From Circinella umbellata (lineage: Eukaryota > Mucoromycota > Mucoromycetes > Mucorales > Lichtheimiaceae), in contig JAIWNF010000014.1 of the NCBI GenBank assembly GCA_025093555.1, positions 744,001 to 808,000 on the forward strand: DNA of 64,000 nt. The letters run 5' to 3'. The notes under the pieces are model-generated. The model searched no databases and was not told the origin of the DNA. It saw nothing but the letters and a program-made list of their open reading frames with translations. A program made the translations under genes and the position numbers. Of the stretch, positions 1 through 64,000 are shown in pieces (positions within the stretch are counted from its first letter, which is position 1; each line of letters starts with the position of its first letter).

Positions 1-1435
1 AACTTATTACTGATCTCTACAGCTAACTATCCACGTAAATATACCTCCACACCAATTGTCACATTACTTAAAGTAATAGTTGTAAGACACTTCTCATACA
101 CTAACATGTTCCATATAGTTAAATGTACTTTGAGCTTGAGTACTTGCTATTAGAAGCCCATCCATCAGAGAATATAGCTAATTAACAGTATCCTCATCAA
201 TAATGCCAGCAGTTTCACAAATGGAGTCTAGACTAAACATTGGATAAATAATAATACTGAATGTGTTTTGACAATTGAATTGATGTAACGCGAACAAGAT
301 ATTGAAAAATTTGGCAGCCTAGCTAAAGAATAGTAACGTAATTGTTATAGTCTAGATTATGTACTTCTGTTATACTTACTGTATATAAGCTTTAATAATA
401 ACGTATCAAAAAATAATAATAAATATTATAATTATAGAGAAGATTTTCATACAGATCTATTCATATCGTGTATATATAAATGAAAAAAGGTTTCAATTCC
501 TTGATTCTATTGTTATACAACAATTAATGTACCTAATGGAAAATAATATTGTTTAAATACATGATACATATAATATCCCATCGAATAGCAACATCATTTA
601 CGTATAGAGCATATTTTCTGAATGCATGTCTAATTTGAACTCTAAAATGTTAGTTAGCAACGTACAATGTTGCATATTCTTCTTATTGAAAAGAAAGAAA
701 GAAAAAAAAAATATTGTTGCATACATATATGTAGTACATGTGAAAGTTTTGTCACATGTAGCATGAAAGTTTATTGCTACGTAATTATATAAAAATGAAA
801 AAATGAATTGATTTTCATGTATAACATGGTCATACAATCACTACAGCATATTAAATTGTATCAAGACATCGTATCATATTCTCGATCTTATACATCTTGA
901 AAAGCTTATTTTTTTTGGGTGCGATGTACAGTGGACCTCCCCCACTAATTTCACATTCCTTAACTTCCATGAAAAGCAAAATAGAAAATAGATGGTTATA
1001 TATGTAGCCAAGAGGGTAACTCGTGATAATTAGTAAAAGAAACACATTTGTGATTATCGCAAAAAAGTTTTTAACTGCAGTATATCATTTCTCAAAAAAA
1101 AAGGAGATATTAATATTCTTTGATTATTGAATTGAGATGATAAAAAAAAAAGAAAAAGAAAAAGAAAGAGTAAGATAGAAGCAAATGTGTCTTTGTTGTA
1201 AAAAAATAAAAAATAAGATGGTATCAATAAGTATATATAAATATATAAAAAAAGAGAAAGAAGAAAATGTACAAATGCAAAATGAATTAAAACATAAAAA
1301 AAAAAATATGATGCTTTTTGAGCTATTAGAAAAAAAAAGAAAAAGAAAAGAAATATTGAAGGAGGAGCAATTGAAGGAAAAATAATCATTTTGATTGATC
1401 GTAAAAAAGAAAAAAAAAGAGAGAGAAAGGTAAAA
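1..1435. other. Gene-poor left edge
   Basis: No intact gene is visible. The sequence is very AT-rich, with A/G-rich low-complexity tracts at about 1140-1430 just beyond the 3' end of the SCAP gene, which probably include its 3' untranslated region. ORFs here are short and biased (poly-Phe, poly-Lys). On the minus strand at about 100-325 one reading frame has protein-like composition but is interrupted by several stops, so it is at best a decayed gene fragment. Confidence 0.6.
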
Positions 1436-4400
1436 CTAATGACCAAATTTACGAGGTGCTATATTACATTCAGATGCCCTTGAACAATTTGCTTGTGAAG
1501 AACAATCAGTAATATTACACCCAGAAGGTGAAGTTGTAATAACTGGAGTCCGTCTTCTATTAACATGACCTTTGCCACCACAACATTTACCATTGACACT
1601 ATTCTTCCCACCACAGCATTGTGAATTTTTCTTGCTATTGCCACTACAACATGTTGATGATGAGTGTGATCTCTTTGATTGTACCGACGTAGTAATCTTA
1701 AGATTTGTTGAGGTATCAATATTCATATGAATGTTGCCACCAACGCCAGGATTATTTGCTGTATTTGCTATTATCGTTCCAGAATGGAAGTCCCGTTTCC
1801 GATACCGATCATCCAAATAGACAACTTTGATAAAGTTTCCAAAATCGCAAACCAAACCAGAGCCATTTAATGGAACTACGTGTCGTATAGTCGAGAACGG
1901 TAACATTTCTGATGCTTCATCATATTCATCCTCGTCATCGTCGTAATGATAATCGTCACGACTGTTTTTGGCGAGTACTTTTCCACTCATATCATGTCGT
2001 TTTTTCCGCTGTGATCGATTATAATTTTCAGAACGGTGAGATGTTGATAGTGAGACATTCTCATACAACATATTCCATAAAGAGTGCAAAATACTAGCAT
2101 TGTTATCGCCATGAGTAGATGCTTCTTGAGCATCTTGTTGAAGTTGTGATTTGCTTTTTTCCAAATTAAATGTTTCAACGGGTATCATTCCTGGCACTTT
2201 TTCTTCATCCTCCTCATTGTCAGATGGATTATAATATTTTAAGGATGCGAACCATGCTTCCCAGTCACCTTGTCTACTTTTGCGTACCCCACCAAGTACC
2301 ATATTATTACAAAAGACAAGCCCTCGTCCAGCCTGTTGATCGATTGAACCAAGGAATGTGGGCTCCAAAGCAATATTGGTTTCACCTCCAAGTTGTTCAA
2401 TGTCCAATAATTCCATCGTCTCGGAAATCGATGTTGCTGCTAATGATGATGTCGGTGTAGGCTGATGTTGTGTCGCACGATATACACGTCTTCTTGGTGA
2501 TGACATACGTCGTGGCCGTTTACCGCTACTATTGTTGTCATCGTTACGTGAACGTGTAGGGTATCGTTTCTGACGATAATCTTTCGTGCATAACGTACAA
2601 CTGACTTCATGTTTTTCGTCCGCTCGTTCAAGACGCCATACATGGACAGATTCGTCACTGGAAGACGATGCAACAAAAAATCCATTTCCAAAACATGTAT
2701 CACATCCCCGACAAAGTCCTGGTCCATTTTCTACTTCACAGTAGCGATCTATGACGACTTGCGTAATAGGTCCACGATGGTCAGATTCAAAATCGTTTGC
2801 AATTGCTGATTCATAAGATCCATTATTGATGGTATCAGGATCTAATGTAGTCATTCGTTGTCGTCGACTTTGTTGTTGTTGTTGTTGTTGTTGAATACTG
2901 AATCCACCATCGTAACGTATATTATTATTACCATCAGGAATTCGACTAAACTTCAACAAAGGGCCACCCACCATTGGTACTTCTTTATTACGCTGTTTAA
3001 TAAATCCTCCAGCAGCTAATGTACATATCGGTTCGCCTGTTTCAAAATTCCATACTTTAACTGCGCCATCACTGGAGCCGGTCACCAATGCACCCATACC
3101 TCCAATAGGAAGCTCCGTTGCTAGTGCAGTGATGGCATGTCCTTGATGTGCATTTAATGTATAGGCGCATGTCCACAATGTATCACTTACATTATCTTTA
3201 CTATTACTATTATTATCCAATCGACGACGCTCCCAGCATTTAACGACACCATCTTTGGACGCTGTAAATATCCATGTAACACCCAGTTTAGGATGAGGTG
3301 CTTTACATTCGACTACATGCAAAATAGTAATATCCCTAGTGTGATCAGATGGAATAGATTGTATGCATTCACCAGAAAGAATGTCCCATTCACGAATTAT
3401 GCCACTCTTGTGCACAGACACTAAATAATTTTGTGATTGATTATCCGTCACGGCTTGTTTTGCAGCTGCTTCAGCAACAATAGGATGACAATATTCGACA
3501 ACTGCGCCAACAAATTGTACTGCAATTACGCGATCAGTAAAACTTCGACGATTTTGTTTCGTAGTTGTATGTTGTTGTGATGGTAATGGTACTGAATCCA
3601 TTGCTGTTGTTGTTGATACATGACACTGTCGACGTTGTCTTAATCCAGATAATGCCAATGGTTGTTGCTCATCTTGCTCTTCAACAATGATAGGGATTTC
3701 TGTTTCAACACGTAATTCACGTAATAGATTACCATTCTCCATATCCCATACACGAATCATACCATCGTCGAATCCAGAAGCAATCCATTTATTACCCTGA
3801 TCAATTTTGACGCAGCGTGCAGACATCATTTGCTTTGTCATTACAGTTGAAATTGTTGCATTTGTCAATGCACGTCGTTTTTTCAACATACCCTTGTTGC
3901 TGTTATTGTTAATATCTTTAGGTTGACGCCAGTAAGTGGGATTTAAATCGCCTTTCATCACACCACTATGGGTTTGTTGAACACGATCCAATCGAGCCAT
4001 CCATTCACCCTCTTGAGTATCCCATAATATGATACGACCATCTTGTCCACAAGAGACAAGCGTTCCATGTTTAGCATTGGCAGCAAGTCGTCGAACATCG
4101 GCCACATGTTTTCCAGACAGTGTTTTGATATCTACTTGTTGAATACTATGCTCCACTTGTTGTTTATTGAATTGTTGCTGTGCAAGGATCGCGCCACGAT
4201 GAATACCATTCTCGTCATAGTCACCCAACTCTTGAGCAATACGTTGTCCAATGGAGCCTGGTATATGAGTTAACATGCGATATAATAAAAATCCACAATA
4301 ATTCATGGTTTGTATCAATAACGACTTTAATAATGGTCGAAGCCAACCTTCACGCCAAGAAGGTGTTAACCAAATGATAATACCGACAAGTACAACACAT

Positions 4401-7103
4401 AGCAAAATGGATGGGATATTGATGCTTAATAACAAAGTTCCACAACGTTTCATTATATCCAACATAAGTTGTCGGAATCGTGATGGTGGACGAGGAAATT
4501 GATGTTTGATAGAAGAATCATCATACATTTTTTGTTGTTGTTGTCGTTGATTATGTTGTTGCTGTGGTTTCGATTTAGACGAATAATATGCTTCCATTTG
4601 AAGTACATGTGTCAATGCATCATCAGCAGTGGATGTATAAACAACAAGATAAGGTGGGTTTACTTGAAGTTGCATTGAATCATGGAATGGGTTAACTGTA
4701 CTCCAAAAACGTGTAGATGTTGATACTAATTCGTTATTCAGTATATCGTCGTTAGATGTAGTTGAATCATTTTGGTTTTGTTGTACAGAAGATGTAATCC
4801 AAGAGGAACTTCGGAATAAAATAAGAATAATAAAACAAAGCTATAAAAAGAAAAGATTGGAAAGATAAAAAAAAAACTCAGTTAATTTTACTATTTTCTT
4901 TGTCATTTTTATAATTTAATAATACCCTAACTAACTTACCACGAGCGCATTTAATGTTCGATGTGTTTTAAATTGTTTGCATTCTGCACACGATTTAGCT
5001 TCAGCACACTCATCAATAGGTTCTTGAATAGGACATAAATCAGGTGCTGTATCAGCATCAATATTATATTTTGATAATTCACGTAATCGTTTGGATGTTT
5101 GACCATCATCAAGATCCGTAAGCTATATATAACAACAAAACAAACAGAAAAGTTTAGTGTAACTATGTATGACACATAATTTTTTTTTCTGTGTCTTTAT
5201 GCTCTGTCTCTCTCTCTCTTTCTCTCCGCAATTTCCCCTCATCCTTCATTCCCATTCTTATTATAGTCTGTTTTTTTTTGTTCGTCCGCAATTATTTCTC
5301 ACTCTCTTTTTAGGTATCACCAAAACTTGGTTTTGTGTAATACAAAAAAAATATATATATATTTTTGCCTCTTCTTTTTTTTTTTTTTTTTGCTCTCTTA
5401 CCTCGACACATTTGACATTAATAGCAAGAACAGCTATAAAAAATGTCATTTCCAGTAAATAACCAATGATCAAAGCAAGTCGTGCAAATAGACAAAAATC
5501 ACTGACGATAGGAATTCGCATAGCATCACCAATAGCAAGAATAATTAATTCTGCAATCAGCGTAGCTGTCATGGGTACTCCGACACTTTCTAAACCTATT
5601 AATATATATATATGTTCGATTGAGATACATGTGTTTAAATATAACTTATGAATATACATGTGCGTGAATGTAATATATGACTGAATTCCCTTTTACCTCT
5701 GCCAATTTTTTCTTGTGAACGCATATCACAACCAGCATTTACCATTGCATTTGTAAGTAGAAATGTATTCTCCAAAGAAGCAACAATAGGAACAATTATT
5801 AAAATATACCAAGGAGTTACCATGTGACGCCAAAGATGAAAATAGTTAAGGATGCCAATGGTTGTGGTGAAACAGGAAAATGCCATAAACACAGAAGCAA
5901 GTCCCAGTCCGAATTGGGACCGAAGGAGATGTGCATTACCAAGGGCGTTTGCTATAATCAAGCTCAACGTTATGAAAACAAATATGCAGACAAATATTTC
6001 AATTGGGAGATAATGAGGAAATAGTTGGAGCTTAAATGTAAGAAAAAAAAATGTATATATAAGAGTAAATGATATTATTATTATGCAAGATTTTTTACTC
6101 TCCCTGATTTTTTTTTAGGATGCATATATATGTATAGAATTATATGAATAAAATAGTTTACCTGGTATTGAACAGTTTGAAGATGCATCATAGATAGCTG
6201 TGTTTGCCAAGCATTGTAATGTTGTTGATCATTATTATCTTGTTTCAAAGAAGAAGGAGAAGATAATTCACCCATTTGTAATTGTTGAGTTGTATGTTTC
6301 CATAATGCATTCCATACACGTTGTGTATAATCAAGATGATTTGTTGTTTGTAATAAAATAGTGAGAATAATGGAATCTGCTTTTAAAAACCGTCCAAATG
6401 GATCCAATGTAGCATTACCAAATACACTATAAGGATGCATTGGTAATCCTGTACTTGTTGATTCATCAAGATAGGGAGATGAATGATGTTGTTGTTGTTG
6501 ATGATGCCATTGATGTATCTTATCAACCCAATGATTTTTATCATCGTGGCGACCATCTACACCAATTATAGGTACATAATTACTGTTGCTACCATCGTTC
6601 CTATTTTTATAATACTCGAGGGGTGAATGAATCATACATTGTCCACGTTTCGTTAAACATATGGTGGCAAGGGACACAGGTTTTCGGTCAACATAAACAA
6701 CAGTTGTCGTTAATATGTCTTGTAAATTTTGTACATGCTCAAGTAATTCATTATTGATTATATTGTCTTTATTGGCGATTCGTATTTGTTGAGCAATCAA
6801 TCGAGGTGTTGTTTGTGTTGAAGTTTTTGTGCCTTTTGTAGTAGGCGTAGTAGTAGTAGTTGTTGTTGTTGTAGTAATATTTTCGAGTCGTATATAAGGT
6901 GAATATTGCCAAAAGTGCGCATCGATCACGTCATGAGGATTAGCATTAAAACCAAAAGAATTCAAAGCATCAAGTATAACAGAATAAGAACACAAGCTAA
7001 CTAGAAAAATTGATAAGAGCAAAAAACAAATTGAACGCGAAGTAAATGCTTTGCCATATCGATAAAAATAGGCAGATACACTGGATTCTGCCTGTAAAGG
7101 CAT
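1436..7103 (-). CDS. SCAP: SCAP orthologue: SREBP cleavage-activating protein (sterol-sensing domain + WD40)
   Basis: SCAP escorts the membrane-bound SREBP transcription factor from ER to Golgi when sterols are low. Five exons read in frame: 6162-7103, 5697-6030, 5402-5595, 4940-5122, 1436-4840, all with GT-AG borders, giving 5058 nt (1685 aa). A first membrane segment lies near residue 25 and is followed by a lumenal loop with a CLTKRGQC stretch resembling the animal lumenal loop. The sterol-sensing domain is at about residues 315-490 (helices around FGLGLASV, LENTFLLTNAM and FCLFARLALI). VELTDL at about 489-494 matches the MELADL COPII signal. Further membrane segments lie near residues 553 and 690 (LLCVVLVGIIIWL). 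WD40 repeats start at about 790 (LVSCGQDGRIILWD) and run to about 1570, with a poly-Gln run inside. The tail is unusually Cys-rich (CCGGK repeats). The protein is longer than human SCAP (1279 aa) because of low-complexity inserts. The first exon begins at the only suitable Met before the first membrane helix. The SSD alignment is convincing; the exact WD40 count is not resolved. Confidence 0.93.
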
Positions 7104-10100
7104 TTACTGAAGAAGAAAAAAAAAAGGAAGGGGGCGGGAGGGGAAAAAGGAGGAGGAGTGAAGAGGAAAGGAAGAAAAAAGATATAAAAATAAAGAAAAT
7201 AAAAGAAGGGAGTGGGAAATATACAATTAAAAAAAAAAGTTCTTATTATTTGACACAGGTCCGTCTTTTTACCTTGTAAAACTGCTATTAAACTACATTA
7301 AAACTACCCAACTATGAAGATTCGTGAGTGTAAAAAAACATACTCACATAGCTCCGCTATATTAAGAACAAAAAAGCTTTTTTTTTTCATGCTTTTTTCT
7401 TCTTTGTGTTTAATTAACTGTTTAAAAATGATTTGACTTTTTTTCTTGCCACCAATTCCCTACCTCCTCCTTTTTTTTTATATAGTTTAGATATTTTTTT
7501 TTTTGGCTTACCATTAGTCAATTGTATTACTATGCATACCATTAACATAAAAGGTCACAACAGTAAATAGTAAGGTGTGTACATGGTTCCATGCTAAGGT
7601 ACACAAAAAAAAACGAGTTATACCTAGAAAGGAATATAGACAGAAAAAAACCAAACCAAGGGATGAAAACCACTATTTTTTTTTGTCAATTAACTGCGTG
7701 TAGTCTAATTAAATAGTCTTCTGACTAAGTTGATCAATTTTAGTGAGTACCAAAAAAAAGAGGTTGGTCTAAACTTGTTGCTCGCATTTTACCAATTTCC
7801 TCCCTCTTTCTTCCTTCTTTTTATTTTTATTTTTATAAAATTGCCCAATAAAGAAATAAGAAGTTTTATTATAGCCAAATGGAATATATCTATTTCGTAT
7901 CATCAACAAGTCTTTAAAAATAAATAAATAATAAATGCTATTAACTAATCTAATATTTCTTTTTATAATGAGAACTATTATTTTTCTTTTCTGTAATACG
8001 TACGCTATAGTTATTAGATTATAATTAATAAGGTCCTGGGAAGATTTGTTTTATTGATCGCAATAAAAAGGAGTACACGTGGCTTATTCAAAACTGTAAC
8101 CAATTTACAGTAGGTTATACCTGCTGTCATTCTAATACGTTTATAGTGTTCTGATTTTTAAACAATCATCCACGTGTATGATCATGTAAATGAAAACTTA
8201 TCTCTTTTATCTTGAATCTGAAATTGCACATATAATATTAAGAATGTCATTTTTGATGCCAAGCATTACCTTTTCATGTTATTTTTTTTCTCTTTATTCA
8301 TGAATTTTTTTTTATCATCATATGCATTCGATGTTTTATGTTTCTAAGACAATAAATATAACGGATACATACTCTTGTAAACTAGGACATTGTTTTTTTC
8401 CCAAGTTAAATCAAAAGAAATAATGTCAAAAATCGGTCAAACTTTTTCTTTTTGGTTTCAATTTGAATTCTATATCTTATACATCCTCTTCTTGGGAACA
8501 TATATAGTACTGTTCAGAAGATCGTGCTTTAATTCTGATAAAGTTTGTTGTTCTAGATTCTGTTTTTCCTTTACGATACACCCGCATTACCGAACGATGA
8601 CTATTACTATTGTATATACTGATGGTATGTCTTTATATCATCATATATAACAGCAAAACATGTACTTTTTTCTTTTGAGTTCTGCTATCTACGACAAGCA
8701 AGTTATTGAATACCTATCTTTGGACTTTATTTTGTTAGCTTGTATTTCATGTTCGTTAACAATAGACATCTTCGGATATGACAACGCTTTTCTTAATTGG
8801 TGATGACTGAAATGCTGTTATGTGCTACAAAATATTATAGCTATTATAGTCAAAATTGTGATAATATAGCTTACTCTCTAATATACGTTTCATTGTATAA
8901 TATACATTCTGACATCACTACATCAACATATGAAGAAGAATTGAATGATGTAATACAGACAAGTATTACTTTAAGAAAAAAAACATGCAGCGTATAACCA
9001 AAGATGCGATATAACAATATCAGTACTGATTTCTATACTACGATGGATTCATTATTAAGTATAGCTTTCATTCTGTATAGATCATGTCATCATTAGTATC
9101 AAGTCTTTTGATTATCACTGAGTTGATACGTATTCATCAATAATTTTGTGATATATGGTTTTCATGGTTCTCAATTCTATTTTATTTTGCCCAGATAATA
9201 TCTCTCTATATGCTGTAATAATAGCTTGGGTCTATAGCTACGTACTTTTTTAAAAAGTAATTTGCTTCAAAAACATCAAAATACAAATAAATGAATCGTG
9301 CTTTCTTCATGCATAATAGATGGATGTAAATACAGCTAATGGGAATCTTTTTCTTTATTGATGGGCTAAATTATTAGCATAAAAAAAGGCTTGTAAAATT
9401 CAAGGAGTGACTAAGCATTATCCAAATAAAGGGTCGAGAAATACTTGAGCCCTCTTTATAACACATTTGCGTTTAGGTAGTGTCTGACTAAATGGCTGGA
9501 AAGTGCTTGAATCCAACTCCAATTTTCTTATCAAAAGAACAATTCATATCACATTTGAATTGATTGACTATATAATGTGGATGGTCTTTTGGCAGCTTAT
9601 TTTTTGAACATATGTAAAAGATTAATGATAAATCATATTAATATAAAGAAGTCTTAGCCTGGTGTCTTTATGCGTATCATGCATGTTCTCTTTGTATAAC
9701 GAGTCTATATTATTAAACTTGTTTTGACTGTTTTGAGTGATCACCTTCATTTCAATACACCAAATTAAAAATAATATATAAAGCTCATTGTGTAGCATTC
9801 CTGACACTTGACTCGTATACTACCCTTATCACCATCGTCAAAAAAAGTTCTAATAATCGTTTTTCTATCCCTGTATTGTTTTTTTTTAAATTTCTTCTGT
9901 TACCGTGATCAGTTTCCATGCTGATATAGATTACTCAATGAACATGTGTAGATGTGATGGTATAGTAATATAAAGTAGAAGAGTCTTACGTCTCTTTATT
10001 ATAAATATTTTTTTCCATATTTCTGTTATTCCGAATGATGTTTTTCCCCTATGCCTCGCACTGAACGATGAACTTTTTTTTTCAAACCTGTCATTGTCTA

Positions 10101-11154
10101 CGTTGAAAGACAAAAAAGAAAGAGGGAGTTCCTGTCAATACGCGCAAAGGTATGCCATACATCTGATTATTCCGTCTTCTACCACAATTTATTACTGAGC
10201 ATGTGTTGATATACAGATAATAAATATACTATTGGCTTTTCTATCTGGCCTAGAATGTTATGAGGCGGTTACACTATGGAATCAATGTAATAAAAGAAAT
10301 TAATAGTAGTCAAGTATAACATTAGAATAATATAATACGTACGTAAAATATTTGACTTTTCTCACTTCCGATTTATTCAATGGTGCAATGAGCATAATGT
10401 CGATCATTTCAAGATAGGTTGCTTGATTTGTCCAATCAGTATATATGAAAATTGTATTGTTTTTTTCCTAATGATTCGCGGCCGAATTATTTCTCAAGGA
10501 TTTTCCGCGAAGTTGAAAATAATCAGACGCAAACATAAAATCACAGCGGACGTAAACTGCATGATTTTTTCGGTCGTATCAAAAACGGCCCCTCTCACAC
10601 ACACATAATATATATATATATATAACGATGGATTGATATCTAGATATACATACTGTATATTTATTGTTAATAAGACAGAAAAGGGTTATCTTTCTAATCG
10701 CACTGATTTACATGTTTATTATGCGCATAATCCTTTTGAATCATTAAATCAATCAGGTATAAAATTAAATTTTTTTTAATGGTTATAATTTTGCATAACA
10801 CGGAGTGATTACGAATATTTATAAGTTCCGACTTTTTTTTTTTGGGATAAGATATGATTATAAAAAGAAAAAAAAAATAGTGGTATAAAGAAAGTAGCAA
10901 TGATATAAAATATTCCAGATGGTTTGTTGAATGTTTATATTACAAAATGAATGGGTGTTATGATGATGATGATGATAATAAAAAAAAAATGCAATGATGA
11001 AAAGATAAGGAGGAGGGTGCAAGAGGAACTATTTACAAAATGAATAAAATATAGAGATTTGAAAAGGGCGGAAGCAAGGGTGGAAAGAATATATATAATT
11101 AATTTTCTCTTTTGATTGACACACACACGTGATAATAAAAGTGGGTGAAACTAT
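7104..11154. other. Gene-free interval between SCAP and arrestin genes
   Basis: About 4 kb without a supportable gene. The first 150 bases beyond the SCAP start are purine-rich on the plus strand and probably belong to its promoter or 5' leader. Small ORFs (for example 8390-8650 and 8797-8997 on plus) have no recognisable domain, no convincing splice context and ordinary AT-rich composition. A short, less AT-rich patch at about 10480-10600 stands out but matches nothing I recognise. I see no tRNA-like or repeat structure. Confidence 0.6.
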
Positions 11155-12855
11155 TTAGTTGATAGCTGTTGTTCTACTTGGAAGAACAAGAGAATCATAA
11201 GCAGGTAAAGAACCTGAAAAACTGTAAAGTCTTCTACTTGTACAAGCAGTACTATAAGAAGGGACTCGACTTAAATCAACACCTTGCCACCATGGTAAGG
11301 TATCTTCAGGACCTCGAACAACATCTTCATCAATACTACTTGCACTACTTGTTGTGGTACTTGTATTTGTACTTTCGATATTGGATGCTGCTTCATTAGG
11401 TAATGCACGAGCGATCGCTGAAGGTAAATCACCTGATGCAATCAAACTAGCAACTAGAACAGGGTCATAGGGCATTGATTTCCATGCATCTTCATATGCA
11501 GGCAATTCATTGGCGTCTTCTTCAGGGGCAAGAGAAGCAATAATTATAGGGATAGCAGCTCGTAATTCTATATAAGTAAAAAGAAGTTTAAAGAAGATGT
11601 TAGCAACTTGTTCAAAAAAGAAAGTTCCATTGTATGTAGTTTCTGTACTACGTACCAGAAATATGACCATCAGCATTCATCATAGATACTGTAAACTTGA
11701 GTTTATGTTTGATTTTAATCAGATCAGAATGTAGATCAGAATGGATATTATGTTCTGAAGGTACTGTCAACACTTCAGTTGTTGTCCAGCGATCGGTAGC
11801 ATTTGAGAAATGATCGTCATGGGTATGATGTACAATACGACCTTCACTCTTGGTATGTTCATTGGTAGATAAAGTGATGTATTCCTTCAAGGAACAAGTA
11901 ATGGATCGTACCGTTAATTGACTTGCAATCGGAACGAGATCAAAAAAGATAGGGATAGGACTGTCACAACTAAAGACTTTGCGTGGTACACTAATGTTGT
12001 ACGACAATTTATCTGTCCATTCGTTGGAAATCACAACAGATTGATTTAATTCAAGGGACGAAGGTAACATTAATCGACTTAATAAAACATTTCTTTTAGC
12101 AATATAATTCATTGAAAAAGCAGGTCGTTCAGCTACTGCTTTTAATCGATAATAGACTTGACCCAAATCATGTTGAATAGTACTTGGAAGATCACCCGGT
12201 AATGGAAGTTCAAAATCCCTATTGTTGATAAAAAAAAAAAGATTATATTGAGTTATTTTTCGCTCCGATTCTTTCCATAACGAAGAAGAATACAATCAAA
12301 TCCGGCTTCTTTAATAGCGGAGCCGGATTGAATTAAATAATGAACATAAAAGAGGTGATACATGATCCCGGAATCGGAATAATAAGGGTTTCTTTTATGA
12401 TATGAGGTGATAAAAAATAAAAAGTGGCAGAATTTTTTCTTTTTTTTAAAAGAGGCTTACCATTTGTAAACTCCTTCAGAAAGATGATAAGCTTTACGTT
12501 TATGTGGCATAAAGTTCCATTCATGTTCAATAATTGTTCGTTCTTCCTTATAATGACGTTGATGAGATCCATGACCTATATATAATTTTTTATTTTATTT
12601 AGTTTATCCATCGAATTATATAATAGGATAATAGGATAATAGATAAAGGATAATATAATTATCGTCTTTACCTTCTGTCCATTGGACTTTGGTTCTTCCT
12701 TGAAACTTTAATGTAATAGATTTGATTTTGGTATTTTCACGAGAATCCAATACAACTGAGCCTCTTAAAATGACACCAGCCGATTCGTCTGTTGTACCAT
12801 GAAGAATGACATGGTCAGTTTCTAAATTGATTGCAAATGTTGTTGATCCATGCAT
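11155..12855 (-). CDS. Arrestin-related trafficking adaptor (alpha-arrestin)
   Basis: Alpha-arrestins connect Rsp5/NEDD4-type ubiquitin ligases to plasma-membrane transporters to trigger endocytosis. Four exons in frame: 12672-12855, 12461-12575, 11656-12218, 11155-11567 (1275 nt, 424 aa). The N-terminal arrestin domain shows the typical run from a beta-strand opening (about residues 5-60) to FELPLPGDLPSTI at about 102-114, a hallmark of fungal arrestin_N domains, and YYRLKAVAERP soon after. The arrestin_C part covers about 150-320. The C-terminal tail holds two LPAY motifs (ELPAYEDAW, about residue 310, and SLPAYDSLV, near the C-terminus), of the type bound by WW domains of Rsp5. All introns have GT-AG ends; intron 2 (12219-12460) is the longest and contains a hairpin. 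Start chosen as the Met opening the first arrestin strand. Cargo cannot be inferred. Confidence 0.88.
12299..12329. repeat. Intronic inverted repeat (hairpin)
   Basis: AATCCGGCT (12299-12307) and AGCCGGATT (12321-12329) form a perfect 9-bp stem with a 13-nt loop inside intron 2 of the arrestin gene. It is unusually GC-rich for its surroundings. It could be a small mobile-element footprint or an RNA structure in the pre-mRNA; function unknown. Confidence 0.6.
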
Positions 12856-15800
12856 GTCGTTATTACTATTGTATTATTTTAAGCAGAATAATAGTAGACT
12901 GGAGAGGGATAATTGTAGACCAGAGAGCAAAGTTAAAAAAATAAGAATTCGATAGGGTATTTATATATTCTTTTTTAATATAAGAAAAAAAATCAGAAGA
13001 AGTAAAACGAACAAGAAAGAAGGAAACTAGATTGGAAAAGAAGAATAAGAGAAGCTGTCTTTTTTATAATCACAATTAAAAAATCATTCAAACCCTTATT
13101 TGGCTTACTTCCTCTTTTTTTGTCTAGTTTTTTTTTTTGAGAATGGAAAGCCCTTCCTTCGGGTTTGTCTTTATCCTTTTGAACGGAGTAAAGTTTATTC
13201 TCGAGCCTTCTCCTCCCCCCAAACGAAACTTTTGTTGTATCAACAATAAAGATTAAAGAAATACATGTTTACTTTTCTGGTACTTTTTGATAAAGATAAA
13301 CATGCTTTTTTCTCATCAAGTCCATATTTATACGATACATTTTGAACAATCATAGATTCGGGGGGTGCGGAAGAATGACTGGGGTCGTTTATGATACATA
13401 ATTATAATAGAATAATAGGAAATTATCACAAATAGAAACCCTGCTGCTTGGTCAGCCGCGCATGATCTCCCCCTCGGCGTATTTTTATCCCGCATGTGCG
13501 AATTGTTATGAAAAATCACAATCATTCAAAACATTTTTCCATTTGCCATGTGTGCTGAAAGAGAAAAAAAAAATGGAGCGGCTTTAAAAAAAATCTTTTT
13601 TTTTTGTACGACAAAAAAAAATGTATAAAACTATTCATCATGACAACAAAAAAGAACGTGGCTGCATGAATGAATTAAATCAAATTAGTCACCTCACTTT
13701 TTGAAGCTGCTATAGCAACCAAAGTTCAATAATTTGTAGGTTACAGAAAAATAGAAAAACGGAGTTTATATTGGTTTAACATGCTTCTTGGTCGTTAATC
13801 ACTCAATGAAGGAAGCACTAAACCCCTCATTGTTAGTTTTGCGGAATTTCCCGAGTTTTTTTTTTTTATATCGTTACCTTTTGGAATATTACGGAATCCA
13901 TATACAATTACACGCGGGTGAATAGTTGACTATCCCCGTTTTTCGTCTCATTTTTTTTATTCTATATATCATAGCACAGTAACCGGGAAAAGTTGGATAA
14001 AAGTTGGAAGTTAGCGGGTATAACCTCGAAGGGTACTTCCAAATTCGTACATATTTTTTTTCCCAATTATACAGTGCGCTCTGTTGTGATCCCTTTGAAT
14101 TTTGATTATTATTTATTTACTTGGTTATCACAGATTAAAAGCAAACAAAAAGCGAAACAAGACAAATTTATTTAGCCACTTTCTTTTTACATCAATACAT
14201 ATTTAGACAACACTTCAAAAAAAAAGATAAAGCAACAAATAAAGTCGCTTAATCATTTAGGAAGTCTAAATAGTAAAATAACAAGTGTTATTGTTGTTAT
14301 TGTTTACTGTGTACACATACATGTGCCTCGACTTGTTTTTATTGTTGTTCTTTTGATTCGACCGTGGAAGAAATAGCACGTTGAATTGTCAAATTGTTAT
14401 CCATCTTCTGCCACTGCAAATAATTATAATAATTATTTTAGTATTTGATTTTAAGGTTCTGTCATCGGTATTTCTATCATTACATTTATAACTGACGTGA
14501 TTTTTTTTAATAGAAAAAAAAAGCGAACCTTATTATTATTATTACGTATCGTTATTTTTGGTTCTAGACACTCTTATGGTACCTTTATTATTATTAGATT
14601 ATATCAATTATTTGTTTGTGGATTTTGTACATAACCTGATGATCTTGTAATTTAGCCACAACATATGACATTTTTTTTTGAGATATTATTTTAATTACTT
14701 GTTTATTTGTTTATATAAATAAATAACTTGTTCTCAAACAAAAATAGAGATCCAATATCTTGGTTAAACTTAAATACATTTGTAAAATGATCGTCGTCGT
14801 TTGATCATATATTAGCTTAACAGCACAATTAATCATGTGAATTCAATAAAGGCTTTTCATTCACTTATAGAAGGAACGGCATGGAAGGAGAATTCACAAC
14901 TAATAATAATGATCAGATAGCCACGTTTTTCCATTTTCTTCTTAGAGTAAAAATTATGCACCTGATTATGCTTAAAAATATTACTTGAACACAAACTCAG
15001 AATTCTCGTTTTAACAACAAACAATGTTAAAATAATAATGTAGCAGCTGGAAAATACAGGTTTTTTTTTAATGTGATGAGAAAATGTAAATCCTTCTTAA
15101 ATACTACTCATATTAGAATTATGTTGTGTGGACTCTTCATTAGTTAAAAGAGATAGATTCTCCCTTTTATATTTACCGTGAGAAAGTAATTTACAGCCAC
15201 GCTAACATAAGTTGACGGAGGAGGGTTTTATCGGCATAACATTCGGCAATTACATTTACCTTTTTTTATCTGAATACTACTGATGTTTCTACTTACATAT
15301 ATCACGGTATTAATTTGATCTACTTATTATGACTTTTTTAACAGAAAAATATTCTCATATAACTTCAAGTTGAACTTTTTTTAGGGGAGTGTTGACTCTT
15401 CACATAACAATATTAAAAAGTGAATTCGGAACAAATGTTGCTCCGCCCACTCTTTCTTGTGTTACTGAAAAGGTCGTTGGTAATGGATGAGGATCTAAGA
15501 TTGAAACAACACATTTATGTTAGTGGCTTTTTCTTTCTTTCTTGGGTTTTCCAACACCATTATTAATAGGTTAGTACAGTTATTTTTATATAATACAAAA
15601 ACCGTCTGAGAATCTTGAAGTGGGTAACCTACATTTTTTCAAACTGAAGAATGAACCTGAATGAAATTAGACTACCGACTTTTTTAAGTTGAGTTACTTG
15701 GATCAAAGATAATAAAAAAAAATGGCATGATTTAGCTACCTATGTGGACGAAATTTAAGTCAAGAAAAAAAAAAGCTTATTTATATGTATGACAATTCAA

Positions 15801-16320
15801 TAGTTTTGAGGCCCTGTCGTTTGATCATTTATATCATTTTTTAGGGTTTAACTATTAGTATACATTGATTTCTGTACTTTAAAAATATAAAGAAAATCCA
15901 TCTTTTTTTTTTCTTTGGGGGGAGGGGTAGAGGGTGGTTGAGTGTAATTTGATGAAGAGCTTTGAAGACAAAATAAAACAAATTTATAAGAGGAAAATAA
16001 TAAGAGCAGATTAGTATTATTTGTCCACTCGCCATAGGAGTATCGTGATAGCGACCAGTGGCTGCAGTAAAAGTTAATACCTTACAATGATTTAGTACGT
16101 ACTTATATTAGTAACTATTATATTGTACAAGATAACTTTCCTTTACTACAAACTCATATCAATATACTGTACTATAATATATACTATGTATATAGTACAA
16201 ATCAAAGGAGGAACATAAAGAGATGTGTTTATCAATTATATCTTTACAAAAAAAAAGTGTTTCTAGGTCTTGATATTTCGCATGCCTTGTATCTTTACAT
16301 AAATTGAAATTTAAATGTTT
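12856..16320. other. Gene-free interval between arrestin and F-box genes
   Basis: About 3.5 kb without a supportable gene. It holds the arrestin 5' flank and the region downstream of the F-box gene. ORFs are short and lack domains (13328-13525 minus, 13993-14175 plus, 15841-16035 minus). Homopolymer T and A runs are common. I found no tRNA, no terminal inverted repeats and no clear repeat family. Confidence 0.55.
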
Positions 16321-18698
16321 TTACAGTATTTCATTTATTTCATTTGCATATTTAGATGATATATTTGCGCAGTTAGACACTTTAATATCTAATGCGCTTC
16401 TTGCCAAATGTAACATCGTTTTCAACCCATACTCGGTAATCATATTCAATCGTTGCAATGATACACGTTCTAGTGATGAAATACCAGCAATCATTTTTAG
16501 GTCGTTATCATTAATATATGAAATTCCATCTAATTCGAGTACTTTTAACCTGCCTTGTTGTTGTAATTTCGTCAGAAATAGATTCAAATAAATATGCTTT
16601 ATTTCTTGTTGTTGTTGTTCTTCATGATCCAACCAATCGGACAAATAATATTCTTCTCTACCCAATTTAATTTCTTTCAATGGTTTTATCTCGGCCAAAT
16701 GACTCAAACATAGTTCTTTCATGGGTAAGAAATAAGTTGCAAAATGTTCTAATCCCAATAAATGAGTATCATGACATAAGAAAGGTACAAGAGCTCCATG
16801 TTCACCCAATGTCGTGTGTAATAACATATGTTTCAAATTTGATCCAGTTGTCTCTCTTAATGCACAGAAATAACTTTTGTACAACTTGATGCCGAATATC
16901 ATCAGTTTCTCCAAAGCGGGGCATTGGTAAAAGAGATTGAGTATACAAGAGGATTGTAATGATTCGTTATTGCTGCTATCTAGCGTTATCGTATTGTAGC
17001 GTTGTACGAGAGTAAGTTTTTTCAATGTTGGTAATAACGAATATTGTTCGATTAAAGGATGGTTATTAATTGTTGTCGATGATAATGAGGTTAATGGTGG
17101 TGGTGGTAGTTGTGAAGTTTCTAGTAAAAGCGATAACGATTCAAGTGTCTTTCCGTTGTTACGTAGATAAGGCCAAATGGATTGCATATGAACTGTATCA
17201 CTCATAATATGTAATGTCCGCAAACCATCAATAGATTTATTACTGTCACACTGTTGTACTAATTCAAGATCATGATCATCATCTATATCCACCTCGTGAT
17301 CGACAAAATAAACATGTCTAATCCCGGGACAGTCTCGAATCAAAATATTAAGATAAGCTTGATTAAAATTACGCAAAGCAATCATGCGTAAATTGTAGCA
17401 TCTTTTGGTGATCTGATGTAATTCATCTGGTTTAATGATTTCTTCATCGTCGATAATTAAATGTTGAAATAAATCAAGTCGCACAATTCTAGATGGGAAC
17501 TCTTTTTCTTCAGCCTCTTCTTCTTCTTCTTTCGCATGTTGATATTGATTATTATAATGGTCATTGTTTTCCCATCTATCTGGCGTGATAGTTGGTGCTG
17601 TCAACGCCATCGCTTTTTTTCTTCTTTTTCTTGTCAATCCCAAATGACCATTTGATACATATTTAAGCTCTTGGAGATTTAAACAGATATCCATAATATC
17701 CAGTAACGGCAAAATGGCATTTTCTTCTAATGCTTCTTGTTTCATCATCATATCATATACGACTTCCAGTTTTGTAAGTGTATGTTTAATTTTATAAAGT
17801 GCCATAGATAACAGATTAGCGTCTACCCGTGCTATATATATTATAATAGTAACATGCATGGATTTGAATGAAGTCATTTATAATTATCCAACTAACATAA
17901 AGCTAGTATTATTTGCTTCTTATACTCTTTTGAGCACTTACCATCAATTGATAATGATTTCAGGTTACAAAATATCCCATCGCTCATATAACTCAAATAC
18001 GTAATATGAGGTGAATAATAATACCTTCGTAAATTTTGTAATTCAAGATAATGAACATGTTTACCAACTGTTGGCATAATTTTGACAATGGCTGTATCTG
18101 TTTCAATTGAATAAGTGCGTATTGTATGCCAAACATGGAATGAATGTAATATCATTTCACGCCATGTTTTGGATGTAAGCATAGATTCAATAAGACTTTC
18201 ACTTACACCCACAAAAAACCAAATGATAGATGTGATTTCAACAGGCAATAGTAGTGTTTTTACGAAATCAATACGTCGTTCTGATTTCTGTTTTGAGCGA
18301 GTCAATAAAGCTTCAAGTGGTTGTCGCTGCTCATGGTAATAATATTGGCTATCGTCTTTTGCTGCTGCTGATATTTGTTCAATTCCTTCTTGTAGTACTT
18401 TAATAGCTTGGTTTTCTTTGCCTTGATCTGAATAAATATTGCCTGCCAGTAAATAGCCCTGAGCAAGCGTAGGCGATTGAGTAATAACAAGTCGAGCATC
18501 GTTAAGAGCGTCAGTGAATCGACTTTGTTTAGCATAGATTGTTGCACGTTTAATTAATAAATTAATTATAGAAGTTGTTGTTTCAAAAAGAATTTGGTTC
18601 AAATCACCATCATGTTGAGGTGGTTTGCTATTGTTTATACAAAGAATCTTTGATGATCGTTCTTCAGTTGATTCATCATGTTCAAATGAACGTTTCAT
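16321..18698 (-). CDS. TPR / F-box / leucine-rich repeat protein (Dia2/Pof3-like)
   Basis: F-box proteins of this layout act as substrate adaptors of SCF (Skp1-cullin-F-box) ubiquitin ligases. Two exons, 17942-18698 and 16321-17831, joined by a GT-AG intron of 110 nt: 2268 nt, 755 aa. Residues about 47-120 form tandem TPR helices (RFTDALNDARLVI, then AGNIYSDQGKENQAIKVLQ). An F-box follows at about 150-185 (LLPVEITSIIWFFVG, then SKTWREMI). The rest is an irregular leucine-rich repeat array up to the stop. TPR-F-box-LRR order is that of yeast Dia2 and fission yeast Pof3, which act at replication forks and telomeres, but I recall such proteins as a large family in Mucoromycota, so orthology is not claimed. 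The gene is divergent from the INTS2-like gene with only 173 bp between start codons. Confidence 0.8.
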
Positions 18699-18871
18699 TC
18701 TATTGTGGTAGTAAAAATCTTTGAAGTAATAAGAAATAAAGTTAAGGGGAGTAGAATTTCATTTCGCATTATTTTTTTAAATACAACACCAAAAAAAAAA
18801 AAAAAAAAAAAAAAATTCCTGCTTCTTTGCACTTTTAGAACAGGTTCAATTTTCTCGGTTGTATATTGATA
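18699..18871. promoter_or_regulatory. Shared divergent promoter with poly(dA:dT) tract
   Basis: The 173 bp between the start codons of the minus-strand F-box gene and the plus-strand INTS2-like gene must hold both core promoters. It contains an uninterrupted run of 25 A at 18791-18815. Long poly(dA:dT) tracts are known to exclude nucleosomes in fungal promoters, so this is a likely nucleosome-depleted region serving both genes. Confidence 0.6.
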
Positions 18872-21742
18872 ATGGACGCGTTCAGTAGTAAAAAATCTTT
18901 TACTTTAGAATCCTTTTATCAACTTTTACATGGGCGAATATTTTATGGCAATGTCGACTATGCTCAATGGTTAATGCATTGTATTGATAATGCTTCAATT
19001 CCTATACCTACCATATTTGCACTTGCGATCAAAGAATTCGTTTCTAGGTATACATATAAAGATCTTGCTGGTCCTTTACATCCTTTCTCTTTCTCCAAAA
19101 GGTCAATTGATTTGAGTGTTATCATTAACCGACAAAAACAAAACAAACAAACTTACATATATAGTGTATTTTTAGTCGATCGAATACAAAAAATCCCTGA
19201 ACACGTTTTATTACCATACTTTGAAAATACGAGCGAAATAACGACACCTCAAGTTCTTTTGACATTGTACATATTAGCATTCCACGAAAACATCATTTCA
19301 TTTAAAACAGATCAGAAGCTTGCACTCACGAACCATCAAGAGCAAGAAGGTATTTATATATAAACGAATTAGTTATTATTGTGTACACAAGAAAGAAAAA
19401 GAGTCCGTATCTAAAACATATAATTTTTAATTAATTTTAGAATATTCTGCTGAATTCGTGGATCGATTGCCTATACGACTTATTCTTAATCATATCCAAA
19501 ACTTTAAAGATGGAATTGCATATAAAGGAATCTATCGTGATTTTATAGCATCAGCTGCAAACCTTTATCCAGAACTATTTGATGTAACTAGTTTATTATT
19601 ACAGGAAGGAAAGCAAGATTCCATTATATCTCATAGGTAAAATTTAAATACTTATAGTTATGAAAAAAAAAGTGAATTCTAGATGTTATTACTACTATTA
19701 TTACTACCCTCTTCCTATGTATTTTTAAAATATACTCATTTATATATATAAATAGACGATGGTTTCCATCTCAACTTTCACTTGATACAGTTAAATCTAT
19801 TCTTTCAAACCATCGAGAAAATTCGAGTAAAGTCATTTCTGGTAAGAGTATAAATATCTACAGGTATATACAATGATGACTGTATAAGTTTGTTTTAATT
19901 GACTAATTATAGTTTAGTACTTTCATATGTGGAAAATATGGAAAGTGTTCAAGTATCACCTTATGCTGAACTTTGTATATCTCATTTATTAAAATTATGT
20001 CTTGATAAGTAAGTTATAGAAAATATATTAATGATTAAAAAAAAACAGAATGGCTATTTAGAAAAGAGGAATATTATTGTTAAATAGAGATATGGATCAA
20101 GATATTGCTGAAGCACTCGTATCTACCTGGGAATCTTTAAATCTTGTTATACCACATGAACTTTGGATTATGACAGCCAATGCTTTACGAGATGAAACTG
20201 TCGAAATGTAAATATACATATCTGTATATTGGATAATCACCATACATAGATTTTATAACACTTTTTTTGATATATTTATATATAGGAAATATTCGTTTGA
20301 TGCAATTATTCATGATCCATTATCTTTATTTAAATGTGATAAACGAGTATTTCGATCTGAAAAAATATTACCAGTATGGTTACATGTAAGTTATCATTAT
20401 CACTATTCTAGATTGATCAATCTTAATCTATTTAATGAGAGTGGACTGTAAATAACTTATCTTTGTTACTTATATATATAATAGTACCTAGGTTGTGTAC
20501 GAATATGTTCAAAACATCGAATTTGGAAAAGATTTCACACAAAAAGAAATGTATGCTATCAAAAAGAAGAAGAAAGAGAAAACAGGATTTCGGATAATAA
20601 TAACCCGTTTACTCAAATAACAAACATCTAGACACAAGTAAATACTCGTAATGTAATGGCACTTATTAATGCACAAGATACTTCTATGATTCAACTTCTT
20701 TTGGAATTCTGTATACCCACCGAAGCTGATAAAGAATTTCCAGGTAAAAAATAAAAAGAGGATTAATGAGGGAATGAACAAATGAGCATATGTCCAAAAA
20801 AGAATAGTAATTACTGTTTATTTTTGCTAATGTTTGTAAATGTACGCATAGAAACGCTAAAAGTGGCTCAACGCCTTATTTGTCAATTTGTTCATGGATT
20901 ATTTATTGATGGTGATCGTGATATGCTTCTTGCAAAGATTCTTCATTTTCAAACTTATTCAATTGAGCTTTTACCTGTCGTTGTCGAATTCATTCCATCC
21001 CTTTGTAAGTAGCAATAGTGATATGCATATTACAATTTATTAATTCTAACGAACAACAAATCAGTTGCCGTATTCAATTTTATTCCAGAATTGGTACGAC
21101 AACCTCAACCTGAAAAACAAGTTTTTGCAATTTTACTTGCTTGTCATTTATGTGAAAAATATCCTCTAGAAAACTAGTAAGTCAAAAGTGATTCCCTCCT
21201 TTTTATCATATATACACAAAGAAGTAATACACACACACACACTATGAGACACACAGACAAATGAAAATGATTGTAACGTGTGTAATTACTTTTAATTAGT
21301 TTACGAACAGCTGAACATCATGTTTTACCACGACTATTAAAAATTGCATTCCCATCTGTTCCTCCATCATCCGTTTGCACTCCATCCGAATATTTGGTTC
21401 AAGCAATCCCAGGCTTCGTTCATTTAGCAAAAGCATATCCTCATTTTGGATCAAAAATATTACAAGTATTTGATGGTAAGATTGTCAAGCTACATTATAT
21501 TATAATATTTTTTGTAGTACTATATGGATGAATCGATAGGATTTTAAAAGGAAAAAAACTCTTAATTATATTTATAAATGCTAATAGAAATTGCTCGAGG
21601 TCTTCCACAACCACAAGAATTTGTGGGTCAAGAAGGAAATAGTAAAATTATTCTCGTATTAAGATTACATCAAGTACTAAATTCTTCACGAGAATGTGTC
21701 CAATATGAAGTAGACCATAACAGTAAACAAGATAATGAATAA
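18872..21742 (+). CDS. INTS2: Integrator complex subunit 2 homologue, short form
   Basis: INTS2 is a helical scaffold subunit of Integrator, the nuclear complex that cleaves snRNA 3' ends and terminates paused RNA polymerase II. Exons: 18872-19349, 19441-19636, 19756-19841, 19918-20008, 20088-20207, 20286-20385, 20485-20550, 20632-20743, 20852-21004, 21065-21176, 21300-21475, 21588-21742; total 1845 nt, 614 aa, in frame. Stretches line up in order with what I recall of animal INTS2: [11 protein letters not shown] near the start, [69 protein letters not shown] and [18 protein letters not shown]. The start aligns near the middle of the animal protein (about 1200 aa), so the N-terminal half is absent here. 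The upstream flank is a 173-bp divergent promoter, so no missing 5' exons fit. The intron at 20551-20631 is 81 nt and contains an in-frame TAG, which makes removal necessary. Confidence 0.85.
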
Positions 21743-22208
21743 AATACTATATTGCGTACGTGTAATAATATCTCTCATTGATATATAATAATAGTAATTG
21801 TACGTAATACATGTATAAAATATACATTTTTAGTATGTCTTATCAGTCTCCAGTACAAAAATTTTCTTCTTTTTTCTTGGATTAAAAATTAAAAATTATA
21901 ATACAGCAGACAAAATGGTTCTTTAGCTAAGAAAACGATATGTTACTTTTTCAATGTATATTTGCTATTTGTGATTATGCTGATTCACATATGTATGTGA
22001 AATATGCTGGTATAATAAAAGTCGGGTAATTAATATCAACATGCAATGTTGTATTATGGAAAGAAGGGATATGGGAAAGTTCTAAAAAATGAATGAATGA
22101 ACTTTACATTGCTGCCAGAGCATGAATTTGAAACTATGAGACGCAGAGAGAGAGAGAGAGAGAGAGCTAGGGATTTGTATGTGAGTCAAAACAATCATAC
22201 TTTTAGGT
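21743..22208. other. Convergent 3' spacer with (AG)n microsatellite
   Basis: This spacer lies between the stop codons of the plus-strand INTS2-like gene and the minus-strand kinase A, so it holds both 3' ends. An (AG)11 run lies at 22145-22166. No gene is visible. Confidence 0.7.
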
Positions 22209-25200
22209 TTATAACAGTGTACGCCTTAAAACATCTGTGAGAATTTTTTGGTTCATAGGTTTTGTGAGATATCTAATATGTAAAAAAATAATGTCAGCCC
22301 GTGGGATTTTAAGACATTAAATGAATATAACACTTATGCATGTACTTACTCAGTCATGCCAGCACCCATACAAAAATCGCGTGCACTATCTTGAATATCA
22401 GCAGTAAGAGCAACAATTGGAAATATGTTGTCCCTTTTTTCTTTGATTTCGATGTCTCTTATTCGCTTAGTGGCTTCAACTCCATCACATTTGGGCATGT
22501 GATGATCGAAAAATCCCATACTGTAGTAACCTGAAGGATGAGATGTCCATGCTTCAACTGCTTCAAAACCATTATTGGCACAATCTACCTTGAAGCCAAG
22601 CCGTGTAAGTTGCTTGTAAAGAAGTTTTTGGGCAACCGGATTATCTATTTATATTTGTACATTTAATTTAGCATTATTACTGTAATAGTACAAATAAACA
22701 AAAGGAAAGAGGCCTTATAAAAAATTACAGTACCTTCGGCTGCAAGTATCCTCATTTGACTAAACAATTCTCGTTCTTTTGAACTGATCACTTCAGTAGG
22801 ATCACGCGGTTTATTATTTTCTGAGCTTCTGCGTGTTTTCAAAATAGGTCGCCGTTTTATTGATGTTGGGGATGAAGGGGGTGATGTTTGTTGTAGTGTT
22901 TCCACTATCGCTCTGAGCAATGCTTTTTGACGAAGAGGGACAGCAATACGAACTACAGCACGTTGATTATGTTCAATCCCAGTTGCATTAAGTATTACAT
23001 TAGCTGGATTGATATCCTGTGACGTTCTGGCTGGCATTTGTTTTTGCTGTTCTTGTTCTTGTTCTAGTTGCTGATGTTGATGTTGATGGTTCTGTTGATT
23101 ATTATTATTACTATCAGGTAACGGTAATCCAGCCGCCGCCTTAATAAAATGTGGATTATTATTATTACTACCCAAAAGTTTGCCGATAGTACCGGTTGGG
23201 TAATGCATTATCAGGATGCATCGAGCACGTTTCAAAAACCGTTTTAAATGATTTGCCCAAGTATCAAACTCAGGATCGTGTGCCATAAATAACCCAACGA
23301 CCATTATTGAATAATCTGTTTCTTGACAAGCAAGTAACTCTTCGACAGTACATGCCCCATCCACTTTAATGCCAGGCAACAATTGCTGTACCATGGTAAC
23401 AGTAGATCTATGTTGACCAGCAACAAGAACACGTCTGTCTTTAATTTCTTGTAAAAGATTTTGAATGAATTCTGCGCGACGATGATATTTAATATTAATC
23501 GAGCCTTGTTCTTGTTCAGATACTCGAGTGGTTTTAATGTCGAAGAAAAAGTTGGAGCCTTTCCCAGCTTCACTTTTAACATCAATATTACCAGACATAA
23601 GCTCCACTAGTTGTAAACAGATAGATAGACCTAAACCAGTACCGCCATATTTCCGTCTATTTATATAAATGTGAATGTGTGTTCATAGAGTGATAAGTAT
23701 AAATCATGACGAATTTTTTTATACCGTGTCGTTTCCCTTTTTTCCATGCGTAAATATAAAGAAATACATACGTTGTACTTCCATCGACTTGAGAAAATGG
23801 TACAAATAGCGCTTTACGTTGTTCTTCACTAATACCAATTCCAGAGTCAATTACTTCGAACAATAAAGACACATTGGCATCGTTGTCACCATCATCATCA
23901 CCATTGTTATTATCATCGTTTCCATCACTATTATTATTCGGTGGATTTGTATTTTTCTTCTTGATAGAACATCGTATAGTAATTTCACCTTCATGTGTAA
24001 ATTTAATAGCATTACCCAATAGATTGATGATAATTCTAATATTTTTTGACATTATTATTTTGCATATCAAGTGGTTTTCATTACTATTATTGCTATTCTA
24101 TATACTCACTGCCGAAGACGATTGGCATCTGCCATCACTACAGGAGGGACATCGGATGCAATATTATATGTAATATTTATTTGCTTTTGCAGAGCCATAG
24201 GTATTAACATTTCTACTACGTCGGTAATGATATCCTCAACTATTACCTCTGACAAATCAAGTGAAACTTTTCCAGCTTGTAGCTAATTGTTGAAAATTAA
24301 TATTGTCAGACATATATTTAAAAACGACAAGTGTTTTTTTCAGCAAAGAAAAAAATAGTATTTTTTACCTTTGAAAAGTTTAACAGGTCATCAATAAGTC
24401 GAAGCAACATTTCGCATGATTCTTTTGCAGTTTTGACCAGATCACGCTGTTCTGAATCCAAACTACGTATTATAAGTTGTACAATCAGGAATGTTAGCCA
24501 CCTACAGACTTATATACACCATCAAATACTAAAAAGAACAAGAAAAAAACTTACTCGGTTTCAGAAAGTAATGAAATCATTCCATAAAATCCAGCAAATG
24601 GGGTTCGGATTTCATGACTCATATTTGCTAAAAAAATTTCACGTAATCGAGTCGCTCGAACTGCTGCTTCTTTACTTCTGCGGGCTTCTTCAAGAGCTTG
24701 TTTTTGCATCTCGATCATTCTATACAACAATAACAATAGTTTAACAGAATTTCAGTGAAACACATCATTATATATATTCACGTTTTTTTTTTACCTCATG
24801 TTTGCCATAGTAGCACGTTGTACAGATTTAAATAAGAATGCATTTGTGGTCGATATACCCATTTGTTGACATAAAAGACTCAAAACCATAATATGTCTTT
24901 GTGTAAAAGCACCCACAGGGCCTTCAATCAATAAACAACCAACAGTACTGTACTTATGGATAATAGGCATACATATGACCGCTTTTTCACCCACACGTTC
25001 AAACCAGTCCCCAACTGCAAATCTTGAATCTTTTTTGATGTTATGAATAAATATTCTTTCGCCTGTATGGATTGTGTGATTGATGATTTTGCTTGGAACC
25101 AAGTGATCAGCTTCATTAAGTGGTTTTGGCGGATCATAGGTGATAATAGGTTGGTTTTGACACCCATAAGCACATACACCAAATTTGTCATCTTTGACAA

Positions 25201-28200
25201 TGATTGCACCACAATCAGCACCACTGTTTTCAAAAATGATGTTGAGCATTGAGATTAATAGATTATCAAATCTGACTTCGGATGAAATGACATGAGAACT
25301 CTTCAATATGGATGCCATATCAACCTATCAACATTTATATTATTAATTAAAAGTGTTACATACAAGGTTAGTTTAATACACACAACATAGAAAAAATAAC
25401 ATTTACGAGCATACTACTACTACTTACAATATCAAGACATTGTAGTGTTTGCTCTGTAGTAACTGGTGATATACTTTCACTGACATAGGGCTCATTGACA
25501 TCTGCTGTTAATGACGATTGAGCTAGTTCATGACGACCTGCCGAAGATAGTAAATTCCATTTATTGAGTGGCATTGGTGTTTCATCTTGAGATGGCGGTG
25601 TATCAGTCTGTGTATAGCCATCCTTAGGTTCAGCAAAATCATCACTAAAGTCACTCAAGAGCTTCGCATATTTCGTACTGGTGTACCTTGCCTTTCCGTA
25701 TGATCCATGTCCCATGTACATGTCGATAGACTATGTATATATAATTTATTGTTATGAGTCAAAAAAATAAGAAACATGAAGGCTAGCCTATTTTATAATA
25801 AATTGTTATTTTCTTATCGCAAAGAAGCAAAAACATTACCTTTTTAATGTAACCGAAAGCAGTATTATATAATCCAACACGATAATAAAATGCACCTGTA
25901 CGTTCATGTATAATACTTAATTCAAAATACCAGTTCCCTTCACGAGCTTGATTAAGTGCATCTTCATATAGTCGACCGGCTCGTAAAACATCAGGGGAAT
26001 CCCCAAATCCAGCAAGTTCAGCTTCGATGGATGTCCAATACATTGCGTAGTTGATCGGACTATGTACTGCATATTCGTGTTGAAGCTCTTGGTTTTTTCG
26101 GATTTGGTCCATATAGTCTTCTTTTCTATCAGTGTCTTCCCGACATTTTTCAATTAGAGCCAAAGAGAAATACCATAACATCATACGAGTGTGCCTGTCA
26201 AATACAAAATTTAAGCACATGGTGAAAAATTGAAAGTTATGTGAAATGGTTTCTGAGAAAAATAGAATACAAACCTATGACAGGGGTGACCACCAATTGT
26301 ACTATAACATTGGTAACCTGTTTTAATAGCCGTATCTATATGGTCGTATAACACAAGTGGTATCATCTTAAAAGATTCATACCAATTTAGTACGAGCGCT
26401 GGACTTGTACTCTGTTTGCAACTTTCTTCCAAGAAATGGGCATCACTAAAACCATCATCTCCATCAAACACGTAAGGTGTATTAGTATAAGTTTGGCCTT
26501 GCAATGCCTTACATGTACGTATGACACACATAGCAAAGCTATTCATATCAATAGACGCGGACCATGAATGGATATCTTCAAAGCTTTGCTCAGCATCGCG
26601 TAAGGTATCGGCAACATTGTATCCATTGTAGAACATAAGGTTGCAAATATGGATTTGATGAAAAGCAACATAGATTCTATCACCTGCTGCTAAAGAATAA
26701 TCCATTCCCGTTCGAAAGTACTGGAATGCTTCTCGATGATGATGTTTCCATAAGATAAGGAATGCTGGATACAAACTATAGGCTCGCCCCTTCTCTTGTT
26801 GACTGCCATGTATATCGGCTAAAGCTATCCCAATCTTTCCTAGTTTCTATGATTATAATAATAATTATTTGCAGTATCAATGTTAATACCGATATTATTA
26901 TAATGTAAAAAAAAGTAGAAAACGTTGCAAATATTTTTACCTCGGCAAATGTATACTTTTGGTATAGCATTACATATCCTAACCCAGCAAAGTTGCATGC
27001 GTTTCCAGTGCCGCCTACAACTCCTTTTGTAAGAGACAATTTCAATATGCGGCATGCCCAGTAATACATTTCTCGTTTTTGTTCGCTCCAATATGATAAT
27101 GTAAGCCTGAGTAACAATGGGGACGATAAATAAGCGTCGTAATTACTAATTCACATGAAAGTAATTATATAAAAATAAGGAGTAAACTACTTACAACTCT
27201 TCCATAACACCTAGCGTTCCTATCAGCGATAGGTCATCACAAGTAGGTAGTGCCAAAATCTTTTCTACACCCATAGTTTCAACTAACTCTTCAATTTCGT
27301 TATGTATACTTTCCAATCCTTCATCGCTTGTATCCAGGCAAGCCCTTTCATCTGAAAGTTCATCCATACATCGGAAAAGTGTGGCCCGTCCCTTTTCATG
27401 TAGCTGACATCCAAAATAATATCGTGCTTGTATACGATAAGCATGTATACGATCACTAGGTGTGCGTGAGTTTTTGAAAATAGCCTCTAATAATTCTTCC
27501 GTTTTATCATATTGACCTACTGCCCAGCTAAGAGTCGCGGCGTTTGTGTAAAGTAACAATGTTGTGTGATATTGTTTATCGTCAATCCATTGTGATTTCA
27601 GATCACCCAGTCGAATCGCACACATGTAATACGCAAATGCCATTCGATGAGCACCCGAAGTACGCCCTTTATTTCCAGATTCAATGAGAATATCTCGATA
27701 TTGGGTTTTGTCATCCATTGTCATCAAGAGATCCTCGCACTTTAATAAGTGATCAGCCACCAAAAATATATCCACCTCTTTTTCTTCTATATAAAGTATG
27801 CTGTTATTATTTTATGTACCAGCTATGAACTTGGGTTGTTTGTTTGTTTAGATACACGTTGAAAAAAAGCACAAACCTTCCATCATATATTCCGCAATTT
27901 TCATGTGGATTTTGCTGCGACTGGAAGGATTAACAAGTTCTGCTGCTGCTGCAGAAATACGATCATGGCTCCACTTAAATTCATTGCCACCAATTGACAT
28001 AATATAACCTTCTTGTAAGACAGCATGTAATCCACTAATAGGATCGTTGTTGCCGGATAACGAAGATGTGGATTTTATACTTGTTTTCCGACGAAATTGT
28101 GTGTGACTACCACGACGATTATCTCCAGATGATGTTGTTGGTGATGCTGAAATTATTATTTGTGGACTTTGTAATGTACTGCTGATATTATAATTGTCGC

Positions 28201-31200
28201 TGTCGTTATTATCGTTTTCACTTGTATTACTCGTGAGAGATACCACTTCGGTGCTGTCACTAGTATTCGCTGTTGTATCGTCAACGATTGTTCTTTCGCT
28301 GTTAATACTGTAATAATCATCATCATCGCTTTCGTTATTATCCTCATTATCAATCACTAAATTTTTCACTGTATCCCAAGAAAACGTATCACCCACAAAC
28401 GAAGCCCATTTTAAAATCGAACGACCAATGCTGGGTAATTCTCGTAATCTGGCAACCATGAAATCTAACTGTTGAGAATCAAAGGAATCATTCTCGTCAA
28501 GCATAGTAGCGTCTTCAACTTCTCGTAAATCGTAGCGCCACTGATTACTCTCCCAGTCGTAAAATATCAATTTTTTACGCTCGAGCGTGCGCAACAGTTG
28601 GGCAACATAAAATGCGTTTCCTTTTGTTCGCTTATATATAATCTCGGCAAAGGGTATAATATCATCGCGGTTTACATCGCGTGGCCGGTGTAACGTGTCA
28701 CATATAAAGTCAATGAGAGGATCCATGCCAAGTGCTTCGATTTGAATAAAGTGGACATTTGCAATTTTGGTTTTGAGTAGCTCCGCTAATTTCTCTGTAA
28801 CCTCTTGGTCACGGTAAGCTATAAAAATCAAAAGTCGTACACGGGATAGAATAAGACTTTCCAACAGTTCCAATGATGGGTCATCTAAATACATTATTAT
28901 ATAATATTATCACTGTTAGTGAATTATGCAATATATTTACATATATATAAACTCGTTATACAATACGTTACCGGCTTGATGAAGGTCATCTAAAAACTGA
29001 TAGAATATATCATTATTGTATATTAAATAAATGATATAAAATATTAATAAGAAAATAGATTAATAAAAATAAATAAATTATTAATACACAGTTGATTTGA
29101 ACAGGGGACAAGTAGCAAAGTGTATATGTAATAGTGCTACGCCTCTCATTAAAACAATTAATATATTACCAATGTCGTCATTCGCCAATGTGTAATAGCC
29201 CTAAATATTTCAACATACAAATTGTGAAACCTTGTTCTTGCTTCAATATCATCCATTGTATGATGCATTGATATGCTATTCTTTTTTTTTGTATTGTTCT
29301 TGCTGTCATTCATTATATTCTTATCATTTTTGGGAGAGTCATCGTTTTGCTTGGTTATTGTTGGATCCAAATCCAGTAATGTTTTAAATTCTGGAACGAA
29401 GTCGGTTATTAGGCCGATATTCGAATATTGAGGACCAAGAGATATTTTAAGATGTTCATAAAAAGAGGAAATTTCATTTTCTTCTTCAGATAATATTTGT
29501 TGTAATATATGTGACAAAGCAGCCGTTACAGCACTGTATGGGACTTTATTTCGACTATCAAATTTCGATACACCTACATAGCTACATAATATATGGTTTT
29601 TACCCAAGAAGAAAAAAAAGAATTTTTATTTTTATAGTTTTCATTTTATCAAGAGTAAATTTATACTTCTAATAAAGTTATTCTGTTGATTGGAGTAACT
29701 TACCCATTTTGACGAGCCGTTGGTAATACTTCAGTAAATAAGGTCGATTTTCCTAATAAAGGTTAACGTAATTGTTGTCATGTTTATAATACAAATATAT
29801 GGGTGTGTAAGCATATTATAATATATTATATGACGCAGGGCGGAGGTTTTCTTTTTTTTTTAATTGATGGTTGTGCAGAGTGTGTTGTGCCATGTACAAG
29901 AGAAAAGTTCTTTTTTCGCTTTTTGGTTACTTTTTTTTTTTTTTGAAATAAACTTACCAATGCCTCCAGTACCATATACAGCAACGATCGTAGTGAATGT
30001 ACCTTTTGAATTATTGACCGTCATTTTACTACTAATACTTGACATATCATTTTCTTCCATACCACCGCTGCTATAACTTGGTGAGGTGTTTGATTTAGAA
30101 CTAGTACATGTAGTAGGATCGGGGTTACTACTTGTTTCAGAAGAATATTCACTTGTCAAGTCAGTAGCTGTTTCACGAGATGATATGGGTGGTGTACCAC
30201 TCCCGCGGTGATGGGGATGATGATGGTATTGCATTGCTGTTGTTGTATTATATGGAGAATTTGGTGGCGCTACTGATTGTACACGAGATGGTTTATATAA
30301 ATCTGCACATCTTTCAATAAAAAAAATTAATTCTGATAGTACGTCTTGTCGACCATAGATCGTTTTTGGTAATGTAAAGACGGATACAATATCATGCTGT
30401 CCCAATGGAAACATTGGAATAGACTGGTATATAAAAGCATATTATTATTATTGCTACGTATGGAATATTATTGTTTTTATATGATAACTTTTACCTCTGT
30501 ATTTGATGCTTGTGAAGTTTTTAAAAATCTTAAACAAGTTTCTAAATCTGCCTTTATGCCATGCGCACTGGTATATCGATCATCGGGTGCCTTTATTTAT
30601 GTAGAAAAAAAACATTAGGGTGATCTTTTGAATAAAATTAAGAATATTTACAAACCTTATTTGTCATTTTTTCAATAATTTGAGAAAGTACAAGAGGTAC
30701 TTCAAGTTGTAGCTCATGTACGAGTGGCAATTTTTTACTCAGAATACCATTGACAATATCTAATGGTCCACCATCAAAAGGATCTCGTCCAGTTAACAAT
30801 GTAAAAAACATTGCTCCTAATGAATAGAGATCAGATCTATGATCTGGAGTATATGTTGTACGACCTGTTTGTTCAGGACTCATATACATCAACCAGCTTT
30901 GTAATAACTCCATCGATTGCATGTTGGTTGTTGTTTTTCGCCAATTTTCGGCTGTTAAACAACTTTTATCATAGTTAGATATTTTTACTAAAGAGAGAAA
31001 TAAAGGTATATATATTTATATATACCTTTCTAATGATTTTGTGCCTGAACCAAAATTCCACAGTTTGACAGGGCTATCATCTGTACCATTCCATTGGAAC
31101 GCTGTATATATGGTGCGCATATTTAAAAAACCGTTTGTAGCATTGTATAATATGTGAGCAAAAAACTAAAAGTAAAGTTCTTCTTCTCACCTTCGGGACG

Positions 31201-32002
31201 AATTTCTCCATGAATTACGTCATGCTTGTGTATGTACTCCAAAGAGGATAGACATTTGATAGCAAATCGTAGGAAGGTACCAAGATCACAACTGATAGTA
31301 CTGTTGAAATATCCATCATCATCGTGACTCATTGTTGCTTCTCCATTATGAATGATCGCTGGTTCTTTTTCGGTAGTTGTAGAAGAAGTAGATGATGTTG
31401 CACTATCATTATGGTTGATTTCATCTGAGCGATGATTATGATGATTATGATGCTGATGATTAATAAAAAAACTTTTTTGACCTTCATCAGAATAGATAGC
31501 AACAGTTAATCCAGTTGATAAATTGAGGCATTCGAGTGGTCGGACTATGTAAATATTTTATTTTTTCGCATTGACAATCAATAATTAATAACTTTTTTTT
31601 CTTGTGCTCCCATCAAAATATTTTACATTACCAAGGTGTGAAGGACCATCATTGTATTGATATAACTTTTTCATAATATAAAATTCGCGCTCAAGTCTTA
31701 CTGAGCTTGAAGATACTTTTGCAACGACAGGACTCTTGTCTGATATTCTATATTATTGTGCAAAGACATTCCTATCATTAGTAATGGAATTGTTCATTTT
31801 GTTTTCAAGTGCAGCAGGTCTATGTTGTTTATGTATATGAATACCTATATCCTGAAACAATATCCACATTCTCATTATAAGCCAAAATTGGCATTGTGTT
31901 TGTAAAATGGTATCCTTGTATATATGGTAAGTTTCCGGACAACATATTTGGGAATGTTGTCGATCCTGTTGTCATGGAGCTATTTGATCCCGAAATCGAC
32001 AT
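22209..32002 (-). CDS. Hybrid histidine kinase A (group X, Mak2/Mak3/Chk1 type)
   Basis: A giant multi-exon sensor kinase, probably somewhat over 2300 aa, cytosolic (no membrane helix seen). From the start Met at 32002: kinase-like N-lobe with VVAK and LERE motifs (about 31750-31500); C-lobe with HGEIRPE in place of HRDLKPE, KLWNFG in place of the DFG segment, and [10 protein letters not shown] with [10 protein letters not shown] (about 31330-30640). P-loop ATPase: YGTGGIG at about 29960 joined to KSTLFTE at about 29755, Walker B FLDDLHQA in a 25-nt exon at 28972-28996. A TPR-like helical region spans about 28890-25370. GAF: 25318-24791. HisKA with SHEIRTP: about 24720-24555. HATPase_c with [15 protein letters not shown] and the usual GLGLSIC-type box: about 24070-23600. 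Degenerate receiver: about 23480-22900. Canonical receiver [11 protein letters not shown] to YLTKP: about 22640-22209. In the last loop the usual GMDG is GMTE. Exon borders were read for the ends and key motifs, not for every intron. Ligand unknown; fungal relatives sense oxidative or nutrient stress through an Hpt protein. Confidence 0.88.
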
Positions 32003-33240
32003 TTTATAACAAGTGAATAATTCTTTCAATAATAATATTTGTGTTAATGAGTGAAGTAAAATGAACAAAAAAAATAGGTATATATGTACTGTGTAATACA
32101 AGAAGAAAAAGAAAAGAAGTAGAAAAAGAAAAAGAAGAAAGTGGAGGAAAGGGTCACTAGCAAAAGGCTATTATATTATTATTAATTGTGGGTTGTTATA
32201 CGTTGACCACATATGCGTACATATAGACAAGGGTTGGGCTATACTATTATTGTTGTTCTTGTATTTCATTCAAGTCAGCTCAAAAAGGAGACATAAAAAG
32301 GTTTCTAACATGTTTTAAAAAAAGGCATATCTAAGACATCTTATACCAACCACGTAAACTTCAACGTAATAAAATCATCCCCACTGTCAGGATATAATAA
32401 CGAATTTATTCTGCTAATATATATAACATGATAAGTACCACAATTGATTGTATTAGTATAAGGGGAGAATTTGAATAGCAAAATAATGCAGGGGAATGAA
32501 TAGGGAGGAGTTGATCGTGATAAATATATTTCGTATATTCTACAATACTACGGTTTTTCTTTCCATTTATATCGTTCAAGACTATCACAGTGAAACAACT
32601 GTTGATGCCGCGCCGGTTTTTGGGAACGGATTGGTACGTGCGTCAGTGCCCATACAACTAAGAATGATGGGTGGGAAAATGCTATTTGTATGATGCTTTA
32701 GTATCCAGGAAATCAAAGAGACTACAACCAGAAATCAGGATTTTATTGGTTACATACAACGCAACATAAAAGAAACGAGGTTATTCAAAACACTATATTA
32801 TTTATTCCGTCATCCGTTAAAGTCGTTAGTGTACGGTAGAAGATCTGCACACAAATTACTTTGGTACAGTAATACCTGAATACGCCGCAAGACAAAAAAA
32901 AATGGCACACCTGGAAAAAAAAGACACACGTGATTTACTCAATATTGAAAGCTGGGTAAAACATTTTTTAGTTCTTTTTCATTTTGAAGTATTAAATCGT
33001 TGAAAATAACTCTTCTGATATCATTATAGCTAGCAGTAAAGTAAGAGCTTAAAGCTAACTGTATCATTATGACTGGAACAAAAGTGGGAGCAAAACTTGA
33101 ATTTTGCGCCCAAAAATAGCTGAGAGTGAAATGAAACTTTACGACTCAAAATTACTAAACTATACATGTGCTTTACGTCATAGTGATATATTATCATGTA
33201 TATCGAAGGAGAGTTCAAGGAATTGTTCTTTTAAGTGATG
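32003..33240. other. 5' flank of kinase A
   Basis: This interval lies between the start of kinase A and the Tc1-like element. It should hold the kinase A promoter and leader; a purine-rich tract sits at about 32100-32150. No gene is visible. Its right part (about 33085-33125) carries the left arm of an outer inverted repeat described separately. Confidence 0.55.
33088..33124 (+). repeat. Left arm of outer inverted repeat
   Basis: GCAAAACTTGAATTTTGC (about 33089-33106) followed by CCAAAAATAGCTGAG is present in inverted orientation at about 37369-37404, outside the terminal repeats of the Tc1-like element. The two arms match over roughly 35 bases with a few mismatches. Removing the 4.1-kb Tc1-like element would bring the arms within about 200 bp, which suggests a small foldback (MITE-like) element that the transposon entered. 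Confidence 0.55.
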
Positions 33241-33272
33241 TATACAGTCATTTCAGAAAGTAAAGTCGCTGA
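33241..33272 (+). repeat. Left terminal inverted repeat of Tc1-like element (with TATA flank)
   Basis: Thirty-two bases here, including the leading TATA, are the exact reverse complement of 37321-37352. The repeat proper starts at the C of CAGTCATTTC at 33245. Confidence 0.95.
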
Positions 33273-33489
33273 TTTTGAATTTGATGATGTCGTGCAAAAA
33301 ATTCTGGTGTTCTGGAATGATGTCGGTTGATCCAAAAATAAAGACGTGTCATGAACTTCGTTTATTTTTGCTTGTCGCTTGGGATTTATCCAATAAAATT
33401 CTTGGCATTTTATTTTTTATAAAAGGGGGGTGATTTTGAAGTGGTCTTTTTGCTTTCATATTCCTATATACATTTTACAGACATTCAGA

Positions 33490-34721
33490 ATGAATATGCA
33501 ATTTCTTTACGAAGATGGACAAGGGCATGTTGTTGATGAGAATGGAGTTGAGCTCATGGATCTTGTTGTTGACGAGGAGCTATTCGCTATTGAAACAATA
33601 AGTTCTCGTTCTCAATTCCTAAAGAATAAACCTCCAGTAAGACCTTCTAATCCTGTAATGCATCCAGTTACCGATGAAAGGACCATTGAAGATGTTGATA
33701 TGGAGTTATGCAATAAGCGGCGCTATACAGTTTATTCTGATGAAGACAAGACTAGATTTTTTCATTTATTTTTCAGCAAATGCTTGAATGCTTCTGCTGC
33801 CGCGAGACAATTAGGTATTCATATCCGAGCAGCACAAAGATGGGTCAAACGTTATTACGATGACCCTGAAAGCATCTTCGAGAAGAAGAAAAAGTCAGGT
33901 CGGCGTCGTATTCTTGGGGAGGAGCATAAGCAGTTTCTTTTGAATTACATTGATGAGAATCCTTCTGCTGTTGTAACTGAAGTAGCAGAAAGTTTAACGC
34001 AAAACTTTGTGGATCTTAATGTTTCTCGTAGCACTATTTATAACTTCATGACAACTGAGTGCAATCTATCTATTAAGCAGGCACAATTCCAGTGGCAGCA
34101 AACTGACTTGGATTTCACAACAAATTGCGTTTTTCTTGATGAATCAGCCTTTCATATCAATTTGAAACGGGGTATGGCTTGGTCAAAAAGGGAACTCCTG
34201 CAATAGTTACAGTACCCACAACAAAAGCGAACGCAACATCGATTTTAGGTGCCATATCTGCCACTGGCTTAATTAATGTTAGTTTGAGAGTTCCAAAGCG
34301 TATTAAAAAGAGAAAGCTTGGACGTGATACTGATGGCTACAGCATAGGAACAGTAACAGGGCATTATTTGAGCTTTCTAAAGGCAACTCTTGATGAAATG
34401 GACAAGTATCCAGAAATGAAGGGGCATTATCTTGTCATGGATAATGCTCCTATTCATAGCTCAACGGATATAGGAAACTATATTCACTCTCGAGGATATC
34501 GCTATGTCTACCTTCCTCCGTATTCTCCTGAACTGAATCCAATTGAACAGTTCTGGTCCGTTGTGAAGAGCAAAGTTTAGCGAAATAAGTTCCTGGATAA
34601 AGAATCTCTTATGACTAGAATTGGTGAGGCTTGTGGTAGTTTATATTTAAGCGACTTCAGAGGTTTCGTTTCTCATTCTGCTAGATGTTTTGATAAGTGC
34701 CTCAACAAAGAAAGATTATAA
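33490..34721 (+). pseudogene. Tc1/mariner transposase, broken by one frameshift and one stop
   Basis: Transposases of this family cut and paste DNA at TA sites. The start ATG at 33490 lies downstream of a TATAAAAG box at about 33417. An N-terminal helix-turn-helix region (ASAAARQLGI, RAAQRWVKRY, about residues 95-120) precedes a DDE_3 catalytic core: first Asp in FLDESAFH, second Asp in VMDNAPIH, Glu in NPIEQFWS with 34 residues between, i.e. DD34E. At about 34190 a run of G is one base short, so the frame shifts from the first ORF (ending 34206) to the second (from about 34180). The second ORF ends at a TAG at 34578-34580, after which the same frame stays open to 34721. The catalytic triad codons are all still present, so decay is recent. 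Expression as a full-length protein is unlikely. Confidence 0.85.
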
Positions 34722-35339
34722 AAACCAATCCCCCATCAGAAAAGAAAAAAAACAAAAAGGACAAAAAAAACACGAACAGAAAGGTACAGGAACGAGCTGA
34801 TGCCAACTGGGGCACCAAAGTTAGATATATTTTTGTATGCAATTAAAAAAGGAGCATCCTCCAACTTTTTTTTTCAGGTCTCTTGTATTAATATCAACTA
34901 TAACAATTACTATAAATACAAATAACAACAACAATAGCTTATTAACGCATTTTATTATGCATTACCATAATATGGTATGGAATGACAATTATGCATATTT
35001 ATGATTTCTTAGAGATACGCCAACTTTTTTTATTAGGCAGGATTACGTTCATTCCACATGAATAAAAAACTACAACCTGTCCCGCATGTGATACAAAAAA
35101 TCAATAGAATGGCTGCTCTTCGCTTGCCATACACAGAGATTTAAGCAGTTCATGAATATGATCAATTTATCAAAGCTATGGTGAGAAAAAAAAGAAAAGC
35201 AAAGCTTGCCATCATCATTTTCCAAAAGAGATCAAATAGTCAATCTTGACCAACAGTTGTGCACACCCCAAACTGAATTGATACCAACAAAAATGCCATG
35301 TCCCGCAAGATTCACCTATTACAAAAAAGAATTTTTTTA

Positions 35340-35466
35340 TTAATGGGCTATGCAGCCCTCCAACTGCCGTTGTTCATCGCTGCTCAAGGCAACAGCGCGA
35401 ATATCACCAACCACTTTCACCAACCTAGTGGCATCTGACAGAAGCTTCCGTTTACATTTTAAATAG
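35340..35466 (-). other. Possible exon or gene fragment inside the Tc1-like element
   Basis: On the minus strand this open segment encodes a protein-like, charged helical sequence (KRKLLSDATRLVKVVGD, then SSDEQRQLEG) ending at a TAA at 35340-35342. A possible 3' splice site (CAAG followed by CTATTT) precedes it. It may be the last exon of the element's minus-strand second gene, whose earlier parts lie at 36246-36383 and 36427-37020, but I cannot join these with confidence. Confidence 0.3.
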
Positions 35467-36245
35467 CTTGGTAAATGAAGTTGGTAGTAAGTGTGATGTT
35501 TTATATGTTGTTTAAAAGAAAGAGATAAGTAAAGGGTTGGAAGGGGGGCAACTTTGGGGAGTGCTCCTTGTTATGCATGAGGAGGATCATATTTTTTCTT
35601 TCCATTTTTCACAAGTAATCTATTTCACGCTTTATGATTATACATTTATAACTCTCATAATGACCTGTATTTTTTTTAACTCTCTTTCACATTATTTTAT
35701 TATTTTATGTATTATGTGCTTCTGGATGGCGGCTGTTCCTCTCCATCCATCCTTTTTATAATCTGATATTTGTGTATGTCCACGCGATCGATCAGGAATC
35801 ACCGATTATCACTCAAACACTATAATTTGTAGATAAAAGTGGAGCGGATTTCTTTTTTTGCACCTTTTTTTTGTTGCCATTGTTCGTTTTTTTTTGTGTG
35901 CTCTTCTGATCAACGCCATTATTGTTGTACCTTTTACGATCCACACATCCTTTTTTTATTTTTTTTTATAATTGCCAGCCCCTTCGTTCTTATTAGCATC
36001 GACCTATCTAGTGTTTCCGTAATATAATATAACTCTCTCATTTTCACAATCCCTCCTCTTATTTTTTTTTTGCTTATTAAGAAATCTGTGAATAATAAAA
36101 TCGGTGCTATTACCATACCATATAAACTATCTGTGTTTTAAAAATCATTTGGAGAATTGAGGTAACCATGGAAAAAGGGTCACCCCCTCATATACAGACC
36201 TCTGTAAAAAAACAAGGTTTACCAGGCATCCAGTCCATGTGCAGC

Positions 36246-36383
36246 TCAAGAAAGAACAAAAATAATATCAGCCCCCACCCGTTTTTGGTGCATCCAGCTC
36301 TCAAGCTGTTTAAACAGCTTGCAAACCCCCTTGTTACCCAGTCGTAAACAAACATCAATAAGAATATCAACGGGATATATCAT
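36246..36383 (-). CDS. Small ORF of 45 codons inside the Tc1-like element
   Basis: It starts at an ATG (36381-36383) and ends at TGA (36246-36248), giving 45 residues with a helical, charged middle (KLFKQLESWMHQKR). It follows the 197-aa minus-strand ORF by about 45 bases and could be a separate small ORF or an exon of a longer, partly decayed gene. It contains the 20-bp perfect palindrome at 36302-36321. No family recognised. Confidence 0.3.
   Translation of the reverse strand: MIYPVDILIDVCLRLGNKGVCKLFKQLESWMHQKRVGADIIFVLS
36302..36321. repeat. Perfect 20-bp palindrome
   Basis: CAAGCTGTTTAAACAGCTTG is identical to its own reverse complement. It lies in the non-transposase part of the Tc1-like element and could be a protein-binding site or simply part of a coding fragment. 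Confidence 0.8.
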
Positions 36384-36426
36384 TTAATCAATTCGGGGAA
36401 TAAAGAGGTAAAAACAAACCCAATAG

Positions 36427-37020
36427 CTAACTCTTTTGGAACCTATTGTATTGTGCGCGGAGAGTGTTGGCATTTTTGTATTTCAAAATTCCCTGCTGTT
36501 GTCCTTCTTCCAAGCAAAGTGTCCAATTCATTCTGCGTCCAGCTTTGGTTCTTGCCAACTTAAATCGCTTCACAAACTCCATACCAATCTCGTATTTGGA
36601 TAAAGTGGTTTGCAAGGGAATCGCTGTTACTGAGAATGTGGATGCTGTTGTGCCGGTTGGTTCCGCAGTGTTGGTCGAAGTGGTGGGTAGTGCTGCACTA
36701 GACGAAGAGGTTGATACTTCTGTGCCGGTTGAAAAGATGGGTTCCGCAGTGTTGACCGAAGAGGTGGGTAGTGCTGTATTGGTTACGGTCGTCGTTGTCA
36801 TTGCATCGACTTGGTCGAAATTGCGTTTGAGCTCAAGGTTTCGACCTTGGGCTTGCAAGATAACGGCGGCAATGGTATCAGCCTCTGCTCCAGCCTTCAG
36901 CAAATCCAAACCTTGCTGTAATTCAACATTTTGTTTTTTCAAATTGTCGACGAGATGGTTGATTGTAGGGTTCTTAGTAGACCGATCCGGATCGGATTTT
37001 CGGAAATCCGGATTGTCCAC
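36427..37020 (-). CDS. Second gene of the Tc1-like element, unknown function
   Basis: I do not recognise this 197-aa ORF. It runs opposite to the transposase. Residues about 20-65 form a probable coiled coil or helix (LVDNLKKQNVELQQGLDLL). Residues about 75-140 are Thr/Ser-rich and include two related units with ALPT and NTAEP. The C-terminal 55 residues are basic and more globular (GMEFVKRFKLARTKAGRR, LRAQYNRFQKS). The first codons overlap the CGGATT motif cluster, so the true start may be further in. An antisense ORF of similar length covers the same DNA; I prefer the minus strand because of its plausible helical and globular ends. It could be a transposon accessory protein, a captured host gene, or a nested element's gene. 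Confidence 0.45.
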   Translation of the reverse strand: MDNPDFRKSDPDRSTKNPTINHLVDNLKKQNVELQQGLDLLKAGAEADTIAAVILQAQGRNLELKRNFDQVDAMTTTTVTNTALPTSSVNTAEPIFSTGTEVSTSSSSAALPTTSTNTAEPTGTTASTFSVTAIPLQTTLSKYEIGMEFVKRFKLARTKAGRRMNWTLCLEEGQQQGILKYKNANTLRAQYNRFQKS

Positions 37021-37085
37021 GGATTAGAAAATTGCAATCCGAATCCGTTTCATAAAAATATGGATTGAATCCGTAATCCGTAATG
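36981..37085. promoter_or_regulatory. Dense CGGATT / AATCCG motif cluster near right end of element
   Basis: About 100 bases contain roughly ten copies of CGGATT, AATCCG or one-base variants in both orientations, for example ATCCGGATCGG, AATCCGAATCCG and AATCCGTAATCCG. The cluster lies 240-340 bases inside the right terminal repeat and over the 5' end of the minus-strand ORF. It could be a subterminal array bound by the transposase or the promoter array of the second gene. Confidence 0.6.
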
Positions 37086-37320
37086 CAAAAGGATCAATTA
37101 GATGAAAATTTAGGCTATATAGTAGATGTCACAGTATTTTTTCATGAGAAAAGGTATTTTACAAGATGGTGTATGGTAGTCGTTTGAGATCGTTTAAGAA
37201 CAGTAAAACAATGGTAACCAGAGGTGCATTATTTTTAGATGATTTTATTATTTTGGTTTGAAAAACATAATAGGAAATAAATAAGTTATAATAAAAAAAG
37301 AATTGTAGTAATAAAAAAAA

Positions 37321-37352
37321 TCAGCGACTTTACTTTCTGAAATGACTGTATA
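37321..37352 (-). repeat. Right terminal inverted repeat of Tc1-like element (with TATA flank)
   Basis: Exact reverse complement of 33241-33272. Identity of the two arms over all 32 bases suggests a fairly recent insertion, although the transposase reading frame is already broken. Confidence 0.95.
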
Positions 37353-38262
37353 TTACTACTTTTTACATCTCAGCTATTTTTGGGTGCAAAACTCAAGTTT
37401 TCTGTCTTTTTTTCCCCTTGTAAAAACACCCATCGCGTTGCAGTGTGTGAACTGCGTGATCAATGACATCAATATGCACAATTTATGTATCTTTTTTTTC
37501 TGTTACCTCCTTTCTGCTATACTTGACGTGGATATAAATAATTTTATTTTCACACATGTAAAGATTCTGATTAACACCTACATAACCAAGCATCAATATG
37601 GGTTTAAGAAATCATCCATTTATAAACTATCAGAGCGCGGATATCATTTTATCTGTTTTATGCATATTCGTTTTCTGGTAGCATACGCAGTTTATTTATA
37701 TATCATAGTCCGACGGCGTCTCTCCTAGTTAATTGACTTGAATATACTGTCTGGTTTTGTTTAAGCGTTCGTAGATCAGTTATGACTCCTTAAAAAAAAC
37801 CGAACCTCATGAATCGAGAATGTTATGCCTCTATTTTTTGATTGATTGTACATATATACAGCATACTATTTTTTCAAAATGAAAACATAAGAAGCCGTAT
37901 ATATGCGTATACAATATAAATGTGTTTTAGTCGCACGACAGGTGCATATATATCGTACCAATTTTCTTTATTCATCAATATGTAAAAACCTATTTTTCAG
38001 ATGTACGTAGTAAAGGATCACATTTTTATATCGCTACCAAACGCCAAAAATTATGACAAAATAAAATACCACAACAGTTATCATGATGACAATTATTTTA
38101 AATGTTCTTTATTGTTACTAATAATATAAAAAAAAGTTATTATGAGATTTAGATATACAAAAACGCCAGTAGTATAAGAATATGAGAATGCATTATTAAC
38201 AATAGTTAAAAATGTACGTATAGCTACTACGTGGTGGCTATTAACTGTCGACTGCAACAAGA
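37353..38262. other. Spacer between Tc1-like element and kinase B
   Basis: It contains the right arm of the outer inverted repeat at about 37369-37404 and then the 3' flank of kinase B. ORFs here (37342-37728 plus) have no domain and start within the repeat. No gene is supported. Confidence 0.55.
37369..37404 (-). repeat. Right arm of outer inverted repeat
   Basis: CTCAGCTATTTTTGGGTGCA followed by AAACTCAAGTTTT is the inverted counterpart of about 33089-33124, with a few mismatches. Confidence 0.55.
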
Positions 38263-41200
38263 CTAGTATGTTTTACAGTAGCGTCGAAGGACTTCTGAAA
38301 GTAATTTTTGATTTAATGGTTTTGTGAGATATCTAATAAATAAAATTATTTTTTGCTCAGTAGTGGTTAATATAACTGTTTTTTTTTCGCTAGTCGATTG
38401 GTGTGTGTATTTACCCATCCATTCCAGACTTAATTGCATGTTCACGAGCACTTTCTTGTACATCAGCGGTAAGTGCAACAATAGGAAAACGTATAGTTCT
38501 TTGATCGTCAGCTTCAATTTTACGTATTTTTTTTGTTGCTTCTACACCATCAAGCTTTATTGGTAAATAGTTAATAACATATTCGCATGTATAAGCAGCA
38601 AGATCTTGTTTTTATGAATTATAAATCCAAACCTTTGGCATATGATGATCAAAAAATCCCATTTTGTAGTAACCTGGAGGATGAGACATCCATGCTTCAA
38701 CTGCTTCTAAACCATTATTTGCGCAGTCTACTTGGAAACCAAGTCGTGTAAGTTGTTTATAGAGAAGCTTCTGAGCAACAGGGTTATCTATGATTATGTT
38801 AGATTACACATTGAGCAATAAGCCTAAATATTAATATGTCTTCATGCTCTTAGTCATACCAACCTTCTGCTGCCAGTAAATGCATTGTGCTAAATAAAGC
38901 ATGCTCTTCGGGTGTAATTTTCTCACTTTCTTGACCATTCACCTTTTGTTTTACGGGAATGGCTGCTTTTGCTTGTCGTGGTGAATTCCTCGCCTGTTGA
39001 AGCATATCTACCATAGTACGGAGTAATCGTTGTCGACGCACTGGAATTGAAATACGTACCATTTCATGTTGACCTAAACGACGTACCGACAATCCTATGC
39101 TACTCTCATCCTCCATACTTTCTCCAAGAATTTCACCAATTCCACTACTTGGATAATGCATGATGATAACATTACAAGATCGATCAACAATTTTTTGTAA
39201 ATATTTTCTTGATTCCTTGAATCGTAAATCGTTTGTTAAACATATACCCACAATCAAAATGTTGTAATCGCGTTTTCCACAAGAAATGAGTTCATCAATA
39301 GTACTTGCACCGTCTACATAGATTCCTGGTAAAAATTGTTTAATCATGGTTACTGTAGAGCTGTGACCTCCAGCAACTAATACGCGAGCGCTACGCACAC
39401 TATCAAGTAATCCTGCAACAATATTGTTACGCTTTATGCTCTTATCACGCATGCGAGATACTTCTATTGAAAAGTGGAAATTGGAGCCTTTATTAGGTGC
39501 GCTAGATACCCCAATTTCTCCTGACATGAGTGTAACCAATTGTAAACAGATGGAAAGACCTAACCCTGTACCACCATATTTTCGTCTGTATAGTAGTATA
39601 TATTTTAATGCTTGAGTACTCTTATGATTTTAAAATTTATTAATATGTGTATGTGTACATTGTATAATAGACAAATAACTTACGTGGTACTTCCATCAAC
39701 TTGCGAAAATGGAACAAATAAAACTTTTCGTTGTTCTTCACTGATACCAATACCTGTGTCAGTAATCTCGAACAATAAGGAGACGTGATCATCCGACGTT
39801 GTTTGGCTACGACCACTCTTAGCTACAGAGCAACGAATTGTAATTTCACCTTCATGAGTGAACTATCAGGATAAGAAAAAAAGAAAACATGAGTATGCAC
39901 AAAGGTGATTTTCGCTGGCTACCATTAAATGTTTTTTGCTAAAAGATATTTTTACCTTGATAGCGTTTCCGAGCAAATTGATAATAACCCTATTATTTTA
40001 TTTTATATAGTTTAATTCAGCTGAATTAGCTTCAATGTTTTTACTCTTTACTTACTGTCTCAAACGATTTTCATCTGCTTTTACAACGGACGGAACATCG
40101 TTAGCAACAATGTAGGCTACATTGATCTTTTTTTTGATTGCCATTGCTATAAGCATTTCGACTACATCTGCCAACAACTCTTCAACTACAACAGGTGATA
40201 AATCCAACGATACTTTTCCGGCCTGAAGTTTAGAAAAGTTTAATAAATCATCAATAATACGTAAAAGCATTTCACATGATTCTTTTGCAGTTTTAACAAG
40301 ATCTTGTTGCTCCGCATCCAATCTAAAAAGAAAAAAATATTAATAACTTATTAGGTTTTTCCCAACTCAAGAGAAAAAAACTGATACAAGTTGATAAACT
40401 TACTTTGTATCCGCTAGTAATGATATCATTCCATAGAAGCCTGAAAAAGGTGTACGAATTTCATGACTCATATTAGCCAAGAAAATTTCACGTAATCGAG
40501 TCGCTCTAACAGCTGCCTCTTTACTCTTACGGGCTTCTTCCAAAGCCTCCTTTTGCATTTCAATCATTCTAATGAAAAAAAAAACAATAGTGCAATAACG
40601 TAAAAAAGTTATTATATGCTTAAGTATTGGACCTAAAAATAGAGCACATATAAGAATTGGTTTTTACTTACTTCATGTTAGCCATAGTAACACGTTGTAT
40701 AGATTTAAACAAAAACGCATTTGTAATAGAAATTCCCATTTGTTGACACAGCAAGCTTAAAACAGTGATATGTCTTTGAGTAAAAATACCGACCGGGCCC
40801 TCAATGAAAAGACATCCTTCCATAGTGCTTTTATGAACGATAGGAATACATATAATGGATTTTGATCCTGTTTTTTCATACCATGAACCTACAGCAAACC
40901 GAGAATCTTGTGTGACATCTTCAATAAAAATGCTTTCACCCGTGTTAATTGTATGGTTTACAACTAGGTCTGATATTAGCTTGTCCTTGTCTGAGAGGGG
41001 ACGAGGTGGATCATAAGTTGTAACTGAACCTTCATTTCCATAAGCTGCTATACCATAATTTTCATCTTTGACGATAATTGCCACACAATTTGCTCCACTG
41101 TTTTCAAAAATAATATTCATCATAGAATCCAATAATTTTTCAAACTTTACTTCGGAACTGATAACTTGACTACTTTTTAAAATTGATGCCATGTCAAGCT

Positions 41201-44200
41201 ATATATAAGCATACATAGATGTTATTTGTGAGGATAAGTTAATGTGTGAGATTTTTTTTACAATAACTGGATAATAAAAAAAAATGACGGTACTTACTAT
41301 ATCAAGCTTCATTAAGCTATCTTCAATTGACATTACCGGTAGAACGCCCAATCCAAGCAATGGCTCATTGATTGAATGATTATTGTTAATATTTTCGATG
41401 GAAGTAGTACTATTGTTCCATTCTGCTTGAGAATTAAGATACGGAAACGCGTCGGTTTGAACACCAGTATCATGTTGTTCTCGTTGATCATCACTATATT
41501 CTCCAAGTAATTCAGCATATTGAGAGCTAAGATGTCTTGCTTTTCCGTACGATCCATGTGCCATATACAAATCGATAGCCTACGACAAGAATTCAGAGCA
41601 TCAATAAATGTCATATCTTTAAAAATGAAGATAGTAAATAATCGAATGGTTTTTTTTTTACCTTTGAAATCAGTGTATATGCAACATTATATATCTCATT
41701 ACGATAGTAAAATGCTCCTGCACATTCATGCGCTACACAGATTTCGAGATGCCAACCACCTTCACGAGCTTGATTAATGGCATCTTCATAAAGCTTGCAG
41801 GTTTTAACAAAACTTTGCATAGTTGAATTTTGAAGATTTGAAAGTTCGGCTTCAATCAATGTCCAAAACATGATGTAATTTATGCGACTGTGTTCTGCCC
41901 ATTCCAACACTTTTTCTTGATTCTCCTTGACTTGTTTCAAGTACTTTTCACGTTCCTTAATATCCAATTGGTCCTTTGACGAAAGTAGCTTGGTCATTAG
42001 CGCCAGAGAGAAATAATGAATAAAAACACGCGTATGTCTGTGACATGGGTGATCATCAATTACATGAACGGTTTTGTACCCTGTAGCAATGGCAGCATCG
42101 TAATGTCCATACAGTGTCTGTGGAATAATATAGAATGTATCGTACCAATTCAAGATAAGTTCTGGATTTGAGCTATCCTTGCAGCTCTCCTGAACATAAT
42201 GATCATTATTGAATCCATCATCACCATCAAATACATTAGGTGTATTGACATAGGTATGTCCTTGTAAAGCTTTGCAACATCGAATGACACTCATAGCAAA
42301 CATATTTGTGTCGACAGAGGAGGACCAAGAATGAATATCTTCATAATTACTTTCAGCTTCACGAAGAGTGTCCGTAATATTGTTATTGAGACCAAAAAGA
42401 ATCACTAGACGATGTGTTTGATGAAAAGCAACGTAAATTCGATCACCAGCAGAAAATGACAAATTCATACCAGCAGCAAAGTATTTAAGTCCTTCTCGAT
42501 GATGATATTTCCAACGAATAATAAAGACAGGGTACTGTAAATAGCTACGTCCTTTTTCATAGGAATTACTAACTCTGTCTGCTACTTGTAAACCAATGGC
42601 ACCAAGTTCCTGTTATTTTTTATTATATCAGTTACCCTTTTCATTCAAAACTAAAGTAGTTATTTTGACCATTTTTGATTATTATATATTTTATTACCTC
42701 TGCAAATACATATTTCTTGTATAATGTAGAATATCCCATACCCGAAAAATTACAGCCAATAGTAAAAACAGGAGTCATGCCGTTTATTAATGACATTTTG
42801 ACAATACGAATGGCACAGTAATACATTTCTGGTTTGTTACCACCCCAATACGCAACAGTGCATCTAAATATATATATATAAATATATAATTATGATAACA
42901 TGGGTAACATGGTAATAAGAAGAAGTTAACAAATGAAGAACAATAGTAAAAATCAACTACTGATTTAATAATAATGATAAAAACTTACAATTCCTCTAAA
43001 ATGCTCATAACACCACGGATTAACGGGTCTTCACATGGTTTCATACTAATAACATGTTCTTTACCCATTTTATTGATCATTTCTTCTGCTTCATCAAATT
43101 CCCGTTTAAGGCTCGCGGCAGTCATACCTAGATGATATCGTTCTTCACCTAGATCTTCCAAACATTGATGTAATGCTTCTGTTCCTTTGTCATGCTGTTG
43201 AATTCCAAAATAGTATTTGGCTTGAATTCGGTAAGCAGTCAATCGATCAGTGGATGTACGCGCATTTTTAAAGACAACTGCAAGTAATTCTTCAGTTTTT
43301 TCGTTTTGTCCAACGACCCAGCTAAGAGAGACAGCGTTTGTGTAGAGATGTAAAGTAGCTGTGTAATTGTCACCTTCCCAATCATGAACGGGGTCTCCTA
43401 ATGTAATGGCAGCATTGTAGTATGAAAAAGCCATAAGATGAGCTCCGGAGTTACGACCCTTATTCCCTGCCTAAATAATAATATAAATGTATAAGAAACA
43501 GTAGTGCTCTGATGGTGATAAATTCATCATGAACTGAACATAATAGTTCATTACGTATACTCTACCTCCATAAGTATTTGACGATATACCGCTTTGTTTT
43601 CTGCAACTTCAACAAGTTCAAAACACTTGAGTAGATGATCGGCAACCAGAAATGTATCAATATTTTGTTCTATGTAATGCATATTATTGCATTGTTAGTG
43701 ACGAGCATCTTTTTATTTATTAATGTATACATTTACTAATTAAAAAATTGCTTACCTTTCATAAGATGCTGTGCGATTGCAAGATGGATTCTAGTACGTG
43801 TTCTTGGACCAGCAAGCTCACCAGCAGCTTGAGCAATTCGATCATGGGCCCACTTATATTCATCCGGTGCTATTGACATAATATATCCTTCTTGAATAAC
43901 TGCTTGTAAACTCATTATAGGATCATTGATAAATGATGCTGATTTTTGCCCTCCGCTAAATAATGGGGATGCTGTATTTGTTCGTAATAATGGCGGTCGA
44001 CGAGGTATTTTTCTTTTTTGTTGCTTTATTGATTCAATAATCGTACTGCTACCCACACTTTTAGTTTCTCTTGCTGTATCCTCTGACGCTGAATCATCAA
44101 CGAACGAACACATATCACTTTCACCATCTTTCTCATCATCTGTTATTCCCATTTCGCTTTGTTGATCATCTAGTGCATCTGAATTAAGCATGAGCTCTTT

Positions 44201-47200
44201 TACTGTTGGCCACGAAAATACGTCCCCAACAAATGAAGCCCATTTAAGCAAATTTTGACTTTCAGGTGGCAATTCGCGTAGACGTGCGACCATAAAGGAA
44301 ACATCCAATTCGGCATCCTCTTGTCCATTCAGTGTCGTGCCATCCGTGATTTGATCCAAATTATAATCCCATTCGTTTTTTTGCCAATTAAAAAATATCA
44401 ATTTTTTCCGGTCCAAAACTTGTAATAATTGCAAGGTATAAAATGAGTTCCCGTTGGTGCGTTTTAAAATGATTTGTGCCAGAGGAACAAGGTATTCTCG
44501 ATTGACGTCTCGTGGTCGATGAAATGTGTCGCATAAAAAGTCGATGGTTGAGTCCATATCAAGTGGTGTAACTTCAATAAACTTAATGTAGGATGCCCCA
44601 TTTTCGAGTACTTCAGCAAGCATAGGTGTAATTTCTTGATCACGATAAGAGATAAATACAAGGATTCTTATTTTTGATCTCATTAGAGTATCCAAAAGTT
44701 CAAGTGAGTGATCGTCTAATTATAGATTGAAGCAAAATAGCTCTTATTATTATTGTCTCTCTATCTGGCGACATGTCTTTTTTTTTTATTCTCAACGTTA
44801 CCTGCTTGATGAAGGTCATCCAAGAACTATATTATATAATAAAAGTAAAAGTGTTAAAGTCAACCTCAAGCATATATTCTTCCTTTTTTTAAGAATAATC
44901 AAGCATTATTCTGTTGTACTTACCAATGTTGTTATACACCAATTACTAATGGCGCGAAAAACACCAATAAATAGATTTTGGAATCGAGCTTGATTCTCAA
45001 CGTTATCCATGTGTATTTCACCATCATCAGATTCTTCGTCTTTTTCAGATATATTTGGTGAAGGATACAGCAAGGCACGGAGTTCGGGGACAAAATCAGT
45101 CAATAAAGATACATTGCAGAATTGTGCTCCAAGATGGACCTTGAGATGCTCATGGAAACGTTCTACACGATCTTTTGATTCCGAAAGAATTTGTTGTAAT
45201 ATTTGAGATAATGACTTTAGGACACAACTATATGGGATTTTGTTTCTTGAATCAAATTTACTGACAGCAATATAACTATACACATCAATAGTAAGCAAAC
45301 ATGTTGTAGCAGGGATATAGATAAAAGAACTGATTTCGTTATTTTATTTATTACCCATATTGTCTAGCAGTGGCCTGCACTGCACTGAACATTGTCGATT
45401 TTCCTATATATATATATATATATATGATTGTGTGATTGTGTTGGTATATATCATTATTACTTTTATTATAGAAAATTATAATTTACTAACCGATACCCCC
45501 CGGGCCATAAAGCGATACAACGGTTGTTGAACTTTTTTGCTTGCTATTTCTAGTCGAATAGCCTCTCCCTTGATGAAGGACACTGGATGTTTCGCTTTCT
45601 TCTATACCGGTGCCACTAAAATAACTCGGTGATGAATTTGACTTTGCACTGCTGTTGTCATCATTAGGTGTAGATAATTCACTAAGACTATCGGCTATAC
45701 CGCTTCCCACATACGGAGTAGAAACAGAATTGTTTGTTGTTTGTAGAGAACGATGTATCCGATTGGAACTATAATTATTTACAAAAGTATCAATGACTAT
45801 ATTCATTTGTTCAATGACAGATTGTCGGCCATAGATTGTTTTTGGTAAAGTAAAAACAGAAGCAATGTCATGTTGACAAAGTGGGAAAGCTTCAATTTTC
45901 GTCTATTATTCAACATTAAAAAATCAATATATATAAATGAACACAACTGCTATTCTTATTATTTTTAAAACTTACAAAGATATTATTACTCTCAGTTTCT
46001 TCTTGTTGCTTATTTTGTCTGTTACCATTTTCAAGTAGTTGTGTGAGACATTTGTCTAAATCACAACGAATGCCATGGATACTGCTATATCGATCTCCAG
46101 GGGCCTGAATTGTGTAATTAGATTATTTGTTGTGTAAGTTATTTTGTACACAATTATTTGATCTACATTGAAATTTACCTTGTTTGTCATTTTCTCAACG
46201 ATCTTTGACAGAATCTCCGGTATACTTTTTTGTACCTCATGAACTAATGGTACTTTTTTACTTAGCACGCCATTAAGGATTTCTAGGGGGCCACCATAAA
46301 AAGGTGCTTGACCGGTCAATAAAACAAAGAAGGCAATGCCAAGAGAATAAATATCAGAGCGATGATCAGGTGAATAAGTTGTTCTGCCAGTTTGCTCAGG
46401 GCTCATATAGACCAGAGCACTTTGTAACATTTCTGTAAGCTCTTTATTTGCTGTTGTTTTGCGCCATCCTTCTGTACTGAGATCAAAAGACCTTGATGTT
46501 GACCCAAAGTTCCACAATTTTACAGGGCCACCATCAGATCCATTCCATTGAAAGGCTTGTAGGCGAATATCCCCGTGATATTGCACTCCATGTCGATGCA
46601 TATATTCTATACTATCACAACATTTGATAGCAAAACGTAAAAAAGTATCCAAATCATAAATGGGTTCGAATTTACGCATAACTAGTGTCTCGGATGGGAG
46701 TTCGATATTAGCATCATCGTCTTCTATTGTTATAGAACTATTATATCGTGATTGTAACCATGCGCGAACGTTGGCATCAGAACTACTTGTTTCACCACTT
46801 TGACTGGTTGATTTATTACTTTTTGAGGTTGGGGGTTTATTTTCTGTGTAACCATGTTGTTGGTCATCTGGTGTTGATCGGTGTTGCTGGCCAAGATAGT
46901 TATAGCCTTCATCTGCATAAATTGCCACGGAAACACCAGTTGTCAAATTAAGGTACTCCATGGGACATACTATTAAAATTATTTATCAAATACTCAGAAT
47001 GCAACTAAACAAACTCTTGTCTGGACAATAACATTATGGTTGGTTTTTTTTTTTGTTACCTGTATATGAAGGACCATCAGTAAGCTGATAAACTCTTTTC
47101 ATTAAATAAAATTCACGCTCAAGTTGCGCTGTATTAGACGATACTTTTGCAATCACAGGTTTTTTGCTTGATATCCTACATGGGAGCGATAATGATAATT

Positions 47201-47426
47201 TCTAATCAATTAAATATACTGAAGTTGAAAGAAATTGTCGTTTGATAACATACTTGTAACCATGAATCAGATTCACTTTGTCACCATGTGTCAAAACTAA
47301 TGTTGTAGATGCAATGAAATGATAACCTTGAATGGACAATGTTCCTGAAAAATGGCCATTACTGCTAGCATTCGTGGTACTCCCATTGAGTTCTGGAATG
47401 GAAATTCCTGAACCTGAATATGACAT
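38263..47426 (-). CDS. Hybrid histidine kinase B (group X, Mak2/Mak3/Chk1 type)
   Basis: Tandem paralogue of kinase A, with the same order of domains and mostly the same intron positions. Start Met at 47426. The kinase-like part (about 46961-46190) has HGDIR, KLWNFGS where DFG is expected, [10 protein letters not shown] and [10 protein letters not shown]. ATPase: YGPGGIG at about 45490 joined to KSTMFSAV at about 45400; Walker B FLDDLHQA in a 25-nt exon at 44802-44826. The TPR-like region spans about 44700-41270. GAF: 41192-40668. HisKA with SHEIRTP: about 40566-40400. HATPase_c with NLLGNAIK and DTGIGIS: about 40320-39500. Degenerate receiver at about 39420-39000. Canonical receiver ending GMDG, YLTKP and a stop at 38263: about 38790-38263. 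The intron after FFDHHMPK appears to start with the weak donor GTTTGG. Of the three copies only B keeps the Asp of the HRD-like motif. Expected role as for copy A: a cytosolic phosphorelay sensor. Confidence 0.88.
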
Positions 47427-50178
47427 TTTTTTAATGTCCCTTTATCAAATTGATGATAATATTAATCTTTTTCAATGGTAAAAAGATAGCAAAATGATGT
47501 GGTAAACAAATAACAACAATTATATGGTAAAAGAAAAAGAAACAAGGAAAAGACAAAAGAGCAAGAGGGTGAAGAAAAAGGTAAACCATTAGTATTCTTT
47601 TATTGATGTGATTGCTGTTGTTGTCTTACCTTCGAGTTATTAAATACAGCAGCATGATGAATAAGGGGGGTCTAATTATTTCCAGATTAGTTTGATGCAC
47701 GGACAAGGTATTTCCTTACTTCTAGTTGATATAAAATTATTTTGTACCCCTTTTTTTCTTTCTTACTATAAGTTACTCCAGAAAGTTTGTACTCCCACCC
47801 CCGTAGACTTTGTGTTTTATACCCAACTGTAACTTGTAATTTCCACGCCACATGTATTGATAACTTTAGTATACTATGTAAGAAGATATACAAGCTATAC
47901 AAAATAACTAAATAATAATGAGAATAATATTAATGATGGATCAATTATTAATCCTTCTTTCTTTCTTTGTGGTTTTCATCTTATTGATAACAGTAAGTTG
48001 AGCAGGAAATTATTCTTTAGTGTAACGTTATTCGTTTGACCTTATGGTGTTGCAATTTTCCATACGAAAATAATAAAATATTGTGCTCATTAATATTACT
48101 GATACTAAAAGTGATCTGCATAAATAGCATGGGGCTTTGGGAGTTTACATACATATATATATTTATATCTACAATTGAGTGTCTGTATTGACCAGCCTTT
48201 AGTCAGTTGAAAGTCGATTTACATATGTATCTTTTCTTTGTTATATTTTTTGATAATAAAAGCTACAACAAAAGTCAGTATACAATGGATTCTTGCTACG
48301 TAAGAAAAACGCCTCTTCAACTAAGATCATGTACATACTATAATTAGAGATAAAAAAAAAGCTATTCAATGAACAAACAAATATGCGCGCGGAACTGTTG
48401 ATTATGACTTCCTTTTTCTACAAAATGTCCTTTTACTACAACTTTTTGTATTCTTTTCTCTTGCTCCTCCTTTCTTCTTTTTTTTTAGAAAACTGTATCC
48501 TGATGATATCAGCAATGAAAGGAAAAAATTAATCTATTACTTTTTTGGTAACAAGAGAACGAAGGTTATACATAATTTATAGTTAACTTTGTCTGCCCTC
48601 CTTTTCTTTTACTTTTTTATATATTACTACGTAGCGGCGCCAGACATTTATTTTTGAAAAACCAAATTATAAAAAGATGTGAAGAAATAAAGCGAGAGAG
48701 AGAGAGAGAGGTAAACATTAGTGTTAATTAAAAAAGGGATGGCATGCATCCTGTTCTCCTTTTTACCTCGTTTTAATGCTGTGAGACGTTGTTAAAGGAC
48801 ACATTCTTCTTTTCATAAAAAATGCTGATGCAGTAACTGCCTGAACTCCTCTTCCTTAAGTACAATCTCTAATATAATATTTCACTTCTTTCTTAAGAGA
48901 AAAAAAACCTGCTTTTAAATTTTCGACGTATTGACTGACACATTACTATATATTTCCTGAAACGAAGTCCTTAATTCGCTATTATCTTGAGTAACTACGT
49001 ATCAATTTTCATTAAAATAGCTAATTCACATTGGTAACTGAGTATTTATAATTATTAATATTATTGAAAATACCAATATAAGAATGCGTAAATATTTTTT
49101 TTTCAACAACTCCTTATGACTGGTCCTCTTTTATGTATCTTATAAGGAGGTAACAATCCGTTGTTGTCCCAGATTTATTTTATTTATCTATTATCTTCAA
49201 GGTCTTTACTACCATTATACTATGTACCCTGATTTTTATTTTTCATAATTATCTAGCATTGTATTCAGGCCTTATCGTTTGTTATTGTCACAAATGGATG
49301 ATGTCCATCGTTAAAAAAAATAGAACGCGGGATAATGAAATAGAATAATTGACATCCGTAGGCATTGTAAATAGAGATTATCATTATATCTATTTCCATT
49401 CTTCTAGTAAGTATTAGATATAGCATTATTTGTAAATAATCCAATGTTCAGCCCCACTTTAACTAGGTGATGACAGATTATTTATGTAAATAAAGATCTG
49501 TTCTGGAATAATTTATATGTACCACGAAAGATAAACGACCTACCATAATGAGCTGGTTGTCGATCGATACAAAAGCCTTTTTAGTATTTTGATAGGAAAA
49601 TTTTTAAAGCAGCTGAAAATTCGCACTGAAAAACGGGGGAGAAAACTTGTGTTTTGACGTAAATATTTTTACATTTTGAAACTTTTACTTTGTTTATTTA
49701 TACGTATATAGCTTTTGAGATACAAAACAAATACATTAGCGAAATAAGTAAGGACATTTCTACTAGATAGATACACATTTCTTTATTTATCTACTTAGTT
49801 ATCTTAGTGAGGAAAAAAAAAAACTATGCCTTCAAATGCTTATACGTACATTAACATCTTGTATAGATTAAAATTTATGTTTATTTGCATTGGACGGAGG
49901 AAATTGTCTGTAAACATACGTAATAGTGTGTTTTCTTATAATGTACATAAAAAAATAAAAATTTATATACAAGATAGAAAAAAGCAGCAGTAAACAGCGG
50001 CAGAGAATTTTGGATGATCGGGTGAGAAGATGGAAGACCAAAAGCATCCGTTGGTGCCGGTTCATTATTAATGTATACCGCACTACTATATCTGTAAAAA
50101 AATATTCCACTACGTATTACGTAACATAAAACAAGAATGTTATTTTACCACTACTATGATGATCAGTCATAAATAATT
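47427..50178. other. Spacer upstream of kinase B
   Basis: It holds the kinase B promoter region. A (GA)n run lies at about 48694-48710. A segment at about 49636-49685 (GAAAACTTGTGTTTTG) resembles the outer inverted repeat found around the Tc1-like element, which hints at a dispersed small repeat. ORFs are short and without domains. Confidence 0.5.
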
Positions 50179-50280
50179 CACCACGGGAAAAAATAAAGTG
50201 AAAAAATATTATTTTCTGTGAAAATGGCAAATCCAAAGAAAAAAGCATTAAGTGGTATTCAGAGAAAATCACAGAAAATA

Positions 50281-50350
50281 AATTCATGGAAAATAATGGA
50301 AAATAATACGAAAATCATATAAAATCATATAAAATCATGGAAAGTAATAT
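50281..50350. repeat. 10-bp periodic subterminal repeat
   Basis: Seven consecutive degenerate decamers occur in register, including AAAATCATAT twice and AAAATCATGG. The period is close to one DNA helical turn, so the units would face the same side of the helix. The array lies about 100 bases inside the left terminal repeat of the 1.5-kb element. Confidence 0.6.
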
Positions 50351-50520
50351 ATAATTAAATTATATTAAATAAAAACAACATAGAACCAATTACTTACTGA
50401 CAATTATTCATTTGATAAATTGTTACAATACTACTGCGTATGTAATATTCCTTACTAGCTATATTACTTCTATGTTATAGTTACGTAGTTAGTTTTTTAA
50501 AGCTTAATGCTAATTACTGA

Positions 50521-51249
50521 TTAATTGGCAACCTTCTTTGGCGGTCGACCTCGTCTTTTTTGGATGCTTGAATATCTGTATGGGATTCAATGGTCGTCGT
50601 TGATGTTGTTGTGAACTTGAGAGTGGAGAAGGTAATCGCGAAGAACTACTATAGTAGAAAAAACATAATCAGTATATATTTAAAATAACAATGCCGTTTA
50701 TTCATTGGATCAAACCAATACTATCTTGCTTCATGATTTAGTATATCATAACTTTGTTGTACAAGAACTATCCATATAGTCAAGAACTAACACTCTAGCA
50801 TCACCCGCCCATATTATACCTTTAATTTTAGGCGCATTGTTAATGTCTGTCTAGTGACGCTGAACGAATTCAGGATCATCCAGTGAATCATTCATATTTG
50901 TATTATCATTGTCATAGTGTTTTATCAGATAACATAATCAAGTAAGCTTCTTTAATTATAATAAAATCAAACATACCTAATTATCTAACTGTTTTACTCG
51001 TGCCCTTCAATACTAGCTGGTGACATCGATAAAGTACTAGGATACTCAATACAAGTCATTGACGACGGAGATCTTTGTTGACGAGTATGCTGCGGCGGTT
51101 GCGCTGTTAACCTTTTATTATCTTTGCTGTTTCTGTATATCGCCTAAACTGTCTTCTTTCCAAAAAAAGAACCATGAACAAGGCATACTACTTACCTGTC
51201 CTGAAGATTTCTTTTTGTAATTAAGTTTGTTGTTCCAAACAGTGGACAT
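50521..51249 (-). pseudogene. Decayed gene inside the 1.5-kb element
   Basis: Minus-strand coding fragments: an 18-codon opening exon (51196-51249, starting MSTVWNNKL, donor GTAAGT); a second exon at 50998-51143 (Ser/Pro/Gln-rich, entered after TTTAG); a longer protein-like frame at about 50770-50925 (DSLDDPEFVQRH, then a TAG, then GIIWAGDARVLVLDYM); and a final piece ending at 50521 with QKRRGRPPKKVAN. The last contains an AT-hook (RGRP core), which binds the minor groove of AT-rich DNA and occurs at the C-terminus of some transposases and chromatin proteins. The AT-hook is one frame away from the preceding open frame. With a stop and a frame change, this is most likely a decayed transposon gene. 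No family is assigned. Confidence 0.4.
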
Positions 51250-51699
51250 TATAAATAGACTGCCTAATTAGATTTACAACGATTGAATGAAATATTAATT
51301 GATGAATGACTAGGGGGAGTGTAGCTCGTGGTGTGTTTGGGGGCGGCGTTTGCATTTTGCTGTGATGCGTCTTTACTTGGCATGTTAGACTGGTAGAAAA
51401 AAAAAGAGCAAGTGAAAAAAAGAGCAAGTGAAAAAAAAAAAAGACTAATAGCGTTTTGTTTGTGCCTAGTTACGATAGCATGTAACCTCTCTCTTTAATA
51501 TTCTTGACACACTATACATGTTAAATTAAGATTTAAAAAAGTTAATATAATAATCGTTATTAATTAAAAGCCATAGAACACAAATAGTCAATATATTTTC
51601 ATGAAAAATTTTAATTAATCTCCATTCAGTGAAAAAAACCATACAATCATAAATACTCACAGAAAATAATGGGTTTTCACTTTATTTTTAGCCGTGGTG

Positions 51700-52625
51700 T
51701 AAAGTACTATACGTACCTAATACGCAATTACAGCCTATGGATGTAGTTATTATTAGTACAGAATTACTATATTTTTCTACTAGAGCCTAGTCCAAATAAT
51801 GGTAAGAATTGTTTATCTACAGCAGTTAACGTTGTTTGATGCATGCATTGTTATTTTTTGATACTCTTCCTGGTATTTTTGGTTATCCTCACTATCCTCA
51901 CTATATTTTTTGTAATTACTCTTCTCATACTACACTGCTTACTCGCATGGAAACGACCACATGCTTACAACCAGGTACTGATTAATCTAGTCTTTCACAA
52001 CAATAAAAATGAATTTCGGATCATATTATGTTGAGTGTTATACAATAAAATAAAATACTGCACTTGAGTGTATTCGAGTTAATTATTATTTTCTGCTCTG
52101 ACACGGCGTTTAGCCATCTATTGCCTACATTGAGTGATGGGGCCGGGATTTCAGTGTATAAAAAAACGAGGGTACTATATATGGATCGTATTAAGAAAGA
52201 GAGCAAGTACCATCATTATGAAAACATCATCGACCGTGAGTAAATCTAATTTTTCTTACCACCGCATGGTAGTCAGTAATACGTATGAAATAAAAGTCTC
52301 AAGTCACGGGATTATATCAATCATAGAAAAGAAGAAAATAAGAATATAGCTTAAATCTGCATACATTGAAAAAAACATGTTTTTTGCTCATAGTAAGATC
52401 ACATGAAAAAAAAAACAAATTCGAGAATGTCTCTTATAATACGAGCAAAAGAATAAACATGTTTTTTTATGCACCATCGTCCACATGTGAAACATTTTTT
52501 ATTTATTTTACGCGTATGGTAATTTATCAAAAAAATAATAAAAAAAAGTCAAATATCATTAAGAAAATCAATTTCAATCATCTTTTCATTTTACCCAATA
52601 CCCAGCAGTTAACATTGTCTAAAAA
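51700..52625. other. 5' flank of kinase C
   Basis: Promoter region of kinase C with no supportable gene. Small ORFs at 51843-52034, 52134-52349 and 52366-52629 are AT-driven; the last runs into the kinase C start in another frame. Confidence 0.55.
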
Positions 52626-55600
52626 ATGACCACTTCTTCAGTTGATGAATCGATCACCACTATGACATCTATTCCAGATTGGAATATTGGAAATAGTATA
52701 CCAGCTTCATCCCCAAATGCCCTCCAACTTCATATCCCTGGTTATCATTTTACAAATAGCTCAATATCATCTACTTTATCACCCAATGAGTTGGTCCACA
52801 TTATTAGTGGTTACAAGTAAGTATATATAATGTAGTTTCTTACTATTATATTTTTATATCAAGATTATTATTACTATTATTTAGTATTAATAACATTTGT
52901 TGTTCTAATACATTTACATCTATACACAAGGATATCTACCAAGAAGAGAGTCCTTGCAAAAGTAGCAAAAAAGAGTTCATCGAACCTCGAAAGGGAATTC
53001 TACCTTATAAAAAGACTTTATGAACTTCCAGAAGGCCCATCATATATAGGTATGTATAATTTATAGTTGCTATGGGCGTATATATAAAGTATATTTTTTG
53101 ATTGTAGAAACTAATGATATAAATTCCTTTCTATTTATGAATGATAAATAGTTCAACCTTTTCAATATGTCAATCTCCCTTCGGGACTTGGTGTCGCCAT
53201 TTATGCAGATGAAGGTCATAGCAACAATAATAACTCAGAAATCTCTTCTCCTGAAGTGTTTGGTGGAGCAAGCCCTCGCTCTTCTTTTGCTGACTTTGCA
53301 AGTACTAGCACTTCTACTGTTCGACCAATTCAACACGATAATAGTGAACAACAATCGCCTTCTAGTGATAATGTTTTACTTGATAATAATAATAATGATA
53401 GCAACATGGCCTCATATACTATGTCGACAGGTATTACAGCGCCAACCTATGACCTTGTCACGTTTTTACGATTCGCCGTCAAAGCAACTGCTTGTCTTCA
53501 ATTTATTCATCGCCAAAATGTTCTGCACGAACAAATCCGTATTGATTCATTCCAATGGTGTGGTGGTCAAGATAATATTGATCCAATAGTCAAATTATGG
53601 AATCTCAATACAGGATTCAACAAGTCTTTAAATGCTTATTTTTCTACATCGACAGACGAATGGCGTAAAGTATCACAAAAAAAGATATTATCACAAATGT
53701 TGAAAGACGCGTTAGTTTATATTAGTCCTGAAAAGACGGGGCGCACAGCTTATATACCCGATCATCGTTCAGACATTTACTCTCTTGGTATTGTGTTTTT
53801 TATCATGGTAACATCACGAAATCCTTTTGATCGTAATAGTCCATTGGAAATACTTCATGCTATTTTGGGTCGTAAGATCCCTTCGGTTCATGATTTTCGA
53901 TTGGATTGCCCGGTGCTTCTGTCTCAGATTATTGAGAAAATGACCAGCAAGGTAAAATTTGCTCAGAAATAAAAGGAAAGGGATAAATTATTCTTTTATA
54001 ATAAAATAATAATTGCTTATGGGACTCTTTTATATATTTATTAGGCTCCAGATGATCGATATAGTTCCATGTATGGAGTTCGAGCCGATTTACAGGAACT
54101 ATTAACGCAACTTTTGAACTCGGATGGATCCAGCATTGGGGTAAATATAAACATAGATAGGAATCTTTTTATCTGTTCTTCATCAGCCGATAACTTATTT
54201 CGATATGTATTTACAATATAATAGGATGGTATTACTCCATTTCCACTTGGTCGGTATGATATGATGTCTATTTTTACTCTTCCCAAAACAGTTTATGGAC
54301 GGCAAGGTACCATTTCAAAAATGAAAGAAGCCATTGAACAATATGCCACAATGTACATAAGGCATAGTTCCACTCATTCAGTCAGACCAACAACATCTTT
54401 AAAATCACAAAAGAGTTCTGATACTGGTAGTACCAGCGAATTTAGCATGAACACCACAGGCAAATCTTCTTCTACATTAGACAATACTAGTCAAAACAAT
54501 AACAGCAACACCCTCTATGGTTTTTCAACGTTATCAAGTATACGCGATAGTGAAGCTGCTTCTTCCGCAATGTCTTTCACCAGCGGGGAAAGTAGTACTA
54601 GCTCAAAACGTTTGAGCAAAATCATGACCGTTGTTGTGAGTTTACATGGACCGGGTGGAATAGGTAATTAAAATAGTTTTTGCATTTATAGTAGTTAAAG
54701 TGACAATCACTAAACTCCGTTCCTCTACTAATAGGAAAATCAACGTTAATGAACGCCGTACATACTACTGCCAGAGAGAAAGGGTAAATACAGTTATTAA
54801 AAACGAAAGCATTATAAGTTTATTGCTGCGACAACGGCTTTTATTTATCACAACGGTAACAATTATAATATTAACTGATAATATGCTTTAGTTATATAGC
54901 AAGTGTGAAATTTGATGGAGCACATAAAATCCCGTACAGTGGACTACTTCAAGTATTAACACAGCTTCTTCAACAGATCCTCTCTGAACCTAACGATGTT
55001 ATAAAGCGTTTTAATGAACATCTCAAGAAGTATCTTGGATCTCAATTTTGCAATATCAGACTACTCGTGGACTACGTACCTGAATTAATTCCTTTGTTAT
55101 TGGATTCCTCTACTACTGTGGGATCTAGGGCAGGAAATCGTACTGCTGTCGACGGACATATTCACATGAAAAATGAGGAAACGCGCAAAAAGTTCCAATC
55201 TATGTTAGTTGGCATATTTCGCTCTATTACATATTGGCAAATGACTACTTTGGTAAGCTTTCCGTATGTAATGCATATGAAGTATCAACTAATTTTAGTA
55301 ATAGTGATAATAGTAATTGAGCTGGTTTTTTTTATCTTTCATAGTTTCTGGACGATCTTCATCAATCTGGTAAGAAGTTGACATTTTTCTATTCTTTCAT
55401 TTTTCCTCAGACTAACAGCTTAAATAAATAAATAAATTGAACATCCATTGTCACTATAGACGAAAACTCATTGGAACTTTTGGGATTGCTTATCAAGTCA
55501 CCCAAAATCAAACTATTAACATTCATCGCATACCGTGAGCATGAAGCCGACCCAAAGTTTGTAAAATTACTCAAAGAAGGCAACGGATTCAATATTCGAT

Positions 55601-58600
55601 CCATTGAAGCTGAGCCTTTCGACATGGATTCTATTCTTGATTTTTTATCTGATACCTTACATCGTCCCAGAGACACAAATCACGATACCTTGTTTTCCCT
55701 TGCTCAAATACTGATGGAAAAAACAGATGGGTCCCCCTTTTATGTGACTCATCTCTTACAAAGCTTGGAACGCAAGAAGCAAATTTTCTTTAACTGGGAG
55801 ACAAATCAATGGGATTTTGATCTTGAAAAGATTCAGGAGCAGGCACAATTTTTTATGCCGACAACAGGAAAAGGAGAAAGTGAGAAGCTTGATGTACGTT
55901 TTATGGTGAATCGTTTGCGTGAAGTTTCAAAAAATTGTCAAGAGGTATTAAAATGGGCTTCATTTCTTGGTAATACTTTTTCTTGGAATATTTTGAAACA
56001 TGTCATGCTTTCTTCAGATGGTGACGAAATGATTATGGATGGTGATTCATCAGGTATACATACATATAGATCCCACAAAAATAAAATAAAATATACATAG
56101 ATACTAATGGAAAAAATAATAATGATGCTATAGTAGGTACTCATCGCAACAAGAGTTCTGATAACCATGATGATATAACAAGCGGTTTAATAACGGCATT
56201 ACGTGAAGGATATTTTGTGCAAATTGGAGCGGATGAATTTAAATGGACTCACGATCGAATAATTCAAGCAGCTAAAGAGTTGGCAAGTACTCAAGTGCAT
56301 ACTAACGTTCACCTTGTTCTAGGTCGATATATGATGAAAGGTATTCTATTTTCAAACTTACACATATGTCCAGACTATTTATTCTGTAGCTCGCAATGTT
56401 AATTTTTTTTTTCTGTCTATTTATAATTTGAAGACCCGAATGCGAACATTTTTTTGATTGCTAGCCACCTAATGCAATGTATTGATGCCATCAGGAAATC
56501 AAGTGATAGACAAGCTTTCCGAAACGTACTAATGGAAGCAGGAAATCGAAATCAAGCATCAGGGATACATGACATCGCATTCGCAAATTATAACGCTGCA
56601 ATAGAGCTTGGGGACCCTAGCACCTCATGGGATGATGTCAACTATACTGTAACATTAAACTTATACACAAATGCAGCTGCGCTTAGTTGGGTTGTCGGTC
56701 AACCCCGCTCAGTAACTGAATTACTACTCAAGACAGTGTTTCAAAACTCTCATGGCCCAAATGATCGTCTTAATGCATATCGAGTCCAATCAAAATACTT
56801 TTTGAGTTGTCAAGAACCAGAAAAGGGACATCAAGCACTCCTTAAATGTCTTGGTGAATTGGTCGCTGAAGGAGAAAGTTCTCATTTACTAAAATCAATA
56901 GTGACCGGACAGTTACAACATGATATGGATCAAAAATTGAAACAAGAGATCGAGAGTATTGGAAAAGACTATATTATCAATATGGAACCGTGCAATGATT
57001 CTATTATTATTGGTATAATGACGATTTTTGAAGAATTGTAAGTCTTTTTATTTTTTGTCAACTTGTACTACTCCATACCTATCTGTACATAGTTATACTC
57101 ATATGAGGTCGATTTTTTTTGTGGTTAGGTGTACTTTGGCATATTGGTCAGGAAAGAGTGATGAAATGTGTTATTATGGAATGAAAATTCTTAAAATGAC
57201 ATTGGAACATGGCATATGTCCAGCATCTGCAAGTGGTTTGAATTTTTCTGCTCTTCGATATATACTCGTTTACAAGGACTATGACTTCGCCGAAGTAAAT
57301 ATATAAAACAACCAGACAAATTAGTACACTTATAAGAAAGAATATAGCATGTACTAATTGGTCATTATTTTTATATTTTATTATTGTTTTTAATATTAGT
57401 ATCTAGGGTCCATAGCCCTTAATTTACTTGACAAGACAGGAGGCAATTATGCAAGGGGTCGAGTATATTTTCAATATGCAGTATTGGTGCTACGTTGGCG
57501 ACATCATCTACGTGATACGCTTGAATATTTTGAAGCTGGTGCAAATCTATCCTTGTCTGCAGGTGATCGCATTTACACTACATTCCATCGGGCTTATCGT
57601 TTGCTGATTCTTTTTGGGTTGAGTGAAAACATATCCGATGTCTTATACGAAGCCGAGAATGCCTATGAAGACATCAATACTTGGGCTTCTTCTGGAGAAA
57701 GTCACTTGCTAATTATGTCCATTATCCGCGGATCCAAAGCATTACAAGGACGGACCTATATCGACACCCCCCGAATATTTGATGGGGACGATGGATTCAA
57801 TGATGCTCATTTTGTGAAGGAAAGTTGGCGGGAAACATCCAATGTCAACTTAGCTTTGGGATGGTATTGTACATTAAAGCTTATTACGCAGGTATTATAT
57901 GAACATTATGATGCTGCTATTGAAACAGGATACAGTATATTGGATACCATAATTCACCATGACTGCCAACATTATTCTCGATTAATGCTCTGTTATTTTT
58001 CACTTGCTCTTGTGGCCAAGTTACGAACCAAGGATTTGGATTCTGACTTACGAATGAAATACCTCGATCAATTGCAACAAAATCAAAACCTATTGTTGAA
58101 ATTCACTGCATATTCGGGAATAAATAATACAACATTTAGCTCACTTATCGAGGCTGAAATGGCGACGCTGGATGAATCGACAGATATTTTGAAGACTTGT
58201 CGATTGTATGAAAATGCAATTAGTCAGGCTCGTACAGGAGGATGGTTTTTTCACTTGTGTGTTGCTCAAGAATGTACAGCAGCATTCTATCTTCGTGCTG
58301 GAATGGAGCATGTTGCTTATGCATGTATCAGAAAAGTAAGATGTTGTGTGAGGATATCGATTATCGTCAGACTTATTATTATTACTATTATGCTAAGTTG
58401 ATTTTTTATCGGTATATTTTTAGGCTGTGGATATTTATGCAACTCACGGTTCATATGGCAAAGTACTGCAACTTCGTACCAAATGTGATCGTATTCTCAA
58501 TGATTTAAATGATTCAAGGCCACAAAATAATGTCGGTGTACAAACTGACCCTTTCCCATTCCTTGTCAATCATGCAGGTTGGAGCACACCGTCCATTGGT

Positions 58601-61600
58601 AATCCTATGCATGATGTAACCGAGGATATCGAGTCTCATAACGGTAATGCTGATGATGATGAGTGCACAATGACTGAGATGACACGTCAACTTACCATCG
58701 AACAAATGATCAGCAAACTTGATATTGTAAGTAACTGTTAAAAAAAACTATATACGTATCACCAACTCAGTTCTTTTAGATCCCTTCAGACTGGGGCTAC
58801 ATTAATAATAATAATAATCATTATTATCATATTTTTAGTTGGATTTGGCGTCTATTTTCAAAAGTTCTCAAGTCATGTCCTCCTCAGAAACTGAATTACA
58901 AAATTTGGTGACAGCATTTTTGACTATTATTTTTGAAAGTGCTTGTGCTGAGTCGGGTAGTATTATTATCAAAGATGAAAAGGATAAATTTGGTGTTTGG
59001 GCGTACGGAAATCAACGAGATGAAATCGAGACATTCGACCCCCCATTACCCCTCTCGGAGAAAAATAGCACTGCTACATTTGTACCGATTCGAATTGTTA
59101 ATCATACGATCAATACAGGAGAAACCATGTTTATACATAATGTAGAAGAAGATACGCATTTTGCAATTGGACCATGGTTCAAGAAAATAAATCGGTCGGT
59201 TATTTGTATACCTATCAAACACAAGGATAAACTGGTTGGATGCTTAGTTATTGAAGGTACCGTTGGTATTTTCACACAACGACAAATAACTGCATTGAAT
59301 TTACTTTGTCAACAAATGGGGATTTCTATTACAAATGCATTTCTGTTCAAGTCAGTTCAGCGAGTTACCCAAGCATATACAAGGTTTTTTTTCATGATGC
59401 AAACAATGATTGAGTTATTATATCATTTTACATGTTAACCGGATATTTAATTATGTATAATTTAGATTAATCGAAAAACAAAAGCAAGCTTTAGAAGAAG
59501 CTCGAATTAGTAAAGAAGAAGCCGTTAGAGCAACCAAATTGCGTGAAATTTTTCTAGCTAACATGAGTCATGAGATACGGACGCCATTTGCTGGGTTTTA
59601 TGGAATGATCTCATTACTTTCTGAAACAGAGTAACTATTATACCTGGTTTGTTATTGTTCTGCTATAGAAGTACTATATTCACTTTATTAATTTACTGTA
59701 CTATAATTAATTTGTTAGATTGGATGTCGAGCAACGTGATCTCGTCAACACGGCTAAAGAATCCTGTGAAGTTCTATTACAAATCATTGATGATTTGCTA
59801 AACTTTTCCAAGGTAGAGTATAATTTATACATGGATCTTATACAATATTATAATTCCACTTAAAAAGAAATGATGTTCTAATGTTATAATTTTTTAAATA
59901 GCTTGAAGCGGGCAAAGTAGCTTTGGACGTTACACCAATTATTATTGAAGAGCTTATTGCAGACGTTATCGAAATTTTGATAGCGATGGCTTTACAAAAG
60001 CAATTGGTTGTCTCCTATTCTGTCGCTCCTGATGTTCCAACTGTTGTAATGGCTGATGCAAATCGTCTTCGACAGTAAGTATAGATGATGTATATATCGT
60101 TATTATTACTTTATTATATGTGTTGCTCAAAAATAGTAAACGTATCCATCTTATCTTTTTTAGAATTCTTATGAATTTGATTGGAAATGCAATCAAGGTT
60201 TACTATCAATCTAATAATTTGTACAAGGTACCCTTGAATCACAATAATAATAAATTAACTTTGGTTTTATTTTTTCGTAATTTTATTATTACTACGTAGT
60301 TTACACATACAGGTGCAATTAAAATACAATGTTCAGTCAAAAGCACTGAGAATCCGCTTGCAGACGGTAATATCAAACTTTCTTTTGAAGTAATTGATAC
60401 GGGTATTGGAATTAGTGATAATCAAATTAAGGGCTTATTTGCCCCATTTTCTCAAGTTGATGGTAGCACCACGTGAGTATACACTTTTTTTATAAATTAT
60501 GTACTAGTGAAAAAAAAAAGAAGAAAAAGAGTAATTTACTAATCAGCCAACAACAATATTGGGGTCCTAATTAGGAGAAAATATGGTGGCACAGGTCTTG
60601 GACTTTCTATTTGCCGTCAATTAGTTAAACTCATGTCAGGCCACATTGATGTTACAAGCAAACCAGGACAAGGTTCAACATTTTTCTTTACAATCGACGT
60701 TTCTTCGGACCCAGTCAAATCAGCAGCACGTGATGAGCTTACTACTACAATTGTTAATGAACTCAAAATAACGAACATCCGTGTCTTGATTGTTGGCAAA
60801 TATCCAAGTATGATTCAGATGGTTGATCACTTGCTATCAGGTATTCAAACTGACACTGCTGATTCTATTGACGCATTACGTGAACGAGCACATGAAGGCA
60901 AAAAATATATTGCTGTCATACTTTGTTTATACTTGACAAGTGATCCACAATTTTTTGAATGGTCAGCACACTTGGAAAAAATAATGGAGAAAACACATTG
61001 TTTAATTGTGATGCATTATCCAAGTAGCTCTCTTAATGCTGCTACACGTCTACATCAACAGCAACAACAACAAGGAAATGTTACAATGAAACCTGACATT
61101 AAAGGTACTACTAGTCCAGACTTGCCGATACCCAAGGATCCACTTGGACGGCAAGCTGTGTTACGAATTACATATCCTGTTCGTCGTCATACACTGTTAC
61201 AAATATTGTTGGATACCATACATGATGCTAAAGATAATAGTCCATGTCAACAAAAGCAGCGCTCTGTTACAACGCTTTCAAAAGTAACAGCAGAAACGCC
61301 ATCACCACGTCGTCATTTGCAGCGCTATCAAAGCACTCATAATCTCCCAAACCTCTTACTCACTCCTGAAGAACAAGAGATTTTTAGTGCAATGCATATT
61401 CTTATTGCTGAAGGTGCGTTTTTATTATGGCAATCATTCTTTTATTAGATGACGTATATTTATATGTATATAATAATAATAATAATAATAATAATGATCT
61501 GTAGATAATCCCGTTGCACAAAAGTTATTATTTAGACAATTGACACGGTTTGGATTTCAAGTTGATTGCGCGAATAATGGATTGGAAGCGGTCGAGGCAT

Positions 61601-61948
61601 TTATTAGTCATCCTACAGGATATTACAAGATTGGATTCTTTGATCATCATATGCCAAAGGTAAAAGGAAAGAGAGATAGCTCTTTTGATCATCAATGATT
61701 CAATATTAAGTCTTACTTTTTATTTTTGGTTTTTGCAGTGTAATGGATTGGAAGCTACGAGGAAATTAAGAGAACTTGAAGTGCATCAACAGTATAATAT
61801 TCGACTCCCAATTTTTGCACTTACAGCAGATGTACAATCATCAGCACGAGATGCTTGTTTGAATGCTGGAATGGATGGATATTTGACTAAACCATTAAAT
61901 CAAAAAGTACTTATCGACACCTTACGTTGTTATTGCAAATCTAGCTAA
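52626..61948 (+). CDS. Hybrid histidine kinase C (group X, Mak2/Mak3/Chk1 type)
   Basis: All 23 exons could be joined in frame: 52626-52816, 52931-53049, 53152-53951, 54045-54140, 54225-54663, 54735-54783, 54892-55252, 55345-55369, 55460-56053, 56137-56340, 56434-57037, 57129-57294, 57400-58335, 58424-58726, 58839-59383, 59466-59630, 59719-59812, 59902-60074, 60164-60197, 60300-60472, 60575-61413, 61505-61659, 61739-61948; 7275 nt, 2424 aa. Domains by residue: kinase-like 60-400 (HEQIR and KLWNLN at the catalytic and metal-binding loops, [10 protein letters not shown]), P-loop ATPase 430-900 (HGPGGIGKSTL; FLDDLHQ), TPR-like helices 900-1600, GAF about 1640-1790, HisKA about 1830-1930 (NMSHEIRTP, phospho-acceptor His), HATPase_c about 1950-2080 ([22 protein letters not shown]), degenerate receiver about 2100-2250, canonical receiver about 2305-2424 (FFDHHMPK with phospho-acceptor Asp, GMDGYLTKP). 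It is inverted relative to A and B and more diverged from both. Confidence 0.92.
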
Positions 61949-62826
61949 TTTTTTTTCTCTTGAATATCACATATTTTTTCATTGAATAAAATATTTCTCC
62001 TTGGAATACTAAGCATTATCATTTCCTTGGACACCTTTTTTTTACGTACGCATTCAACGGATTTAATAATTATCTCTGTAAAAAACTGTAAAAATACTAC
62101 TGTAATATATGTCACAAACATAACGTAGTAGATTGTATTTCGGTAATACGTATCAACAAAAATACATGCTGTCTATTTTTTGACGTCAATTTGTTGTAAC
62201 TCATAAGGATGAACGTAATACAATAACTAATAATGTATATTTATACATAGTTAAGTGTAATCAAGTAGGCTATATTAATGGATGGGCAAACTCATAAAGT
62301 TTCGTTTTTATTTATTCCAGCAGGGCGCATTAAATTGTTCATGTCAATCAAATGATGCTTTTCTCAAGTAATTTGAAAGAGCGTCTTGTTTTTACCCAAT
62401 TCATATGTACAGTAATAAGGAAAAATAAAACGCAGAAGTGGGAGTTTTGAAAGAAAAAACTCATAGACCTGTGTTTCCACTAAAAGCACGAGTTTTCTTG
62501 GAGTTCTTTGAAGTGTATGATTATTCTTCTTGTCTCGAATAATATAATGAGCTACAGAGCTTATATATAATATTCAAACAACAACGGATAGTAAATTTCT
62601 ATAGGTCAATAAATTTCATACTAGAGGAGAGAATAATGCTTCTATATTATAGATAATCTCAATTTTATAATTTAAGCAATTCATTTGATATATTTCCACA
62701 AAGGTGGGATAAGATCAAAGTCGTGTATTTTAGCACCCAAGATCATTTGAAAGTACGCACGAAAAAATAAATAAATTTCTGTCAGTCAAAACCTTTATCT
62801 CTCTGCTCTTCTTTTTACCAAAGATC
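61949..62826. other. Spacer between kinase C and the last gene
   Basis: It holds the 3' end of kinase C and the promoter of the next plus-strand gene; a pyrimidine-rich stretch lies just before the ATG at 62827. No gene or repeat is supported. Confidence 0.6.
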
Positions 62827-64000
62827 ATGGACTTTGCATCAGCGCCACTTCAGGCGTTATTTTCACAAAATGCAGAACCAGATCAGCTTGTCAAGTTCTT
62901 GACTCAACTTGAGAAGCGATATCGAGAGACCGCACAAGACGAAAAAGATCGTTTTGGAGCATTGCAAATAATGCTACCAGCTTTAAAAGCTCACTTAATA
63001 CGAGTCGCTAACGACAATGAACGCGAAAAAATATTGGGAACGTATTTACAACCTTTGGTCATGACCAGTTTCCGTCACGATTCCATGATTGCTACCGAAA
63101 GTGTCAGTTTATTAAGTGATGCTGTTGCTTATTGGATGGCGCGATCGATCTTGCGTGACAACAATAATAAAGAGGACACTTTTGCAGCGACTGACGACGA
63201 CGGCGATGGTGACAGTGATGATGAACAGCAAGAAGGATTTGGTCGATATAATTTAGTACTCTTATTGGGTCAATTGTTGATGATAATGGAAACAGAACCA
63301 GACTTTGTCGATTTACACCCTATCGGATTTATTCATGCTTGTTTGGAGGATCAAGAAAATGAAGAATGGAAATTATTACAAACAAGTGTAACATTGAAAC
63401 GACGCTCTGCAGCTGCCATGACAACAGTATTGGATCATCATGGCGATGATACAATGATCGATGATAACTCGAGTATGATCAGTAGTACAACATTCAATAC
63501 AACAACTTCATTGGGTAGTTCTAAATCAACAACGACGATATTGGATTTGGAATGTTGCATTGATGTCATTAATCGATATGTTCTGGAATTAACCAGTGTT
63601 GATAAGGAGGAAGAATTACTAAAGCATGAAGAAGAGGGATATGGTTGGATGGATGTGATTATGGCTATCGCTGTTGCTATGCTACCTTGTACTGATGCAC
63701 CCATTCGTACTAAATTGACAAATGAATTGATTCCAAATGTATTTCGATGGCAACAACAACAAAGTTATGAATCTGTTTCTCTTGAAAAACGTAAACATTG
63801 GGCAGAGGTAATATATAGATTTATGTATGATGAGCATTACACTTTGGTGTACATGATATTAATGAAGTTACACAAATTAATTCATCTATATAATTTTTAC
63901 AGATGTTATGGAAACGTACACGACAGATTTTCAATTTACCAGCAACGAACCTATTACGATCCGAGACTTATGGATTGATCGCCAGATTTTTTGAACTTTA
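62827..64000 (+). CDS. Unidentified helical-repeat-like protein, 5' part (runs off the window)
   Basis: Start ATG at 62827, exon 1 to 63807 (327 codons), intron 63808-63902 (GTAATA to ACAG), exon 2 from 63903 to the window end in frame (WKRTRQIFNLPA, SETYGLIARFFEL). The visible 359 residues are mostly helical, with an acidic low-complexity insert at about residues 115-138 (DDDGDGDSDDE) and a Ser/Thr-rich insert at about 215-237. The pattern resembles HEAT/ARM-type scaffold proteins such as those in DNA repair or tRNA-modification complexes, but I do not recognise a specific family. No signal peptide or membrane helix is evident. Confidence 0.6.

Follow-up and report, generated by a model that had tools for sequence, protein, structure and literature searches.

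A predicted SCAP paralogue of Circinella umbellata has no acidic residue at mammalian positions 428 and 443, where its partner copy has acids

D428 and D443 belong to the small number of SCAP positions at which single-residue phenotypes are known in mammals, and their effects are opposite. The D443N, Y298C and L315F changes disrupt the SCAP-Insig interaction and SREBP cleavage becomes sterol-independent (PMC13336778), L315F being a hamster sterol-resistance allele (PMC13336778), while D428A binds Insig constitutively and its transport to the Golgi is blocked (PMC12773782, PMC13336778). Both phenotypes, sterol resistance of D443N and failure of D428A to be released from Insig, had been stated in a first-pass annotation of the DNA analyzed here and agree with these sources (PMC13336778 for the former, PMC12773782 and PMC13336778 for the latter). 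Insig binding is described as requiring a YIYF motif in the sterol-sensing domain (SSD) of SCAP and of HMG-CoA reductase (PMC3564778), and residues Y298, D428 and Q432 have been called highly conserved across species (PMC13336778). In the fungi studied, SCAP control is Insig-independent according to several reviews (PMC8549280, PMC5285346, PMC3894159). Against an Insig-free view count (i) the statement that SCAP-INSIG assembly involves Y298 "in yeast systems" (PMC13336778), and (ii) the action of Insig homologues on HMG-CoA reductase in some yeasts (PMC13412983, PMC5285346). In the open-access literature that we searched, no paper on a SCAP of the Mucorales was found. Mutants of Scp1 in fission yeast that correspond to the hamster alleles reportedly exist, and the same search of open-access literature found no paper on them.

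In this work, we analyzed a SCAP gene of Circinella umbellata, a species placed by the NCBI taxonomy in the Lichtheimiaceae, Mucorales. The gene, named SCAP-A here, lies on the minus strand (7103-1436) of the window, i.e. the whole stretch of 64,000 nucleotides that was analyzed. The gene model predicts five exons separated by GT..AG introns, with a reading frame open throughout and a product of 1685 aa (Table 1), and the interval 5595-5402 to which the first-pass annotation had drawn attention is exactly its exon 3. The spliced product is letter-identical to a deposited protein (P0001, "hypothetical protein BDC45DRAFT_503331 [Circinella umbellata]"), which derives from the same assembly as the window. 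The Pfam matches to the SSD (PF12349, cut-off 22.3 bits) and to a C-terminal WD40 domain (PF00400, whole protein, cut-off 27 bits) are given with their scores in Table 1, and in the PDB the SSD matches SCAP chains best (E about 1e-17). A motif resembling MELADL, which we take to be the COPII motif of SCAP, follows the last SSD helix as VELTDL, its V-E closing exon 3 and its LTDL opening exon 4. The protein ends in a 72-residue tail (window 1439-1654, minus strand) with 10 Cys and repeated CCGGK-like units; a CCGG tail resembling it is visible in Mucor ambiguus (P0005), and a shorter Cys-containing tail in the second SCAP of the genome, described below. Elsewhere in the window, an open frame on the plus strand (33397-34203) matches the homeodomain-like family HTH_32 at 33.9 bits, just over its cut-off of 33.7; homeodomain-type domains of this kind occur in transposases.

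Table 1. Predicted exons of SCAP-A and the codons in three human SCAP columns, in window coordinates.
Feature	Position	Strand	Content	Basis
Exon 1	6162..7103	-	N-terminus and luminal loop 1, aa 1-314	Gene model; NPC1_MLD Pfam match aa 103-259
Exon 2	5697..6030	-	First SSD part, aa 315-425; carries Ile339, Ala341, Leu356	Gene model, PDB-chain alignment
Exon 3	5402..5595	-	Final SSD helices, aa 426-490	Gene model; PF12349 match at aa 350-490 (97.8 bits)
Codon GGT, Gly470	5462..5464	-	Human D428 column	Gene model and alignments
Codon AAT, Asn485	5417..5419	-	Human D443 column	Gene model and alignments
Codon TGT, Cys488	5408..5410	-	Human R446 column	Alignment; position counted from the Asn485 codon
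Exon 4	4940..5122	-	Starts LTDL (second part of VELTDL), then cytosolic loop 6	Gene model
Exon 5	1436..4840	-	Remaining membrane part, WD40 domain, Cys-rich tail, stop	WD40 PF00400, 57.7 bits

The residues at the mammalian switch positions were read against the SCAP chain 7etw_B with phmmer, the Asp residues at 428 and 443 being located by counting from the printed ends of the alignment. As the first-pass annotation had proposed, the gap-free alignment puts Gly470 of SCAP-A in the D428 column and Asn485 in the D443 column, and none of our alignments gave SCAP-A an Asp in either column, contrary to its proviso that a better one might restore them. Its placement of Ala at Y298 has to be corrected: the gap-free alignment gives Ile339 at Y298 and Ala341 at Y300, and MAFFT agrees. 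Ala does stand at 298 in the Zychaea orthologue. Positions 298-301 of SCAP-A thus read I-I-A-N, with neither YIYF nor Tyr298; the L315 column is unchanged (Leu356), and R446, a position absent from that annotation, is replaced by Cys488.

Protein searches with the SSD of SCAP-A (20 matches) and with that of the second SCAP, SCAP-B (38 matches), gave a union of 40 proteins, all of which were aligned; these rows are sequences, with species partly repeated (two rows are from Parasitella parasitica and two carry no species name). G428 together with N443 was found in all six members of one clade and in none of the 34 other SCAPs, the two columns having been picked by the first-pass annotation and the clade delimited after the residues were seen. 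The clade holds Circinella umbellata, C. minor, Phascolomyces, Zychaea, Fennellomyces and one of three Dichotomocladium copies. Outside it, position 428 is Asp in 25 proteins and Glu in nine, and position 443 is Asp in 34 of 34; column 446 reads Cys (five) or Tyr (one) within the clade, and Arg (33) or His (one) outside. Support for the clade was SH-aLRT 100 on the 40-row tree and 100/100 in a tree calculated without the 41 columns around the trait, which used 28 of the 40 rows. On the 40-row tree, column 443 changed once, column 446 three times and column 428 four times, D/E exchanges included. In the same quickly computed tree, Phycomyces copy 1 and Radiomyces group with the clade (SH-aLRT 96, with a long-branch warning); this grouping is lacking in the trait-free tree, where an AU test does not reject it (p 0.329). 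At the human 422 column, six residues before 428, all six clade members have Arg (Arg464 in SCAP-A), and Lys, Gln, Ala and others are found elsewhere.

This distribution bears on the trivial explanation, a sequencing, assembly or splicing artefact at the end of exon 3; a sequencing or splicing error there had been named by the first-pass annotation itself as fatal to its reading. Nothing in favor of an artefact was seen. Five exon 3 codons lie beyond Asn485, the deposited protein is identical (it comes from the same assembly), and the same residues occur in five other species, which refutes an artefact and makes it next to inconceivable. As read from the gene model and its relatives, G428 and N443 are neither sequencing nor splicing errors. 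The relatives of SCAP-A in the five other species are annotated proteins, two of which (P0004 and P0020) are annotated as partial or short. The deposited model of P0004, from C. minor, appears wrong over the first half of its SSD, probably through a wrong intron call; it was kept in all counts, and its residue at 315 is unreliable.

The genome of C. umbellata encodes a second predicted SCAP. A six-frame search for SSDs through the genome (50.8 Mb, 210 contigs) returned five loci, namely SCAP-A, SCAP-B (contig C185), two HMG-CoA reductase genes (C46:273089 and C101:106229) and NPC1 (C150). Searched in six frames with the SCAP-A SSD, the genome gave the two SCAPs, with NPC1 and the reductases trailing weakly; a third SCAP was not found in these six-frame searches, whose counts are lower bounds. 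SCAP-B (C185:132873-137393) has five exons and 1361 aa, is open over its full length and is letter-identical, as a model, to the deposited P0021. Like SCAP-A, it combines an SSD with a WD40 domain. Its intron phases are those of SCAP-A, exon 3 has equal length in both genes, and the two SSDs are identical at 90 of 179 positions. At the switch positions, SCAP-B has Glu428, Asp443 and Arg446, with I-V-S-S at 298-301, so the substitutions concern one of two SCAPs and not the whole fungus. A copy with the same E/D/R set is also present in Zychaea and Fennellomyces, and the B-type copies of Dichotomocladium are one E/D/R and one E/D/H; the protein-search matches included none of B type from Phascolomyces or C. 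minor. As both kinds of copy are found in C. umbellata, Zychaea, Fennellomyces and Dichotomocladium, the duplication is older than the split of these genera. On this comparison of predicted proteins, the acids are lost in one SCAP copy only, and SCAP-A is a divergent paralogue rather than the sole SCAP of C. umbellata. In Dichotomocladium, three SCAP copies were seen (P0024, P0026 and P0038), and the branch of P0026, which has His at 446, is very long, at 1.42-1.56 changes per column.

A gene duplicated in this way might simply have been relaxed, and we therefore weighed the possibility that SCAP-A is a redundant back-up whose acids drifted away after the duplication without a functional change that matters. 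Between C. umbellata and Zychaea, SSD identity is 145/180 for SCAP-A and 162/179 for SCAP-B; SCAP-A is the less conserved copy in five of five segments, likewise in the comparison with Dichotomocladium, and the Dichotomocladium member of the clade has a long branch (0.83). Lower conservation is also what mere relaxation would give. Nevertheless, drift does not readily explain why the same two replacement residues stand in six of six members, nor the retention around them. In the SSD, 179 columns are filled in 30 or more of the 34 rows outside the clade. Seventeen of these columns show no variation in those rows, and only one of the 17, D443, is exchanged for one and the same other residue in every clade member. 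Outside the clade, six columns of the SSD contain nothing but acidic residues; the clade lost 428 and 443 among these and kept the other four, one of the four reading Ile in the suspect deposited model of C. minor. The COPII motif residues E448, L449, D451 and L452 are likewise retained in six of six members, and SCAP-A is open over 1685 codons, with annotated relatives in five other species (the partial or short P0004 and P0020 among them). Altogether, we consider relaxed drift a doubtful explanation; from the aligned columns, the joint loss of the acids in this clade is not general decay.

The first-pass annotation had proposed that the classical Insig contact may play no part in how this fungus controls sterols. 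On such a reading, the lineage lacks the contact, and both positions were for that reason free to change. The missing contact is itself probably real. YIYF stands in neither SCAP-A nor SCAP-B. Compared by eye with the human reductase, both HMG-CoA reductases appear to lack it as well, having TFAS and TFIS in its place. Neither PF07281 (at two thresholds) nor human INSIG2 matched anything in the genome; the intended positive control, three mycobacterial genomes that each encode a protein related to the mycobacterial Insig-like protein of known structure, also gave none of three over the cut-off and one weak match (E 0.04). Human INSIG2 and the mycobacterial protein were further aligned and used together as a query; the named proteins among the best 120 of its 1510 protein matches are vertebrate, so that this search is uninformative on fungi. 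However, the two acids do not follow the contact. Among the 34 SCAP rows readable at position 298, 32 are from Mucorales (including two without species name that the tree places among Mucor); Tyr298 is found in none of the 32, and both acids are kept in 28 of them, hence the loss of YIYF is wider than the loss of the acids. Tyr298 occurs only in the rows of Blyttiomyces and Zopfochytrium, together with L315, D428, D443 and R446; we take both genera to be chytrids. Each of the 34 SCAPs outside the clade has both acids, including those 28 Mucorales rows and SCAP-B, and NPC1 of the same genome has D, D and R in the columns of 428, 443 and 446, so this set is not only an Insig contact. Both HMG-CoA reductases have Asp at 428 and Lys at 443. 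Acids that are kept in SCAPs devoid of Tyr298, and in NPC1, are held for a reason other than the YIYF contact. In these alignments, the acids do not go with that contact, and the proposal that they became free to change through its absence is improbable to us; the other part of the claim probably stands, in that neither SCAP-A nor SCAP-B is likely to need an animal-type Insig contact, residues 428 and 443 not being the reason.

The Mucorales sequences aligned here do not fit the conservation of Y298, D428 and Q432 across species stated in PMC13336778. Position 315 could be read in 38 SCAPs, 22 of which have Phe, 14 Leu, one Val and one Arg. The natural Phe315 is found in the part of the tree with Mucor, Rhizopus and their allies, where R. 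arrhizus has Leu. Two residues that confer sterol resistance in mammals, N443 and F315 (PMC13336778), are by this alignment natural in Mucorales, in different SCAPs. We also compared 10 positions that PMC12773782 names in mammals as lying at the sterol of the Scap-Insig interface or close to it: only I402 and F417 match mammals in all six clade members, and since most of the differences are shared with other Mucorales, no conclusion on sterol binding was drawn from them.

Regarding the rest of the pathway, the genome encodes SREBP-type candidate partners for SCAP, as judged from sequence features. Two bHLH genes (C191:44356 and C131:245554) have the SREBP-type Tyr in the basic region (ERRYRNNIND), and the best PDB matches of both are SREBP-1A, HMS1 and TYE7. 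Reading frames with hydrophobic stretches were seen by eye downstream of both genes. Pfam did not find the SREBP C-terminal family in these frames, HLH alone being recognised, and the one further match was marginal and odd (Spin-Ssty, 25.7 bits, cut-off 25). DUF2014, the SREBP C-terminal domain, had no match in the genome, in agreement with its origin in the Ascomycota as described in PMC3894159. An S2P-like stretch was detected with PF02163 (31.7 bits, cut-off 27.2), the match crossing four stops, probably an intron. Both SREBP-type genes carry a long acidic insert in the bHLH loop, and it can be observed that the genome has two SREBP-type genes beside its two SCAPs.

Taken together, these results favor, with moderate confidence, a reading in which SCAP-A is a paralogue that is conserved and probably still works as an escort, its sterol switch having been rewired by the joint loss of the acids. 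SCAP-A would still bind an SREBP through its WD40 domain and would still leave the ER by means of its VELTDL motif. The acids may take part in a conformational change that sterols induce in SCAP itself, one shared with NPC1-like SSDs, and a switch without the acidic pair would then respond to sterols in a manner unlike that of SCAP-B. The most likely direction would be weak or no sterol retention of SCAP-A and a high basal output, beside a sterol-controlled SCAP-B. However, D428A and D443N act oppositely in mammals, so the direction is not readable from the two residues, and a balanced pair of changes is also possible.

The opposite direction would have SCAP-A locked in the ER in the manner of D428A, as a retention partner or decoy for one SREBP and not as an escort. 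Position 428 is uncharged in six of six clade members, and the mammalian D428A protein is constitutively Insig-bound and does not reach the Golgi (PMC12773782). But that lock, as there described, consists of constitutive Insig binding, a contact that is unlikely here, and the COPII motif conserved in SCAP-A is one that a pure retention protein would not need; we hold this explanation to be very improbable.

Returning to the rewired escort, it is tempting to speculate further that the SREBP system is duplicated, its two sensors being set differently. SCAP-B would keep the ancestral acidic switch, while in SCAP-A the locking loss (D428) and the unlocking losses (D443 and R446) would have been fixed together, mutually balancing, giving an acid-free and Insig-free SCAP that might be blind to sterols or tuned to another lipid, and possibly paired with one of the SREBPs. 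This extended scenario is offered tentatively, and we think it rather unlikely in its entirety.

The main finding from these predictions is a conserved, divergent SCAP paralogue that lacks both acids, whose partner copy retains them. A clade without the acids beside an acid-bearing paralogue in the same cell amounts to a natural experiment on these residues, with the animal-type Insig contact not in play, and the paralogue pair offers a test of Insig-free sterol sensing. The acid loss and the natural Phe315 suggest that SCAP of the Mucorales follows rules that the mammalian mutants do not predict.

Compared with the known systems, SCAP-A resembles mammalian SCAP (chains 7etw_B and 6m49_B) in that the SSD aligns over its full length, with the last two helices gap-free, in the E448-L-x-D-L motif and in the WD40 C-terminus. 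In contrast to the mammalian protein, it has no YIYF or Y298 and carries Gly for D428, Asn for D443 and Cys for R446. The Scp1 proteins of fission yeast and Cryptococcus are SCAPs without Insig retention, and the same is expected of SCAP-A (PMC8549280, PMC5285346, PMC3894159); whereas the table in PMC8549280 gives one SCAP for each of these two fungi, C. umbellata has two. The laboratory D443N mutant of hamster SCAP shares Asn443 with SCAP-A (PMC13336778). The hamster allele, however, is a single change in a SCAP under Insig control, whereas the Asn of SCAP-A is fixed in a clade together with G428 and the loss of R446, in a protein without YIYF.
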